Of a stretch of 64,000 bases of DNA, positions 1 through 64,000 are shown piece by piece. This DNA is from Burkholderia ambifaria AMMD (GTDB lineage: Bacteria; Pseudomonadota; Gammaproteobacteria; Burkholderiales; Burkholderiaceae), in assembly GCF_000203915.1 (NCBI RefSeq), contig NC_008390.1:620001-684000 (forward strand), given 5' to 3'. Position numbers and translations under genes: made by a program. Below the pieces are notes generated by a model. The model had not been told where the DNA came from and did not search any database. It saw only the letters and a list, made by a program, of their open reading frames with translations. Numbering within the stretch: the first letter of the stretch is position 1; each line of letters opens with the position of its first letter.

Positions 1-397
1 CCATATCGTTCTGATCGCCGCGTGGTTCGCGGGGCTGTTCTACCTGCCGCGCATCTACGTGAACCTGGCCATGGAGACCGATCCGGCCGCGGTGCGGCGC
101 CTGCTGCTGATGGCGCGCAAGCTGTTCCGCTTCATGACGATGATCGCGGTGCCGGCGCTCGCGTGCGGGCTGTGGCTCTGGCTCGTGATCGGCATCGGCC
201 AGGGGCAGGGCTGGATCCACGCGAAGGTGACGGTGGTGCTGCTGCTCATCGTCTACCACGCGTATTGCGGCCACCTGCTGCGCGTGTTCGAGCGCGGCGA
301 GAACCGCCGCACCGACAAGTGGTATCGCGTGTTCAACGAGCTGCCGGTGCTCGGCATGCTCGCCGCGGTCGCGCTGGCCGTGATCAAGCCGTTCTGA
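1..397 (+). CDS. HemJ/CopD-family membrane protein (3' end only)
   Basis: The gene enters from the left edge; the readable frame starts at base 2 and stops at 397, giving about 131 residues. The segment opens with HIVLIAAWFAGLFYLPRIYV, which resembles the first conserved helix of the HemJ (UPF0093) protoporphyrinogen IX oxidase family. Its histidine and the R-x-Y segment are family landmarks. Three further hydrophobic stretches follow and the protein ends in a short helix before VIKPF, giving about four membrane segments. HemJ would oxidise protoporphyrinogen IX in the inner membrane during haem synthesis; a related CopD-type role cannot be excluded from a fragment. A hairpin terminator lies 60 bases downstream. 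Confidence 0.75.
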   Translation, partial: HIVLIAAWFAGLFYLPRIYVNLAMETDPAAVRRLLLMARKLFRFMTMIAVPALACGLWLWLVIGIGQGQGWIHAKVTVVLLLIVYHAYCGHLLRVFERGENRRTDKWYRVFNELPVLGMLAAVALAVIKPF

Positions 398-457
398 ACC
401 CTGCCAGCGGCTCTTCTGACGAGCATGCCGGCGATTGATCGACGCACACATGAAAAC

Positions 458-483
458 ACGGCGCCCTTCAGGGCGCCGTTTTC
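458..483. terminator. Bidirectional intrinsic terminator between hemJ-like gene and hexR
   Basis: An 8-bp GC-rich stem (459-466 with 471-478) closes a TTCA tetraloop. It is followed by TTTTC on the plus strand and by a short T-rich run on the minus strand. It separates the converging hemJ-like gene and hexR. Confidence 0.8.
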
Positions 484-501
484 ATATGCGCGTCGTGCGC
501 G

Positions 502-1350
502 TCAATCTTTCGTCGGGTCGTCGATCCGGCGGCGCGTGATCGCCTCCTTCGCGCGGCCGACGCGCTCCATCAGCGCCGGCCCGCGCGACAGCGCGACGCC
601 GACCGCGAGGATGTCGCCGATCGCGAGGTGCGACATCCGCGACGTCATCGGCGAGAACACGTCGGTTTCCTCGGCCACGTTCGACGCGAGGCTCACCGTC
701 GCGAGTTTCGCGAGCGGCGAATGGCTCTGCGTGATCGCGACGACCTTCGCGCCGCACGCGAGCGCGGAGCGCGCGGCATCGACGATGTCGCGCGTGCGGC
801 CGGTGTTCGAGATCGCGACGACGACGTCGTGCGGCCCGAGCAGCGCCGACGACATCGAGAACGTGTGCGGGTCCGAATACGCGACGCTCGGCACGCCGAG
901 CCGGAAGAACTTGTGCTGGATGTCCTGCGCGGCGATGCCCGAGCCGCCGGCGCCGTAGAACTCGATGCGCGACGCGTTCGACAGCAGCGAGATCGCATCG
1001 GCGACGCTGCCGGCCGACAGGCTGTTGCGCACCTCGATCAGCGCCCCGATCGTGCGGTCGAACACCTTGCCGATGATGCCGGGCGCGGGCTCGTCGGGCT
1101 CGACGTCGCGATACACCGACGACACGCCGGGCGCCACGCTCTGCGCGAGCCGGATCTTGAATTCGCGAAAGCCGCTGCAGCCGAGCGCCTGGCAGAAGCG
1201 CGCGATGGTCGGCTGGCTGACGCCGGCGCGGGTCGACAGCTCGGTCATCGCGAGGTCGAGCACCTCGCGCGGCGCGGCGAGGATGTAGTCGGCGAGCTTG
1301 CGCTCGGACGGGCGCAGTTCGGCGCGGATCGCTTCAATGCGAGGCAGCAT
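502..1350 (-). CDS. hexR: HexR, RpiR-family repressor of hexose/Entner-Doudoroff genes
   Basis: The protein has 282 residues, close to the usual 280-290. The N-terminal RpiR helix-turn-helix (about residues 1-75) contains TRAGVSQPTIARFCQALG. A C-terminal SIS sugar-phosphate-binding domain (about 120-255) contains FYGAGGSGIAAQD and ISNTGRTRD. HexR proteins bind palindromic DNA and release it when they sense the Eda substrate 2-keto-3-deoxy-6-phosphogluconate. I chose the ATG at 1350 because the family begins near MLPRIEAI; the open frame runs further upstream but without family similarity. It is divergent from edd, and two matching palindromes lie between them, so autorepression and control of edd-eda are likely. 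A general RpiR regulator is the alternative, but the context makes HexR most probable. Confidence 0.9.
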   Translation of the reverse strand: MLPRIEAIRAELRPSERKLADYILAAPREVLDLAMTELSTRAGVSQPTIARFCQALGCSGFREFKIRLAQSVAPGVSSVYRDVEPDEPAPGIIGKVFDRTIGALIEVRNSLSAGSVADAISLLSNASRIEFYGAGGSGIAAQDIQHKFFRLGVPSVAYSDPHTFSMSSALLGPHDVVVAISNTGRTRDIVDAARSALACGAKVVAITQSHSPLAKLATVSLASNVAEETDVFSPMTSRMSHLAIGDILAVGVALSRGPALMERVGRAKEAITRRRIDDPTKD

Positions 1351-1401
1351 GGGGCGGCGGATGGAAATGGGGTTCGGGTAGGGAGTGTATCGCAATCGAA
1401 T

Positions 1402-1416
1402 TGTAGAAAATCTACA
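1402..1416. promoter_or_regulatory. HexR-type operator 1 (hexR side)
   Basis: TGTAGAAAATCTACA has 6-bp perfect inverted arms around AAA. It fits the TGTAR-N5-YTACA form described for HexR sites in gammaproteobacteria. It sits 52 bases before the hexR ATG, so it probably serves autoregulation. Confidence 0.7.
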
Positions 1417-1544
1417 TGAAAATGCTAGCTCCAACGCCGGTAATTTGTGCTTCAGTCGGGGTGATGAATTAGGGTTTTCACTAGGTAAAGCCTTACTGGT
1501 GGCGGGAATGTGGGTTGCACGTCGGTTGATCTGCATTGCGTCTA

Positions 1545-1559
1545 TGTAGTTTTTCTACT
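1545..1559. promoter_or_regulatory. HexR-type operator 2 (edd side)
   Basis: TGTAGTTTTTCTACT is the second copy of the same 15-bp palindrome type, 84 bases before the edd ATG. Two matching palindromes in one 292-bp divergent gap argue against chance. Confidence 0.7.
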
Positions 1560-1642
1560 AGACTTGCTTCGTTCGTTCGACGTACTCGACCGTCCCCACG
1601 ATTCCAACCGCCGGTGTCGTCCGGCATACAGGAGCGCCCAGC

Positions 1643-3499
1643 ATGACGTCGCTGCACCCCACTCTGGCGAAAGTCACCGAACGCGTGATCGCCCGCAGCC
1701 AATCGACCCGTTCCGCCTATCTGCAGCGCATCGACGGCGCGCAAGGCAAGTTCCCGGCGCGCGGCGCGCTGTCGTGCGCGAACCTCGCGCACGGCTTCGC
1801 GGGTCTCGAAGGCAGCGACAAGTTCCAGATCAAGGCAATCCGCGAGCCGAACATCGGCATCGTGTCCTCGTACAACGAGATGCTGTCCGCGCACGCGCCG
1901 TACAAGGATTTCCCCGACATCATCAAGGCCGCCGCGCGCGAGAACGGCGGCGTCGCGCAATTCGCGGGCGGCGTGCCGGCGATGTGCGACGGCGTCACGC
2001 AGGGCAACCCCGGGATGGAGCTGTCGCTGTTCTCACGCGAGGCGATCGCGATGGGCACGGCGATCGCGCTCACGCACAACATGTTCGACACGGCGCTCTG
2101 CCTCGGCATCTGCGACAAGATCGTGCCGGGCCTGCTGATCGGCGCGCTGCAGTTCGGCCACCTGCCGACCATCTTCGTGCCGGCCGGCCCGATGACGAGC
2201 GGCCTGTCGAACGACGACAAGGCGAAGATCCGCCAGCAGTTCGCGACGGGCCAAGTGGGCCGCGACGCGCTGCTCGAAGCCGAATCGGCCGCGTATCACG
2301 GCCACGGCACCTGCACGTTCTACGGCACCGCGAACAGCAACCAGATGCTGATGGAGCTGATGGGCCTGCACCTGCCGGGCTCGGCGTTCGTCCATCCGCA
2401 CACGCCGCTGCGCGACGCGCTGACCGCCGAAGCCGCGCGCCGCGTGCTCGACCTGACGGTCGAGCGCGGCCAGTACACGCCGATCGGCCATGTGATCGAC
2501 GAGAAGGCGATCGTCAACGGGATCGTCGCGCTGCTCGCGACAGGCGGCTCGACCAACCACACGCTGCACCTCGTCGCGATCGCGCGTGCGGCCGGCGTGC
2601 TGATCGACTGGAACGATTTCGACGAGCTGTCGGCCGTCGTGCCGCTGCTCGCGAAGATCTACCCGAACGGCAAGGCGGACGTGAACCATTTCCACGCGGC
2701 GGGTGGCGTTGCGTTCCTGGTGCGCAACCTGCTCGAAGGCGGGCTGCTGCACGAAGACGTGACGACGGTCGCCGGCCGTGGCCTGTCGCACTACACGAAG
2801 GAGCCGAAGCTGATCGACGGCAAGCTGACGTGGGTCGACGGCACGGCCGAGAGCCACGATACGAAGGTGCTGCGCGGCATTCGCGAGCCGTTCCAGCCGG
2901 ACGGCGGCCTGCGCCTGATGCAGGGCCGGCTCGGCCGCGGCGTGATCAAGATTTCGGCGGTCGCGCCCGAGCACCGCAAGGTGACGGCGCCCGCGATCGT
3001 GTTCGATTCGCAGGAAGCCGTGCAGGCGGCATTCGATCGCGGCGAGCTGAAGCGCGATTTCGTCGCGGTCGTGCGCTTCCAGGGCGCGCGCGCGAACGGG
3101 ATGCCCGAGCTGCACCGTTTGACGCCGCTGCTCGGCGTGCTGCAGGATCAGGGCTTCCACGTCGCGCTCGTCACCGACGGCCGCATGTCCGGCGCATCGG
3201 GCAAGGTGCCGGCGGTGATCCACGTGTCGCCGGAAGCGCTGCTGGCCGGCCCGCTGGGCAAGGTGCAGACGGGCGACACGCTCGTGATCGACGCGGAAGC
3301 CGGCATTCTCGACATCGAGGTCGACGAAGCCGAGTGGCAAGCGCGCGCGGTCGCGCAGCCGCTGCACCAGGCCGACAACGAGACGGGTTTCGGGCGCGAA
3401 CTGTTCGGCGTGTTCCGCGCGGCGGCCGCGCCGGCCGAGCAGGGCGCATCGGTTTTCGGAACGCTGGTCGGCGAAACGGCCGTCGGCGTCGCTGCATGA
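1643..3499 (+). CDS. edd: 6-phosphogluconate dehydratase
   Basis: A 618-residue IlvD/Edd-family protein. Edd converts 6-phosphogluconate to 2-keto-3-deoxy-6-phosphogluconate in the cytoplasm, the first committed Entner-Doudoroff step. Family landmarks are [10 protein letters not shown] near residue 75, [15 protein letters not shown], and [12 protein letters not shown], which carry the cysteines that hold the iron-sulfur cluster. [18 protein letters not shown] and [13 protein letters not shown] are also present. The length matches the family (about 600). The start follows AGGAG-like bases (1630-1634). It is followed 19 bases later by eda and preceded by a HexR-type operator. Dihydroxyacid dehydratase (IlvD) is a homologue, but pairing with eda settles the assignment. 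Confidence 0.97.
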
Positions 3500-3518
3500 A
3501 TTTCAAGGAGTGTCTTCA

Positions 3519-4145
3519 ATGAAGAGGATTGGCGAAATCGTGAAGCTGGGCCCGGTGATTCCGGTGCTCGCATTCGACTCGGTCGAGCAGGGTGAACATG
3601 TGTCGCGCGCGCTGCACGCGGGCGGCGTCAAGGTGCTCGAGATCACGCTGCGCACGCCGGCGGGCCTGGAGGCGATCCAGCGCGCGAGCCAGCTCGCGCA
3701 GGACATCGTCGTCGGCGTCGGCACGATCACGAAGCCCGAGCACTGCGCGCAGGCGAAGCGCGCGGGCGCGAAGTTCGGCGTGTCGCCGGGCCTGACGAAG
3801 GACCTGCACCTCGCGTCGCTCGACGCCGATCTGCCGCTGCTGCCGGGCGTGATGACGCCGAGCGACATCATCCAGGCGCTCGAATTCGGCTACGAGATCG
3901 TCAAGTTCTTCCCCGCGCAGCAGGCTGGCGGCGTGCCGATGCTGCAGGCGTTCCACGGCCCGTTCCCGGCGCTGAAGTTCTGCCCGACGGGCGGCATCAC
4001 CGCCGAAAGCGCGCCGAGTTTCCTGAAGCTGCCGAACGTCGTGTGCGTCGGCGGCTCGTGGCTCACGCCGAAAGCCGCGCTCGCCGCGCAGGACTGGGCC
4101 GAGGTCACGCGCCTCGCGCAAACCGCGAGCCAGCTCCCCCGCTAA
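3519..4145 (+). CDS. eda: KDPG/KHG aldolase
   Basis: A 208-residue class I aldolase that cleaves 2-keto-3-deoxy-6-phosphogluconate into pyruvate and glyceraldehyde 3-phosphate. The Schiff-base lysine lies in EIVKFFPAQQAGG, the catalytic glutamate in VLEITLRTP, and the phosphate-binding GGITAES is present. A GTG at 3510 would add three residues. I chose ATG 3519 because AAGGAG (3505-3510) then sits eight bases upstream. It is co-transcribed with edd and ends just before a strong terminator. Confidence 0.97.
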   Translation: MKRIGEIVKLGPVIPVLAFDSVEQGEHVSRALHAGGVKVLEITLRTPAGLEAIQRASQLAQDIVVGVGTITKPEHCAQAKRAGAKFGVSPGLTKDLHLASLDADLPLLPGVMTPSDIIQALEFGYEIVKFFPAQQAGGVPMLQAFHGPFPALKFCPTGGITAESAPSFLKLPNVVCVGGSWLTPKAALAAQDWAEVTRLAQTASQLPR

Positions 4146-4169
4146 GACTTGTACGAAATGATCGTTTGG

Positions 4170-4214
4170 CCCTCGGTAAGCAAGCGCTTAGTGCTTGTTT
4201 TACCGAGGGTTTTT
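4170..4214 (+). terminator. Terminator of edd-eda
   Basis: CCCTCGGTA (4170-4178) pairs with TACCGAGGG (4201-4209), with an inner AAGCAAGC/GCTTGTT-type stem, and runs into TTTTT. It separates edd-eda from gntT-gntK. Confidence 0.85.
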
Positions 4215-4218
4215 GCTG

Positions 4219-4234
4219 ATGGAACCGGTTCTAT
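4219..4234. promoter_or_regulatory. GntR (LacI-type) operator candidate before gntT
   Basis: ATGGAACCGGTTCTAT is centred on the palindrome GAACCGGTTC. It keeps the central ACCGGT and outer ATG/AT of the E. coli gluconate repressor site (my count is 11 of 16 positions). It lies 131 bases before gntT. No gntR gene is present in this window. Confidence 0.5.
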
Positions 4235-4364
4235 CCGTGGGTCGCAAAGATAAGTAAAATTCAGCGTCCTTCACGGGGGGTACCCCCGTGTTCCGGAGAC
4301 CTGCATAGCCGGGCATACTCGCAACACCTCGCCCGGTTCGAACAAATTCTAGGAGGAGTGCCAC

Positions 4365-5726
4365 ATGGGGGCTGTCCAAGGCAGCATGCTGCTCGTATTC
4401 ACGCTGATCGCGATCGCCGCGCTGATCCTGATGATCGCGCGCTACAAGATCTACCCGTTCCTGGTGCTGATCATCGTTTCGCTGGGCCTCGGTCTCGTCG
4501 TCGGCATGCCGATGGACAAGATCGTCAAGTCGTTCGAAACGGGCACCGGCGGCACGCTCGGCCACATCGCGATCGTCGTCGGCCTCGGCACGATGCTCGG
4601 CAAGATGATGGCCGAATCGGGCGGCGCCGAACGGATCGCGACCACGCTGATCGACTGGTTCGGTGAAAAGAACATCCACTGGGCGATGATGTTCGTCGCG
4701 ATCATCGTCGGCCTGCCGGTGTTCTTCGAAGTCGGTTTCGTGCTGCTGATCCCGATCGCGTTCAACGTCGCGAAGCGCACCGGCAAGTCGCTGCTCGTCG
4801 TCGGCCTGCCGATGGTGGCCGGCCTGTCCGTCGTGCACGGGCTGATCCCGCCGCACCCGGCCGCGCTGCTGGCCGTTCAGCAATACGGCGCCGATATCGG
4901 CAAGACGATCGCCTTCGGCCTGATCGTCGGCGTGCCGACCGCGATCATCGCCGGTCCGCTGTTCGCGCTGGCGATCTCGAAGTTCGTGAAGCTGCCGGAA
5001 AACAATCCGCTCGCCGCGCAGTTCGTCGATACGCACACGGAAGGCCGCAAGCGCGAACTGCCGAGCTTCGGCATCACGCTGTTCACGATCCTGCTGCCCG
5101 TCGTGCTGATGCTGGTCGGCAGCTGGGCCGACCTGGTGTTCGCGCCGAAGTCGCTGCCGAACAACCTGCTGCGCTTTGCCGGCAACTCCGACGTCGCGCT
5201 GCTGATCGCCGTGCTGGTGAGCTTCTTCACGTTCGGCAAGCTGCAAGGCTTCAACCGCGACCAGATCCAGAAGTTCTGCGGCGAGTGTCTGGCGCCGATC
5301 GCCGGCATCACGCTGATCGTCGGTGCGGGCGGCGGCTTCGGCGGCGTCCTGCGCGACAGCGGGATCTCGCAGCAGATCGTCGAGACCGCGAAGCACGCGC
5401 ATCTGTCGCCGCTGCTGCTCGGCTGGTTCGTCGCGGCGCTGATGCGTCTCGCGACGGGTTCGGCGACGGTCGCGATGACGACGGCCTGCGGCATCGTCGC
5501 GCCGATCGCGGCGGCGTCCGGCGCGGCGGTCAGTCCGGAGCTGCTGGTGCTCGCGACGGGCTCGGGCTCGCTGATCTTCTCGCACGTGAACGACGGCGGC
5601 TTCTGGCTGATCAAGGAATACTTCGGGATGACGGTCGGTCAGACGTTCAAGACCTGGTCGCTGCTTGAAACCATCATCTCGGTGCTCGGTCTTAGCTTCA
5701 CGCTGCTGCTGAGCCTGGTTTTGTAA
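4365..5726 (+). CDS. gntT: Gluconate:H+ symporter, GntP family
   Basis: A 453-residue inner-membrane protein made almost entirely of hydrophobic segments (12-14 predicted by eye). GntP-family landmarks are GTMLGKMMAESGGAERIA, GLSVVHGLIPPHPA, and GVLRDSGISQQI. Length matches GntP/GntT/GntU (about 440-450). The start at 4365 has AGGAGGAG (4351-4358) six bases upstream. It is followed 14 bases later by gluconokinase, so gluconate is the most likely substrate. Close paralogues carry fructuronate or idonate, so specificity is inferred from the neighbour. Confidence 0.93.
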   Translation: MGAVQGSMLLVFTLIAIAALILMIARYKIYPFLVLIIVSLGLGLVVGMPMDKIVKSFETGTGGTLGHIAIVVGLGTMLGKMMAESGGAERIATTLIDWFGEKNIHWAMMFVAIIVGLPVFFEVGFVLLIPIAFNVAKRTGKSLLVVGLPMVAGLSVVHGLIPPHPAALLAVQQYGADIGKTIAFGLIVGVPTAIIAGPLFALAISKFVKLPENNPLAAQFVDTHTEGRKRELPSFGITLFTILLPVVLMLVGSWADLVFAPKSLPNNLLRFAGNSDVALLIAVLVSFFTFGKLQGFNRDQIQKFCGECLAPIAGITLIVGAGGGFGGVLRDSGISQQIVETAKHAHLSPLLLGWFVAALMRLATGSATVAMTTACGIVAPIAAASGAAVSPELLVLATGSGSLIFSHVNDGGFWLIKEYFGMTVGQTFKTWSLLETIISVLGLSFTLLLSLVL

Positions 5727-5740
5727 CAAAGGGGTAGTCA

Positions 5741-6244
5741 ATGATTCTGATCGCAATGGGCGTGTCGGGCGCGGGCAAGTCGCGAATCGGCGAAATGCTG
5801 GCGGAACGCCTGTCGTGCAGCTATACCGATGGCGACGCGTTTCACAGCGCGGCGAACAAGGAAAAGATGCATCACGGCATTCCGCTGACCGACGACGACC
5901 GCTGGCCGTGGCTGCGCACGATCCGCGCGGCCATCGAGGAAAAGCAGCGCGCCGGCGAGACGGCCGTGTTCACGTGCTCGTCGCTGAAGCGGTCGTACCG
6001 CGACGTGCTGCGCGGCACCGACACCGACGTGCGGTTCGTGTATCTGAAGGGTTCGTTCGAGGTATTGCAGGAGCGCCTGAAGAGCCGCACCGGCCATTTC
6101 TTCGATCCGTCGCTGCTGAAGAGCCAGCTCGACACGCTCGAGGAGCCGGGCCCGGACGAAGCGATCGAGGTCAGCATCGAGTTGACGCCCGAACAGATCG
6201 TCGATGAAGTGATGGTGAAGATCGGCTTCGCGCAGCAGCACTGA
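5741..6244 (+). CDS. gntK: Gluconokinase
   Basis: A 167-residue P-loop kinase that phosphorylates gluconate to 6-phosphogluconate, the substrate of Edd. The Walker A motif GVSGAGKSRIGE is at residues 5-16. YTDGDAFHSAANKEKMHHGIP and DRWPWL are the substrate-binding signature of the gluconokinase family, and CSSLKRSYRD follows. It is the last gene of the gntT-gntK pair. Together with edd-eda it completes a gluconate-to-pyruvate route in 4.6 kb. Confidence 0.96.
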   Translation: MILIAMGVSGAGKSRIGEMLAERLSCSYTDGDAFHSAANKEKMHHGIPLTDDDRWPWLRTIRAAIEEKQRAGETAVFTCSSLKRSYRDVLRGTDTDVRFVYLKGSFEVLQERLKSRTGHFFDPSLLKSQLDTLEEPGPDEAIEVSIELTPEQIVDEVMVKIGFAQQH

Positions 6245-6272
6245 GCGCGGTTTGCCGCCATCTTCATGAAAA

Positions 6273-6297
6273 AGGCGCCTTCGGGCGCCTTTTTTTG
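6273..6297 (+). terminator. Terminator of gntT-gntK
   Basis: AGGCGCC, a TTCG tetraloop, then GGCGCCT and seven T residues. This is a classic intrinsic terminator after gntK. Confidence 0.9.
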
Positions 6298-6314
6298 TTG
6301 GCGGCGCGCGCCGG

Positions 6315-6962
6315 TCAGGCCGCGTGCGCGTGCCGCGCGATGCCGTCGAGCAGCACGTCGAGCATCGTGTCATGCACCACGGCCGGATCGAGCCGCGCAT
6401 AGAGCGGCGCGGCCGATTTGACGAGCGGATGCGCGGTATCGGACAGCGCATCCATTTCCGCGAGCTCGACGTCGTTCGCGGGCCGCGTGAGGCCGCCGGC
6501 CTCGGCGGCGGCGAGCCCGATCACGCTCGCATACCAGCCGACGCATACGGCCGGCAGCGCGGTGCGCGCGATGCCGGCGTCGGCCAGCGCGCGATGCACG
6601 GCCTCGATGTGCGCGAGATCGGCCGGCCCCGTGCTCATGTGCCGCTGCAGCAGCGCGAACGCGGCCGGGTAGCGCAGCGCGAGCGCGCGGTACTGGCGCG
6701 CGAGATCGCGCAGCCGGTCGCGCCATGGCAGCGTGTCGTCGACCGGTACCAGCGAGCGCGACAGCGCATTCGCGATCGCACGGGTCAGGCCGTCCTTCGA
6801 CTTGAAGTGATACAGCACGCTCATCGGGTCGCAACCGACCGACTGCGCGAGCTTGCGCACGCTGAATGCGGCTTCGCCGACCTCTTCGAGCAGCGCGAGC
6901 GCGGCCGCGACGATTGCGTCCTTGTCGAGGCCGCGCGGGCCTTGGGCGGGTTTGTCTTTCAT
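6315..6962 (-). CDS. TetR-family transcriptional regulator
   Basis: A 215-residue protein with an N-terminal TetR helix-turn-helix (about residues 12-60). Its recognition region reads FSVRKLAQSVGCDPMSVLYHF, in which MSVLYHF matches the TetR-type MALYWHV pattern. The C-terminal half is helical and likely binds a small ligand, in the TetR_C style. The ligand cannot be read from sequence. It is divergent from the FAD oxidoreductase at 7227. Two tandem palindromes just upstream of its start are probable operators, which suggests autorepression and control of the oxidoreductase. Confidence 0.88.
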   Translation of the reverse strand: MKDKPAQGPRGLDKDAIVAAALALLEEVGEAAFSVRKLAQSVGCDPMSVLYHFKSKDGLTRAIANALSRSLVPVDDTLPWRDRLRDLARQYRALALRYPAAFALLQRHMSTGPADLAHIEAVHRALADAGIARTALPAVCVGWYASVIGLAAAEAGGLTRPANDVELAEMDALSDTAHPLVKSAAPLYARLDPAVVHDTMLDVLLDGIARHAHAA

Positions 6963-7003
6963 GGGGCGGTGGTGGCGGGCGACTGTCAGCTTGACGAAAG
7001 CAT

Positions 7004-7040
7004 ATTCTACGCTGTAGAATTATTTCTGCGGTGTAGAAAT
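7004..7040. promoter_or_regulatory. Tandem TetR operator candidates
   Basis: ATTCTACGCTGTAGAAT (7004-7020) is a perfect 7-bp inverted repeat with a 3-bp spacer. ATTTCTGCGGTGTAGAAAT (7022-7040) repeats the TTCTRC-N3-GTAGAA core with one mismatch. Centres are 19 bp apart, about two helical turns. Both lie 42-78 bases upstream of the TetR gene start. Confidence 0.7.
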
Positions 7041-7091
7041 TGGGTGTCCCGGCACCTTTCAATACGTGCTTTCGCACAGTCCCGGGATCCA

Positions 7092-7111
7092 GGCAGGCAC
7101 ACGTGCCTGCC
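7092..7111. promoter_or_regulatory. 20-bp palindrome in the oxidoreductase leader
   Basis: GGCAGGCACACGTGCCTGCC has 9-bp perfect arms around AC. The two-base loop makes an RNA hairpin strained, so a DNA operator for a second regulator is the likelier reading. It lies 116 bases before the oxidoreductase ATG. Confidence 0.45.
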
Positions 7112-7226
7112 GTCAACACGGGCAATCGCGCCCTTTATCTCGTTGACACCCAAGTGGAACCGGCTGCCCCACCCGCGAAGCCTCACGGCCCTTCGACTGG
7201 CGGCCCAAGACCATGCAAGTGCAATC

Positions 7227-8648
7227 ATGACCACCTACAACAAACCCCTGATCCAGGGCGAATCGCGTTTCGACCAGACGCAACTGAACATCGAAAAGGA
7301 CAACTGGAACTGGAGCGAGCCGTCCCGCTACGACGGCGAGCGTCCGGCCAACTGGTACGAGGCGTCGCTGTCGCGCCACGAAAACAGTGCGCCGCTCGCG
7401 CACGACGCCGTGTGCGACGTGCTGGTGATCGGCTCCGGGCTGCTCGGCGCATCGGCCGCGCTGCATCTCGCGGAAGCGGGCGTCGACACGATCCTCGTCG
7501 ACAAGCATCACGTCGGCTCCGCGGCGTCGGGCCGCAACGGCGGCCAGCTCACGCCGGGCCTCGCGCGCTGGGAAGCCGCCGACATGATCGACTACCTGTC
7601 GCACGACGATGCGAAGCGGCTGTGGCGCTTCGCATCGACCGAATCGATGGACCTGATCGATGAAATCGGCGCGCGTTACGCGCTCGACCTCGATCGCAAG
7701 CGCGGCCACGTGACGGCGGCGGTCCACCCGGGCCACATGAGCGCGCTGCTCGACGGCGCGGACGCCCGCCGCCATCTCGGCGACGCAGGCGTGACGCTCG
7801 TCGGCCGCCATCAGCTGCACGACGAATATGTGCGCTCGGGCCTGTATCACGGCGCGGCGATCGACGCGCTCGGCGGCCAGCTTCATCCACTCGCGCTGGT
7901 GCGCGGCCTCGTGCACGGCTTCCAGTTGAACGGCGGCGCGCTGTACGAGGGCACCGAGGTGCTCGAGCTCGACGAAACGCCCGCGGGCGTCGTCGCGACG
8001 ACGCCGGGCGGCACGATCACCGCGCGTCGCGGCGTCGTGCTCGCGCTGCACAACACGACGTTCCGGCTGCTGGACGACGGCGGCGCGACCACCGTGCCGT
8101 TCTTCACGTATGTGAGCGTGACGGCGCCGCTCGACGTCGATGTCGCGACGCTGATGCCGGCCGGCATGCCGGTGTACGACACGCAGTTCCAGATCGACTA
8201 CTACCGGCCGGTGCGCGGCAACCGGCTGCTGTTCGGCGGGCAGGGCACCGGCTCGTGCTGGCCGCAGCAGGACGTCAACGCGTATCTGCTGACGCGGCTG
8301 AATACCGTGTTCCCGCAGCACGACGGCCGCTTCGCGCTCGACTACTGCTGGAGCGGCGTCAGCGACTTCACGCTGAACGGCGCGACCGACAGCCGCAAGA
8401 CCGACGGCCGCGTGCCGATGTACATGGTGCAGGGCTGGAGCGGGCACGGCGTCGCGCAGACGGTGCGGATCGGCAAGGCGATCTGCGACGATTTCGTCGG
8501 ACGCAACGACGACTTCTCGATGCTGACCGGCATCGACCATCGCGAGATTCCGCTCGGCCGGCAGTTGTCGCCGATCGCGATTCCGGCGGCGAAAGCGGCG
8601 ATGAGTGTGATGAGCGCGCTGAATCCGGGGCGGATGATCTCGTTCTGA
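7227..8648 (+). CDS. FAD-dependent amine oxidoreductase, DAO family (PuuB-like)
   Basis: A 473-residue cytoplasmic flavoprotein. An N-terminal extension of about 60 residues containing NWYEASL is followed by the FAD-binding Rossmann motif VIGSGLLGASAALHLAEAG (about residues 70-88). SAASGRNGGQLTPG is the flavin-contacting segment seen in gamma-glutamylputrescine oxidase-like enzymes. The C-terminal GWSGHGVAQTVRIGKAICD closes the FAD site. Members oxidise amines such as gamma-glutamylputrescine or secondary amino acids, producing H2O2 and ammonia. The substrate is uncertain because no puu genes are nearby. ATG 7227 was chosen because the homologous N-terminus starts there. Control by the divergent TetR gene is inferred. 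Confidence 0.85.
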   Translation: MTTYNKPLIQGESRFDQTQLNIEKDNWNWSEPSRYDGERPANWYEASLSRHENSAPLAHDAVCDVLVIGSGLLGASAALHLAEAGVDTILVDKHHVGSAASGRNGGQLTPGLARWEAADMIDYLSHDDAKRLWRFASTESMDLIDEIGARYALDLDRKRGHVTAAVHPGHMSALLDGADARRHLGDAGVTLVGRHQLHDEYVRSGLYHGAAIDALGGQLHPLALVRGLVHGFQLNGGALYEGTEVLELDETPAGVVATTPGGTITARRGVVLALHNTTFRLLDDGGATTVPFFTYVSVTAPLDVDVATLMPAGMPVYDTQFQIDYYRPVRGNRLLFGGQGTGSCWPQQDVNAYLLTRLNTVFPQHDGRFALDYCWSGVSDFTLNGATDSRKTDGRVPMYMVQGWSGHGVAQTVRIGKAICDDFVGRNDDFSMLTGIDHREIPLGRQLSPIAIPAAKAAMSVMSALNPGRMISF

Positions 8649-8696
8649 GGTGCCGGTTTTCCGACGCGCTGGCCGCGCGCCGGCCGCCAACGAAAA

Positions 8697-8733
8697 AGCC
8701 CGATGCGAACTTGCTCGCATCGGGCTTTTTTTC
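8697..8733. terminator. Bidirectional terminator between oxidoreductase and purB
   Basis: A 13-bp stem (8697-8709 with 8716-8728) encloses a six-base loop. T runs flank it on both strands, serving the converging oxidoreductase and purB genes. Confidence 0.9.
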
Positions 8734-8763
8734 CGTCCGTTTTCCGTCCGGTAACGGCGGCGC

Positions 8764-10465
<1,702 letters not shown>

Positions 10466-11419
10466 ATGGAACTGAAATGGCTCGAAGACTTCGTCTCGCT
10501 CGCGGAAACGCGCAGCTTTAGCCGGTCCGCCGAACTGCGGCACGTGTCGCAGCCCGCGTTCTCGCGGCGCATCCAGGCGCTGGAAGCCTGGCTCGCGACC
10601 GAACTGATCGACCGTTCGGTCTATCCGACGCGGCTCACGCAGGCCGGCCAGATCTTCTACGAGCAGGCGCTGACGATGCTGTCGCAGGCGCACGAGGCGC
10701 GCACGCTGCTGCGCGGCCACGTCGGCGCGCCGGTGCCGACGATCGAGTTCGCGGTGCCGCACACGCTGTCGCTCACGTATTTCCCGCGCTGGCTGCAGCG
10801 GATCGAGGCGAAGATGGGGCAGGTCCACACGCGGCTGCGCGCGCTGAACGTGCACGATGCCGTGCTGTCGCTCGTCGAGGGCGGCTGCGATCTCGTGATG
10901 GGCTACCACCACCCGAGCCACCCGGTCGCGCTCGACCCGGCGCGCTACGACATGCTGATCCTCGGCAGCGAGCCGATCAGCGCGTTCTCGGCGCCGGGCC
11001 GCGCCGGCCGGCCGCGCTACACGCTGCCGGGCACGGCCGATGCGCGCGTGCCGTACCTGTCGTATACGCCGAACGCGTATCTCGGCCGGATGACCGAAGT
11101 CATCGTTGCGAACGCACCGACGCGGCTGTTCCTCGATCGCGTGTACGAAACCGACATGGCCGAAGGGCTGAAGGCGATGGCGCTCGCGGGCCACGGCGTC
11201 GCGTTCCTGCCGCACAGCGCGGTCGAGGACGCGGTGGCCGGCGGCCGGCTGATCCGGCTCGACCGTTCCGCGCGCGGCGGCACGCATCCGTACACGCTGA
11301 CGATGGAGATTCGCCTGTACTGCGACAAGCTCGCGCTGCAGGGCGACGATCCGCGCCAGAAACTGGTGCGCGCGTTGTGGGAAGTCGTGCGCGACGAACT
11401 ACGCGACACGGCCGAATGA
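10466..11419 (+). CDS. LysR-family regulator, HypT-like
   Basis: A 317-residue LysR protein. The N-terminal winged helix reads FSRSAELRHVSQPAFSRRIQ (residues 16-35). This matches the HypT (YjiE) subgroup of E. coli, the hypochlorite-responsive regulator, as do MELKWLEDFVSL and the later YLSYTPNAYLGRM. The C-terminal effector domain spans about residues 95-300. HypT in E. coli responds to methionine oxidation, but whether this protein does the same is inference. ATG 10466 gives the family N-terminus. It is divergent from purB, with no obvious functional link. Confidence 0.8.
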   Translation: MELKWLEDFVSLAETRSFSRSAELRHVSQPAFSRRIQALEAWLATELIDRSVYPTRLTQAGQIFYEQALTMLSQAHEARTLLRGHVGAPVPTIEFAVPHTLSLTYFPRWLQRIEAKMGQVHTRLRALNVHDAVLSLVEGGCDLVMGYHHPSHPVALDPARYDMLILGSEPISAFSAPGRAGRPRYTLPGTADARVPYLSYTPNAYLGRMTEVIVANAPTRLFLDRVYETDMAEGLKAMALAGHGVAFLPHSAVEDAVAGGRLIRLDRSARGGTHPYTLTMEIRLYCDKLALQGDDPRQKLVRALWEVVRDELRDTAE

Positions 11420-11553
11420 TGGAACCGAGCACGGCCGCGCGCGCCTGACGACGAGCTTGCCGCGCCTGTCGGACAGCTGTCCGGCGAGCGTCCCGCATAT
11501 TGCACCAACGATTTTCGCGCAGCGCGATGCACGACCGATCGCGGGCGTTCTTG

Positions 11554-11576
11554 CGCAAATCGACCATGGATTTGCG
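11554..11576. promoter_or_regulatory. Inverted repeat upstream of gdhA
   Basis: CGCAAATC and GATTTGCG form a perfect 8-bp inverted repeat with a 7-bp spacer, 109-131 bases before the gdhA start. It is a candidate operator for a nitrogen- or LysR-type regulator of gdhA, or a leader hairpin. Confidence 0.4.
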
Positions 11577-11684
11577 AAAAATCCCGATCATGCAAGAAAC
11601 GCATAATCGAATAAGCAAACGGCATTGGATAAAAAAAATGGGTTTTTCGACAATGTGCGCAATCCGTTGAACGTTGGAGCATCC

Positions 11685-12971
11685 ATGTCTTCGCAACTGC
11701 AGTCCATCCCGTCCTACCTGCACGCCGACGATCTCGGCCCGTGGGGCAACTACCTTCAGCAGGTCGATCGCGTCGCACCGTACCTCGGTTCGCTGTCGCG
11801 CTGGCTCGAAACGCTGAAGCGTCCGAAGCGCATCCTGATCGTCGACTGCCCCATCGAGCTCGACAACGGCACCGTCGCGCACTTCGAAGGCTATCGCGTG
11901 CAGCACAACGTGTCGCGCGGTCCGGGCAAGGGCGGTGTGCGTTACCACCAGGACGTGACGCTGTCGGAAGTGATGGCGCTGTCGGCATGGATGTCGGTGA
12001 AGAACGCGGCCGTGAACGTGCCGTACGGCGGCGCGAAGGGCGGCATCCGCGTCGACCCGCGCAAGCTCTCGCGCGGTGAGCTCGAGCGCGTGACGCGCCG
12101 CTACACCAGCGAAATCGGCATCATCATCGGACCGAACACCGACATTCCGGCGCCGGACGTCAACACCAACGAACAGGTGATGGCGTGGATGATGGATACC
12201 TACTCGATGAACCAGGGCCAGACGTCGACCGGCGTCGTGACCGGCAAGCCGATCTCGCTCGGCGGTTCGCTCGGCCGCAAGGAAGCGACGGGCCGCGGCG
12301 TGTTCGTCGTCGGCTGCGAAGCGGCGAAGAAGAAGGGCCTGGAAATCGAAGGCGCGCGCATCGCGGTGCAGGGCTTCGGCAACGTCGGCGGCATCGCGGC
12401 GAAGCTGTTCCAGGAAGCGGGTGCGAAGGTGATCGTGGTGCAGGATCACACGGGCACGATCTACCGGCCGGCCGGCCTCGATTCGAACAAGCTGCTCGAC
12501 CACGTGGCACGCACGGGCGGCGTCGCGGGCTTCGAAGGCGCCGAACCGATGCCGAACGACGAGTTCTGGACGGTCGAGACCGACATCCTGATCCCGGCGG
12601 CACTGGAAAACCAGATCACCGAGAAGAACGCATCGAAGATCCGCACGAAGATCATCGTCGAAGGCGCGAACGGCCCGACGACGACGGCGGCCGACGACAT
12701 CCTGAGCGCGAACGGCGTGCTCGTGATCCCGGACGTGATCGCGAACGCGGGCGGCGTGACCGTGTCGTACTTCGAGTGGGTGCAGGACTTCTCGAGCTTC
12801 TTCTGGACGGAAGACGAGATCAACCACCGTCTCGAGCGCGTGATGCGCGAAGCGTTCGCCGGCGTGTGGGCGGTTTCGGAAGAGCACAAGGTGTCGGTGC
12901 GTACGGCGGCGTTCATCGTCGCGTGCAAGCGCATCCTGATGGCGCGCGAAATGCGCGGCCTGTACCCCTGA
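11685..12971 (+). CDS. gdhA: Glutamate dehydrogenase
   Basis: A 428-residue Glu/Leu/Phe/Val dehydrogenase that interconverts glutamate with 2-oxoglutarate and ammonia. The substrate segment [13 protein letters not shown] and the catalytic-lysine motif [15 protein letters not shown] are intact. The Rossmann signature [15 protein letters not shown] follows. The 428-residue length and sequence resemble the short hexameric type often annotated as NAD-dependent in Burkholderia rather than the 447-residue E. coli enzyme; cofactor choice is not proven here. A TTG at 11625 would add 20 unlikely residues. ATG 11685 is preceded by a weak TTGGAG. It lies directly before the glutamate ABC transporter, so import and catabolism of glutamate look linked. 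Confidence 0.95.
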
Positions 12972-13062
12972 TCGGGCGTCGCCGATCGGCCATTGCCGAT
13001 CGGCGATCGGTTGACTACGATCACAGCGTGACGCAATCCACCGATTGCGTGCATGATCCCTC

Positions 13063-13092
13063 GCGGGCGGTGCCGAATCCGGCACCGCCCGC
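13063..13092 (+). terminator. GC-rich hairpin after gdhA
   Basis: GCGGGCGGTGCCG pairs perfectly with CGGCACCGCCCGC (13-bp stem) around an AATC loop. There is no T run, so it may be an mRNA-stabilising or Rho-linked hairpin rather than a simple terminator. Confidence 0.5.
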
Positions 13093-13235
13093 GCGTGCAT
13101 TCATGCGTCACAAGCGCGCCCGAAGCCGGGAGGAAGGCTTCGTACAGGGCGATTCGTAGTGCGGTAAACAACCAGTTCTTTCAAAAATATTACTTTGATA
13201 CACTGGCGCGGGTTTTAGCAAAGGAGATGACCAAA

Positions 13236-14129
13236 ATGAAATACCACAAGGCAGTCCTGATGGTCGCGGCGCTGTGCGCGTTCGCGAGCGGCGCGCATGC
13301 ACAGGAGACCGGCACGCTGAAGAAGATCAAGGACACGGGCGTGATCGCGCTGGGGCACCGCGAATCGTCGATCCCGTTCTCCTACTATGACCAGAACCAG
13401 CAGGTCGTCGGCTATTCGCGCGAATTCCAGATGAAGGTCGTGGACGCGGTGAAGAAGAAGCTGAACCTGCCGAACCTGCAGGTCAAGAACATCCCGGTCA
13501 CGTCGCAGAACCGCATCCCGCTCGTGCAGAACGGCACGGTCGACATCGAGTGCGGCTCGACGACCAACAACACCGAGCGTCAGCAGCAAGCCGCGTTCTC
13601 CGACACGATCTTCGTGATCGGCACGCGCCTGATGACGAAGAAGGATTCGGGCGTGAAGGACTTCGCCGACCTGAAGGGCAAGACGGTCGTGACCACCGCC
13701 GGCACGACGTCCGAGCGCCTGCTGCGCAAGATGAACAACGACAAGCAGCTCGGCATGAACATCATCAGCGCGAAGGATCACGGCGACTCGTTCAACACGC
13801 TCGAGTCGGGCCGCGCGGTCGCGTTCATGATGGACGACGCGCTGCTCGCGGGCGAGCGCGCGAAGGCCAAGCAGCCGGGCGAGTGGGTGATCGTCGGCAC
13901 GCCGCAGTCGGAAGAGGCTTACGGCTGCATGATGCGCAAGGGCGATACCGACTTCAAGAAGGTGGTCGACGACGCGATCTCGCAAGTCGAGAAGTCGGGC
14001 GAAGCCGCGAAGATCTACGCGAAGTGGTTCGAGAGCCCGATTCCGCCGAAGGGGCTGAACCTGAACTTCCCGCTGTCCGATTCGATGAAGAAGCTGTACG
14101 CGAACCCGAACGACAAGGCGCTCGACTGA
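13236..14129 (+). CDS. gltI: Glutamate/aspartate ABC transporter, periplasmic binding protein
   Basis: A 297-residue family-3 solute-binding protein. A signal peptide (MKYHKAVLMVAALCAFASG) probably ends at AHA before QETGTLKKIK. Ligand-site segments are ESSIPFSYYDQNQQVVGYS, NRIPLVQNGTVDIECGSTTN and TTAGTTSERL, as in E. coli GltI. Two ATGs are possible. The one at 13227 abuts AAGGAG (13221-13226), while 13236 has nine bases of spacing, so I prefer 13236. It is the first gene of gltIJKL and is separated from gltJ by a terminator-like hairpin. Confidence 0.95.
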   Translation: MKYHKAVLMVAALCAFASGAHAQETGTLKKIKDTGVIALGHRESSIPFSYYDQNQQVVGYSREFQMKVVDAVKKKLNLPNLQVKNIPVTSQNRIPLVQNGTVDIECGSTTNNTERQQQAAFSDTIFVIGTRLMTKKDSGVKDFADLKGKTVVTTAGTTSERLLRKMNNDKQLGMNIISAKDHGDSFNTLESGRAVAFMMDDALLAGERAKAKQPGEWVIVGTPQSEEAYGCMMRKGDTDFKKVVDDAISQVEKSGEAAKIYAKWFESPIPPKGLNLNFPLSDSMKKLYANPNDKALD

Positions 14130-14162
14130 CCACACGGACGTTGACGCAGTAATGACGCTACT

Positions 14163-14198
14163 GAAACGGAAGAGGCCATGCTTCTTCCGTTTCTTTTT
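14163..14198 (+). terminator. Internal terminator/attenuator between gltI and gltJ
   Basis: GAAACGGAAGA (14163-14173) pairs perfectly with TCTTCCGTTTC (14183-14193) and runs into TTTTT (14194-14198). This is a textbook intrinsic terminator inside the operon. It would give more gltI than gltJKL mRNA, as expected for an abundant binding protein. Confidence 0.75.
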
Positions 14199-14213
14199 GC
14201 TGGAGTCTTGCCT

Positions 14214-14954
14214 ATGTCTTACCACTGGAACTGGGGCATCTTCCTGAGCCCCGTCTCGACCGGCGAGCCGACGACTTATTTCGGATGGCTGATGTCGGGC
14301 TTCTGGGTGACGATCGAAGTGTCGCTCGTCGCCTGGGTCATCGCGCTGATCGTCGGTTCGCTGTTCGGCGTGCTGCGCACGGTGCCGAACAAATGGCTGT
14401 CCGCGATCGGCACAATCTATGTGTCGATCTTCCGGAACGTCCCGCTGATCGTGCAGTTCTTCATCTGGTACCTCGTCGTGCCCGAGCTGCTGCCCGCGTC
14501 GGTGGGCACCTGGATCAAGCAACTGCCGCCGACCACGCAGTTCTTCACCGCGTCGATCGTCTGTCTCGGCCTGTTTACCGGTGCGCGCGTGTGCGAACAG
14601 GTGCGCTCGGGCATCAACGCACTGCCGACGGGCCAGCGCGCGGCCGGCCTCGCGATGGGCTTCACGCAATGGCAGACGTACCGCTACGTGCTGCTGCCGG
14701 TTGCGTACCGGATCATCGTGCCGCCGCTCACGTCCGAGTTCCTGAACATCTTCAAGAACTCCGCCGTCGCGTCGACGATCGGCCTGCTCGACCTGTCCGC
14801 GCAGGCGCGCCAGCTCGTCGACTACACCGCGCAGACCTACGAGTCGTTCATCGCGGTGACGCTCGCGTACGTGGTCATCAACCTCGTCGTGATGTCGTTC
14901 ATGCGCTGGATCGAAGGCCGCACGCGGCTGCCCGGCTACATCGGAGGCAAGTGA
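14214..14954 (+). CDS. gltJ: Glutamate/aspartate ABC transporter permease
   Basis: A 246-residue HisM-type inner-membrane permease. The EAA loop, which contacts the ATPase, reads [20 protein letters not shown]. Around five hydrophobic helices are visible, and [19 protein letters not shown] is typical of polar amino-acid permeases. An in-frame ATG at 14178 falls within the internal hairpin. I chose 14214, where MSYHWNW matches GltJ. Its stop overlaps the gltK start by one base. Confidence 0.95.
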
Positions 14955-15631
14955 TGCATCAGTTCGACTGGAGTAGTATTCCCGGCGCGATGCCGACGCT
15001 GTGGTCCGGCGCGATCGTCACGTTCAAGATCACGCTGATCGCGATCGTCGTCGGCATCGTCTGGGGCACGCTGCTGGCGCTGATGCGGCTGTCCGGCGTG
15101 AAGCCGCTCGCGTGGTTCGCGAAAGCGTACGTGACGGTGTTCCGCTCGATCCCACTCGTGATGGTGCTGCTGTGGTTCTTCCTGATCGTGCCGCAGGTGC
15201 TGCAGGGCGTGCTGGGGCTGTCGCCGACGATCGACATCCGGCTTGCGTCGGCGATGGTCGCGTTCTCGCTGTTCGAAGCCGCGTATTATTCCGAGATCAT
15301 CCGTGCCGGCATCCAGGCGGTGCCGCGCGGGCAGATGAACGCCGCGTTCGCGCTCGGCATGAACTACGCGCACGCGATGCGCCTCGTGATCCTGCCGCAG
15401 GCGTTCCGCGCGATGGTGCCGCTGCTGCTCACGCAGGCGATCGTCCTGTTCCAGGATACGTCGCTCGTGTACGTGATCAGCCTCGCGGACTTCTTCCGCA
15501 CGGCCGCCAACGTCGGCGATCGCGACGGTACGACCGTCGAGATGGTCCTGTTCGCGGGTGCATGCTATTTCGTGATTTGCTCGGTGGCGTCTGCCCTCGT
15601 CAAAGGTCTCCAGAAAAAGGTCACAAGATGA
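14954..15631 (+). CDS. gltK: Glutamate/aspartate ABC transporter permease
   Basis: A 225-residue HisM-type permease, partner of GltJ. The EAA loop reads [20 protein letters not shown], and [19 protein letters not shown] and [15 protein letters not shown] are conserved in GltK. It starts on the last base of the gltJ stop codon and overlaps gltL by four bases (ATGA), so the three genes are translationally coupled. Confidence 0.95.
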
Positions 15632-16353
15632 TTTCCATCAAGAACGTTTCGAAGTGGTACGGCCAGTTTCAGGTCCTCACCGATTGCACGACCGAGGTGA
15701 ACAAGGGCGAAGTGGTCGTCGTGTGCGGTCCGTCGGGCTCGGGCAAGTCGACGCTGATCAAGACCGTCAACGGCCTCGAGCCGTTTCAGCAGGGCGAGAT
15801 TCTCGTGAACGGCCAGTCGGTCGGCGACCGCAAGACGAACCTGTCGAAGCTGCGCTCGAAGGTCGGGATGGTGTTCCAGCATTTCGAGCTGTTCCCGCAC
15901 CTGTCGATCACCGAGAACCTGACGCTCGCGCAGATCAAGGTGCTCGGCCGCGGCAAGGACGAAGCGAACGACAAGGGCATGAAGCTGCTCGATCGCGTCG
16001 GCCTGAAGGCGCATGCGCACAAGTTTCCGGGGCAACTGTCGGGCGGCCAGCAGCAGCGGGTCGCGATCGCGCGTGCGCTGTCGATGGACCCGATCGCGAT
16101 GCTGTTCGACGAACCGACGTCCGCGCTCGATCCGGAGATGATCAACGAAGTGCTCGACGTGATGGTCGAGCTCGCGCAGGAAGGGATGACGATGATGGTC
16201 GTCACGCACGAAATGGGCTTCGCGAAGAAGGTCGCCCATCGCGTGATCTTCATGGACAAGGGCGCAATCGTCGAGGACGACCGCAAGGACGATTTCTTCT
16301 CGAATCCGCGGTCGGATCGCGCGAAGGACTTCCTCGCGAAAATCCTGCACTGA
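15628..16353 (+). CDS. gltL: Glutamate/aspartate ABC transporter ATPase
   Basis: A 241-residue ABC ATPase that powers GltJK. Walker A is GPSGSGKST (residues 34-42), the signature motif is [15 protein letters not shown], and Walker B is [14 protein letters not shown]. The switch histidine lies in [15 protein letters not shown]. Length and sequence match the GlnQ/GltL group. It closes the gltIJKL operon and is followed by a strong terminator. Confidence 0.96.
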
Positions 16354-16390
16354 GCGTTCGTGCATCGCGCGCTTCGTGTGCGCGAATGCG

Positions 16391-16427
16391 GAAAACCGCC
16401 CGGCCGAACGCCGGGCGGTTTTTTTTC
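16391..16427. terminator. Terminator between gltL and the autotransporter
   Basis: AACCGCCCGG pairs with CCGGGCGGTT followed by eight T residues. On the minus strand it ends in TTTT, so it may also serve the autotransporter gene. Confidence 0.9.
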
Positions 16428-16464
16428 GTCGGCTGCGGACCGACGGACGGGCCCGCGTCGCGCG

Positions 16465-19400
16465 TTACCAGCTGTAGCGGTAACCGACCTGCCCGGTGAC
16501 GCCGCGCCGGTAATCGCCACCGAGGTTGCGCGCATATTTCACGTTCGCGTACAGCTCGCCCGACTTGCCGAAGCCCGCGGTCACGCCCAGGCCCAGCTCG
16601 TACCACGTGCGGCCCAGGTGCGTCGCGAACGGCGTGCCGCCGACCACCGTCTGGCCCGGCGACAGGAAGTCGTGCAGCACGTCGGCCGTGAAGTACGGCG
16701 TCGCGGCGCCGCCGCCCGCGTTCGCATCGAGGTTCGGCCGGAAGATCCGCACGCCGACGCGCCCGCGCAACGCGTTCGTCGTCGTGCCCGATACGGCCGA
16801 CACGTTGTCGTTGAACCCGTTCAGTTTCAGGTACTGGTACATCAGCTGCGCCTGCGGCTCGACCGCGATCGGCGTGCCGCCGATCCCGAACGGCTTGCCG
16901 ACTTCCTGCGACAGCGCGATGCCGAAGCCGTTCTGCGATGCGTCGTTGCCGTAGCTGTCGCGATAGCGGTTGCCGTAGTGCGTGACCTGGCCGACGCTGT
17001 CGAAGTAGGTGCCATCGGCCAAGTAGCGCGTCCAGTAGCCGCCGACGCTCTGCGCGTGCATCTCGACCGAGCCCGTCGACGTCGACAGGCCCGGCGTATC
17101 GGCACGCGCGATGTCGTCGAAGCTCGCGTTCGCGACGCCGATGCTCGCCGTCACGCCCGCGTGCGTGCTTCCGCCGGCCGCAGCCTGCTCGAGCGTCCAG
17201 TCCTTGCCGAACTGCGCGAAGAACGTGCGCTCGTCGGCCGCGAAGCGGCCCGCGTTCGCGTCGAGGCTCTGTCCGCCGATGCGGCCCCACACGCCGTCGC
17301 GGTTGCCCGGCGCCTGCTTCTCGAGGTTGTAGATGTCGCCGACGCGTTCGTGCAGCTTGCCGAGCGTCGAGAAACCGTAGTCGGCGTTCAGCAGCGGCGT
17401 CATCGCATAGCCCGCGACGCCCGGGCGATACGCGAGATTGCCGCCGTTGCCGTTGCCATTGGCGTTCCCGTTCCCGTTGCCGGACGGATGAATCGCATCG
17501 TCAGGATCCGTCGGGTCGAGTTGCGAGCGCAGGTACCAGCCGTTCGCGTCGCTCTGTCCGCCGCGATAGAGCCGGTATTCGTATGCGCCGGCCTGCACCG
17601 GCCCCGCGAGATGGAACGCCGACGCGGCGGTCGTGCCGCCGTTGGCCGTGACGACCACCGGAATTCCGTCGCCGGTCGTCTGCGCGCCGGTGCCGGCCGT
17701 GTTCGCGATCTTCAGCCCCGTCGTGCCGCTCGCGGTGCCGCCGTTCACGATCAGCCGGTCGGTCGGCGACGCATCCGCGCCGAGGTAGGTGTTCAGCGCG
17801 ATCGTGCCGCCGTAGCCGACGTAGCTGCCGGTGGTCAGCGTCCGGTAGCTGCCTGCCGCCGTCGGCGCGCCGGACGGTGCGGCGAATGCAACGAGGCCCG
17901 CATTGTTCAGGCTGCTCAGCACGGAGCTGCCGGTCATGCGCCACGTGCTCGTGCCGTCGACGGTCAGCGCGACCGGGTCGATCTTGCCGGTCAGCGTCGT
18001 GCCGTTCGCCAGGAACACGTTGCCGTTGCTAGACGCGTCCGACACGATGTCGCCGCTCAGGTTGACCGCCGATGCGTTGAAGGTCGCCGTGCTGCCGTTC
18101 GCGAGGTCCAGCAGCGTGCCGTTGCCGGCCGTCACGACGGTGCCGTTGCGCACCGCGATGTCGACCGTACCGCCGCGTGCGGCGAATGCCGGCCCGGCGA
18201 CGGACGCGACGCTGCCGCCGTCGACCAGCACCGCGCTCGTCGCGCCGGTCGCGAGCGTGTCGGTGCTCAGCACGCCGGCGGTCGCGCCCTTGAGCGTCGT
18301 GCCGGTCAGTGCGAGCACGCCGCCGCTGTCGACGTTCGCGCCGCTGCCGGCCGCGCTCGCGATCGACGACCCCGTGTCGCCGATGCGGCCGCCGTTCTGC
18401 GCGACGAGGCCGTCGGCCGCCGCACCCGCCGTGGAAACCTTCGCGCCCGACAGCCACGCGCTCGCGCCGCTGCCCGCGACGATCGCGTGCGCGCCGGCGC
18501 CCGTCGTCGCGACCGTCGTGCCGTTGGCCGCGAGCGTCGAATCCGCGCCCGCCACGACGAGGCCGCGTGCGTTGTCGCCGGCGGTGCGCACGACGGTCGC
18601 CGCATCGGTCGCGATGCGCGCGCCGGCGCCCGTCGACGAGAGCCCGTCGGCGCCGTTGCCGGTCGTGCCGATCTGGGTGCCCGACAGCGCGATCGTCGTG
18701 TTCGTGCCGAGGTTGTCGATGCCCTTGCCGGCGCCGCCCACCGCGATCGACGTCGGGCCGGCCGCGATCCCGCCGTCCGCGACGCTCGCATCGACCCGCA
18801 CGCCGTCGGCGCTGCCGTTGGCGATGACCGTGCCCGCGCCGGACAGCGCGACCGACGCGCCCGCGCCGGTCAGGTGCACGCCCGCGACGCCGTCGTCGGC
18901 CTCGATCGTGCCCGAGTTGGCGAGCGTCGCCGACGCGCCCTGCACGAGCGCGCCGGTGCCGTTCGACACGCGGATCGCCGATGCGTTGTTCACCGTGCCG
19001 AGCGCGCCGATCACGACGCCCGTCGAGCCGGCGCCGGTCAGCAGCACCGAGCCGCGGTTCTCGAGCGTGCCGAGGTTACGGGCGACGAAACCCGTCACGC
19101 CCGCGCTCGACGAGGCGACCGCGGCAGCGTTGGCCAGCGTCGTCGTGACCGGCGCGCCGGCATTCGCGCCGGCGAGGTCGTGCGCCTGGCCGTCGACGAC
19201 ACCGGCGATCGCGCCGGCCGCGTTCAGATTGATCGTTGCGGCGGCGTCGATCGAGCCCTGCGCGCCACCTTCGACCGCCACCGCGATGCCGTTCGCGCCG
19301 TTGACGTTGTAGGTGGCGTTGCCGGTCGACAGCGTCGTGCCGGCGCCGGTCGCGAGCACGCCGCGCGCACGCTGGCCGGTCACGTCCGTCGTCAGCGTGC

Positions 19401-21720
19401 CGGCGGCCGACGCGCCCGTATAGGCCGCGCCGCCCGCGATCCGGAACAGCGTCGAATCGTCGGTATCGACGCTCAGGTGCTGCGCGGCGACGTTGATCCT
19501 CGCGCCCGCGCCATACGCATAGAAGCCGATCTGGTTCGTGCCCGACATGAAGCGGGGCACCGCGTTCGCGCCGACGTCGATGGTCGCGCCCGAGCGCGCA
19601 TGGACGCCGATCGCGCCGTTGCCCGTCAGGTTGAGCGCGCCGTCGACCGTGGCCTGCGCGCGCGATCCTTCTGCCCACACGCCGTAGTTGCGCGTGTCCG
19701 ATGCCGGATCGAGCCAGCCGGCCACGTTGATCGTGCCGGTCGACGTCGCGGCCGTGGCCGTCGAGGTGCCGACCACCATGATGCCGATCCCGTTCACGCC
19801 GTTCAGCGTGATCGTGCCCGTGTTGGTCACGGTCGCGGCCGTGTTGGCCGCGAGCATGCCGACGTTCGCGAGCGGCGTGCCGGGCGCCGCGCCGTTCACG
19901 ACGATCGAGCCTGCGTTGCGCAGCGTGCCGGACGACGAGCCGACGCTCGCCATCCCCGCGCCGTTCTGCGTCTGCGAGCCGATCACGATCGAGCCGAGGT
20001 TGCTGGCCGTGCCCGACGCGCCGAGCAGGATCCCGTACGCGCGCGCGGACAGCGCGACGTCGTTCGCCGCTGCCCCCGGTGCGTACTGGGCCGCACGGCC
20101 GAGCTGGATCGTGCCGCCGGCGTCGTTCGTGAAGGTGCCGCCGGCCGCGAAGCCGCCGATCACCTGGCTGTCGAGCGTCGTCGCGTTGACACCCACGTTG
20201 ATCGTGCCGGCGTTCGACGCGTTCGCGCCGCCCGTCACGGCCACCGCGTAGTTCTGCAGGTCGGGGCGGTTGCCGTCGAGCGTCCAGGCGCCGACGTTCA
20301 TCACGCCGTTGTTCACGAACGTCGTGCCCGTGCCGCTTGCATACACGCCGTTGCCCTCGGTGTACGCGTGGAACCCGAAGTTGTCGGGCGGCGTGCTGCT
20401 GCTCGTGTCGACGTTGTCGCCGGACGCGTAGCCGGCCGAGATCACGCCGTTGTTGACGCCGCTCGCGCCGCTGAGCAGGCGCACCAGCGTGAAGTCGCCG
20501 GACAGGCGGCCGTCGTTGACGAAGTGCGCGCCGTTTTCCGCGAGGACGGCCGAACTCGATTCGATCGTGTTGGTGCCGCGGAAGTCGATCTGGCCGTCCT
20601 TGCCGATCTGCAGCGTCGCGTTCGCGCCCGTGCCGTGCATCACCGACAGATGGTCGATCGGCAGCGTGTTCTTGTCGCCGGCCGACACGTTGTTCGCGTA
20701 CTGGAAGGTTTCCTGCGTGAAGGTGACGGCCTGGCCGAACGCGGTGTCGTACGCGGCTTGCGTGCCGAGCGCGCCGCTGCGCACGGCGCGCGCGAGGAAA
20801 TCGTTGTACGCGGCGAGCGACGCGGCGTCGCTCACGGTCCACGTGCTGCCGTCGAACGCGGTGAAGGTGCCCGCATAGGTCGGCACGTCGAGCTGGACCT
20901 GGCCGACGGCGCCGCCGCTCGCGAGATAGTCGCCGGTGCCGAGCCAGATCTGGTTGCGCGAATTCCAGTTGACGACGCTTTTTGCCGAGCCGGTGCCGTC
21001 CGCGAAGGTCAGGTCGGTCTGCTTCGGCGCGATCGAGATCGCGTTGCCGGCCGCGTCGGGCGCGTTCGCCGGATTGCCGATCGACACGTTCAGCGTGCCG
21101 CCGGTGTTGTCGACGGTGCCGAGTCGAAGGTTCACGTACTGGTTGCCGTTCACGTCCTGGTAGACGGGCACGTTGGTCGCGCCGGCCGTCGACGCGGCGA
21201 ACGCGGACGAGTCGTAGGTGGCGATCGACGTATGGGTACCCGTGATCGAGTCGGGCGTGCTGACGCTCTGCGTCTTGCCGCCGAGCGACAGCAGCGGCTG
21301 GTTCGGGTTGCCCGACACGATCGACGTATTGCCGATCGGCGTGAGCGTATAGCCGGGGTCGCCGCCGGCGCTCGTCCATGCACCCGTCACGCCGACCGTG
21401 TCGCCGCCCGACACGGTCGTGGCGCCGGCCAGGTTGTCATTCACGGTCGGGCTGTAGCTGCCGAGCGCGCAGGTGCCGCCGCTCGCGACCGCGGAGCCGT
21501 CGCCGCACGTCGAGGCGTACGCGGAGCCGGCCGACAGCGCGGCCAGCGCGGCGCCGAGCGCGGCGACACGCAGCGGCGAGCGACGGGCCGCCATGCGGCC
21601 GGCACGGCGGCTTGCGCCCGATTCGCCGCCCGAACGCTTGCCGCGCGCCCGGGCCGTTTCCGCGACCGCCACCCAGCAGCCGGCGGCTTCGCTCCATATC
21701 GATCGAAATGAGTGATTCAC
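16465..21720 (-). CDS. Type Va autotransporter with extended signal peptide
   Basis: A 1751-residue secreted/surface protein. I chose the GTG at 21720 because the protein then opens with the extended-signal-peptide signature NHSFRSIWSEAAGCWVAVAE, and a GAGGGG site lies upstream. A hydrophobic core (LRVAALGAALAALSAG) ends at AYA. The long passenger is rich in G, A, T, N and V and in repeated 'N.G.I..' type turns, as in a right-handed beta-helix adhesin. An Asn/Gly-rich linker (17440-17485) precedes the C-terminal beta-barrel (about the last 290 residues from IYNLEKQAPGNRDGVWGRIG). The protein ends in GYRYSW, with the terminal aromatic needed for outer-membrane insertion. No protease triad was seen in the passenger, so adhesion or biofilm is the likely role. 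Ligand unknown. Confidence 0.9.
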   Translation of the reverse strand: MNHSFRSIWSEAAGCWVAVAETARARGKRSGGESGASRRAGRMAARRSPLRVAALGAALAALSAGSAYASTCGDGSAVASGGTCALGSYSPTVNDNLAGATTVSGGDTVGVTGAWTSAGGDPGYTLTPIGNTSIVSGNPNQPLLSLGGKTQSVSTPDSITGTHTSIATYDSSAFAASTAGATNVPVYQDVNGNQYVNLRLGTVDNTGGTLNVSIGNPANAPDAAGNAISIAPKQTDLTFADGTGSAKSVVNWNSRNQIWLGTGDYLASGGAVGQVQLDVPTYAGTFTAFDGSTWTVSDAASLAAYNDFLARAVRSGALGTQAAYDTAFGQAVTFTQETFQYANNVSAGDKNTLPIDHLSVMHGTGANATLQIGKDGQIDFRGTNTIESSSAVLAENGAHFVNDGRLSGDFTLVRLLSGASGVNNGVISAGYASGDNVDTSSSTPPDNFGFHAYTEGNGVYASGTGTTFVNNGVMNVGAWTLDGNRPDLQNYAVAVTGGANASNAGTINVGVNATTLDSQVIGGFAAGGTFTNDAGGTIQLGRAAQYAPGAAANDVALSARAYGILLGASGTASNLGSIVIGSQTQNGAGMASVGSSSGTLRNAGSIVVNGAAPGTPLANVGMLAANTAATVTNTGTITLNGVNGIGIMVVGTSTATAATSTGTINVAGWLDPASDTRNYGVWAEGSRAQATVDGALNLTGNGAIGVHARSGATIDVGANAVPRFMSGTNQIGFYAYGAGARINVAAQHLSVDTDDSTLFRIAGGAAYTGASAAGTLTTDVTGQRARGVLATGAGTTLSTGNATYNVNGANGIAVAVEGGAQGSIDAAATINLNAAGAIAGVVDGQAHDLAGANAGAPVTTTLANAAAVASSSAGVTGFVARNLGTLENRGSVLLTGAGSTGVVIGALGTVNNASAIRVSNGTGALVQGASATLANSGTIEADDGVAGVHLTGAGASVALSGAGTVIANGSADGVRVDASVADGGIAAGPTSIAVGGAGKGIDNLGTNTTIALSGTQIGTTGNGADGLSSTGAGARIATDAATVVRTAGDNARGLVVAGADSTLAANGTTVATTGAGAHAIVAGSGASAWLSGAKVSTAGAAADGLVAQNGGRIGDTGSSIASAAGSGANVDSGGVLALTGTTLKGATAGVLSTDTLATGATSAVLVDGGSVASVAGPAFAARGGTVDIAVRNGTVVTAGNGTLLDLANGSTATFNASAVNLSGDIVSDASSNGNVFLANGTTLTGKIDPVALTVDGTSTWRMTGSSVLSSLNNAGLVAFAAPSGAPTAAGSYRTLTTGSYVGYGGTIALNTYLGADASPTDRLIVNGGTASGTTGLKIANTAGTGAQTTGDGIPVVVTANGGTTAASAFHLAGPVQAGAYEYRLYRGGQSDANGWYLRSQLDPTDPDDAIHPSGNGNGNANGNGNGGNLAYRPGVAGYAMTPLLNADYGFSTLGKLHERVGDIYNLEKQAPGNRDGVWGRIGGQSLDANAGRFAADERTFFAQFGKDWTLEQAAAGGSTHAGVTASIGVANASFDDIARADTPGLSTSTGSVEMHAQSVGGYWTRYLADGTYFDSVGQVTHYGNRYRDSYGNDASQNGFGIALSQEVGKPFGIGGTPIAVEPQAQLMYQYLKLNGFNDNVSAVSGTTTNALRGRVGVRIFRPNLDANAGGGAATPYFTADVLHDFLSPGQTVVGGTPFATHLGRTWYELGLGVTAGFGKSGELYANVKYARNLGGDYRRGVTGQVGYRYSW

Positions 21721-22366
21721 GACAAGCCCCTCTCTCTTTTTTGAAGTGGTGTCCACCGCGGTGCGGTGAAAGCGCATTCCACGGCGGGAAAATGGCTCGA
21801 ATGGGCGTGCGGCGGCCGTTGCCGCATTGCGGATGTCGCGCCAATCGTGATCCGTTACACCGGGGATGGGGCGAGTCTACTAATGGAGTTGGCGGTCGAT
21901 TATCAAAAAAATAACGAATGTGGCGATAATGCCGATTTCATTCGGTATTTTTTGGTTGTGTGGTTAGTCGAACTGAAAGCCTTGTGGGGTAAGGGTTTGG
22001 TGGATTTTAAGGGGCCGCATGTTTATGCCGTGCGTCGGTGGCCTGCCGCACTGTTCGCGGAAAATTGCCGCGATAAAATGGGGCTTCCGGATTATGTAAT
22101 TGTGAGTACGGATATTTATTTGTTTCGCGGATGTATTATTTTCGCTTGAACGTTAATAAAATCAAGTGAATGTTGCGCGAAGCCGGTTCGATACGCGCAA
22201 ATGTGGTTCGGATGAAACGAAAGCCAGAGCGCGAATGGAAAAGCGGGGTGATTTTCCGCGAGAGTGCGCGGCCCGGATTCGGGCGCGGATAATCGGTCAT
22301 GCCAAGCCGACGTGACCGGCGATCACGCCGTCGCGTGGCGACAAGGGAAGCAGGTGCGCGCGTGGC
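21721..22366. other. AT-rich region upstream of the autotransporter
   Basis: These 646 bases separate the autotransporter start from the end of the amidotransferase gene. From about 21850 to 22240 the DNA is clearly richer in A+T than the surrounding coding DNA. One 88-codon open frame (21883-22149, plus strand) uses many AT-ending codons and has no recognisable domain; I do not call it a gene. The region probably contains the autotransporter promoter and may bind an H-NS-like silencer. Confidence 0.5.
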
Positions 22367-23284
22367 TCAGAAATCGATCGCGTCGTCGCCGTCGTCCGGG
22401 GCGCCGGCCGCCAGCGCTTCGCGAATCACACCGCCGCACGGCGCGGACGCCGATGCATCGAGCGCCGGGTTGCGCAGCTTCTCGAGCACGCGCTCGGGCA
22501 CCGGAATCTGCATCCGCGCGGCGACGTCGCCGCACTGGAACATGATCAGCTCGCCCGGTTCGAACGACGTCCAGATTTCGTTGTCGGTCAGCGGCTGGGT
22601 GGCGATCACCGCGACGCGATCCTCGGGCGTCGTGTATTTCGCGAAGTCGATCGACAGGTCTTCGTCGACCAGGTGCGCGGTCGAGAACGGCCAGCGCCGC
22701 ACGAGGTAGTGCAGCCGCGTCGAGCAGTGCGCGAAGAGCGCCTGGCCGTTCGACATCAGAAAGTTGAACACGCCGTGATCGGTAATGCCGCGCGTCAGCT
22801 CACCGACGCGCTCGAACAGCTCCGGCAACGGCGGCTGCGCGCCGGGGAACGCTTCGCGCAGCCCCTGCATCAGCACGCAGAACGCCTTCTCGCTGTCGGT
22901 CGTGCCGACCGGATGGTAGACGCTGCCGTCGAGGTCGGGTTCGTAGTCCTGCAGATCGCCGTTATGCGCGAAGATCCAGTGCCGCCCCCACAGCTCGCGC
23001 ATGAACGGGTGGCTGTTCTCGAGCAGGATGTGACCCTGCGTGGCCTTGCGGATGTGGGCGATCGTGTTCTTGGACTTGATCGGGTAGCGCTTCACCATTT
23101 CGGCGAGCGGCGACGTGGCCGAGGCCTGCTGGTCGATGAAGAGGCGACAGGCCTTGTCCTCGAAGAACGCGATTCCCCAGCCGTCGGCATGGTGATCGGT
23201 GAGGCCGCCCCGGGCCGCGAAACCTGTGAAGGAGAATGTGACGTCCGTCGGCGCGGCGCAGTTCATTCCTAGGAGTTGGCACAT
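22367..23284 (-). CDS. Class II glutamine amidotransferase, YafJ family
   Basis: A 305-residue Ntn-type amidotransferase domain protein. After removal of Met1 the N-terminal nucleophile Cys2 (MCQLLGMN) would be exposed. [36 protein letters not shown] and [10 protein letters not shown] are the glutaminase-site motifs. The open frame extends 12 codons upstream, but only the ATG at 23284 gives the required cysteine at position 2. There is no attached synthetase domain, so the partner and product are unknown, as for E. coli YafJ. It is divergent from pyrC, which may share its promoter region. Confidence 0.85.
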
Positions 23285-23319
23285 TTTACTTGGGGGCGGG
23301 GGCGGAAGCGGGGTAACCA

Positions 23320-23341
23320 ACCGGGGGAACCCCGGTACAAT
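23320..23341. promoter_or_regulatory. Palindrome overlapping a pyrC promoter candidate
   Basis: ACCGGGG-GAA-CCCCGGT (23320-23336) is a perfect 7-bp inverted repeat. It abuts TACAAT (23336-23341), a good -10 hexamer for pyrC, whose start lies about 145 bases downstream. Confidence 0.4.
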
Positions 23342-23486
23342 GTGGTTTCTAGCATATCACCGAGCCTTGAGCGGTAAAAAGCGGATTCCGCCGGCCGAAG
23401 GCCTCGTGTTGCGGTTTGCCGTCAGTCGGTCCGCGCACGTGCGTTCCGGCCCCGCAGATGGCCAGCCCGTTCCTCACGACGCCTCT

Positions 23487-24551
23487 ATGACTGCCTCGAA
23501 CGCTTCCTCTCCGGCGACGCTCACGCTCGCCCGTCCCGACGACCTGCACCTGCACCTGCGCGACGGCGACATGCTGGCCGCAGTGCTGCCGCATACCGCG
23601 CGCCAGTTCGCCCGCGCGATCGTCATGCCGAACCTGAAGCCGCCCGTCACGACCACCGCGCACGCGCAGGCCTATCGCGAGCGGATCCTGGCCGCGCTGC
23701 CGGCCGGGATGTCGTTCGAGCCGTTGATGACGCTGTACCTGACCGACAACACGGCGCCCGACGAAATCCGCCGCGCGCGCGACAGCGGCTTCGTGCATGG
23801 CGTGAAGCTGTATCCGGCCGGCGCGACGACGAACTCCGACCACGGCGTCAGCGATCTCGCGAAGTGCGCGAAGGCGCTCGAGGTCATGCAGGAAACCGGC
23901 ATGCCGCTGCTCGTGCACGGCGAGGTGACCGATCCGTCGGTCGACATGTTCGATCGCGAGAAGGTGTTCATCGATCGCGTGATGACGCCGCTGCGCCGCG
24001 ATTTCCCGGGCCTGAAGGTCGTGTTCGAACACATCACGACGAAGGACGCGGCCGACTACGTGCGCGACGCCGACGCGGCGCCGGGCCTGCTCGGCGCGAC
24101 GATCACCCCGCAGCACATGCTTTACAGCCGCAACGCGCTGTTCGTCGGCGGGATTCGCCCGCATTACTACTGCCTGCCGGTGCTGAAGCGTGAAACGCAT
24201 CGCGTCGCGCTCGTCGAGGCCGCGACGTCGGGCAACCCGCGCTTCTTCCTCGGTACCGACAGCGCGCCGCACGCGCGCGGTGCGAAGGAAACCGCGTGCG
24301 GCTGCGCGGGCTGCTACACGGCGCTGCACGCGCTCGAGCTGTATGCGGAAGCGTTCGACCAGGCCGGCGCGCTCGACAAGCTGGAAAATTTCGCGAGCCG
24401 CTTCGGCGCGGATTTCTACGGGCTGCCGCACAGCACCGAAACCGTCACGCTGCGTCGCGAGACCTGGGAATTGCCGCGCGAGGTGTTCGCGGGCGATACG
24501 CCGGTCGTGCCGCTGCGCGCCGGCGAGGCGATCGGCTGGAAGTTCGCGTGA
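23487..24551 (+). CDS. pyrC: Dihydroorotase (class II)
   Basis: A 354-residue amidohydrolase (E. coli PyrC is 348) that closes carbamoyl aspartate to dihydroorotate in pyrimidine synthesis. Metal ligands are in [26 protein letters not shown] (the carbamylated lysine), [17 protein letters not shown] and LGTDSAPH. I chose ATG 23487 because the family N-terminus starts shortly before the HLHLRDG motif. It is monocistronic and divergent from the amidotransferase gene. Confidence 0.96.
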
Positions 24552-24623
24552 CCGGGGCGGCCGGCGCACCGCCATGTGAGGCCGGCCAGACGGCCGGCGG
24601 CGCGCGGTGCTAGAATGCGCGTC

Positions 24624-25036
<413 letters not shown>

Positions 25037-25050
25037 GTTCGAATGCGAAA

Positions 25051-25087
25051 GGGCCGGCGCTCCACCAGGAGCGCCGGCCCTTTTTTT
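25051..25087. terminator. Terminator between rnpB and osmC-like gene
   Basis: GGGCCGGCGCTCC pairs with GGAGCGCCGGCCC (25051-25063 with 25068-25080), followed by seven T residues. It terminates rnpB and can serve the converging osmC-like gene. Confidence 0.9.
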
Positions 25088-25107
25088 CACGCGTGGCTGC
25101 CGTTCGT

Positions 25108-25530
25108 TCAGTCCGCGACGATGTCGAACGAATGCGTGAGTTCGGCCGTCTTCGCGATCATGATCGACGCGGAGCAGTACTTGTCGTGCGACAGGTTGAT
25201 CGCGCGCTCGACCGTGGCCGGGTTCAGGTTGCGGCCCGTGACGGTGAAGTGGAAGTGGACCTTCGTGAACACCTTCGGATCTTCGCTCGCGCGTTCGGCC
25301 TTCAGCGTGACCGAGCAGCCGGTGACTTCCTGGCGGCTCTTCTTCAGGATCAGCACGACGTCGTATGCGGTGCAGCCGCCGGTGCCGACCAGCACCATTT
25401 CCATCGGGCGCGGCGCGAGGTTATGGCCGCCGCCTTCCGGCGCACCGTCCATCGCGACGAGATGCCCGCTTCCGGTCTGGGCGGAAAACGCCATGCCGTC
25501 CTGACCCATCCAGCTTACTTTGCATTCCAT
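25108..25530 (-). CDS. OsmC/Ohr-family protein
   Basis: A 140-residue OsmC-like protein. It keeps the two cysteines of the peroxide-reducing site, one in GTGGCTAYDVV and one in HDKYCSASIM. GGGHNLAPRPMEMVLV is the family's dimer and active-site helix entry. The short YhfA-like form with AINLSHDKYC suggests a thiol peroxidase of the YhfA subgroup rather than Ohr. The ATG at 25530 is preferred because an upstream in-frame ATG gives an unrelated 14-residue extension. It appears monocistronic. Confidence 0.88.
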   Translation of the reverse strand: MECKVSWMGQDGMAFSAQTGSGHLVAMDGAPEGGGHNLAPRPMEMVLVGTGGCTAYDVVLILKKSRQEVTGCSVTLKAERASEDPKVFTKVHFHFTVTGRNLNPATVERAINLSHDKYCSASIMIAKTAELTHSFDIVAD

Positions 25531-25821
25531 GCTTGCACTCCAGCGTTGCCTGATTCGGATTCGATCCGGCATTGTAGCCCGCCGGGCAATGGTCGGCTGA
25601 TGCGCTGCACGACGCGAAAGGGCGGGCCGGGGCGTGCGGCGGCCAGTGGGGTGCGGGGCACCGATTTCCCTGAGGGTTTTAGGGGTTTTACTCTAGCTTC
25701 GATGGGCTTCTGCGCGTGCGCTCGCTAACCAATCTATTGATTTTAAAGAGAAAACCCGATTTGACTCGCGAAATGGCGTTCATCCCACATTGTGGTTTCA
25801 GATTTCTTAATGCGAATTTTC
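25531..25821. other. Intergenic DNA upstream of the small-RNA candidate
   Basis: No gene was recognised. From about 25670 the DNA becomes AT-rich (runs such as GATTTTAAAG and AGATTTCTTAA), consistent with an upstream promoter element for the transcript starting near 25857. The start-proximal part holds the osmC-like gene promoter. Confidence 0.4.
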
Positions 25822-25850
25822 TTGTGAAGTCGACGCCCCATTCGTATAAT
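25822..25850 (+). promoter_or_regulatory. Sigma-70 promoter of the small-RNA candidate
   Basis: A consensus TATAAT -10 box (25845-25850) lies 17 bases after TTGTGA (25822-25827), which matches the -35 consensus at four of six positions. Start of transcription is expected near 25857. Confidence 0.7.
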
Positions 25851-25856
25851 GAGCCT

Positions 25857-25948
25857 CATTGGTTGTCGCGGTGCGACAATCTCCGCATGTCTCCTCCACC
25901 CTCCTCCTGAGGTGGATTAAGCCCGAACCAGCCGTTCGGGCTTTTTTT
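25857..25948 (+). ncRNA. Candidate small RNA with anti-Shine-Dalgarno loop
   Basis: A compact transcription unit of about 92 bases with no adequate coding frame. Stem 1 is TTGTCGC/GCGACAA (25863-25869 with 25873-25879). Stem 2 is TCCACC/GGTGGA (25895-25900 with 25911-25916) and exposes CTCCTCC (25901-25907) in its loop. A second CTCCTCC lies at 25891-25897. CTCCTCC can pair with ribosome-binding sites. Stem 3 (25920-25928 with 25934-25942) plus a T run is an intrinsic terminator that would leave a poly-U tail suited to Hfq. This is inferred from sequence only. A 7-codon frame (25887-25910, MSPPPSS) overlaps but has no ribosome-binding site. Confidence 0.6.
25920..25948 (+). terminator. Terminator of the small-RNA candidate
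   Basis: AGCCCGAAC (25920-25928), loop CAGCC, then GTTCGGGCT (25934-25942) followed by T residues to 25948. Confidence 0.9.
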
Positions 25949-26007
25949 CGTCCCATGCAATGAGCAGCGCGCAGTTTGCGCGCTCCGACATCCGTTACGG
26001 GTGGTGA

Positions 26008-26313
26008 TTACGCGGGCTGCCGTGCGGCCGGCCGCGACGCCGCGTCGGGGGGCGACTCCGCGGCACGGGCAGCAGGCGCCGGCGCGGGGGCGCCTGAGGC
26101 ATCGCTGTGACCGCGCGCGCAGAAGTGCTGCACGCGCGCGCGTACCGCGCGCAGGCGGGCCACGCGATCTTCGGCATGGGCGCCGCGGGCCTCCGCGATG
26201 CGCGCGTCGAGTGCGTCGAGCTTGGCTTCGCAGCCGGCCGGGGCCGCGATGGCGGGCGCGACGGCGGCCAGCCATCCGGCCGCGAGAATAGGCGTAAGTC
26301 GTTGTTTCATCAT
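26008..26313 (-). CDS. DUF1090-like small periplasmic protein
   Basis: A 101-residue protein with a signal peptide (MMKQRLTPILAAGWLAAVAP, cleavage near AIA-AP). A short charged helical segment follows with two cysteines (GCEAKLDALDARIAEAR and VQHFCARGHSD). The C-x2-K...L...I..A spacing resembles DUF1090 proteins such as YqjC. The last 30 residues are Ala/Pro-rich and low complexity. Function is unknown. Either of two adjacent ATGs (26313 or 26310) could be used. Confidence 0.6.
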   Translation of the reverse strand: MMKQRLTPILAAGWLAAVAPAIAAPAGCEAKLDALDARIAEARGAHAEDRVARLRAVRARVQHFCARGHSDASGAPAPAPAARAAESPPDAASRPAARQPA

Positions 26314-26626
26314 GCTTGTTGGTCGTTTTTCCGTGGTCGGCCGATCGGGCGCGGCAAGGTCTGGTGCCGCGCGTCGATGGGTGCCTCCCCGGGCGCTCGG
26401 TTCGCCTGGTGTGTCGGGGCACGACCGAATTCTGGCTCATTTCGGGCGCGGCCGGTGCGGGACGTGGATTCCCTTTGACCGCGTTGCCGTATTTCCTTTA
26501 TAATTCAGGGCTTTTCCGCATTCATGCCCACGGAAAAAGAAACAGGGAGAGCCTGCACCGCGCCTCGAAGCGCACACAGACAAGCAGGAAGAACACATCG
26601 GGCAAAGCATTTTTTTTGGATCGATC
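26314..26626. other. Divergent DUF1090/rplM region with the rplM leader
   Basis: These 313 bases contain no recognisable gene. The right half holds the rplM promoter and a leader of about 115 bases that may carry autoregulatory structure. I recognise no described L13 leader motif in it. Confidence 0.5.
26475..26504 (+). promoter_or_regulatory. Promoter of rplM-rpsI
   Basis: TTGACC (26475-26480) and a perfect TATAAT (26499-26504) are separated by 18 bases, a strong sigma-70 promoter fitting a ribosomal-protein operon. Confidence 0.8.
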
Positions 26627-27055
26627 ATGAAGACGTTTTCCGCAAAAGCCCATGAGGTGACGCGCGAATGGTACGTGATTGACGCGACGGATAAGGTTCT
26701 CGGCCGTGTTGCCAGCGAAGTGGCACGCCGTCTGCGCGGCAAGCACAAGCCTGAGTTCACCCCGCACGTCGACACTGGTGATTTCATCATCATCATCAAC
26801 GCGAGCAAGTTGAAGGTCACGGGCAACAAGACTCTCGACAAGAAGTACTACCGTCACTCGGGCTACCCGGGCGGTATCTATGAAACGACGTTCGGCAAGA
26901 TGCAAGAACGCTTCCCGGGCCGCGCGCTCGAGAAAGCGGTCAAGGGCATGCTGCCGAAGGGCCCGCTCGGCTACGCAATGATCAAGAAGCTGAAGGTCTA
27001 CGCTGAAGCCACGCATCCGCATTCGGCGCAACAGCCGAAGGCGCTCGAGATCTAA
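26627..27055 (+). CDS. rplM: Ribosomal protein L13
   Basis: A 142-residue 50S protein, exactly the E. coli length. Landmarks are [49 protein letters not shown] and [12 protein letters not shown]. It forms the conserved rplM-rpsI operon, 11 bases before rpsI. Codon use is richer in highly expressed codons than its neighbours. Confidence 0.99.
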
Positions 27056-27066
27056 GGGGAGCCCAT

Positions 27067-27459
27067 ATGATCGGTAACTGGAACTACGGTACGGGCCGCC
27101 GCAAGAGCGCTGTCGCACGTGTCTTCATCAAGGCTGGCAAGGGCGACATCATCGTCAACGGCAAGCCCATCGCTGACTACTTCTCGCGCGAAACGTCGCT
27201 GATGATCGTGCGTCAACCGCTGGAACTCACGAACCACGGCCAGACGTTCGACATCAAGGTGAACGTCACGGGCGGCGGTGAAACGGGTCAGGCAGGCGCA
27301 GTGCGCCACGGCATCACCCGTGCACTGATCGACTACGATGCGACGCTGAAGCCGTCGCTGTCGACCGCAGGCTTCGTCACGCGCGATGCACGTGAAGTCG
27401 AGCGTAAGAAGGTTGGTCTGCGCAAGGCACGTCGCGCAAAGCAGTTCTCGAAGCGTTAA
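27067..27459 (+). CDS. rpsI: Ribosomal protein S9
   Basis: A 130-residue 30S protein. [20 protein letters not shown] at the N-terminus, [15 protein letters not shown], and the basic tail [14 protein letters not shown], whose terminal KR reaches the ribosomal P site, identify it. AAGGGGAGCC precedes the start. Confidence 0.99.
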
Positions 27460-27500
27460 TTCCGCTTCATGGCCTCGCCGCTTTCGGGCGGCGTCCGCCG

Positions 27501-27536
27501 AAAAAACCGCCAGCTTTCGCGCTGGCGGTTTTTTTA
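27501..27536 (+). terminator. Terminator of rplM-rpsI
   Basis: ACCGCCAGC pairs with GCTGGCGGT around a short loop, followed by seven T residues. Confidence 0.9.
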
Positions 27537-27663
27537 TGCCCGCGCGACGGCCACCCGCGGGGCCACGCGATTGAAATCAACAAGAACCTATTGATTTCAT
27601 GGACATCAGCACGATCTTCTGATCGGCCCTACAATAGCGGCTAAAGCTTTTTGGAGAGTTCGC

Positions 27664-28035
27664 ATGAACGCTGTTACCGAATCCGCAGCAACGACGGCCG
27701 AAATGCCGGTACCGTTCGTCTTCACCGACGCCGCGGCCGACAAGGTCAAGCAACTGATCGACGAAGAGGGCAATCCCGACCTGAAGCTGCGCGTGTTCGT
27801 GCAGGGTGGCGGCTGCTCGGGCTTCCAGTATGGCTTCACGTTCGACGAGGAAGTCAACGAGGACGACACCGTGATGAACAAGAACGGCGTCCAGCTCCTG
27901 ATCGATTCGATGAGCTACCAGTACCTGGTCGGCGCCGAGATCGACTACAAGGACGACCTCAATGGCGCCCAGTTCGTGATCAAGAACCCGAACGCCACGA
28001 CCACCTGCGGGTGCGGCTCGTCGTTCTCGGTCTGA
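27664..28035 (+). CDS. erpA: Iron-sulfur cluster insertion protein ErpA
   Basis: A 123-residue A-type carrier that passes iron-sulfur clusters to apo-proteins. The cluster cysteines are in [11 protein letters not shown] and in the C-terminal [12 protein letters not shown]. The acidic [20 protein letters not shown] segment is typical of ErpA rather than IscA. An N-terminal 14-residue extension, [14 protein letters not shown], matches betaproteobacterial members. It is monocistronic and followed by a terminator. Confidence 0.96.
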
Positions 28036-28070
28036 GCATCCGGCAGATCCGCGCCGGTTCGCCGATATGA

Positions 28071-28098
28071 AAAACGGGGATTCATGCCCCGTTTTTTT
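28071..28098. terminator. Bidirectional terminator between erpA and anmK
   Basis: AAAACGGGG pairs with CCCCGTTTT around ATTCATG, with seven T residues on the plus strand and five on the minus strand. Confidence 0.88.
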
Positions 28099-28143
28099 CA
28101 TTCCCGTCTGCGATGCAGCGCCCGCCGCGCGGCGGGCATCGCG

Positions 28144-29292
28144 TCAGCGCGGATAAAGTGCGCCGAGCACGCGGTTGCCGGCCGCGCCGGTCACCGTCGC
28201 GAGGTTGCCGGGCTCGCGCCCCGTGAAACGGTACGCGAGCCACGCGAAGGCGAGCGCCTCGACCTGTTGCGGCGGCACGCCGAGCGCGGCGGTCGTATCG
28301 ACCGAGGCCAGCACGCCGGCCTCGTGCAGCGCGTGCCTGAGCGCGTCGAGCAGCACCGGGTTGCGTGCGCCGCCGCCGCATACGAAAAGGGCCTTGCAGC
28401 CCGATGCATGCGTGGCGACCTCGCGGGCGACCGACACGGCAGTGAGCGCCGTGAGGGTTGCCTGCACGTCCTGCGGCGCAACCTGCACGAACGCGGCGAG
28501 CTTCGCGTCGAGCCACCCGGGATTGAACAGGTCGCGGCCGGTGCTTTTCGGCGGTGCCGCTGCAAAATAGGGCTCGTCGAGCAGTGCGTCGAGCAGCGGC
28601 GCATGCACGGTGCCGCGCGCGGCGAACTTGCCGCCGTCGTCGTACGGCTTGCCGAGATGGCGGGTCGCCCATTCGTCGAGCAGCGCATTCGCGGGGCCGC
28701 AGTCGAAGCCGCGCACGTCGCCGCCTTCGCCGGGCAGGATCGTGATGTTGCTGATCCCGCCGAGATTGCAGACGACCCGCGTCTCACCGGGCGCGCCGAA
28801 CACCGTCGCATGGAACGCCGGCGCGAGCGGCGCGCCGTGGCCGCCGGCGGCCACATCGCGGCTGCGGAAATCGGCGATCACGTCTACCTGAGTCAGCTCG
28901 GCGAGCAGCGCCGGGTTGTTGAGCTGCCGCGTATAGCCGCGCTCCGGGCGATGACGCACCGTCTGGCCGTGCACGCCGATCGCGCGAATCTCGTCGCGCG
29001 ACAGCCCGGCGGTGCGCTGCAATTCATGGCAGCACACCGCGTAGCGCGCGACCAGCGCGTTCGCCGCGAGCGATTCCCGGTCGATTTCGTCGTCACCCGG
29101 CTGCTGCAGCGCGAACAGCGCGTCGCGCAGCGATTGCGCGAAGCCGACGAACGCTTCCGCGAGCACGACCGGTGCGTGGCCGGTTTCGAAACGCACGGCG
29201 ACGCCGTCGACGCCGTCCATGCTGGTTCCCGACATCAGCCCGAAGTAGATGCCGTCGGCCGGATGGGCAGGTTGCGGATGTCGTTGCGGCAC
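28144..29292 (-). CDS. anmK: Anhydro-N-acetylmuramic acid kinase
   Basis: A 382-residue ASKHA-fold kinase. It phosphorylates and opens 1,6-anhydro-MurNAc from recycled cell wall to give MurNAc-6-phosphate. The nucleotide-binding start [20 protein letters not shown] is diagnostic. [22 protein letters not shown] and [14 protein letters not shown] are the conserved sugar and phosphate motifs. It is divergent from tyrS, as in many betaproteobacteria, and ends at the erpA terminator. Confidence 0.95.
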
Positions 29293-29434
29293 GTTGGGTT
29301 CTCCTGGATCGAGCGGCGCGGGCCGGTGCCACGCGCCTTGCGCCCGATTATCCGCGCAACCTGACGCATCGTTAAGCGATGCACGCGCAAGTTATGGGAA
29401 AATCCCTGTCTTTGCGACATTCTTCCCGGCACCG

Positions 29435-30676
29435 ATGAGCACCGAACCCAGTTCCAAGCCTGTTTTCCCGATCACCGACGAAGTCCGTCATGCGCTCGCC
29501 GTCACGAAGCGCGGCGTCGACGAACTGCTGATCGAGGAAGAGTTCGCGCAGAAGCTCGCGCGCAGCGCGGCCACCGGCACGCCGCTGCGCATCAAGCTCG
29601 GCCTCGACCCGACCGCGCCCGACATCCACATCGGCCATACGGTCGTGCTGAACAAGATGCGTCAGCTGCAGGACCTCGGTCATACCGTGATCTTCCTGAT
29701 CGGCGATTTCACGTCGCTGATCGGCGATCCGTCGGGCCGCAACGCGACGCGTCCGCCGCTCACGCGCGAACAGATCGAATCGAACGCGAAGACCTATTTC
29801 GAACAGGCCGCGCTCGTGCTCGACCGCGAAAAGACCGAGATCCGCTACAACAGCGAATGGTCGATGCCGCTCGGCGCGGACGGGATGATCAAGCTCGCGT
29901 CGCGCTACACGGTCGCGCGGATCCTCGAGCGCGAGGACTTCACGAAGCGTTTCCAGGGCGGCGTGCCGATCTCGATCCACGAATTCCTGTACCCGCTGAT
30001 GCAGGGCTACGACTCGGTCGCGCTGAACGCCGATCTCGAGCTCGGCGGCACCGACCAGAAGTTCAACCTGCTGGTCGGCCGCGAACTGCAGAAGCAGTAC
30101 GGCCAGGAACAGCAGTGCATCCTGACGATGCCGCTGCTCGAAGGCCTCGACGGCGTCGAGAAGATGTCGAAGTCGAAGGGCAACTACGTCGGCATCAGCG
30201 AGAAGCCGACCGACATGTTCGGCAAGCTGATGAGCATCTCGGACACGCTGATGTGGCGTTACTTCGAACTGCTGTCGTTCCGCAGCCTCGACGAGATCGC
30301 CGGCTTCAAGCGCGACGCCGAAGGCGGCCGCAACCCGCGCGACTTCAAGGTGCTGCTCGCGCAGGAAATCGTCGCGCGCTTCCACTCGCAGGCCGACGCC
30401 GAGCGTGCGCTCGACGACTTCAACCACCGCGCGAAGGGCGGCGTGCCGGACGACATCCCGTCGGTCACGCTCGCGGGCGCGCCGCTCGCGATCGGCCAGT
30501 TGCTGAAGCAGGCCGGCCTCGTGCCGTCGACGAGCGAAGCGCTGCGCAACATCGAGCAGGGCGGCGTGAAGATCGACGGTGCGACCGTGTCCGACAAGGG
30601 CCTGAAGGTCGAGGCCGGCGAGTTCGTCGTCCAGGTCGGCAAGCGCCGCTTCGCGCGCGTCACGCTGAGCGCATGA
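29435..30676 (+). CDS. tyrS: Tyrosyl-tRNA synthetase
   Basis: A 413-residue class I synthetase of the TyrRS-Z (long-linker) type. The HIGH motif is in [12 protein letters not shown], the KMSKS motif in [13 protein letters not shown], and a C-terminal S4 RNA-binding domain in [20 protein letters not shown] 29435 gives the known MSTEPS-type N-terminus, and the longer upstream frame has no similarity. Its stop overlaps the dtd start by four bases. Confidence 0.97.
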
Positions 30677-31131
30677 TCGCGCTGATCCAGCGCGTGAAGC
30701 GTGCCGACGTGCGCGTCGGCGACCGCACGACGGGCGAGATCGGCGCGGGCCTGCTCGCGCTCGTCTGCGCGGAGCGCGGCGACAACGAGGCCGCGGCCGA
30801 CAAGCTCCTCGCGAAGCTGCTCGGCTATCGTGTGTTCAGCGACGCGGCCGGCAAGATGAACCTGCCGGTGTCGAACATCGATGGCGCCGGTGGCGCTGGC
30901 GGCCTGCTGCTCGTGTCGCAGTTCACGCTCGCGGCCGATACCAACAGCGGGCTGCGGCCGAGCTTCACGCCGGCCGCGCCGCCCGACGAAGGCGCGCGCC
31001 TGTTCGACTATTTCGTCGCGGCCGCGCGCGAGCGCCATCCGGTCGTCGAGACGGGCGAGTTCGGCGCCGACATGCAGGTGTCGCTCGTCAACGACGGCCC
31101 CGTGACGTTCTGGCTGCAAGTGCGGCCCTGA
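30673..31131 (+). CDS. dtd: D-aminoacyl-tRNA deacylase
   Basis: A 152-residue DTD enzyme that removes D-amino acids (notably D-tyrosine) mischarged on tRNA. The cross-subunit motifs [12 protein letters not shown] and NDGPVTFWL (the Gly-Pro loop) are intact. ATGA overlap with tyrS couples translation, a sensible pairing because TyrRS is a source of D-Tyr-tRNA. A five-residue glycine-rich loop (GAGGAGG) is slightly longer than in E. coli. Confidence 0.97.
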
Positions 31132-31154
31132 CACTTTCCCGGAGACGCGCCGCG

Positions 31155-31817
31155 ATGGCCACCACGCAGATTCTGTTCATTCGCCATGGCGAAACGGCCT
31201 GGAACCGCATCAAGCGCATCCAGGGCCATATCGACATTCCGCTGGCCGAAACGGGGCTCGCGCAGGCGCGGCGGCTGGCCGTCCGGCTCGCGCGGGAAGC
31301 GCGCGAAGGGCAGCGGATCGACGCGATCTATTCGAGCGACCTGATGCGCGCGCAGCAGACCGCGCAACCCTTTGCCGATGCGCTCGGGCTGTCGCTGCAG
31401 TTGCGCGAAGGGCTGCGGGAACGCGCGTACGGCGTGTTCCAGGGGCATGACAGCACCGAGATCGAGACGCTGTTTCCGGACGCCTACGCCGCGTGGCAGA
31501 CCCGCGACCCAGGCTTCGCGCCCGACGGCGGCGAGTCGCAGAGGGAGTTCTATCACCGTGTGCTGCATGCGCTCGAGCCGATCGTCGCGGCGCATCCGGG
31601 CGGCCGGATCGCTTGCGTCGCGCACGGCGGCGTACTCGACTGCGTGTACCGCTTTGCAAACGGTCTCGAGTTGTCGGCACCGCGCAGCTATCAACTGCTC
31701 AACACGAGCATCAACGTCGTCGATTACGTCGATGGCCGCGCGCAGGTCGTGCAATGGGCCGACGTGTCGCATCTGGACGCCGCGAGCGACGACGACGGGT
31801 ATCGCAAGGTGCTCTGA
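31155..31817 (+). CDS. Histidine phosphatase family protein (phosphoglycerate mutase-like)
   Basis: A 220-residue branch-1 histidine phosphatase. The phosphorylated histidine is in LFIRHGETAWNRIKRIQGH, followed by the arginine motif IYSSDLMRAQQTA, RERAYGVFQGHD, and the second histidine in ACVAHGGVLDCVYR. It is 23 bases downstream of dtd, so likely in the same transcript. Length and motifs fit GpmB/CobC-type enzymes. Whether it acts on phosphoglycerate or another phosphoester cannot be said. Confidence 0.88.
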   Translation: MATTQILFIRHGETAWNRIKRIQGHIDIPLAETGLAQARRLAVRLAREAREGQRIDAIYSSDLMRAQQTAQPFADALGLSLQLREGLRERAYGVFQGHDSTEIETLFPDAYAAWQTRDPGFAPDGGESQREFYHRVLHALEPIVAAHPGGRIACVAHGGVLDCVYRFANGLELSAPRSYQLLNTSINVVDYVDGRAQVVQWADVSHLDAASDDDGYRKVL

Positions 31818-31945
31818 TCAGGTCGTATCGCCCCGGCCTGACCTGGCCTGATGGGCCGGGGGCGCTTCGTACGAGCGTGCGCTAGGGCAAGCGCGTCAGC
31901 TTGTCACCCGTATTTCCCAGCAAATCGAAATGATCCGAAGGATCG

Positions 31946-32890
31946 TCAGGCGGGCGGATTGCCGTCGGGCGGTGGCGCGGCTGCGCGGCGGCGTGCGCGT
32001 TTCGACGCGCCGTTGACGAGCGCCCAGCGCAGCACGGGGGCGACCGCCCGGACCCCGGGCCGGACCACCGCACGTCGCAGCGGCGCGAACGTCGATACAC
32101 CGAGCATGCGTTGCGCCCACGGCGGCAGCAGGTCGATACCCGCATGCATGATCAGCGACGCGGCCGGCCGCAGCGCGGGCGTCGCGACCGGCACGTTCAG
32201 CAGGATGTCCATCACTTCGAAGGTGCGCGGCCCGGCCGCGAGCTCGGGCTGCATGCGAGCGAGATAGGCCGCCACCTCGACCCGCGAACGAGGAACGTCG
32301 CGGGCGCCGAGCAGCTCGGCGACCAATGCCGTTTCAGCGTAGTAGCCGTCCTGCAACTCGCCCGGCAAGGACGGATTCACATAGCGCAGATGCGCGGCGA
32401 GGAAGCTCGATACTTCCGCGACATGCACCCAGGTCAGCAACGCCGGATCGTCGGCCCGGTACGGCCGGCCGTCGGGCGCGGTGCCCGATATGCGCGCGTG
32501 GATCGCTTTCACGCGCTCGATCAGCGCGAGTGCATCCGCGCGGCTGCCGAACGTCGTGCCCGTGATGAACGTGGCGGTGCGCCGCAAGCGACCGAGGATG
32601 TCGGTGCGAAACGACGAGTGATCCCAGACGCCCGCGAGCGCGAGCGGATGAAGCGCCTGCAGCAGCAGCGCGGCGATGCCGCCCGTCATCATCGACGTGA
32701 AATCGGCATGCACGCGCCAGCAGATGGCGTCGGGGCCGAACAGCCCCGGATCCCCGGGCGGCGACGACAGATCGAGAGACGGACCGCCGCCGCCTGCCGT
32801 CAGGTGCGTGACGCCGGCCACGAGCCGCTTGCGGATCGGCTCGGCCCAGCGCGGGCTGGGTACGGGGTGAGGGCTGGGCGGCGTGGTCAT
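31946..32890 (-). CDS. DUF2236 (MpaB-like oxygenase) family protein
   Basis: A 314-residue protein with the DUF2236 pattern. HADFTSMMTGGIAALLLQAL and HPLALAGVWDHSSFRTD carry the conserved histidines thought to bind haem in the rubber-oxygenase (Lcp)/MpaB group. TWVHVAEVSSFLAAHLRY follows. The last 20 residues are basic and Ala/Pro-rich. It lies 24 bases after ruvB on the same strand and may be read through from the ruv operon. Substrate unknown; a haem oxygenase role is family inference only. Confidence 0.75.
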   Translation of the reverse strand: MTTPPSPHPVPSPRWAEPIRKRLVAGVTHLTAGGGGPSLDLSSPPGDPGLFGPDAICWRVHADFTSMMTGGIAALLLQALHPLALAGVWDHSSFRTDILGRLRRTATFITGTTFGSRADALALIERVKAIHARISGTAPDGRPYRADDPALLTWVHVAEVSSFLAAHLRYVNPSLPGELQDGYYAETALVAELLGARDVPRSRVEVAAYLARMQPELAAGPRTFEVMDILLNVPVATPALRPAASLIMHAGIDLLPPWAQRMLGVSTFAPLRRAVVRPGVRAVAPVLRWALVNGASKRARRRAAAPPPDGNPPA

Positions 32891-32914
32891 GGCTGGCTTG
32901 GCGCGGGCGGCCGG

Positions 32915-33982
32915 CTACTTTCCGGCGGGGGTGTCCCACATCCCGCGTTCGGCGTTGCCTGCATCGGGAGCGGAGAGTCCGAAATGGCGATACGTGAGCA
33001 GCGTCGCGACGCGCCCGCGCGGCGTGCGCTGCAGGAAGCCCTGCTGAATCAGGTACGGCTCGAGGACGTCCTCGATCGTGTCGCGTTCCTCGCCGATCGC
33101 CGCCGCGAGGTTGTCGATGCCGACCGGGCCGCCGTCGAACTTGTGCAGGATCGCCTCGAGCAGCTTGCGGTCCATCAGGTCGAAGCCGACCGGGTCGACG
33201 TCGAGCATCGCGAGCGCGGCGTCGGCGACGGCCGCGGTGATCTGGCCGTCAGCCTTCACTTCCGCGAAGTCGCGCACGCGGCGCAGCAGCCGGTTCGCGA
33301 TCCGCGGCGTGCCGCGCGAGCGCTTCGCGATCTCCAGCGCGCCGCTCGGATCGATGTGCGCGTTCAGCAGCGACGCCGAGCGCCGCACGATGCGCGCCAG
33401 CTGGTCGGCATCGTAGAACTCGAGACGCGCGACGATCCCGAAGCGATCGCGCAACGGGTTGGTCAGCATCCCCGCGCGCGTGGTCGCGCCGACCAGCGTG
33501 AACGGCTGCAGGTCGAGCTTCACGCTGCGCGCGGCCGGCCCTTCGCCGATCATGATGTCGATCTGGTAGTCCTCCAGCGCCGGATACAGGATTTCCTCGA
33601 CGACCGGCGACAGCCGGTGGATCTCGTCGATGAACAGCACGTCGTTTGCTTCGAGGTTGGTCAGCAGCGCGGCGAGGTCACCCGCGCGCTCGAGTACGGG
33701 GCCCGACGTCTGGCGCAGGTTCACGCCCATCTCGCGCGCGATGATGTGAGCGAGGGTGGTCTTGCCGAGACCCGGCGGCCCGAACAGCAGCACGTGGTCG
33801 AGCGGCTCGGAGCGGCGCTTCGCGGCCTCGATGAAGATCTCGAGCTGGCCGCGCACCTTTTCCTGGCCGACGTAGTCGTCGAGCTGGCGCGGCCGCAGCG
33901 CGCGTTCGAACACCTCCTCGTGCGACGAGGTGGGCGTGGCGGCGATGATCCGCTCGGCGGCGAGTTTGTCGGTTTCAATCAT
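32915..33982 (-). CDS. ruvB: Holliday junction branch-migration helicase RuvB
   Basis: A 355-residue AAA+ motor that drives branch migration with RuvA. Walker A is [14 protein letters not shown], Walker B is [12 protein letters not shown], sensor 1 lies near [10 protein letters not shown], and the arginine finger follows in RDRFG. A C-terminal winged helix ([18 protein letters not shown]) closes the protein. It lies last of ruvCAB, 120 bases after ruvA. The last residues are slightly extended ([16 protein letters not shown]). Confidence 0.98.
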
Positions 33983-34102
33983 GCGGCCATTGTACCGCGC
34001 ACCGCCACGCGGTCGAACTGGCCGAACGGCCGACTGGCGCGCGCCGCACGGCGGCGCGACACTGGTTCCGACAGCCGGTTCGGGCGCCTGCCCGGGCCGC
34101 CG

Positions 34103-34684
34103 TTACACCTTCGACAGTGCCTTGAGCGCGAGCTTGATGCCTTCGGACACGCCGGTGCCGGCCGGCACGTTCTTGATCGCGGCAAGGCCTTCCTTTTCGG
34201 AATAGCCGAGCGCGACGAGCGCGTTGAGGATGTCGGCCGCGTGATCGGACTGCGATGCGGCGCCGGCGAGCGCACCGAGGTCCGCGCCGAGCTTGCCCTT
34301 CAGCTCGAGCAGCAGGCGCTCGGCGGTCTTCTTGCCGATGCCGGGCAGGCGCGTGAGGCGCGCGGCGTCCTGCATCGTCACCGCCTGCGCGAGCTCCTGC
34401 ACGCTCATGCCCGAAAGCACCGCGAGCGCCATGCGCGCGCCGATGCCCGTGATCTTCAGCAGTTCGCGGAAGGTCGTGCGCTCCTGCGGCGTCAGGAAGC
34501 CGTACAGCAGGTGCGCGTCCTCGCGCACGATCTGCTGCGTGAGCAGCACGACGCGCTCGCCCGTTTGCGGCAGGTTGTAGAAGGTGCTCATCGGCACGTC
34601 GATTTCATAGCCGACGCCGTTGCAGTCGACGAGCAGGTGAGGCGGGTTCTTTTCGAGCAGGATGCCGGCGATGCGACCGATCAT
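34103..34684 (-). CDS. ruvA: Holliday junction DNA-binding protein RuvA
   Basis: A 193-residue tetramer-forming protein that holds the junction for RuvB. The OB fold opens with [20 protein letters not shown]. Two helix-hairpin-helix motifs follow ([18 protein letters not shown] and [19 protein letters not shown]). The C-terminal RuvB-binding domain ends LKALSKV. It lies between ruvC and ruvB on the minus strand. Confidence 0.98.
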
Positions 34685-34837
34685 GGATGGCGGGATGCGA
34701 GGAGGAAAGCGCGAGTGTAGCGCAGGTGCGGCGCGATGCCGATGGGTGGGCCGTCAAGTCGGGGCGATGCACCACGGGTGCGGGCCGCGCGTGGCTGCGC
34801 GCCGCATCGGGCGATTGGGCGATTGCGGGCCGTCGCG

Positions 34838-35389
34838 TCAGCCGACGAGCCGGCCGCGCCGCACGCGCAGCCCCTTTTTCGCGAGCGCCGGCGCGAGGCC
34901 GCCGATCGCACCGATGGTGCCGAGCGTACTGCCGCTGTGCGCATGGCAGATCGCCATCCCGAGCGCGTCGGCCGCGTCGCTGCCGGGCTGGCCGGTGAGG
35001 TTGAGCAGCCGCGTGACCATCTCCTGCATCTGCGACTTGGTCGCGCGCCCGTAGCCGACGACGGCCTGCTTCAGTTGCAGCGCGGTGTATTCGGCGACCG
35101 GCAGGCCGCCGGAGACGAGCCCGCAGATCGCGGCGCCGCGCGCCTGGCCGAGCAGCAGCGTCGACTGCGGGTTCACGTTGACGAACACCTGCTCGATCGC
35201 GGCCTGGTCGGGCGCGTGTTCGCGCACGAGCGTCGATACGCCCTGGAAGATCGTGCCGAGCCGCGTGGCCAGGTCGGCCGTCGGCGTGCGGATCACGCCG
35301 CTTGCGACATAGGCGAGCCGGTGGCCGCTGACGTCGATGACGCCGAAGCCCGTGACGCGCAGGCCGGGGTCGATGCCGAGAATTCGCAT
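34838..35389 (-). CDS. ruvC: Holliday junction resolvase RuvC
   Basis: A 183-residue endonuclease that cuts Holliday junctions. The four catalytic acids are in [27 protein letters not shown], and [13 protein letters not shown] (two aspartates), on an RNase H fold. Basic residues at the C-terminus ([13 protein letters not shown]) fit DNA binding. It is first of the ruvCAB group and separated from upstream purH by a terminator. Confidence 0.98.
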
Positions 35390-35474
35390 GAGTGAGGAGA
35401 AAAACCAGATGCAGCGATACTACAACGAATGGTGCGTGGCGCCGGCCGCATTGTCGCGTGCGCCGGCGGCGCGC

Positions 35475-35510
35475 AATAAAAAACCCGGCGGGTGCAATGC
35501 CGCCGGGTTT
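35475..35510 (-). terminator. Terminator of purH
   Basis: AAACCCGGCGG (35481-35491) pairs with CCGCCGGGTTT (35500-35510). On the minus strand the hairpin is followed by six T residues. It separates purH from ruvC. Confidence 0.85.
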
Positions 35511-35540
35511 GCATGCGGCGGCCGCGCGGGCCGCGTGCGA

Positions 35541-37106
35541 TCAGTGACGGAAGTGACGCACGCCCGTCAGGATCATCGCGATGCCGTGCTCGTCGGCTGC
35601 CGCGATCACTTCGTCGTCGCGCATCGAGCCGCCCGGCTGGATCACGCAGGTCGCGCCTGCCGCCACGACGACGTCGAGGCCATCGCGGAACGGGAAGAAC
35701 GCATCCGACGCGACGGCCGAGCCGGCAAGAGTGAGGCCTGCGTTCTGCGCCTTGATGCTCGCGATGCGCGCGGAATCGACGCGGCTCATCTGGCCTGCGC
35801 CGACGCCGAGCGTCATGCCGTTGCCGCAGAACACGATCGCGTTCGACTTCACATACTTCGCGACGCGCCATGCGAACAGCAGGTCGTCCATTTCCTTCGC
35901 GCTCGGCTGACGCTTCGTGACGACGCGCAGCTCGCTCGGCTGCACGTTCTTCGAATCGAGCGACTGCACGAGCAGGCCGCCGCCCACGCGCTTCAGGTCG
36001 AAGGCGTTATGGCCGTCGCCCAACGCGATCTCGAGCAGACGCACGTTCTGCTTCGCGGCGAACACCTGCTTCGCGGCGTCCGAGAACGACGGCGCGATCA
36101 GCACTTCGACGAACTGCTTCGCCACCGCCTGCGCGGCCGCCTCGTCGACTTCGCGGTTGAACGCGATGATGCCGCCGAACGCCGACGTCGGGTCGGTCTG
36201 GAATGCCTTCGCGTATGCGTCGGCCGAGTCGTTGCCGACCGCGACGCCGCACGGGTTCGCATGCTTGATGATCACGCAGGCCGGCACGTCGAACGTCTTC
36301 ACGCATTCCCACGCCGCGTCCGAATCCGCGATGTTGTTGTACGACAGCTCCTTGCCCTGCAGCTGGCGGTAGTTCGCCAGTGCGCCAGCCGGCGCCGCGA
36401 GGTCGCGGTAGAACGCGGCGCTCTGATGCGGGTTCTCGCCGTAGCGCAGGTCCTGCACCTTGTCGAACGCCATGTTCAGCGTCGCCGGGTACGCGCTGCG
36501 CGACGCGTGCTGCAGCTCGTCGGTCAGGCTCGTCAGGTAGTTTGTGATCGCGCCGTCGTACTGCGCGGTGTGCGCGAACACCTTCGTCGCGAGGCGGAAG
36601 TTGGTCGCGTAGCCGATCGCGTTGCCGTTCGCCTTCATTTCGTCGAGCACGACCGCGTAGTCGGCCGGATCGACGACGACCGTCACGTCGCGGTGGTTCT
36701 TCGCGGCCGAGCGCAGCATTGTCGGGCCGCCGATGTCGATGTTCTCGATCGCGTCGGCGAGCGTGCAGTCGTCCTTCGCGATCGTCGCGACGAACGGATA
36801 CAGGTTCACGACCAGCAGGTCGATCGTCGGGATGTCGTGCTGCTCCAGCGCCTGCATGTGCTCGGGCAGGTCGCGGCGGGCGAGGATGCCGCCGTGCACC
36901 TTCGGGTGGAGCGTTTTCACGCGCCCATCGAGCATTTCCGGAAAGCCCGTGTAATCAGCCACTTCGGTAACGGGCAGGCCCGCGTCGGCGAGGAGTTTCG
37001 CGGTGCCGCCGGTCGACAGCAGCTTGACGCCGAGGTCGGACAGCGACTTCGCGAAGTCGACGATGCCGGTCTTGTCGGAAACGGAAATGAGCGCTTGCTT
37101 GATCAT
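35541..37106 (-). CDS. purH: Bifunctional AICAR formyltransferase/IMP cyclohydrolase
   Basis: A 521-residue enzyme for the last two steps of IMP synthesis. The N-terminal cyclohydrolase (residues 1-200) opens [18 protein letters not shown] and contains [11 protein letters not shown] and [14 protein letters not shown]. The C-terminal formyltransferase contains [11 protein letters not shown] (catalytic Lys-His) and [11 protein letters not shown]. It lies 45 bases after fis on the minus strand. In this window the order is dusB-fis-purH-ruvCAB, common in Burkholderia. Confidence 0.97.
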
Positions 37107-37151
37107 GATGGAACCACCAATAGCCAGGGAAACGGGGACGGGACGGCCGGC

Positions 37152-37385
37152 CTACAGCAGGCCGTGCTGCTGCAGCTTCTTGCGCAGCGTATTGCGATTG
37201 ATGCCGAGGTACTCCGCGGCGAGCGACTGGTTGCCGCCGGCCTGTACGAGCACGACCTCGAGCATCGGCTTTTCGACGCAGGACATCACCATTTCATAGA
37301 CGTCGTGCGGATTGGAGCCGTCTAGATCCCGGAAATACACGTCCAGGCTCTCGCGGACACATTGTTCGATGTTGTGCTTGCTCAT
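37152..37385 (-). CDS. fis: Fis-family DNA-binding protein
   Basis: A 77-residue nucleoid protein. The C-terminal helix-turn-helix reads NQSLAAEYLGINRNTLRKKL, nearly identical to enterobacterial Fis. The N-terminal activation region is shorter than the 98-residue E. coli Fis, as usual in betaproteobacteria. It overlaps the dusB stop by four bases (ATGA), preserving the dusB-fis operon known from enterics, where Fis controls its own synthesis. Confidence 0.95.
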   Translation of the reverse strand: MSKHNIEQCVRESLDVYFRDLDGSNPHDVYEMVMSCVEKPMLEVVLVQAGGNQSLAAEYLGINRNTLRKKLQQHGLL

Positions 37386-38449
37386 GCTGCTAACTGGTTA
37401 TGGTCGTCCGACTCGCCCTGGCCGTTTTCCTCTTCGTCATCGACGTAGACGAGGTGGTCCGACAGCGCTTTTTGCGCCTCGAAGAATGCATTGACGGCGG
37501 CGAGCTGCTCGCGGGTGGAATCGAGCGTGTTCATCCTGTGCCGGAACCCGTTGGCACCGGAAAGGCCGCGAGTGTACCAGCCGATGTGCTTGCGCGCAGT
37601 ACGGACTCCCGTGAATTCACCGTAGAACGCGTAGTGGTCTTCCAGGTGTTCGTTCATCACGTGCTGGATCTCGTCGATCCGCGGCGGGGGCAGCAGCTCG
37701 CCGGTTTGCAGGAAATGATCGATTTCACGGAACAGCCACGGCCGGCCTTGCGCGGCGCGACCGATCATCAGTGCGTCGGCGCCGGTTGCGTCGAGCACGG
37801 CCTTCGCTTTCGCCGGCGACGTGATGTCGCCGTTCGCGACGACCGGGATGCGCACGGCCGCCTTCACGGCCGCGATGGTGTCGTATTCGGCGTCGCCGCG
37901 GTAGAGGTCGGCACGCGTGCGGCCGTGCACGGTCAGCATCGAGATGCCGGCCGCTTCGGCGAGGCGCGCGACCGTGATCGCGTTCTTGTGCTCGCGATCC
38001 CAGCCGGTGCGGATCTTCAGCGTGACGGGCACCGCATCCGGCCCGGTGCCCACCGCCGCGACCACGGCCTCGACGATCCGCTGCACGAGCGGCTCGTTCT
38101 GCAGCAGCGCGGAGCCGGCCGCGACGTTGCAGACCTTCTTCGCCGGGCAGCCCATGTTGATGTCGATGATCTGCGCGCCGTTGTCGACGTTGTAGCGGGC
38201 CGCTTCGGCCATCATCGCGGGATCGGCGCCGGCGATCTGCACCGCGATCGGCTCGACTTCGCCTTCGTGGTTCGCCCGCCGCATCGTCTTCGCGCTTTTC
38301 CACAGCTGCGCATTGGACGCGACCATCTCGGACACGGCGTACCCGGCCCCCAGCCGCTTGCACAGCTGGCGGAACGGACGATCCGTCACGCCGGCCATCG
38401 GCGCGACGAACAGGTTGTTACGCAAAACGTGAGAGCCGATAACGGGCAT
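37382..38449 (-). CDS. dusB: tRNA-dihydrouridine synthase B
   Basis: A 355-residue FMN enzyme that reduces uridines in the tRNA D-loop. FVAPMAGVTDRPFRQLC is the FMN-barrel start. The catalytic cysteine is in MGCPAKKVCNVAAGSALL. Later motifs are TLKIRTGWD, VHGRTRADLYRGDAEY and LMIGRAAQGRPWLF. A C-terminal tail of about 30 acidic residues extends past the usual end (E. coli 321). It is translationally coupled to fis. Confidence 0.97.
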   Translation of the reverse strand: MPVIGSHVLRNNLFVAPMAGVTDRPFRQLCKRLGAGYAVSEMVASNAQLWKSAKTMRRANHEGEVEPIAVQIAGADPAMMAEAARYNVDNGAQIIDINMGCPAKKVCNVAAGSALLQNEPLVQRIVEAVVAAVGTGPDAVPVTLKIRTGWDREHKNAITVARLAEAAGISMLTVHGRTRADLYRGDAEYDTIAAVKAAVRIPVVANGDITSPAKAKAVLDATGADALMIGRAAQGRPWLFREIDHFLQTGELLPPPRIDEIQHVMNEHLEDHYAFYGEFTGVRTARKHIGWYTRGLSGANGFRHRMNTLDSTREQLAAVNAFFEAQKALSDHLVYVDDEEENGQGESDDHNQLAA

Positions 38450-38608
38450 CGCAATGGCACCGCCCGCGAGCGCCGGGCGTCGCGGGCAAAAAAGGCGGAG
38501 GGAAAATGCGCATTTTACCGTATTCCCATGGCCCGCCGATTTGACCCGGTTTGCGTGCTCCGGCTGCGCGCAACCGACGTGCGCAACTCAAGCGCGATGC
38601 GCCGCGCG

Positions 38609-39787
38609 TCAGTTGCGCTGGCCGAACATCATCTGGCGCGCGATCGCCTTCTTCAGCGGCGGCACGAATTCGAGCGCGGTGAGCGCCGCGCCGCGCAGCA
38701 GCGGAAGGGGGCCTGCCTCGACCGTGAACAGGCGCGCGAGCGTGTCGGTCGCGCCGATCGTGAAGCGCCGGTCGAGCGCGCGCCGCGCGTTGAAGGTCGC
38801 GAGTGCGGTTGCTTCGAAGCCTTGCGTGGACAGCGAGTCGACGAGCGTGTGCGCATCGCGCAGCCCGAGGTTGAGGCCCTGGCCGGCGACCGGATGCAGC
38901 GTTTGCGCGGCATTGCCGACGATCGCGATGCGGCCGTTGACGAGCGTCTGCGCCGCGGTCAGCCCGAGCGGGAACGATGCGCGCGCGGCGATCGCGACGA
39001 ACTGGCCCATGCGTTCGCCGAACGCGGCGCCGAGTTCGCGCAGGAACTCGGCGTCGGGGAGGGCGGCGCGGCGGGCTGCTTCGTCGGGCATGCAGCACCA
39101 CACGAGCGAATAGTCGGCGCCGCCAAGCGGCAGCAGCGCTAGCGGGCCTTCGTGCGTGAAGCGTTCCCACGCGACGTTCGGGCGCGGCGCCGAGACGGTG
39201 ACCGTGCCGACGATCGCGGTCTGACCGTAGTCCCGGCGATGCTTGCCGGTCTCAGCCTGCTGTTCGTGGAACAGCCCGCCTTCCGCGTTGATGACGATGC
39301 GCGCGCGCAGCGTGCGCTGGCCTTGCGGGCCGTCGAGCGTCAGCGTGACGCCGTCGGCGTCCTGTTGCGGCGCGCGCGCGGTGGTCGAAGTAAGCCAGTC
39401 GACGCGCGTGCCGCGTACCGCCTGCGCGAGCGCCTGCACGATCGAGCCGTAGCGCACCACGTAGCCGAGCGCGGCGAGGTCGTGCTCGTCCCGGTCGATC
39501 AGCGTGCGGCCGAAATGGCCGCGCTGCGACACGTGGATGTGTTCGATCGGCGTCGCGTCGGCCGGCCACGCGAGCGTGTCGAGCAGCACGCGGCTGCCGT
39601 GCGACACGGCGATCGCGCGCGGATCGTTCGCGCTCGCGGCCGGCTCGCGCGCGTCGATCAGCGCGATCGACGCGTGCTGCGTCGCGCTGCGTCGTGCGAG
39701 CCAGCCGGCGAGCGCGAGCCCGACGGGGCCCGCGCCGACGATGGCAAGGTCGTGGTCCGGCGTGGCCGGGGAGGAAGCGGTCGTCAT
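38609..39787 (-). CDS. ubiH: UbiH/UbiF-family FAD monooxygenase
   Basis: A 392-residue flavoprotein hydroxylase of ubiquinone synthesis. The FAD dinucleotide motif is AIVGAGPVGLALAGWLARR, and the second FAD motif GNAAQTLHPVAGQGLNLGLRD is typical of UbiH/UbiF/UbiI. It follows pepP, as ubiH does in E. coli (pepP-ubiH), which favours UbiH (C4 hydroxylation). The paralogues are hard to separate by eye. The ATG at 39787 gives the family N-terminus. Confidence 0.85.
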   Translation of the reverse strand: MTTASSPATPDHDLAIVGAGPVGLALAGWLARRSATQHASIALIDAREPAASANDPRAIAVSHGSRVLLDTLAWPADATPIEHIHVSQRGHFGRTLIDRDEHDLAALGYVVRYGSIVQALAQAVRGTRVDWLTSTTARAPQQDADGVTLTLDGPQGQRTLRARIVINAEGGLFHEQQAETGKHRRDYGQTAIVGTVTVSAPRPNVAWERFTHEGPLALLPLGGADYSLVWCCMPDEAARRAALPDAEFLRELGAAFGERMGQFVAIAARASFPLGLTAAQTLVNGRIAIVGNAAQTLHPVAGQGLNLGLRDAHTLVDSLSTQGFEATALATFNARRALDRRFTIGATDTLARLFTVEAGPLPLLRGAALTALEFVPPLKKAIARQMMFGQRN

Positions 39788-39854
39788 CAGTGTTCGTGAA
39801 ACGGGGTAACGGTCAACGGCGGGTCGGCGAGATCGATGGCAGCCTGCGGCACGC

Positions 39855-41249
39855 TCAGGCGGCGTGCGCCGCACCCGCGCGCATCAGCGCCTCGATCTCG
39901 GCGGCCGCCACCGGCACGTCGCGCGTGATCAGCTCGCAACCGTGCTCGCGCACGATCGCGTCGTCTTCGATGCGGATGCCGATGTTCCAGTATTCGGACG
40001 GCACGTCGTCGGCGGCCCGCACGTACAGGCCCGGCTCGACGGTGAGCGTCATGCCGGGTTTCAGCGTGCGCCACGGCAGCGCGCCGTTGGCGTCGCGCTC
40101 GGCGAGCCGCTCGCGGTAGTCGCCGCAATCGTGCACGTCCATGCCGATCCAGTGGCCGGTGCGGTGCATGTAGAAGCGTGCGTACGCGCGCTCGGCGATC
40201 ACGTCGTCGACGCTCGCGAAACGGGTCTTCGGGATGATGCCGGTATCGAGCAGCCCCTGCGCGAGCACGCGCACGGCTGCGTCGTGCGGCGCCTCGAACG
40301 GCACGCCGGCGCGCGTCGCGTCGATCGCGGCCTGCTGCGCGGCGAGCACGATGTCGTACAGCGTGCGCTGCGCGGGCGAGAAGCGCCCGTTGGCCGGGAA
40401 CGTGCGCGTGATGTCCGACGCGTAGCCGTCGAGTTCGCACGCGGCATCGATCAGGATCAGGTCGCCGTCCTGCGCGGCCGCGTTGCCGGCCGGGTAGTGC
40501 AGCACGCACGCGTTCGCGCCGGCCGCGACGATCGAGCCGTACGCGGGCGCCTGCGCGCCGTGCTTGCGGAACGTATAAAGCAGCTCGGCCTCGAGTTCGT
40601 ATTCGCGGATGCCCGGGCGGCACGCCTGCATCGCGCGGCGATGCGCGAGCGCGGAGATGTGCGCGGCGCGCATCATGATCGCGAGCTCATGTTCGTCCTT
40701 CACGAGCCGCATGTCGTCGAGCAGCGGCGTGAGGTCGAGCATCGCGTCCGGCGCGGCGACACCGGCGCGCGCCTGCGCGCGCACCGCATCGATCCAGCCG
40801 GCGAGCTGGCGGTCGAACTCGGCCGATGCGCCGAACCGGTAGTGCACGGTGCCCGCATCGGCGAGCAGCCGCGGCATTTCGGTGTCGATCACGTCGACCG
40901 CATAGGCCGTGTCGAAACCGAACGCATCGCGCGCGGCCTCGGGCCCGTAATGGAAACCTTCCCAGATCTCGCGGTCGGCGTTCTTCGCGCGGCAGAACAG
41001 GATCGATTCCGGCGCGCCGTGCCTGGCCGCGTTCAGCACGAGCACGGCGTCCGGCTCGGTGAAGCCCGTCAGGTAATGGAAGTAGCTGTCATGCCGGTAC
41101 GGAAAGGCCGTATCGCGGTTGCGCAGCATTTCCGGCGCGGTGGGGACGATGGCGACGCCGCCGCCCGCGGCGCGCAGTGCGGCAAGCACGCGTTCACGGC
41201 GCTGGCGGTAGACGTCGACGGCGATGGCGGTATCGAGGGGCGCATTCAT
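39855..41249 (-). CDS. pepP: Xaa-Pro aminopeptidase (aminopeptidase P)
   Basis: A 464-residue M24 metallopeptidase that removes N-terminal residues before proline. An N-terminal AMP_N domain (about 1-150, with FPYRHDSYFHYLTGF) precedes the pita-bread domain. The two-metal ligands are visible: LIDAACELDGYASDITRTF (two Asp), HRTGHWIGMDVHD (His), MTLTVEPGLY (Glu) and IGIRIEDD (Glu). The ATG at 41249 is preferred over an upstream frame without similarity. It begins the minus-strand block leading to ubiH. Confidence 0.95.
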   Translation of the reverse strand: MNAPLDTAIAVDVYRQRRERVLAALRAAGGGVAIVPTAPEMLRNRDTAFPYRHDSYFHYLTGFTEPDAVLVLNAARHGAPESILFCRAKNADREIWEGFHYGPEAARDAFGFDTAYAVDVIDTEMPRLLADAGTVHYRFGASAEFDRQLAGWIDAVRAQARAGVAAPDAMLDLTPLLDDMRLVKDEHELAIMMRAAHISALAHRRAMQACRPGIREYELEAELLYTFRKHGAQAPAYGSIVAAGANACVLHYPAGNAAAQDGDLILIDAACELDGYASDITRTFPANGRFSPAQRTLYDIVLAAQQAAIDATRAGVPFEAPHDAAVRVLAQGLLDTGIIPKTRFASVDDVIAERAYARFYMHRTGHWIGMDVHDCGDYRERLAERDANGALPWRTLKPGMTLTVEPGLYVRAADDVPSEYWNIGIRIEDDAIVREHGCELITRDVPVAAAEIEALMRAGAAHAA

Positions 41250-41437
41250 TCGTGCGATTGTAGCGCCGCCGGGCGCGGCGCGTGAGGGCAGTGGCCGCAA
41301 GCGCCGCCGGACGGGGCTCGGCGACGGCTGTTGCAAACCATCCACAGGCCGGACGGGCGATTTTCTACCCGGCCGCGCCAGCCGGTTATGATCGACGACA
41401 ACGTATACTCTCGGCGGTTCCCTTAAAAAGGCAGATG

Positions 41438-42049
41438 ATGAAATTAATCGGTTCGCTCAGCAGCCCGTTCGTCCGCAAGGCGCGGATCGTGCTTGCTGAA
41501 AAGAAGATCGACTACAAGCTGGAGCTCGAGAACGTGTGGGCGCCGGAGACGAACATTCATGCATCGAATCCGCTCGGCAAGGTCCCGTGTCTCGTGATGG
41601 AAGATGGTGCCGCGGTGTTCGATTCCCGCGTGATCTGCGAATACGTCGATACGCTGTCGCCGGTCGGCAAGCTGATTCCGCCGTCGGGGCGCGAGCGTGT
41701 CGAAGTGCGTTGCTGGGAAGCGCTGGGCGACGGCGTGCTCGACGCGGCCGTCGCCATCCGTCTCGAACACACGCTGCGTGAAGAAGCCCAGCGCAGCGCG
41801 AGCTGGATCGCGCGCCAGCAGCGCAAGATCGACGACGGCCTCGTCGCGATGTCCCAGGGCCTTGGCGGCAAGACGTGGTGCGTCGGTAATCATTACACGC
41901 TCGCCGACATCGCACTCGGCTGCGCGCTCGGCTACCTCGACTTCCGGATGCCCGAGCTCAACTGGCGCGAGCGCCATCCGAACCTCGACAAGTATTTCGC
42001 GAAGCTGTCGCAGCGGCAGACGTTCGCCGACACGCTGCCGCCAGCCTGA
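41438..42049 (+). CDS. Glutathione S-transferase family protein
   Basis: A 203-residue protein. The N-terminal thioredoxin-like domain (MKLIGSLSSPFVRKARIVLA to residue 80, with NPLGKVPCLVMEDGAAVFDSRVICEYVD) holds the GSH-contacting Pro and the ES-type DS motif. The helical C-terminal domain contains TLADIALGCALGYLDFRMP. The catalytic Ser (SSPFVRK) resembles beta- and stringent-starvation-type GSTs. Two adjacent ATGs exist; 41438 has better spacing from AAAAAGG. It ends at a strong terminator. Substrate unknown. Confidence 0.88.
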   Translation: MKLIGSLSSPFVRKARIVLAEKKIDYKLELENVWAPETNIHASNPLGKVPCLVMEDGAAVFDSRVICEYVDTLSPVGKLIPPSGRERVEVRCWEALGDGVLDAAVAIRLEHTLREEAQRSASWIARQQRKIDDGLVAMSQGLGGKTWCVGNHYTLADIALGCALGYLDFRMPELNWRERHPNLDKYFAKLSQRQTFADTLPPA

Positions 42050-42081
42050 CCCGCTGCCGGCGGGCAGATCGAGCAGACAAA

Positions 42082-42112
42082 AGAAAAGCGCCCCGCGGGG
42101 CGCTTTTCTCTT
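42082..42112. terminator. Bidirectional terminator after GST gene
   Basis: A nearly perfect palindrome, AGAAAAGCGCCCC against GGGGCGCTTTTCT, flanked by T-rich ends on both strands. It serves the GST gene and the converging FMN protein gene. Confidence 0.88.
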
Positions 42113-42154
42113 TGGCGGATCGCCCGGGCGACGGGCGAGCGCAGGTCTTACGCG

Positions 42155-43774
42155 TCAGTCGATCGACGCGTAAACGGTTTCGCCGAGCACGAACGAATCG
42201 CTGCGCGCGATCGGCCACCACTTGTCGTACAGCGAATAGCCGCAGGTCTGGCCGTCGAGCAGCGCGCCGGGCTTCAGGTACTTCAGCAGCTGCGACATCA
42301 GCCGGACCTCGTGCGGCGCGACGCGCTGCACGATGTGATGCGCGCGCAGCTCGGACGGATGGCCGAGGCCGGCCGCCTGCACGAGCTCCTGCAGCGCATG
42401 CAGCGTATTGCGGTGGAAGTTGTACACGCGCTCGGCCTTGTCCGGCACGACGAGGGCGCGCTGGCGCACCGGGTCCTGCGTGGCGACGCCGGTCGGGCAG
42501 CGGTCGGTGTGGCAATGCTGCGCCTGGATGCAGCCGACCGCGAACATGAAGCCGCGCGCCGAGTTCACCCAGTCCGCGCCGATCGCGAGCGTGCGCGCGA
42601 TGTCGAACGCGGTGATGATCTTGCCGCTCGCGCCGATCTTCACGCGGTCGCGCACGCCGATCCCGACGAGCGTGTTGTGCACCAGCAGCAGCCCTTCCTG
42701 CAGCGGCACGCCGACATGGTCGGTGAATTCGAGCGGCGCGGCGCCGGTGCCGCCTTCCGCGCCGTCGACGACGATGAAGTCGGGCACGATGCCCGTCTCG
42801 ATCATCGCCTTCGCGATCCCGAAGAACTCCCACGGATGGCCGATGCACAGCTTGAAGCCGGTCGGCTTGCCGCCCGACAGCGTGCGCAGCCGCTCGACGA
42901 ATTCGAGCAGCCCGCGCGGCGTCGAGAATTCCGAGTGCGTCGCGGGCGAGATGCAGTCCTTGCCCATCGGCACGCCGCGCGTCTCGGCAATCTCGGGCGT
43001 GATCTTCGCGGCCGGCAGCACGCCGCCGTGGCCGGGCTTCGCGCCCTGCGACAGCTTGATCTCGATCATCTTGACCTGTGGGTCGGCGGCCTGCTTCGCG
43101 AACTTGTCCGGGTTGAACGTGCCGTCGTCGCTGCGGCAGCCGAAGTAGCCGGACGCGATTTCCCAGATGATGTCGCCGCCGTTCTCGCGGTGGTACTTCG
43201 ACAGCGAGCCTTCACCGGTGTCGTGCGCGAAACCGCCTTTCTTCGCGCCAAGGTTCAGCGAGCGGATCGCGTTCGCGGACAGCGAGCCGAAGCTCATCGC
43301 CGAGATGTTGAAGATCGAGATGTCGTAGGGTTGCGCGCGGTTTGCGCCGACCCGGATGCGGAAGTCGTGGTTCGGCAGCTTCGTCGGCGCGAGCGAGTGG
43401 CTGATCCATTCGTGCGCGACGGCCTTCACGTTCAGTTCGGTGCCGTACGGGCGGTTGTCGGCGACATTCTTCGCGCGCTGGTAGACGAGGCTGCGCTGCG
43501 CGCGCGAGAACGGTTTCTCGTCGGTGTCGTCCTCGACGAAATACTGGCGGATCTCGGGGCGGATGAATTCGAACAGGAAGCGGAAATGGCCCCACAGCGG
43601 GTAATTCCGCAGGATCGCGTGACGGTCCTGTTTCAGGTCGTACAGGCCGAGTGCGACGAGGGCGACGGGGATGATGATCCACAGCCAGGAAAGCACGTGG
43701 ATCGACGCGAGGGCGGCCGCTGCGACGAGCAACAGCACGGCACACCACATCGCGAGGTAGCGTCTGGAAAGCAT
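42155..43774 (-). CDS. Membrane-anchored glutamate synthase-like FMN protein
   Basis: A 539-residue protein. Two hydrophobic helices at the N-terminus (residues 4-45, YLAMWCAVLLLVAAAALAS and LWIIIPVALVALGLYDL) anchor the FMN barrel. The rest matches the FMN/Fe-S barrel of GltB: GEGSLSKYHRENGGDIIWEI, IEIKLSQGAKPGHGG, DGAEGGTGAAPLEF and GVRDRVKIGASGKIIT. The 3Fe-4S motif C-x5-C-x4-C is kept (CIQAQHCHTDRC). No glutaminase domain and no NAD(P)H partner are encoded here, so electrons and nitrogen donor are unknown. It is upstream of nothing obvious; the converging GST gene and terminator follow. Not a conventional glutamate synthase. Confidence 0.85.
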   Translation of the reverse strand: MLSRRYLAMWCAVLLLVAAAALASIHVLSWLWIIIPVALVALGLYDLKQDRHAILRNYPLWGHFRFLFEFIRPEIRQYFVEDDTDEKPFSRAQRSLVYQRAKNVADNRPYGTELNVKAVAHEWISHSLAPTKLPNHDFRIRVGANRAQPYDISIFNISAMSFGSLSANAIRSLNLGAKKGGFAHDTGEGSLSKYHRENGGDIIWEIASGYFGCRSDDGTFNPDKFAKQAADPQVKMIEIKLSQGAKPGHGGVLPAAKITPEIAETRGVPMGKDCISPATHSEFSTPRGLLEFVERLRTLSGGKPTGFKLCIGHPWEFFGIAKAMIETGIVPDFIVVDGAEGGTGAAPLEFTDHVGVPLQEGLLLVHNTLVGIGVRDRVKIGASGKIITAFDIARTLAIGADWVNSARGFMFAVGCIQAQHCHTDRCPTGVATQDPVRQRALVVPDKAERVYNFHRNTLHALQELVQAAGLGHPSELRAHHIVQRVAPHEVRLMSQLLKYLKPGALLDGQTCGYSLYDKWWPIARSDSFVLGETVYASID

Positions 43775-43886
43775 GGGGACTCCGTAAGAGAATGCCGCCA
43801 TGCGTACGCTGCGCGGCGGCGCACCGGCCGCGGCGGAATCGTGTTCCGCCGGGCGCGGCGTGCCGCAAGTCTAAACCGAATGGATG

Positions 43887-45041
43887 TCAGCGTGCTTCGG
43901 CCAGCGCGCCGGTGTGGCCCGCCGCCGGTGCCGGCGCCGTCTGGCCGGGTTGGCCGGTGGCCGCGAACTCGATGATGCCGCCGCCCAGGCAGATCTCGCC
44001 GTCGTACAGCACGGCCGACTGGCCGGGCGTCACCGCCCATTGCGCGTCGTCGAACGCGAGCGAGAAGCGCTCGCCGTCGGCGCGGCCGAAGGAACACGCG
44101 GCGTCGGCCTGCCGGTAGCGCGTCTTCGCGCCGCACGAGAAGCCATCGGCCGGCGGCTCGCCCGCGACCCAGCTTACGTTGCCGGCGACGAGCTGGCGGG
44201 ACAGCAGCCATGGATGGTCGTGGCCCTGCACGACGTACAGCGTGTTCGACGCGATGTCCTTCGCGGCGACGAACCACGGTTCGCCGCTGCCGTCCTTGCT
44301 GCCGCCGAGGCCGATGCCCTTGCGCTGGCCGAACGTGTAGAACGCGAGGCCGATGTGCTCGCCGATCACCTTGCCGTCCGGCGTCTTCATCGGGCCCGGT
44401 TTCGTCGGAAGATAGCGGTTCAGGAAGTCGCGGAACGGCCGTTCCCCGATGAAGCAGATGCCCGTCGAGTCCTTCTTCTTCGCGTTCGGCAGGCCGATCT
44501 GCGCGGCGATCTCGCGCACCTTCGTCTTCGGGATCTCGCCGAGCGGGAACATCGTCTTCGACAGTTGCGCCTGGTTCAGCCGGTGCAGGAAGTACGACTG
44601 GTCTTTCGTATGATCGAACGCCTTCAGCAGTTCGAAGCGACCGTCGCGCTCGCGCACGCGCGCGTAGTGGCCGGTCGCGATCATTTCCGCGTCGAGCGAC
44701 ATTGCGTGATCGAGGAACGCCTTGAACTTGATCTCGGCGTTGCACAGCACGTCCGGGTTCGGCGTGCGGCCCGCCGAGTATTCGCGCAGGAATTCGGCGA
44801 ACACGCGGTCCTTGTATTCGGCCGCGAAGTTCACCGCTTCCACGTCGATGCCGATCAGGTCAGCAACCGACACGACGTCGATCCAGTCCTGGCGCGTCGA
44901 GCAGTATTCGCCGTCGTCGTCGTCTTCCCAGTTCTTCATGAACAGGCCGACCACGTCGTACCCTTGTTCCTTCAGCAGCCACGCGGTCACCGACGAATCG
45001 ACGCCGCCCGACATGCCCACTACTACACGGCGCTTGGTCAT
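43887..45041 (-). CDS. mnmA: tRNA-specific 2-thiouridylase MnmA
   Basis: A 384-residue enzyme that installs the 2-thio group on the wobble uridine of Lys, Glu and Gln tRNAs. The PP-loop SGGVDSSV is in [18 protein letters not shown]. The two catalytic cysteines are in [12 protein letters not shown] and [22 protein letters not shown] and [14 protein letters not shown] are typical. The C-terminal 20 residues ([15 protein letters not shown]) are a lineage-specific tail. It overlaps the NUDIX gene by four bases. Confidence 0.97.
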
Positions 45042-45547
45042 TTGCTTACCGCCTGGCGGTCGAATGCGTCCGGACGCGGCGCGACCGAATGCGTATGCAG
45101 GAAATCGAGCGGAATGCGCCGCCCGGCGAGATAGTCGTCGACGCAGCGCATTACCGCCGGCGAGCGGTGGCGCTCGCTGCACGCGCGCAGTTCGTCGGCG
45201 CTCATCCACAGCGTCCGGACGATGCCGTCGTCGAGCACGTGGCCCGGCAGCGGCTCGCCGGCCGTGCCGCAGAACGTGAAGCGCAGGTAGGTCGCGCCGG
45301 CGGTGCCGGGGCGGTCGTAGTGCGCGAGATAGACGCCGACGAGCGCGTCGGGCACGAACGGATGCGCGGTTTCCTCGAGCGTCTCGCGGATCACGGCGTC
45401 GGCGAGCGTCTCGCCGGCTTCGAGATGGCCGGCCGGCTGGTTGATGCGCAGGCCCGTGGAGGTTTCTTCCTCGATCACGAGAAAGCGACCGGCGCGCTCG
45501 ACGAGCGCTGCGACGGTCACATGCGGGGTCCAGATTTCGGGTTTCAT
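45038..45547 (-). CDS. NUDIX hydrolase (NudJ-like)
   Basis: A 169-residue NUDIX protein. The Nudix box [20 protein letters not shown] fits GX5EX7REUXEE. It overlaps mnmA by four bases, as nudJ lies next to mnmA in E. coli. NudJ removes phosphates from hydroxymethylpyrimidine pyrophosphate and nucleotides, so that role is plausible. The upstream-flanking tandem repeat array begins 140 bases before its start. Confidence 0.88.
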
Positions 45548-45980
45548 GGTTCGGCATTTTACCGGTTGCGCCCGGACGCTGCCGGCCCCCTTCGTTGGAC
45601 GGATCCGACCCTGGTCATTCGTGTCGTCGCTACGGGCGGCCGATTTGCCGTGGTGCGGATCGGCGGCGCGGCGCGCCCATTAGTGGCGAACGGCCGGAGC
45701 GGCCGGAACGGATCGAACGGCCCGAACGGATCGAACGACCCGAACGACCCGAACGACCCGAACGACCCGAACGACCCGAACGACCCGAACGACCCGAACG
45801 ACCCGAGACGAACGAGACGAACGAGACGAACGAGACGAACGAGACGAACGAGACGAACGAGACGAACGAGACGAACGAGACGAACGAGACGAACGAGACG
45901 AACGAGACGAACGAAGCGAACGAAGCGAGCGGACCGCGCGGATCGAGCGGATCGAAGACGCCGAATCACGCCCCCATTTT
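45548..45980. other. Intergenic region carrying the repeat array
   Basis: A 433-bp gap between the NUDIX gene start and the LysR gene end, both on the minus strand. About 270 bases are the 9-bp tandem repeat described separately. The 140 bases on the NUDIX side (45548-45687) presumably hold the nudJ-mnmA promoter. No gene recognised. Confidence 0.6.
45688..45957. repeat. 9-bp minisatellite (30 units in constant phase)
   Basis: A continuous period-9 array of 270 bases. The first five units are divergent (45688-45732, types GAACGGCCG and GAACGGATC). Eight identical GAACGACCC units occupy 45733-45804. Twelve identical GAGACGAAC units occupy 45805-45912. GAAGCGAAC and GAAGCGAGC follow, then three degenerate units to 45957. 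The 9-bp period keeps several reading frames open on both strands, which explains the low-complexity frames there. It is likely unstable in copy number by slippage. Confidence 0.92.
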
Positions 45981-46901
45981 TCACGGCGCGACGATCGCCG
46001 CGACACAGCCGGCGATCGTATCCCGCACGCGCACGATCGCCGGGTCGCGCTGCGTGCTCGTGCGCCAGCCGATCTCCACCGGGTAGCGCGGCAGCTCGAC
46101 CGGGCACGCGAGGGCGCGCAGCGACGTCGACTGCGCGATCGCGCGTGCCGCGTGCGCCGGAATCGTCGCCACCGCGGCGGAACCGGCGAGCAGGTACGGC
46201 AGCGCCGCGAAGTGCGTGGTCGAGGCCACGACGCGCCGCTTGTGGCCGAGCGCGGCCAGCGCCTCGTCGACGATCCCGATCACGCCGCCCGACGACACGA
46301 GCCCGTGATCGCGCTGCAGGAACTCGGCGAGCGCGAGCGTGCGCGGCGCTCGCGCGCGGCCGGACGGATCGATCAGGCACGCGTAGCCGCCCGTCGCGAC
46401 CGCGCGCCGGCTCAGGCCGTTGGCCGAGAACCCGCCCGACGCGATCGCGAGATCGACGCCGTGCCGCAGCAGCGCGTCGCCCGCGATGCCGCTGTGCGTC
46501 TGCCGGAAGATCAGCCGGATGCCTGCGGCTTCCCGCACGACCGCGTCGATCAGCGCGCGGCCGAGCGCGATCTCGAAGTCGTCCGACAAGCCGATCGAGA
46601 TCGTGCGGCCGACCCGCTCGCCGCCGTCGGCCGCGATCGCGAGGCTTTCGCGGCAGCGGTCGAGCGCATCGGACAGGATCGGCTTCAGTTCGTCCGCGCG
46701 CGGCGTCGGCGCGAGCCCGCGGCCGGTGCGCACGAACAGCGGATCGGCGTAGATCACGCGCAGCCGCGCGAGCGCCGCGCTGACCGCCGACTGCGTGAGG
46801 CCGAGCCGCAGCGCCGCGCGGCTCGCGCCGCCTTCCTCGTACAGCGCCTCGAACACCTTCAGCAGGTTCAGGTCGAGCCCGGCGATATCATCCGCATTCA
46901 T
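45981..46901 (-). CDS. LysR-family regulator next to nitrilase
   Basis: A 306-residue LysR protein. The N-terminal wing is [38 protein letters not shown], a variant of the usual LysR start. The effector domain spans about residues 95-295. It is divergent from the nitrilase gene, with a 81-bp gap holding repeated ATCGAT motifs. Nitrile or a derived amide/acid is a likely inducer, by position only. The 9-bp repeat array lies just past its 3' end. Confidence 0.85.
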
Positions 46902-46906
46902 GTCAG

Positions 46907-46945
46907 TTATCGTTGTATCGATTTGATCGATGAAATGATATCGAT
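46907..46945. promoter_or_regulatory. LysR/nitrilase operator region
   Basis: Three ATCGAT copies (46917-46922, 46926-46931, 46940-46945) and a TTATCG (46907-46912) that mirrors CGATAA at the right end. The central pair forms ATCGATTTGATCGAT. This is a plausible LysR-type binding region in the divergent promoter. Confidence 0.5.
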
Positions 46946-46982
46946 AAAGATGGCGTCACCTCGTTCACCCGGAGACGCCTTC

Positions 46983-47906
46983 ATGTCCACCTCAGTCATC
47001 GCCGCGCTGCAGATCGGCGCCTCGCCCGCCGGCACGCGCGCCACGCTCGACACGATCCTCGGCTACGAAACCGCGATCCGCGACAGCGGCGCGTCGCTCG
47101 TCGTGCTGCCCGAGGCCGTGCTCGGCGGCTATCCGAAAGGCGAGAGCTTCGGCACGCGGCTCGGCTATCGGTTGCCCGAAGGCCGCGACGCGTATGCGCG
47201 CTACGCCGCGCATGCGATCGACGTGCCGGGGCCCGAAACCGACGAACTGGCCGCGCTGTCGCAGCGTACGGGGGCGAGCCTCGTGGTCGGCGTGATCGAG
47301 CGAGGCGGCAGCACGCTGTACTGCACGGCGCTGTTCTTCGACCCGCGCGACGGACTCGTCGCGAAGCACCGCAAGCTGATGCCGACCGGCACCGAGCGGC
47401 TGATCTGGGGGCAGGGCGACGGCTCGACGCTCCCGGTGGTCGACACGGCCGCGGGCCGCGCGGGTGCCGCGATCTGCTGGGAGAACCACATGCCGCTGCT
47501 GCGCTGCGCGATGTATGCGAAAGGCGTGCAGATCTGGTGCGCGCCGACCGTCGACGAGCGCGACCTGTGGCAAAGCTCGATGCGCCACATCGCGCACGAG
47601 GGGCGCTGCTTCGTCGTGAGCGCGTGCCAGGTGCAGCCGTCGCCGCGCGCGCTGGGCATCGACGTGCCGGGCTGGGATCCCGAGCGGCCGCTGATCCGCG
47701 GCGGCAGCGTGATCGTCGGGCCGCTCGGCGACCTGCTGACGGAGCCGCTGATCGGCGAGGCGGGCCTCGTCACCGCGCGCATCGATACCGACGAACTCGT
47801 GCGGGCGCGCTACGACTTCGACGTGGTCGGGCACTATGCGCGCGCCGACGTGTTTTCGCTGCACGTCGACGAGCGGCCGAAGCGGCCGGTGGTGTTCGAA
47901 GGCTGA
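46983..47906 (+). CDS. Nitrilase (carbon-nitrogen hydrolase)
   Basis: A 307-residue nitrilase-superfamily enzyme that hydrolyses nitriles to carboxylic acid and ammonia. The catalytic triad is visible: Glu44 in [14 protein letters not shown], Lys in [20 protein letters not shown], and Cys in [14 protein letters not shown]. The GYPKG and [10 protein letters not shown] segments are typical of true nitrilases rather than amidases. The ATG at 46983 starts [10 protein letters not shown]. Substrate (aliphatic or aryl) is not readable. It is controlled, by position, by the divergent LysR protein. The downstream WYL regulator converges on it. Confidence 0.92.
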
Positions 47907-47988
47907 CGGGCGTTGCCGGGGCGCCGACGTCCCGGCGCTCGAAGGGCGGCGCGGCTGGCGGGGCGGCATTCGGCTGCCGCCGCGCGCG

Positions 47989-48675
47989 TCAGCGCATCGG
48001 CGCTTCCGCGATCCGCATGTAGTCGGCGATCCGCCGGCCTTCCATGTCCGGAAACTGCTCGTGCACGGTGATGTCGCCCATGCGCGCGATGTCGAAGGTG
48101 CGGAAGTCGCCGCGCAGTTCGCACCACGCGCCGATCGTCCAGCGTCCGCCCCAGTAGACGAGCCCGAGCGGCCACACGCGGCGCCGCGTATGCGCGCCGA
48201 GCCGGTCGCGGTAGTCGAAGCTGACGATGTGGTGCGTGTCGACCGCCTGGTGGATCGCGTCGACCTTCGCGCAGAACGTCTCGTCGATGTGGAACGACGG
48301 CGCGAACACCGGCAGGCGGTCGAGCGCCGTGCGCTTGTCGGCCGGCATCGCCGACGCGATCTTCGCGAGCGCCGAGCGTGCGCCACCCGCGAAGCGTGCG
48401 CCGCCCCAGGTCTCGAGCATCCGCGCGCCGACCGCGAGCGCCGCGAGTTCCTCGGCCGTGAACGTGAGCGGCGGCAGGCTCGCGTTGCGGTTCAGCCGGT
48501 AGCCGATGCCGGCTTCGCCTTCGATCGGCACCCCTGACAATTGCAGGTCGCGCACGTCGCGATAGACCGTGCGCGGCGACACCGACAGCCAGTCGGCGAG
48601 CTGCTGCGCGGTCGTGAGACGCCGCCCGCGCAGCAGCTCGGCGATCTGGAACAGGCGGTCGGCACGGCGCGTCAT
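47989..48675 (-). CDS. WYL-domain transcriptional regulator (YafY-like)
   Basis: A 228-residue regulator. The N-terminal winged helix (RRADRLFQIAELLRGRRLTTAQQLADWLSVSPRTVYRDV) is DeoR/YafY-type. The WYL domain (about 140-205) contains IVSFDYRDRLGAHTRRRVWPLGLVYWGGRWTIGAWC, with W-x-L substituted as YWG. It is divergent from a VOC protein; the target may be that gene. Ligand unknown. Confidence 0.87.
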   Translation of the reverse strand: MTRRADRLFQIAELLRGRRLTTAQQLADWLSVSPRTVYRDVRDLQLSGVPIEGEAGIGYRLNRNASLPPLTFTAEELAALAVGARMLETWGGARFAGGARSALAKIASAMPADKRTALDRLPVFAPSFHIDETFCAKVDAIHQAVDTHHIVSFDYRDRLGAHTRRRVWPLGLVYWGGRWTIGAWCELRGDFRTFDIARMGDITVHEQFPDMEGRRIADYMRIAEAPMR

Positions 48676-48748
48676 GGCTGCACCTCGACTCCAACGGCGA
48701 CGGGAACTTCGCGATGATAGCGCCGCGCCGGCAGGATCGTGGACGCGC

Positions 48749-49159
48749 TCAGTGGCATTTCGGCGCGTGCAGGCCGACGCGGTTGCCTTCGGTATCGATC
48801 AGGTAGCCGATGTAGCCGTAGTTGTTCGGCAACTCGACGACCGAGCCCTGCACGACGCCGCCCGCGCGTTTCGCACGTTCGAGCGCCGCGACGACCGACT
48901 CGCCGGCGTTCAGATACACGAGCACGCCGTTCGCGCTCGGCTTCATCTGCTGCGGATCGAACACGATGCTGCCGCCCGTGCTCGACGCTTCGTGATCGAA
49001 CATGGCCATCGGCACGCCGCCGATGACTTCGCGCTGCAGCGTCGTTTGCAGCACGGTTTCGTAGAAACGGATCGCCCGGTCGAAATCGAGGGACGGGATG
49101 TCGAACCACGCGATCGCACGTTCGAGGGTGGCGGTTGCAGTTGCAGTTGCGGACGTCAT
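48749..49159 (-). CDS. VOC-family (glyoxalase-like) protein
   Basis: A 136-residue vicinal-oxygen-chelate protein. Two beta-alpha-beta-beta-beta modules are recognisable, with IAWFDIPSLDFDRAIRFYE opening the first and YGYIGYLIDTEGNRVGLHAP closing the second, where the last H/E-type metal or substrate residues lie. A TAT-rich stretch (residues 4-10) comes from short GTTGCA repeats at 49133-49150. The ATG at 49159 gives MTSATATA. Both the WYL regulator and this gene are on the minus strand, in the order VOC then WYL, 73 bases apart. Substrate unknown. Confidence 0.82.
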   Translation of the reverse strand: MTSATATATATLERAIAWFDIPSLDFDRAIRFYETVLQTTLQREVIGGVPMAMFDHEASSTGGSIVFDPQQMKPSANGVLVYLNAGESVVAALERAKRAGGVVQGSVVELPNNYGYIGYLIDTEGNRVGLHAPKCH

Positions 49160-49386
49160 GACGAGTTCCTTGTGTTGTTCGGGTTGTTGATGGAAACCAG
49201 CCTTGCATTGCGCCGGGATTGCAGTGTGATGGGGGGCTGCTGACAGCGTGCTGTCAGTAGTCGTGGCGGTGCTGACGAAAGGTGGCTTCGGCAGCTTCGC
49301 CGGCGTCCCGGCCGGGCGGCGCCGTCTGGGACGGGCGGATCGAAGCGCGGCGGGCGCGGCCCGGCATGCCTCGGCGCCGCGCAACG

Positions 49387-49412
49387 AAAAACGCCCGGCG
49401 GATGCCGGGCGT
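49387..49412 (-). terminator. Terminator of the methyltransferase gene
   Basis: ACGCCCGGC (49391-49399) pairs with GCCGGGCGT (49404-49412). On the minus strand the hairpin runs into TTTTCG, downstream of the methyltransferase gene. Confidence 0.75.
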
Positions 49413-49454
49413 CGTCAGGGTGTCAGCAGGCGGCCGCAGCGGCCGCTTCGTGTG

Positions 49455-50753
49455 TCAGGCGTCGCCTTCCGGCGCGGCCGGGCGTGCCTTCACGCTGCCG
49501 GCGATCAGGTCGAAGCGGAACAGCCGGCATTCGAGCGCGCCGTTGAACAGCGGCGTCTTCGCCGATTCGCGCAGCCGCAGCATGCCCGGCAGCGACCGGT
49601 CCGACGTCAGCAGGAACGCCTGCCAGCCCGTGAAGCGCTGCTTGAGCGCATCGCCGAGCGCGTTGAAGAACTCGCTGTCCGGCGCGTCGGTGTGGGTGCG
49701 GCGGAATGCGTCGTCGTTGTCGCGGTTGCGGCCGGTCTCGCGTACCTCGCCGCGTGCACTGCGGCCGCGCACCTCGATCCGCTCGCCGTACGGCGGGTTC
49801 GCGAGGATGATGCCCGGGCCGTCGCACGGCGGCGTCATGCCGCGCGCGTCGACCTGCTTGAGCCATACCGACGGCACGCCCGCGCGCTCCAGGTTCGCGC
49901 GCGCCTTCTCGAGCATGTCGCCGGAGATGTCGCTGCCGTACACGCCGAGCGCCTCGCGCTTGCCGCGCGCCGCGCGCTTCGCGTCGAGCGCCGGGACCTT
50001 CAGGCCCTGCCATGCGGTGATGTCGTACTGCTTGAGCTTTTCGAAGCCGAAGCGGCGCTCGACGCCCGGCGCGACGCCGAGCGCGATCTGCGCGGCTTCC
50101 GCGAGGAACGTGCCGCTGCCGCACATCGGGTCGTACAGCGCGGTGCCGGGCGTCCAGCCCGTCAGGCGCAGGATGCCGGCCGCGAGGTTCTCGCGCAGCG
50201 GCGCCGCGCCCTTGTCGAGACGCCAGCCGCGCTTGAACAGCGGCTCGCCCGACGTATCGAGGTACAGCGTGCACTCGGTGGCCGTCAGGAACGCGAACAC
50301 GCGCACGTCCGGCGCGCCGGTGTCGATGCTCGGCCGCGAGCCGGTCTTCTCGCGCATCCGGTCGCAGATCGCGTCCTTCACGCGCAGCGTCGCGAATTCG
50401 AGGCTCTTCAGCGGCGACTTGATCGCGGTGATGTCGACGCGCAGCGTCTGCGTCGATGCGAACCAACGTTCCCACGGCTGCTCGAGCGCGAGCGCGTAGA
50501 CGTCCTGTTCGTTACGGTACGGGCGGTGCGCGATCTTCAGCAGGATCCGGCTCGCAATTCGCGAATGGAGGTTCGCGGCCATGCCGGCGGCCCAGCCGCC
50601 GCGGAAATGAACGCCGCCCGGCACCTGCGCGCCCGCGGTGAACGGCGCGCCGTCCAGATGGCGGCCGGCGATTTCGGCCAGCTCGGCGGCAAGCACCGCT
50701 TCGAGGCCGCGCGGGCAGGGAGCGAAGAATTCGTACAGGGTGGGCGAGGACAT
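49455..50753 (-). CDS. RlmL-like 23S rRNA guanine-N2 methyltransferase (THUMP class)
   Basis: A 432-residue protein. The N-terminal THUMP region (about 1-150, with CPRGLEAVLAAELAEI and SRIASRILLKIAHRPY) precedes a class I methyltransferase domain. The AdoMet motif is YDPMCGSGTFLAEAA and the catalytic motif is ILANPPYGERIEV. Only one methyltransferase module is present, whereas E. coli RlmL/RlmKL is a 702-residue fusion. So this matches the RlmL half (m2G2445) or a YpsC-type enzyme. ATG 50753 is preferred over one seven codons upstream. Confidence 0.88.
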   Translation of the reverse strand: MSSPTLYEFFAPCPRGLEAVLAAELAEIAGRHLDGAPFTAGAQVPGGVHFRGGWAAGMAANLHSRIASRILLKIAHRPYRNEQDVYALALEQPWERWFASTQTLRVDITAIKSPLKSLEFATLRVKDAICDRMREKTGSRPSIDTGAPDVRVFAFLTATECTLYLDTSGEPLFKRGWRLDKGAAPLRENLAAGILRLTGWTPGTALYDPMCGSGTFLAEAAQIALGVAPGVERRFGFEKLKQYDITAWQGLKVPALDAKRAARGKREALGVYGSDISGDMLEKARANLERAGVPSVWLKQVDARGMTPPCDGPGIILANPPYGERIEVRGRSARGEVRETGRNRDNDDAFRRTHTDAPDSEFFNALGDALKQRFTGWQAFLLTSDRSLPGMLRLRESAKTPLFNGALECRLFRFDLIAGSVKARPAAPEGDA

Positions 50754-50919
50754 AAGACGGGTGAGGGCGTGCAAAAGTCCACCATTGTACGCGGCGCGGG
50801 CGGCCGCGGCCGGTGTTGCGTCCGATTCGGGGCACCGGCGCGCGTGCGCCGGCCGCGCCCGCGGGCCGGGCAGCCCGCACGGCGGCGCCCGGGCGGGGCG
50901 CCGCGCTACCGTCGCGCGG

Positions 50920-53043
50920 TCAGTGCGAGTCCGGCTGGCCGGCCCGCACGGCCGGTGCGCCGGCCGGCCAGAACAGCGCGGACGGCTTCGACAACACCGT
51001 GCGCACGATCGCGCCGACCAGCGCGCGCACCTTGGCGCGGCGCAGGCTGCGCGAGCGCACGGCCATCGTGAACGCGAGCGCGAAGCTCACGAGCACGTTG
51101 AGGATCGCCATGCTCAGCACGCCGGCGCAGGCCCACCACAGCTCCGGCGTACTCAGCGCGTCCTTGCCGAGCACGCCGAGCGCGATCCCGATCGAGCCGG
51201 CCGACAGCGTCACGTGCCGCACCTCGAACGGGAACAGGAACACGGTGACGATCGCCGGGACCAGGCCGAGCATCAGCCCGAGGCCGACGTTCGCGACCAC
51301 GCCCGCGACGTTCGACCGGCAGAAATGCGCGAGCTTCGCGGCGCCCGAGGCGCCGAGCGTGAGCCGCAGCCGGCGGTTGTACGTGAGCGCGTCGCCGACC
51401 CGGTGCAGCACGAACCAGTTGTCGGCCCAGCCCGCGAGCAGGCTAGACGACCACAGCAGCACGCCCGTGAGCGCGGCATAGAACGGCGTCGGGCCCAGCA
51501 GCGAGAACGAATGCAGCGTGGCGTGCGCCTTTTCCGGCGAGATCAGGTTGCCGTGCAGCAGGTGGCTCGCGAACAGCTGCACGAGCAGGCACACGGGCAG
51601 CACGACGAGCACGTTGCCGGAGATCGCCGCCGCCTGCGTGCGGATCAGCGCGATCACCGACGCGACGAACGCCTTCACGCCTTCGTCGTGACCGGTTTCG
51701 TCGAGCTCGCGCGCGAGCGTCGGCGCGGTCATCGCGGGCTGCTTGGTCGCGAGCGTGAAGTGCAGGAAGTGCATCAGCATGAAGCTCGCCGCGTAGTTGA
51801 TGCCCGCGAGCAGCCCTTCGAGCATCGACTGCAGGTGCGCGCCGGTGATCGCGAACTTCACGCACACGGTCACGACGGTGACGAGGCCGCCGCCCGCGGC
51901 CATCCGCAGCATCTTCAGGTATTCGGCGCGGCCGCGCGAGATGTAGTGCTCGCCGGTGTCCGCGTTGGTCTCGACCAGCTTGCGCGCGAACAGCGAGAAG
52001 TTGCTGCGCACGAGGTGCGACACGCTCTGGCTGTTCTGGTTCGCGTCGACGAGCTCGGCCGTCAGGCGCGCCATGCCGCGCAGGTCGTCGCGCGCCATCC
52101 ACGCGTTGAGCAGCGTTTCGGCGCGCAGGATGCGCATGCGCATCCGCTCGACCTGGAACACGATGTCGACCGACACGCCGTTGCGGTACAAGTGCGTGAA
52201 CACGTCGTCGACCGCGGTCCGGCATTCGTCGAGCAGCACGCGCAGGTAGTTCACCTCGTGCAGCAGCTTGCTCGGATCGCCGCCGTCCTCGACGGCCGCG
52301 TGCGCGGTCTCGACCGCGAGCATCGCACGCGTGAGGCGGTAGAACGGCTGCGTTTCGAGCGGCTTGCGCGCGTCGTCGTCGGACAGGCGGCTGCGCACCG
52401 TCTGCGACAGGCCGGTCGAGCTGATCTGGCAGGTCAGGTTGTGCAGCGCGGCCAGCAGGTCGCGCGAGAACGAGCCGGGCTCGTGGCGTTCTTCGTCGGT
52501 GACGTCGTACGAATTCAGGTCGGCGAGGCGGGCGAGCAGGTCGTCGGGCAGCGCGTCGATCCATTGCGCGTCTTCCGGCGCCGGGAACATCAGCGTGAAC
52601 AGCGCGCTCAGCTCGCGGCGGTTCGGCGCGGGCGGGATCAGCGACGAGTCGATCCGCTCGAACAGCGCGCCGAAGAAACCGGAGTGCACCGGCATCCCCG
52701 CGTCGCACAGCAGCGAGATGCCGTCGCATTCGCGCAGGATCCCGCGCAGGATGCGCGCCGCGTGCGATTTCCACACGGGATTGCGGTCGAGCACGTGGAA
52801 CAGGTAGCGCAGCCGCGCGTGTGCCGGATACGTGCGCGTGTCGGCGTCGTGCGCGGCCGTCGCGTCCGGCGCGGGCTGCACCGCGCCGTTGCGGCGCAGC
52901 CAGTGCGCGAGCTCGATCAGCCATTCGCTGCGCTCGGCGTACGACGCGTCCGCGTCGGCATGCGCGAGCAGCGCGTCGAGCTGGTGGCCCGTACTGCGCG
53001 ACGCGCGCCACTTCTTGATCAGGGTCGTCAGGGAACGAAACAT
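50920..53043 (-). CDS. Gcr/SpecificRecomb-family membrane protein
   Basis: A 707-residue protein of the family annotated 'site-specific recombinase Gcr'. The N-terminal 370 residues are soluble and alpha-helical. From about residue 380 there are roughly six hydrophobic segments (near 380-400, 408-432, 470-495, 515-545, 585-612, 640-670), a pattern of an integral membrane protein. No tyrosine- or serine-recombinase motif is present. The recombinase label comes from a single neisserial report and is unlikely to describe the main role. Envelope function is more plausible. Position near pqi genes is compatible with, not proof of, that. The ATG at 53043 gives MFRSLTTLIKKW. Confidence 0.75.
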   Translation of the reverse strand: MFRSLTTLIKKWRASRSTGHQLDALLAHADADASYAERSEWLIELAHWLRRNGAVQPAPDATAAHDADTRTYPAHARLRYLFHVLDRNPVWKSHAARILRGILRECDGISLLCDAGMPVHSGFFGALFERIDSSLIPPAPNRRELSALFTLMFPAPEDAQWIDALPDDLLARLADLNSYDVTDEERHEPGSFSRDLLAALHNLTCQISSTGLSQTVRSRLSDDDARKPLETQPFYRLTRAMLAVETAHAAVEDGGDPSKLLHEVNYLRVLLDECRTAVDDVFTHLYRNGVSVDIVFQVERMRMRILRAETLLNAWMARDDLRGMARLTAELVDANQNSQSVSHLVRSNFSLFARKLVETNADTGEHYISRGRAEYLKMLRMAAGGGLVTVVTVCVKFAITGAHLQSMLEGLLAGINYAASFMLMHFLHFTLATKQPAMTAPTLARELDETGHDEGVKAFVASVIALIRTQAAAISGNVLVVLPVCLLVQLFASHLLHGNLISPEKAHATLHSFSLLGPTPFYAALTGVLLWSSSLLAGWADNWFVLHRVGDALTYNRRLRLTLGASGAAKLAHFCRSNVAGVVANVGLGLMLGLVPAIVTVFLFPFEVRHVTLSAGSIGIALGVLGKDALSTPELWWACAGVLSMAILNVLVSFALAFTMAVRSRSLRRAKVRALVGAIVRTVLSKPSALFWPAGAPAVRAGQPDSH

Positions 53044-53544
53044 AAACGGAATAGCGAAAGCCCTGGACGGGCGGGTTCGGGGTGCCGGCCGGGAACACGG
53101 CACGGCGCCGGGGGAACGGTAAGGCTGGTCAGGTGGCCGGAAAATACGCGGCGACCCGCGATGCGGCTGCCCCGATGCGGTGCACGCGGTTCGCGCGCGG
53201 GCGCCCGGGAGACGCGGCGACCGGACCGAACAGGTGCGGATCGCCGCCGGCTGGCGCGCACGACAGGCGGCGCGAGCCGGAAAGTGCGTAGGATCGTCAA
53301 TCGGGCGCGAAAACGCAAGCCGACCGAATGGCATGGCGCCGGTTCCGGCGGATTTTGACAAACAGTGCAAAGCGGCCGTCCGGCCGATGGATGATGCGCG
53401 GGGGCGGCTGCCGCGGCGATGGCGGCGGGGGCGCGTGCGCGGCGGCGTGCGCGCGGGTCGCCGCCGACGAGCGCTATCGGGCGGCGCGTGCCGAATCCGG
53501 TTGCCGGTGCGAATCCACCGGACGCCGGCCCGCGCGCAGCACGC
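53044..53544. other. Intergenic region between pqiC and the Gcr-like gene
   Basis: These 501 bases lie between two minus-strand genes. I saw no gene with plausible codon use or similarity, and no clear terminator. A minus-strand TTGTCA (53357-53362) could be a -35 box for the Gcr-like gene, without a convincing -10 at the right distance. GC-rich, non-repetitive DNA otherwise. Confidence 0.4.
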
Positions 53545-54273
53545 TTACGCGCCGGACTTACCGCTCGCGCCCGCGTCGCCGCCTGGCGTCGGATTGGCCG
53601 GGCAGGGCAGCACGGGCGCGGCGGCCGTTGCCTTGGCCGACGCGGTCCGCGTGGCCGTCGCCGTCGCATCGCGCTGCGCGGCCATCGCGCGCACGCCGGC
53701 CGCAGCCTGCGACGCAATCACGTCGAGCGCGCGCCGGTGGCCGGCGACGAGCGCGTCGTAGCCATCGCCGACCGGTTCCGCGACGCTCGTGCGGCACGTC
53801 ATCACCGCCTGCGTGCCGAGCGCGCGCACGCTCCACACCGCATCGATCGCCGCCCGCTTGCCGGGCCACGAATCGAAGCGCTGCAGGTTCACGCTGATCC
53901 GATAGACGGGCACGCCGACCGGGTACGCCGAATTCACGACGTCGATCGTGTCGAGCTGCGCGGCGAGATCGTCGGACAGCGCGCGGCGGATCTCGTCGGC
54001 AGGCGGCGCGGCCCAGCGCTCCTGTTCGAGCACGTCGACCTGCGCGCCATTCTTCTGCACGACGAGCTGATTCTTCGCGACCTGTTCGGGCACGCCGACG
54101 GACGGCACCTCGATCAGGAACGGCGGGTTGGCCGGCGCGGTGCGCACGGTGGCCGTGGCGCCGGCCGGGCTCAGCGTGTAGAACCGCGCGGGCGGCGAGC
54201 TGCACGCGGCGAGCGCGAGCACGGCGACAGCCGCCGCCGCGCCGCTCGCGAAACCGTTCACGCGTGTCGTCAT
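53545..54273 (-). CDS. pqiC: Outer-membrane lipoprotein PqiC (YmbA/DUF330)
   Basis: A 242-residue lipoprotein. The lipobox is VLALAACSSPP, with acylation at the cysteine about residue 24. ARFYTLSP is the family's starting motif, followed by a single ABC-transporter auxiliary domain. PqiC anchors the PqiB tunnel at the outer membrane. The C-terminal 40 residues are Ala/Thr-rich low complexity. It overlaps pqiB by four bases. Confidence 0.9.
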   Translation of the reverse strand: MTTRVNGFASGAAAAVAVLALAACSSPPARFYTLSPAGATATVRTAPANPPFLIEVPSVGVPEQVAKNQLVVQKNGAQVDVLEQERWAAPPADEIRRALSDDLAAQLDTIDVVNSAYPVGVPVYRISVNLQRFDSWPGKRAAIDAVWSVRALGTQAVMTCRTSVAEPVGDGYDALVAGHRRALDVIASQAAAGVRAMAAQRDATATATRTASAKATAAAPVLPCPANPTPGGDAGASGKSGA

Positions 54274-55889
54274 TGTTGATCTCCTGGCTTGCCCTTGAGC
54301 AGCGATTCGGGGTGGCGCTCCAGATAGTCGGCGAGCGCGTTCAGGGATTGCAGCGTGCGCGTGAGTTCCTTCAGCGCGCCGCGCACGTCGGACTGCAGCG
54401 GCGAATCCTGCTGCAGCGTCGCCTGGGCGGTCGAGAAGGTCTGCTGCGCGGCCGACAGCGTGTCGCGCGCTTGCGGCGCGATTTGCGTGTCGAGCTGCTT
54501 GAACAGCTTGTCGGCGTTCGACAGCGCGCTGTTCAGGTTCGCGCCGATCTGGTCGAACGGCACCTTGTCGAGCTTCTTCGCGATGTCGGCGACCTGCAGC
54601 TGCAGCTCGTCGAGCGTGTTCGGCACCGTCGGCAGCTCGAGCGGCTGGCGAGTGGTGTCGATTTTCGCGGGCGGCGCTTTCGGGAAGAAGTCGAGCGCGA
54701 CGTACAGCTGGCTCGTCAGCAGGTTGCCGGTGCGCAGCTGGCCGCGCAGCCCGTGCTTGACGAGGCGCTCGACGATGTCGCGGCGGGCCGGTTCGCCCTG
54801 GCTCTCGATCGTTTCGCGGAACCGCCGGCCAAGCCGCTCCGGATACACGTTCATCGTGACCGGCATCAGGAAGTTCTTGGTCTTCGGATCGTAGTCGATG
54901 CCGATGTTCGTCACTTCGCCGAGCACGATGCCGCGGAAGTCGACCGGCGCGCCCACGGCGAGCCCGCGCAGCGACTGGTTGAAGTTCATCACGACCTGCA
55001 GCGGCTGGCCGTCCGGATCGCGCATCGCGTCGCCCTCGTCGGAGCCGAGGCGGAACGTCGTGTTGTTCGGCGCGGTCGCGCCCGTGCCCTGGTTCGGCGG
55101 CGTCTGGAACGCGATGCCGCCGAGGATCACCGTCGCGAGCGACTGCGTGTTCAGCTTGAGGCCGCTCGAATCGAGTCGCAGATCGACGCCGCTCGCCTGC
55201 CACCAGCGCGAGTTCACGCCGACGTACTGGTCGTACGGCGCATTGACGAACACGTTGAAGGTGACGCCCGTGCCGTCCTTGTCGAGGGAGAAGCCGACCA
55301 CCTGCCCGACCTGCACGCGGCGGTAGTAGACGGGCGAGCCGATGTCGACGGAGCCGAGCGAATCGCCGCGCAGCACGTACTGCGTGCCCTTCTGGTCGCC
55401 GGTCACGGCCGGCGGGGATTCGAGCCCGGTGAAGTCGGTCTGCGTATCTTGCCCGTGACCGCCGTCGACGCCGATGTACGCGCCCGACAGCAGCGTGCCG
55501 AGCCCCGACACGCCGGTCGCGCCGACGCGCGGACGCACGATCCAGAAGCGCGAGCCCTTGACCGCGAAATCCTCGGCTTCCTTCTTCAATTGCACCTGGA
55601 CGAGCACGCGCGACAGGTCTTTCGACAGCTTGATCGTCTTGACCATGCCGATCTCGACGTCCTTGTACTTGACCTGCGTCTTGCCCGGCTCGAGGCCTTC
55701 CGCGCTGTGGAAGCTGATCGAGATTTCCGGGCCGCGTTCGCGCACGGACTTGACGACGAGGCCGATGCCGATCAGCGCGGCGATCAGCGGCACGAGCCAG
55801 ACGAGCGACGGCAGCCAGCCGCTTTTCGTCGAGATCGACGGGTCGGGCGGCCGGGACGCGTCGTGCTGCGGGCCTTGCGGACTATTCAT
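54270..55889 (-). CDS. pqiB: Paraquat-inducible protein B (MCE tunnel protein)
   Basis: A 539-residue protein that forms a periplasm-spanning lipid tunnel. One N-terminal transmembrane helix (WLPSLVWLVPLIAALIGIGL) precedes three MCE domains, around residues 45-135, 160-235 and 275-380. These open with ISISFHSAEGLEPGKTQVKY, LRGDSLGSVDIGSPVYYRRV and VVMNFNQSLRGLAVGAPVDF. A C-terminal coiled coil of about 120 residues (TLDELQLQVADIAKKLDKVP) forms the needle. Overlap with pqiC (4 bases) and with the upstream pqiA (8 bases) shows tight operon structure. Confidence 0.94.
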   Translation of the reverse strand: MNSPQGPQHDASRPPDPSISTKSGWLPSLVWLVPLIAALIGIGLVVKSVRERGPEISISFHSAEGLEPGKTQVKYKDVEIGMVKTIKLSKDLSRVLVQVQLKKEAEDFAVKGSRFWIVRPRVGATGVSGLGTLLSGAYIGVDGGHGQDTQTDFTGLESPPAVTGDQKGTQYVLRGDSLGSVDIGSPVYYRRVQVGQVVGFSLDKDGTGVTFNVFVNAPYDQYVGVNSRWWQASGVDLRLDSSGLKLNTQSLATVILGGIAFQTPPNQGTGATAPNNTTFRLGSDEGDAMRDPDGQPLQVVMNFNQSLRGLAVGAPVDFRGIVLGEVTNIGIDYDPKTKNFLMPVTMNVYPERLGRRFRETIESQGEPARRDIVERLVKHGLRGQLRTGNLLTSQLYVALDFFPKAPPAKIDTTRQPLELPTVPNTLDELQLQVADIAKKLDKVPFDQIGANLNSALSNADKLFKQLDTQIAPQARDTLSAAQQTFSTAQATLQQDSPLQSDVRGALKELTRTLQSLNALADYLERHPESLLKGKPGDQQ

Positions 55890-56511
55890 GGTGTTTCCCT
55901 GAGGTTTCGACTGGATCCCAGATCAGACGGGGATCGAACTGCATCGACGCGAGCATCGTCAGGATCACGACCGAGCCGAACGCGAGTGCGCCGGGGCCGG
56001 CCGTGATGACGGCGAGCGAACGGAAATGGACGAGCGCGACGGTTAGCGTCACGACGAAGATGTCGAGCATCGACCAGCGGCCGATCCGCTCGACGATCCG
56101 GTACAGCAGCGTGCGCTGCAGCGGCCGCCACGTGGTGCGGCGCTGCGAACTGATCACGAGGATCAGCAGCACGCCGAGCTTGAGCATCGGCACGAGAATG
56201 CTGGCGACGAACACGACGACGGCGAGCGGCCAGTCGCCCGACGTCCAGAAATAGATGACGCCGCTCATGATCGTGTCTTCCTGCGAGCCGACGATCGACG
56301 ACGTGCGCATGATCGGCAGCAGGTTCGCCGGGATATAGAGGATCGCGGCCGCGAGCAGCAGCGCCCAGGTGCGCATGATGCTGTCCGGTGTACGGAAATG
56401 GAGCCTGCTGCCGCAGCGCGCGCAACGCGCATGCGGATGATCGATCGTCTGCACCAGCCCGCATGCGTGACAGCTGGCGTAGCCCTCGCGGGCCGCGTTC
56501 GGCGCCGTCAT
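55882..56511 (-). CDS. pqiA: Paraquat-inducible protein A, second half-type
   Basis: A 209-residue membrane protein with one PqiA domain. A zinc-ribbon-like start (SCHACGLVQTIDHPHARCAR-C) has two CxxC pairs. Four hydrophobic helices follow, with ILYIPANLLPIMRT the PqiA signature. E. coli PqiA is one 417-residue protein with two such domains; here they are separate genes. It overlaps its upstream partner by four bases and pqiB by eight. Confidence 0.9.
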   Translation of the reverse strand: MTAPNAAREGYASCHACGLVQTIDHPHARCARCGSRLHFRTPDSIMRTWALLLAAAILYIPANLLPIMRTSSIVGSQEDTIMSGVIYFWTSGDWPLAVVVFVASILVPMLKLGVLLILVISSQRRTTWRPLQRTLLYRIVERIGRWSMLDIFVVTLTVALVHFRSLAVITAGPGALAFGSVVILTMLASMQFDPRLIWDPVETSGKHHE

Positions 56512-57170
56512 CGGCGGGGGTCTTGCGGCGGCGCGGCGCCGTCGGGCCGCCCGGGCGCGCGGCCGGCGCGCAGGTCGTCGGCGATGTCCCACAGCGTGCG
56601 CGGGTCGAACATCAGCACGACGGCCGTCATCAGCGTGAGCGCGCCGAACGCGAACAGCGCGGCGTCGGGCACGACGCGCGCGAGGCTCACCATCTTCACG
56701 ATCGTCACGACGATGCCGAGCATGAGTACCTCGATCATCCCCCACGGCCGCACGAGCTGGATCGTGCGCAGCACCAGGTTGAGGCCCGGCGGCACGACGC
56801 CGCGGCGGATCGGCAGCAGCACGTAAAGCAGCGCGGCCATCTCGACGAGCGGGAACAGCACGGTCGAGCAGAACACCATGACGCCGACGACTTCCATGCC
56901 CTGGTGCCACAGCGACTCGATCGCGCCGAGCAAGGTCGTCTGCACGCGCGTGCCGTTCAGGTCCATCTCGAGGATCGGGAAGGTTTGCGCGATGATGAAC
57001 GTGACCAGTGCCGCGACCGCGAGCGCGCTGATGCGCTCGATCTGCGTGGTGCTGTTGCGGTAGAGCAGCGCGTCGCAGCGCGGGCAGCGCGCGATTTCGC
57101 GACCGCTCAGGCGCGGTTTATGCAACAGTGCGTCGCATTCGTGGCAGGCAATCAGGTCGTATCGTTGCAT
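56508..57170 (-). CDS. pqiA: Paraquat-inducible protein A, first half-type
   Basis: A 220-residue membrane protein with one PqiA domain. The N-terminal ribbon has CHECDALLHKPRLSG and ARCPRCDALLYR, then four hydrophobic helices (AALVTFIIAQTFPILEMDL near residue 55). It is the first gene of the four-gene pqi operon. The ATG at 57170 gives MQRYDLIACHEC; a longer upstream frame lacks similarity. PqiA proteins likely feed lipid to, or receive it from, PqiB. Confidence 0.9.
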   Translation of the reverse strand: MQRYDLIACHECDALLHKPRLSGREIARCPRCDALLYRNSTTQIERISALAVAALVTFIIAQTFPILEMDLNGTRVQTTLLGAIESLWHQGMEVVGVMVFCSTVLFPLVEMAALLYVLLPIRRGVVPPGLNLVLRTIQLVRPWGMIEVLMLGIVVTIVKMVSLARVVPDAALFAFGALTLMTAVVLMFDPRTLWDIADDLRAGRAPGRPDGAAPPQDPRR

Positions 57171-57428
57171 GGAGGAGGCGGTTGCGTGACGGCGGAAACG
57201 TGTGCCGACGGGGCCGGAAGCCGCGCCAATCTTACCAAAACGGCCTTTTCGGCGCGTCAACGTTCCGTTATCGGGTGACCGGTCGGTAACATGGCATCAA
57301 CATGGCGGCCGGCTGGCGCGCCTGTCCTCAGAGTCCGCGCAGCACAAAAGGTTGCGGTAGCATGGCGGCCGTGGCAAGCGTCGGACGAATTTACCGGCGC
57401 GGCCGTTCGCTCAACTGAGGAAACCAAG

Positions 57429-57989
57429 ATGGCATCGAATTCGCTGCCGGCCCGGCCGGCACGTTACACGCAGACCGCGATCGCGCTGCACTGGCTGATC
57501 GCGCTGCTGATCGTCTGCGGCTTCGCGCTCGGCTGGGTGATGACGGACATCCCCGGTTTCACGCCGACCAAGCTGAAGTATTTCTCGTGGCACAAGTGGA
57601 TCGGCGTGACGGCGTTCGCGCTGGCGGTCGTGCGCGTGCTGTGGCGTGCGACCCACGCATCGCCGCCACTGCCGGGCAATACGCCGGCATGGCAGCGGGC
57701 GGCGTCGCACGGCGTGCACTTCCTGCTGTACGTGCTGATGCTGGTGATCCCGGTGACCGGCTACTTGTACAGCTCGGCGTCGAACATCCCGGTCGTCTAC
57801 CTCGGGATCGTGCCGTTGCCGCGCCTGATCGATCCCGATCCGGTGTTGAAGGAAACGTTCAAGACGCTTCACGTGTCTTTGAATTACATTCTGCTTGCGC
57901 TCGTTTCGCTGCACGTGCTCGCGGCGCTCAAGCACCAGGTGTTGGACCGCGACGGCCTGCTGTCGCGGATGCTTCCCTTTGCCAAATGA
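57429..57989 (+). CDS. Cytochrome b561 family protein
   Basis: A 186-residue inner-membrane di-haem protein. Four hydrophobic helices hold the histidine ligands, in [43 protein letters not shown], and [24 protein letters not shown] with KHQ at the end. It moves electrons between quinone and periplasmic partners. It lies eight bases before a YceI gene. In several bacteria b561 and YceI are paired, for example E. coli yceJ-yceI. Confidence 0.93.
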
Positions 57990-57997
57990 AGGATCCC

Positions 57998-58558
57998 ATG
58001 AAAGTGTCTTTCTCCCGCTCCATGCTGACCGCGTTCGCCGCGGCGGCACTTGTCGCGTCGGGCGCGGCGCACGCCGACGTCGATCTCGCGAAGAGCAAGG
58101 TGTCCGCGGTGTCGAAGCAGATGAACGTGCCGACCGAAGGCGCATTCAAGAAGTTTTCCGCGCAGGTGAAGTTCGACCCGGCGAAGGCCGCGCAGGGCAG
58201 CGCGCAGATGTCGATCGACGTCGCGAGCTTCGACCTCGGCGACAAGATGTACAACGACCAGGTCGCGGGCAAGGACTGGTTCGACGCGAAGACGTATCCG
58301 CAGGCGACCTTCGCGTCGTCGGCGATCGCGCCGGCGGGCGGCAACAAGTACAACGTGACCGGCAAGCTGACGATCAAGGGCAAGTCCGAGACCGTCACCG
58401 TGCCCGTCACGGTCACGCAGAGCGGCGCGACGCAGACCTTCGACGGCGTGCTGCCGATCAAGCGTTCGGCGTTCAACGTCGGCACCGGCGAGTGGAAGGA
58501 CACGTCGATCGTCGCCGACGAAGTGCAGATCAAGTTCCATCTCGTCGCCACGAAGTAA
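57998..58558 (+). CDS. YceI-family periplasmic protein 1
   Basis: A 186-residue lipocalin-like protein of the YceI family. The signal peptide is [20 protein letters not shown], cleaved near AHA-DV. The mature part reads [20 protein letters not shown] with a long barrel ([35 protein letters not shown]). YceI proteins bind isoprenoid quinone-like lipids. This copy lacks the usual Y-x-x-D-x-x-H opening. It follows the cytochrome b561 gene by eight bases. Confidence 0.9.
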
Positions 58559-58617
58559 GCGGCGCGCTGTTGCATTACCCGAATGCCGCGCGAGGGCGCG
58601 GCGCTGTTCACAGGAGA

Positions 58618-59205
58618 ATGAGTTTGAAAAAGCATCTGATCATCGCCGCCGGCGCACTGGCCGCCTCGCTGTCGTTCTCGGCATTCGCCGACACCGCGAC
58701 GTACCAGTTCGACCCGAGCCACACGTACCCGAGCTTCGAGGCCGACCACTTCGGCGGCCTGTCGGTCTGGCGCGGCAAGTTCGACAAGTCGAGCGGCACC
58801 GTGACGCTCGATCGCGCGGCGAAGACCGGTACGGTCGACGTGACGACCGACATCGCGTCGATCCACACGGGCAGCACGAAGCTCGACGAGCACCTGCAGA
58901 CGGGCGAATTCTTCGACGCCGCCAAGTTCCCGCAGGCGAACTACAAAGGCACGATCAAGTTCGACGGCGACAAGCCCGTGTCGGTGGTCGGCAACCTGAC
59001 GCTGCATGGCGTCACCAAGCCGGTCACGCTGAAGATCGACTCGTTCAAGTGCATGCCGCACCCGATGCTCAAGCGTGAAGTGTGCGGCGTCGACGCGATC
59101 GGCGAATTCAGCCGCGACGATTTCGGCCTCGACTACGGCAAGCAATACGGCTTCAAGATGAAGACGAAGCTGCTGATCACGGCCGAAGCCGTCAAGCAGC
59201 AGTAA
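58618..59205 (+). CDS. YceI-family periplasmic protein 2
   Basis: A 195-residue second YceI protein, 59 bases after the first. Signal peptide [20 protein letters not shown], cleaved near AFA-DT. It keeps the classical opening [19 protein letters not shown], and [15 protein letters not shown] cysteine pair ([15 protein letters not shown]) fits a disulphide. AGGAG (58612-58616) is only one base from ATG 58618. A TTG at 58624 has a seven-base spacing and may be the real start. Confidence 0.9.
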
Positions 59206-59241
59206 CGCGCCCGGCCGCACCGGCCGCCGCGTTGCGTGTAC

Positions 59242-59281
59242 ACCGCCGCGCCCCGTTCCCGGGGTCGCGGCGGTTTTTTTT
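59242..59281 (+). terminator. Terminator of the b561-YceI operon
   Basis: ACCGCCGCG-CCCCG pairs with CGGGG-CGCGGCGGT around TTCC (one bulge), followed by eight T residues. Confidence 0.88.
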
Positions 59282-59361
59282 GCGCGCCTATAATCGTCGG
59301 CACAGCTCGCGGCGCGGGAACGGCGCGTCGGACAGAACGTATAACGACAAGGAGATCGCCG

Positions 59362-60639
59362 ATGCACGCCGTCACGCAGTCCAGCTCCATTGCCTCGTCG
59401 CCGCGCGTGTGGCGCGCGGTGGTTGCCGCGTCGATCGGCAACGCGCTCGAGTGGTTCGACCTCGTCGTCTACGGCTTCTTCGCGGTGACGATCTCGAAGC
59501 TGTTCTTTCCGGCCGGCAACGACACCGTGTCGCTGCTGCTCACGCTCGGCACGTTCGGCGTGTCCTTCTTCATGCGTCCGCTCGGCGCGATCGTGCTCGG
59601 CGCGTACGCCGACCGCGCGGGCCGCAAGGGCGCGCTCACGCTGTCGATCCTGCTGATGATGGCCGGCACGCTCGTCATCGCGGTGCTGCCGACCTACGGG
59701 ACGATCGGCGTCGCGGCGCCGCTGATCCTCGTCGCCGCACGGCTGATGCAGGGTTTCTCGGCGGGCGGCGAATTCGGCAGCGCGACCGCGTTCCTGGCCG
59801 AGCACGTGCCGGGCCGGCGCGGCTTCTTCGCGAGCTGGCAGGTCGCGAGCCAGGGGCTCACGACCCTGCTTGCCGCCGGTTTCGGCACCGTGCTGAACGC
59901 GCAGCTCACGGCCGAGCAGATGGCCGCGTGGGGCTGGCGCATTCCGTTCTTCTTCGGGCTGCTGCTCGGGCCCGTCGCGTACTACATCCGCTCGAAGGTC
60001 GACGAGACGCCCGAATTCCTCGCGGCCGAAAGCACCGCGACCCCGTTGCGCGACACGTTCGCGTCGCACAAGGCGCGGCTCGTCGCCGCGATGGGCGTGG
60101 TCGTGCTCGGCACCGTCGCGACCTATCTCGTGCTGTTCATGCCGACCTACGGCGTGAAGCAGCTCGGCCTCGCACCGTCGGCCGCGTTCGCGGCGATCCT
60201 CGTCGTCGGCGTGATCCAGATGGCGTTCGCGCCGCTCGTCGGCCACTGGTCGGATCGCTACGGCCGCGTGCGCGTGATGATCGCGCCGGCGCTCGGCATT
60301 CTCGTGCTGATCTATCCGGCATTCGCGTACCTAGTCGCGCATCCGGGCTTCGGCACGCTGATCGCGCTGCAGGTGCTGCTCGCGTTCCTGATGACCGGCT
60401 ATTTCGCGGCGTTGCCGGGCCTGTTGTCGGAAGTGTTTCCGGTGCAGACGCGCACGACCGGGATGTCGCTCGCGTATAACGTCGCGGTGACGATCTTCGG
60501 CGGCTTCGGGCCGTTCATCATCGCGTGGCTGATCCGCGCGACCGGGATGAAGACCGCGCCGAGCTTCTACCTGATGTTCGCGGCCGTGCTGAGCCTCGCG
60601 GCGCTGTTCGTGCTGCGGCGGCGGTTCGGGTTCCGGTGA
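59362..60639 (+). CDS. MFS transporter, metabolite:H+ symporter family
   Basis: A 425-residue 12-helix major-facilitator protein of the MHS group (as ShiA, ProP and KgtP). The family signature is in SIGNALEWFDLVVYGFFAV, with GAYADRAGRKGAL, the loop motif between helices 2 and 3, and GFSAGGEFGSATAFLAEH. The start at 59362 has AAGGAG (59349-59354) seven bases upstream. It is transcribed alone after the YceI terminator. Substrate uncertain; dicarboxylates, betaine-like or aromatic acids are candidates. Confidence 0.9.
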   Translation: MHAVTQSSSIASSPRVWRAVVAASIGNALEWFDLVVYGFFAVTISKLFFPAGNDTVSLLLTLGTFGVSFFMRPLGAIVLGAYADRAGRKGALTLSILLMMAGTLVIAVLPTYGTIGVAAPLILVAARLMQGFSAGGEFGSATAFLAEHVPGRRGFFASWQVASQGLTTLLAAGFGTVLNAQLTAEQMAAWGWRIPFFFGLLLGPVAYYIRSKVDETPEFLAAESTATPLRDTFASHKARLVAAMGVVVLGTVATYLVLFMPTYGVKQLGLAPSAAFAAILVVGVIQMAFAPLVGHWSDRYGRVRVMIAPALGILVLIYPAFAYLVAHPGFGTLIALQVLLAFLMTGYFAALPGLLSEVFPVQTRTTGMSLAYNVAVTIFGGFGPFIIAWLIRATGMKTAPSFYLMFAAVLSLAALFVLRRRFGFR

Positions 60640-60681
60640 AGTCGCGGTGACGCGGGTGGAGGGTCGATCGCCGCTTGCATG

Positions 60682-60711
60682 AAAAAAGGCCGGTCCAACA
60701 GGACCGGCCTT
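60682..60711 (-). terminator. Terminator of secD-secF
   Basis: AAGGCCGGTCC (60686-60696) and GGACCGGCCTT (60701-60711) close an AACA loop. The minus strand continues into TTTTTT, downstream of secF. Confidence 0.88.
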
Positions 60712-60737
60712 CGTATATCAGCCGAAACGGCGCGGGC

Positions 60738-61688
60738 TCAAACCTGCGCGCCCGCGTTCGGATCGTCCGGATCGTGTGCGCCCTTCTTTTCCTTGATCAG
60801 GTCTTCGCGCTTGATGCCGAGCCACATCGCGAGCGAGCCCGCGACGAACACCGACGAGTAGATGCCGAACATGATGCCGACCGTCAGCGCGAGCGCGAAG
60901 TAGTGCAGCGTCGGGCCGCCGAAGAAGAACATCGACAGCACCATCATTTCCGTCGACGTGTGCGTGATGATCGTGCGCGACATCGTCGTCGTGATCGCGT
61001 GGTTGATCACTTCCGACACGCTCATCCTGCGTTCGCGGCGGAACGTTTCGCGGATCCGGTCGAAGATGACGACCGACTCGTTGACCGAATAGCCGAGCAC
61101 CGCGAGGATCGCCGCGAGCACCGCCAGCGAGAACTCCCACTGGAAGAACGCGAAGAAGCCGAGAATGATCACGACGTCGTGCAGGTTCGCGATGATGCCG
61201 GCGACCGCGTACTTCCATTCGAAGCGGATCGACAGGTAGATCACGATGCCGATCACGACGCACGCGAGCGCGAGGAGACCGTCGGTCGCGAGCTCGCGGC
61301 CGACCTGCGGGCCGACGAACTCGACGCGCTGCAGCGACACGTCGGGGCTCTGCGCCTTCAGTGCGGTCATCACCTGATCGCTCTGCTGCGCGGACGTGAG
61401 GCCTTCCTTCAGCTGCAGGCGGATCAGCACGTTGCGCGACGTGCCGAAGTTCTGCACCTGCGCATCGGCGTAGCCGAGCTTGCCGAGCGTGGCACGCACG
61501 GGCTCGAGCTGCGCGGCCTGCTGGTACTGGACCTCGATCACCGTACCGCCGGTGAATTCGACGGACAGGTGCAGCCCGCGGTGGAACAGGAAGAACACGG
61601 CGGCGAGGAACGTGACCAGCGAGATCACGTTGAACACCAGCGCGTGCCGCATGAACGGAATGTCTTTACGGATGCGGAAAAATTCCAT
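60738..61688 (-). CDS. secF: Protein translocase subunit SecF
   Basis: A 316-residue inner-membrane protein, partner of SecD in drawing exported proteins across using the proton motive force. The N-terminal helix (VFNVISLVTFLAAVFFLFHR) precedes the periplasmic head (SVEFTGGTVIEVQY). Five helices follow, with AVLGYSVNESVVIFDRIRE and INHAITTTMSRTIITH as signature. It starts 18 bases after secD. The tail is charged (KGAHDPDDPNAGAQV). Confidence 0.97.
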   Translation of the reverse strand: MEFFRIRKDIPFMRHALVFNVISLVTFLAAVFFLFHRGLHLSVEFTGGTVIEVQYQQAAQLEPVRATLGKLGYADAQVQNFGTSRNVLIRLQLKEGLTSAQQSDQVMTALKAQSPDVSLQRVEFVGPQVGRELATDGLLALACVVIGIVIYLSIRFEWKYAVAGIIANLHDVVIILGFFAFFQWEFSLAVLAAILAVLGYSVNESVVIFDRIRETFRRERRMSVSEVINHAITTTMSRTIITHTSTEMMVLSMFFFGGPTLHYFALALTVGIMFGIYSSVFVAGSLAMWLGIKREDLIKEKKGAHDPDDPNAGAQV

Positions 61689-61706
61689 GGCTTCGTCTCC
61701 GGGGCC

Positions 61707-63728
61707 TTATTGGGTCGAGCCCGGTTTCTTCGGCGACACGCCTTGCTGCGCGCGGTTGCGCAGCTGCGGCTTGCCGGCGCGCGATGCGTTGCCCTTCGCG
61801 GGGGCGGCGAGCTTCGCGGCGCGCGCGGTGTCGGTCGATTCGTCGGCCGCGGTGAACGATGCGCCGGCCGTGGCGCCTTCCGGCCTCCACACCTGGCCGA
61901 TCGCGAGCGACTTCAGTTTCTTGCGGCCGCCGTACCAGAGGTTGACGAGCCCGCGCGAGAAGAACACCGCGGAGAACATCGACGTCAGGATGCCGAGGCA
62001 GTGCACGATCGCGAACGCGCGAACCGGGCCCGAGCCGAACGCGAGCAGCGCGAGGCCGGCGATCAGCGTCGTGACGTTCGAGTCGAGAATCGTCGCCCAC
62101 GCATGCGCGTAGCCGGACTGGATCGCGAGCTGCGGCGGCTGGCCGGCGCGCAGTTCTTCACGCACGCGCTCGTTGATCAGCACGTTCGAGTCGATCGCCA
62201 TACCGAGCGCGAGCGCGATTGCCGCGATACCCGGCAGCGTCAGCGTCGCCTGCATCAGCGACAGCACCGCGACGAGCAGCAGCAGGTTCACCGACAGGCC
62301 GATCACCGAAATCACGCCGAACAGCATGTAGTACGCGATCATGAACACGGCGATCGCGCAGAAGCCCCAGATCACCGAGTGGACGCCCATCTTGATGTTG
62401 TCCGCGCCGAGGCTCGGGCCGATCGTGCGTTCCTCGATGATGTCCATCGGGGCGGCGAGCGAACCGGCGCGCAGCAGCAGCGCGAGGTCGGCCGCTGCCT
62501 GCGGCGTCGGCTGGCCCGTGATCTGGAAGCGGTCGCCGAGTTCGGACTGGATCGTCGCGACCGTCAGCACTTCGCCCTTGCCCTTCTCGAACAGCACCAT
62601 CGCCATCGGCTTGCCGATGTTCTCGCGCGACACCGCGCGCACCGAGCGGCCGCCCGCCGAGTCGAGGCGGATGTTGACCGACGGACGCTGGTGTTCGTCG
62701 AAGCCGGCCGACGCATCGATGATGCGGTCGCCGGTGAAGATCACTTCCTTCTTCAGCAGCACAGGCGCCTGGTTGCCCTGCGTGAACAGCTCCTCGCCCG
62801 GCGGCACGGGGTCGTTCGGGTTCGGGTGCGTGTTGATCGGATCGGCGAGGCGCGCCTCGAGCGTCGCGGTGCGGCCGATGATGTCCTTCGCCTTCGCGGT
62901 GTCCTGCACGCCCGGCAACTCGACGACGATACGGTCGCTGCCCTGCTGCTGCAGGATCGGCTCGGACACGCCGAGTTCGTTCACGCGGTTGTGGAGCGTC
63001 GTCAGGTTCTGCTTGAGCGCGGCGTCCTCGACGGACTTCTGCACGGCCGGCGTGAACGTGCCGACGACCTGCGTGCCGCCGCCGCCGGGCTGGGTCGCCC
63101 ATTGCAGTTCGGTGACGGAGGCAGCGAGCACCTTGCGGGCGTCTTCGGCCGTTTGCGCATCGCTGAAGTTGACGACGACGGACTGGTCGACGCGGCTCAC
63201 GCCGCCGTCGCGGATGTTCCGGTCGCGCAGCAGCGCGCGTGCGTCGGATGCGTCGGAGTCGAGCTTCTTCGTCAGCGCGCCCGTCATGTCGACCTGGAGC
63301 AGGAAGTGGACACCGCCGCGCAGGTCGAGGCCGAGATACATCGGCAGCGCGTGCAACGCGGTCAGCCAGCGCGGCGACGCGCTCTGCAGGTTCAGTGCGA
63401 CGACGTACTGCGGATCGTTCGGATCGGCGTTCAGCGATTTCTGCAGCAGGTCCTTGACGCGCAGCTGCGTATCGGTGTCCTTCAGGCGCACGCGGATGTT
63501 CGCGTTGGACGCCGTGTTCTCGAAGGTGATGTCGTCCGGCTTGATCTGCGCGGACGCGAGCGCGGATTCGACCTGGGTCAGCGTGGTCGAGTCGAGCTTG
63601 ACCGTGGCCTTGCCGCTCGACACCTGCACCGCCGGCGCTTCGCCGAAGAAGTTGGGCAATGTGTACAGAAAGCCGATGGCGAGCGCCACGACCATCACGA
63701 CATATTTCCAGAGTGGATAACGATTCAT
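61707..63728 (-). CDS. secD: Protein translocase subunit SecD
   Basis: A 673-residue inner-membrane protein with a large periplasmic region. Helix 1 is YVVMVVALAIGFLYTLPNFF. The periplasmic P1 domain has YLGLDLRGGVHFLLQVDM, and the P4 and scaffold parts contain LDSAGGRSVRAVSRENIGKP. The five C-terminal helices include GVISVIGLSVNLLLLVAVLS and ALALGMAIDSNVLINERVRE. A Lys/Arg-rich tail follows. It lies 118 bases after yajC in the conserved yajC-secD-secF order. Confidence 0.98.
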   Translation of the reverse strand: MNRYPLWKYVVMVVALAIGFLYTLPNFFGEAPAVQVSSGKATVKLDSTTLTQVESALASAQIKPDDITFENTASNANIRVRLKDTDTQLRVKDLLQKSLNADPNDPQYVVALNLQSASPRWLTALHALPMYLGLDLRGGVHFLLQVDMTGALTKKLDSDASDARALLRDRNIRDGGVSRVDQSVVVNFSDAQTAEDARKVLAASVTELQWATQPGGGGTQVVGTFTPAVQKSVEDAALKQNLTTLHNRVNELGVSEPILQQQGSDRIVVELPGVQDTAKAKDIIGRTATLEARLADPINTHPNPNDPVPPGEELFTQGNQAPVLLKKEVIFTGDRIIDASAGFDEHQRPSVNIRLDSAGGRSVRAVSRENIGKPMAMVLFEKGKGEVLTVATIQSELGDRFQITGQPTPQAAADLALLLRAGSLAAPMDIIEERTIGPSLGADNIKMGVHSVIWGFCAIAVFMIAYYMLFGVISVIGLSVNLLLLVAVLSLMQATLTLPGIAAIALALGMAIDSNVLINERVREELRAGQPPQLAIQSGYAHAWATILDSNVTTLIAGLALLAFGSGPVRAFAIVHCLGILTSMFSAVFFSRGLVNLWYGGRKKLKSLAIGQVWRPEGATAGASFTAADESTDTARAAKLAAPAKGNASRAGKPQLRNRAQQGVSPKKPGSTQ

Positions 63729-63846
63729 GAGGGGGCCGAACGGGTGGTTGGCGTGAAAGCGTCGCGTCCGGCGCCGCGGCGGCCCGCTCTCTCAGGCGGG
63801 CACGGCGCGGGGAGCCGGACGCTCGGTAAAAGCCTTACAGCGAGCC

Positions 63847-64000
63847 TTACAGCGACTTGATCGTGCCCTTCGGCAGAATGGTCGTGACGGCGGCCTTCTG
63901 CACGGTGATTTCGGTGCCTTCGGCGATTTCGACGCCGATGTAGCCTTCGGTGACCTTCGTCACCTTGCCGACGAGGCCGCCGCTCGTGACGACTTCGTCG
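63847..64000 (-). CDS. yajC: YajC, Sec translocase accessory protein (3' end only)
   Basis: The window ends inside the gene. The readable 50 residues, DEVVTSGGLVGKVTKVTEGY to LPKGTIKSL, match the C-terminal half of YajC. The missing part should contain its single membrane helix. YajC binds SecDF. The stop codon region is duplicated: a 12-bp unit is repeated in tandem (63831-63842 and 63843-63854), so a second in-frame stop follows four codons later. Confidence 0.93.
   Translation of the reverse strand, partial: DEVVTSGGLVGKVTKVTEGYIGVEIAEGTEITVQKAAVTTILPKGTIKSL

Follow-up and report, generated by a model that had tools for sequence, protein, structure and literature searches.

An RF02278 small RNA between osmC and rplM, very likely orthologous to NcS27, and a possible link between its family and PhaR

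Burkholderia cenocepacia J2315 is described as encoding four RNAs of the Rfam family RF02278 (Betaproteobacteria toxic sRNA). One of these, ncS27, is a 92-nt RNA with a folding energy of -37.8 kcal/mol, which lies in a gene order -> <- ->, can undergo processing into a shorter RNA and, relative to log-phase culture, is reported to be 9.7-fold up in biofilm and 4.3-fold up in glucose medium (PMC4603805, PMC5688073). Growth inhibition in E. coli has been reported for the family (PMC4603805), and overexpression of NcS27 slows growth (PMC5688073). According to a 2024 review, cells overexpressing NcS27 grow less well on phenylalanine, tyrosine, glycerol and galactose, and the effects of NcS27 extend to phenylalanine/tyrosine catabolism and carbohydrate transport. 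In the 2017 paper the trigger for accumulation of these sRNAs is given as unknown, and an upstream motif shared by three homologues is referred to its supplement (PMC5688073). The Bordetella RNA S17 is reported to bind Hfq and to be cleaved by RNase E. Of the roughly 91 genes that rise in its absence, 70 have complementary sites; E. coli BL21 overexpressing S17 still grew normally in exponential phase, and its entry into stationary phase was modestly affected (PMC11722255). Such Hfq binding is described for S17, and the consulted portions of the NcS27 literature contain no corresponding statement for NcS27.

Family, locus and structure of the window RNA

A cmscan search against Rfam identified a member of RF02278 (E 6.6e-14, score above the curated cut-off; Table 1) on the forward strand of the window, by which we mean the whole 64,000-nucleotide stretch of DNA analyzed here. 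It displays the two hairpins of the family, the second of which is an intrinsic terminator, along with the seed UGUCUCCUCC. The element itself is an already known RNA and of low novelty, and the initial annotation erred in calling it unannotated; its proposal of a stand-alone sRNA directed against Shine-Dalgarno sequences agrees with the NcS27 and S17 papers on pairing with ribosome-binding sites. We hold with high confidence that the window RNA is an RF02278 member and very likely the orthologue of NcS27, predicted to block the translation of catabolic and uptake mRNAs. This orthology was judged from length, energy, family and neighbor order against the published description. Both the predicted length of 92 nt and the energy of -37.8 kcal/mol equal the published NcS27 values, and the neighbors reproduce the published order -> <- -> as read from the other strand, a match at the level of strand order.

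Table 1. Features of the small RNA locus in window coordinates
Feature	Coordinates	Strand	Evidence
PhaR-like 17-mer before osmC	25597..25613	+	15/17 positions; core kept in 27/28 genus loci
Conserved upstream block	25782..25824	+	high column information in 63 orthologues; ends at -35
Upstream box 1, like ATTTCrCATTATG	25782-25794	+	conserved in orthologues
Upstream box 2, like ATTTCGCAATGCAAAT	25802-25817	+	conserved in orthologues
Sigma-70-type promoter, TTGTGA-17-TATAAT	25822..25850	+	10/12 consensus bases
Predicted primary transcript, 92 nt, likely NcS27 orthologue	25857..25948	+	start 7 nt past -10; end at end of T run
Hairpin 1 (5'), beyond the Rfam model	25861..25881	+	6/9 pairs changed on both sides; 88% of cells paired
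PhaR-like palindrome inside hairpin 1	25863..25879	+	15/17 positions of published motif; function uncertain
RF02278 double-hairpin core	25888..25949	+	74.4 bits, cut-off 50
First CU-rich site GUCUCCUCCACC, predicted pairing site	25889..25900	+	exact complement near indolepyruvate oxidoreductase start
Hairpin 2, loop with second CUCCUCC (25901-25907)	25895..25916	+	99.2% of cells paired; 4/6 pairs never vary
Hairpin 3, intrinsic terminator, U run to 25948	25919..25943	+	10 pairs; 98.9% of cells paired; 2 pairs changed on both sides

The gene neighborhood is strongly conserved: among 82 related loci, which include repeat copies of one place, osmC adjoins the sRNA in all and rplM lies beyond it in 80. 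In the window rplM is the next gene on the sRNA strand and starts about 680 bp on. Of the two neighbors named in the initial annotation, the osmC-like gene stands (PF02566), whereas the DUF1090 gene falls below threshold (21.0 bits, cut-off 24.4); tblastn detects a putative DUF1090 gene in 43 of the 82 loci. Directly before the osmC-sRNA region lies a class A RNase P RNA gene (24626-25037, 293 bits). Among named records, in a collection that may omit the window's closest relatives, a 41-base pattern taken from the sRNA has exact matches only in Burkholderia sp. BCC1644 and MS389, which places the window in Burkholderia. RF02278 was found in all 61 genus genomes searched, with the DNA of the locus likewise matched in 61/61, and the window's own genome (7.53 Mb, four contigs) contains six RF02278 places at E <= 0.001, four of them over the cut-off. 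Among 200 genomes of the order 128 have matches at E <= 0.001 and 75 over the cut-off. In a class-wide sample of 185 genomes, 51 gave RF02278-like matches at E <= 0.001, of which only two, in the own genome and in another genome of the same order, pass the cut-off; the others may reflect chance matches or a broader family that has diverged. Three genomes of a single family (G067, G116, G238) have 8-9 matches each at E <= 0.001, some of them close together.

Folding of 25857-25955 gave three hairpins at -37.8 kcal/mol (z -3.86, with 1/200 shuffles equal or better), which bears out the three stem-loops drawn by eye over about 92 bases in the initial annotation. Likewise, the promoter with its 17-bp spacing and the strong terminator, a 10-pair stem followed by a T run (a feature examined under the Hfq-dependent sRNA class), were both recovered where they had been proposed. 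The two CTCCTCC motifs (25891-25897 and 25901-25907) are present as described, one of them in a 10-base loop, though each is only partly unpaired: in the first, 25890-25894 are unpaired at 0.99-1.0 and 25895-25897 belong to stem 2; the second leaves 25904-25907 free, with 25901-25903 for the most part base-paired within the loop.

Conservation was examined in 63 distinct sequences, 28 from the genus and 35 from other genera. Both CTCCTCC motifs occur in 60 of them, and GTCTCCTCCA of the first CU-rich site is unvarying in all 63. On this alignment the window structure, the use of which as the tested structure favors it, has 95.0% of cells paired versus 33-47% when slid, and 9/25 pairs have changed on both sides; none of 500 shuffles scored as high on any of five measures, and RNAalifold recovers parts of all three stems. 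These paired changes support the stems, including the 5' hairpin. The innermost pair of hairpin 1 fails in 30/63 and its length ranges from 20 to 24 nt among orthologues, while hairpin 2 says little either way because it is nearly invariant. The conservation of the 5' hairpin also shows the Rfam model to be incomplete for RNAs of the NcS27 type; as in NcS27, this hairpin is predicted to be cut off by processing.

The -35 TTG is unvarying across the orthologue alignment, and an exact TATAAT occurs in 40 of the 63 distinct orthologues, the remaining ones having other -10 forms. Just before the -35 lie two boxes of the type ATTTCrCAwT, spaced by about 20 bp and kept across genera. This block resembles tandem regulator sites and is likely to be bound by a putative regulator. 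It has no second copy in 2.06 Mb of chromosome, and scans with the individual boxes over the same sample yielded no regulon. The box-1 scan scored a site at C2:283116 (24.9) above that of the window (22.2), but C2:283116 is some 260 bp away from any predicted gene start; in the box-2 scan C2:1098812 ranks second, within a frame that by eye resembles RNase III.

Candidate PhaR boxes upstream of RF02278 RNAs

PhaR is a polyhydroxybutyrate-sensing repressor. Many RF02278 copies other than that of the window have upstream boxes resembling TTGC-RNY-GCA, which by eye overlap the -35 hexamer in the genus paralogues, and the PhaR motif has been given as YTKNTGCRNYGCANMAR in a 2025 paper (PMC12849132). 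From this 17-mer a 12-base core, TGCRNYGCANMA, was trimmed after the boxes had been seen, and its counts accordingly lean towards a hit: within 160 nt upstream it occurs in 2/3 own paralogues (L001 lacks it), 25/29 genus copies and 23/29 order copies, versus 0/12, 0/116 and 3/116 of the respective flank windows. Permuted cores gave means of at most 0.09, with maxima of 6 and 1 of 29 (300 cores) and 2 of 47 (about 200 cores). The core as such is not rare, with 91 places in 2.06 Mb, 31 of them intergenic versus 17% expected by length; a stricter dyad has 3 places and its reversed control 12. The full 17-mer at <= 3 mismatches separates copies from controls poorly, being found in 29/29 genus copies (16/116 control windows), 27/29 order copies (31/116), 28/28 NcS27 sequences of the genus (33/110) and 29/35 of other genera (57/139). 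Upstream of the two own phasin genes there is one perfect motif copy, the other gene being without the core.

The core box follows the presence of the PhaR gene across the order. This gene (PF07879) is found in 136/200 order genomes, including the own genome. In 66 genomes from 23 families, each represented by one RF02278 copy, the box lies upstream in 37/47 genomes with PhaR versus 1/19 without it (Fisher p 2.9e-8); counted by family units the figures are 16/17 versus 1/9 (p 4.9e-5), and shared descent is not removed from either comparison. The sample comprises 27 PhaR-positive and 2 PhaR-negative genomes plus a further 20 and 17, respectively, with a few further positives left out; three families hold both states. 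The single box-bearing genome without PhaR is 85% complete, and its family relatives bear the gene. No printed link of PhaR or carbon storage to RF02278 sRNAs was found in the titles and openings of the literature searched; as whole words, PhaR, polyhydroxy and phasin are absent from PMC4603805, and PhaR, polyhydroxybutyrate, phasin and PHB are absent from PMC5688073 and PMC11722255.

The apparent link between PhaR and the family as a whole is a new lead worth following. It raises the possibility, towards which we lean slightly, that RF02278 sRNAs constitute the RNA arm of the Burkholderiales carbon-storage switch. PhaR would sit on the predicted box upstream of these sRNAs and repress them; polyhydroxybutyrate granules would draw PhaR away, and the released sRNAs would then shut down nutrient uptake and catabolism. 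Burkholderia NcS27 would be the member that lost the PhaR box of its promoter and came to be run by the two other conserved upstream boxes, its 5' hairpin holding a relic or alternative PhaR palindrome. If true, carbon storage would be coupled to a wide-ranging restraint of catabolism, and the tracking of the box with the PhaR gene makes the question of what causes these sRNAs to accumulate directly testable.

At the window's own locus the promoter lacks the core box, which is found in 0/28 genus orthologues; in other genera the core lies upstream of 16/35 NcS27 orthologues versus 4/139 flank windows. Near the genus NcS27 genes 27 of 110 control windows have the core, all representing the box before osmC, and this palindrome at 25597-25613 may concern osmC rather than the sRNA. 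The palindrome within hairpin 1 is the best match to the motif in 28/28 genus sequences. It is conceivable that it acts as a DNA operator for PhaR, instead of or besides being an RNA element: it differs from the published 17-mer at two positions in 27 of the 28 (three in the other), a level of <= 2 mismatches reached by 9/600 control windows, and PhaR is reported to bind also around the phaP1 start site (PMC12849132). We nevertheless regard such an operator as unlikely, since both mismatches fall in the central TGC/GCA, reported as the best-kept region of PhaR sites (PMC12849132), the length spread among orthologues suits an RNA better than an operator, and the upstream core is missing throughout the genus. 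Direct PhaR control of the window copy is unproven, and appears less likely than that of its paralogues because of this absent core and the central position of the mismatches.

Candidate targets and mode of action

The published anti-Shine-Dalgarno pairing offers the best mechanism for the window RNA. A 92-nt NcS27-like sRNA would be cut down to the two-hairpin form, in which unpaired CU-rich stretches would anneal to the Shine-Dalgarno sequences of mRNAs for catabolism and uptake; with the ribosome-binding site thus covered, these mRNAs would no longer be translated. Family score, osmC–rplM position, stems, the invariant CU-rich seed and the lack of a conserved peptide are properties of the window copy itself; transcription, processing, slow growth on overexpression (NcS27) and relief of targets without the sRNA (S17) come from the literature. 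From these we infer that the window copy behaves like NcS27 and S17, with Hfq assisting, and likewise the identity of its mRNA targets.

We scanned 2.06 Mb of chromosome with 1776 predicted genes, whose start codons are imperfect (the osmC call starts inside the gene). The target prediction with the CU-rich motif, as the initial annotation had proposed, recovered 13 genes with at least 9 contiguous complementary bases in the Shine-Dalgarno region. With the CU-rich region as query, 9-nt matches are 16 times denser per position at -22..-5 than elsewhere, an enrichment that is partly trivial because Shine-Dalgarno sequences lie there; they number 24, whereas 30 composition shuffles gave a mean of 5.3 (maximum 20) and the reversed sequence gave 8. 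The 13 genes include two indolepyruvate ferredoxin oxidoreductases, an ExaC-type and another aldehyde dehydrogenase, a GMC oxidoreductase, OmpW, a sugar-class ABC permease, a DUF485 protein and two periplasmic binding proteins, the uptake proteins being of the sugar and amino-acid types. Sorted by hand, uptake and catabolic genes make up 10/13 versus 9/19 random Shine-Dalgarno-bearing genes (20 minus one spanning two loci), a difference that is not significant (p 0.15) and suggestive only. A search by duplex energy showed no enrichment at gene starts: 36.4% of start regions reached -16 kcal/mol or better with the true seed, compared with 39.8% when the seed was reversed and 49.8% on average with 20 shuffled seeds. 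This approach is uninformative in this GC-rich genome and lends specificity no support.

The longest match, GGTGGAGGAGAC, precedes a 1196-aa indolepyruvate oxidoreductase and would pair with 25889-25900. This 12-nt site is kept in 29 of the 30 loci inspected (the search matched 61/61 genomes), and the indolepyruvate ferredoxin oxidoreductase is a notable candidate added by the scan to the targets. At the same locus (L160:19730-19860) conservation in most of the 30 loci goes further than the Shine-Dalgarno sequence and takes in about 30 bases ahead of the start, CCCAAACTGGG among them. Upstream of a DUF485 gene (L230:15765-15900) lies a dispersed repeat whose units are in places spaced by about 49 bp; it matches 19 sites of the own genome, and a relative has as many as 42.

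With a seed nearly complementary to a perfect Shine-Dalgarno sequence, the RNA could instead be an unspecific brake on translation, a mimic that binds any strong Shine-Dalgarno sequence. This would explain the E. coli toxicity after which the family is named, and the growth slowed by NcS27 overexpression is in its favor. Nevertheless, just 13/1776 predicted genes have a 9-nt match near the start, one 12-nt site is kept in nearly all loci inspected, most of the genes that rise in Bordetella without S17 have complementary sites and S17 overexpression spared exponential growth of BL21; we consider a brake of this kind improbable and prefer selective pairing with catabolic and uptake mRNAs. The other reading offered initially, an mRNA leader or tiny gene encoding MSPPPSS, can be practically discarded, for while the ATG is retained in 49/63 sequences, the 7-codon frame with its stop is kept in just 17/63 and altered in several, no ribosome-binding site is seen ahead of it, and a terminator follows with rplM well downstream.

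Comparison with known systems

The closest described system is NcS27 itself, with which the window RNA shares length, energy, family, the order and strands of its neighbors and the extra 5' part; the two probably come from different species or strains. S17/S17S of Bordetella pertussis has a near-identical seed region, anti-Shine-Dalgarno pairing and metabolic and transporter targets (PMC11722255), but is described as a BvgA-dependent, Hfq-bound RNA with a 190-nt precursor, and was compared by seed and description. The anti-hemB RNAs (RF02837) have a similar layout of CU-rich loop and terminator, but the window RNA scores 25.9 bits with their model in cmscan, below the cut-off of 49.5. The NmsR sibling sRNAs of Neisseria meningitidis, likened here by description, are reported to direct two CU-rich unpaired stretches at ribosome-binding sites of metabolic genes (PMC5688073), but form a tandem pair. 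MmgR (alpha-r8) of Sinorhizobium meliloti, a short Hfq-dependent sRNA described as being under negative AniA/PhaR control (PMC8401924), is alphaproteobacterial, belongs to another RNA family and acts on phasins; for the putative circuit of PhaR and RF02278 sRNAs it is the nearest precedent.
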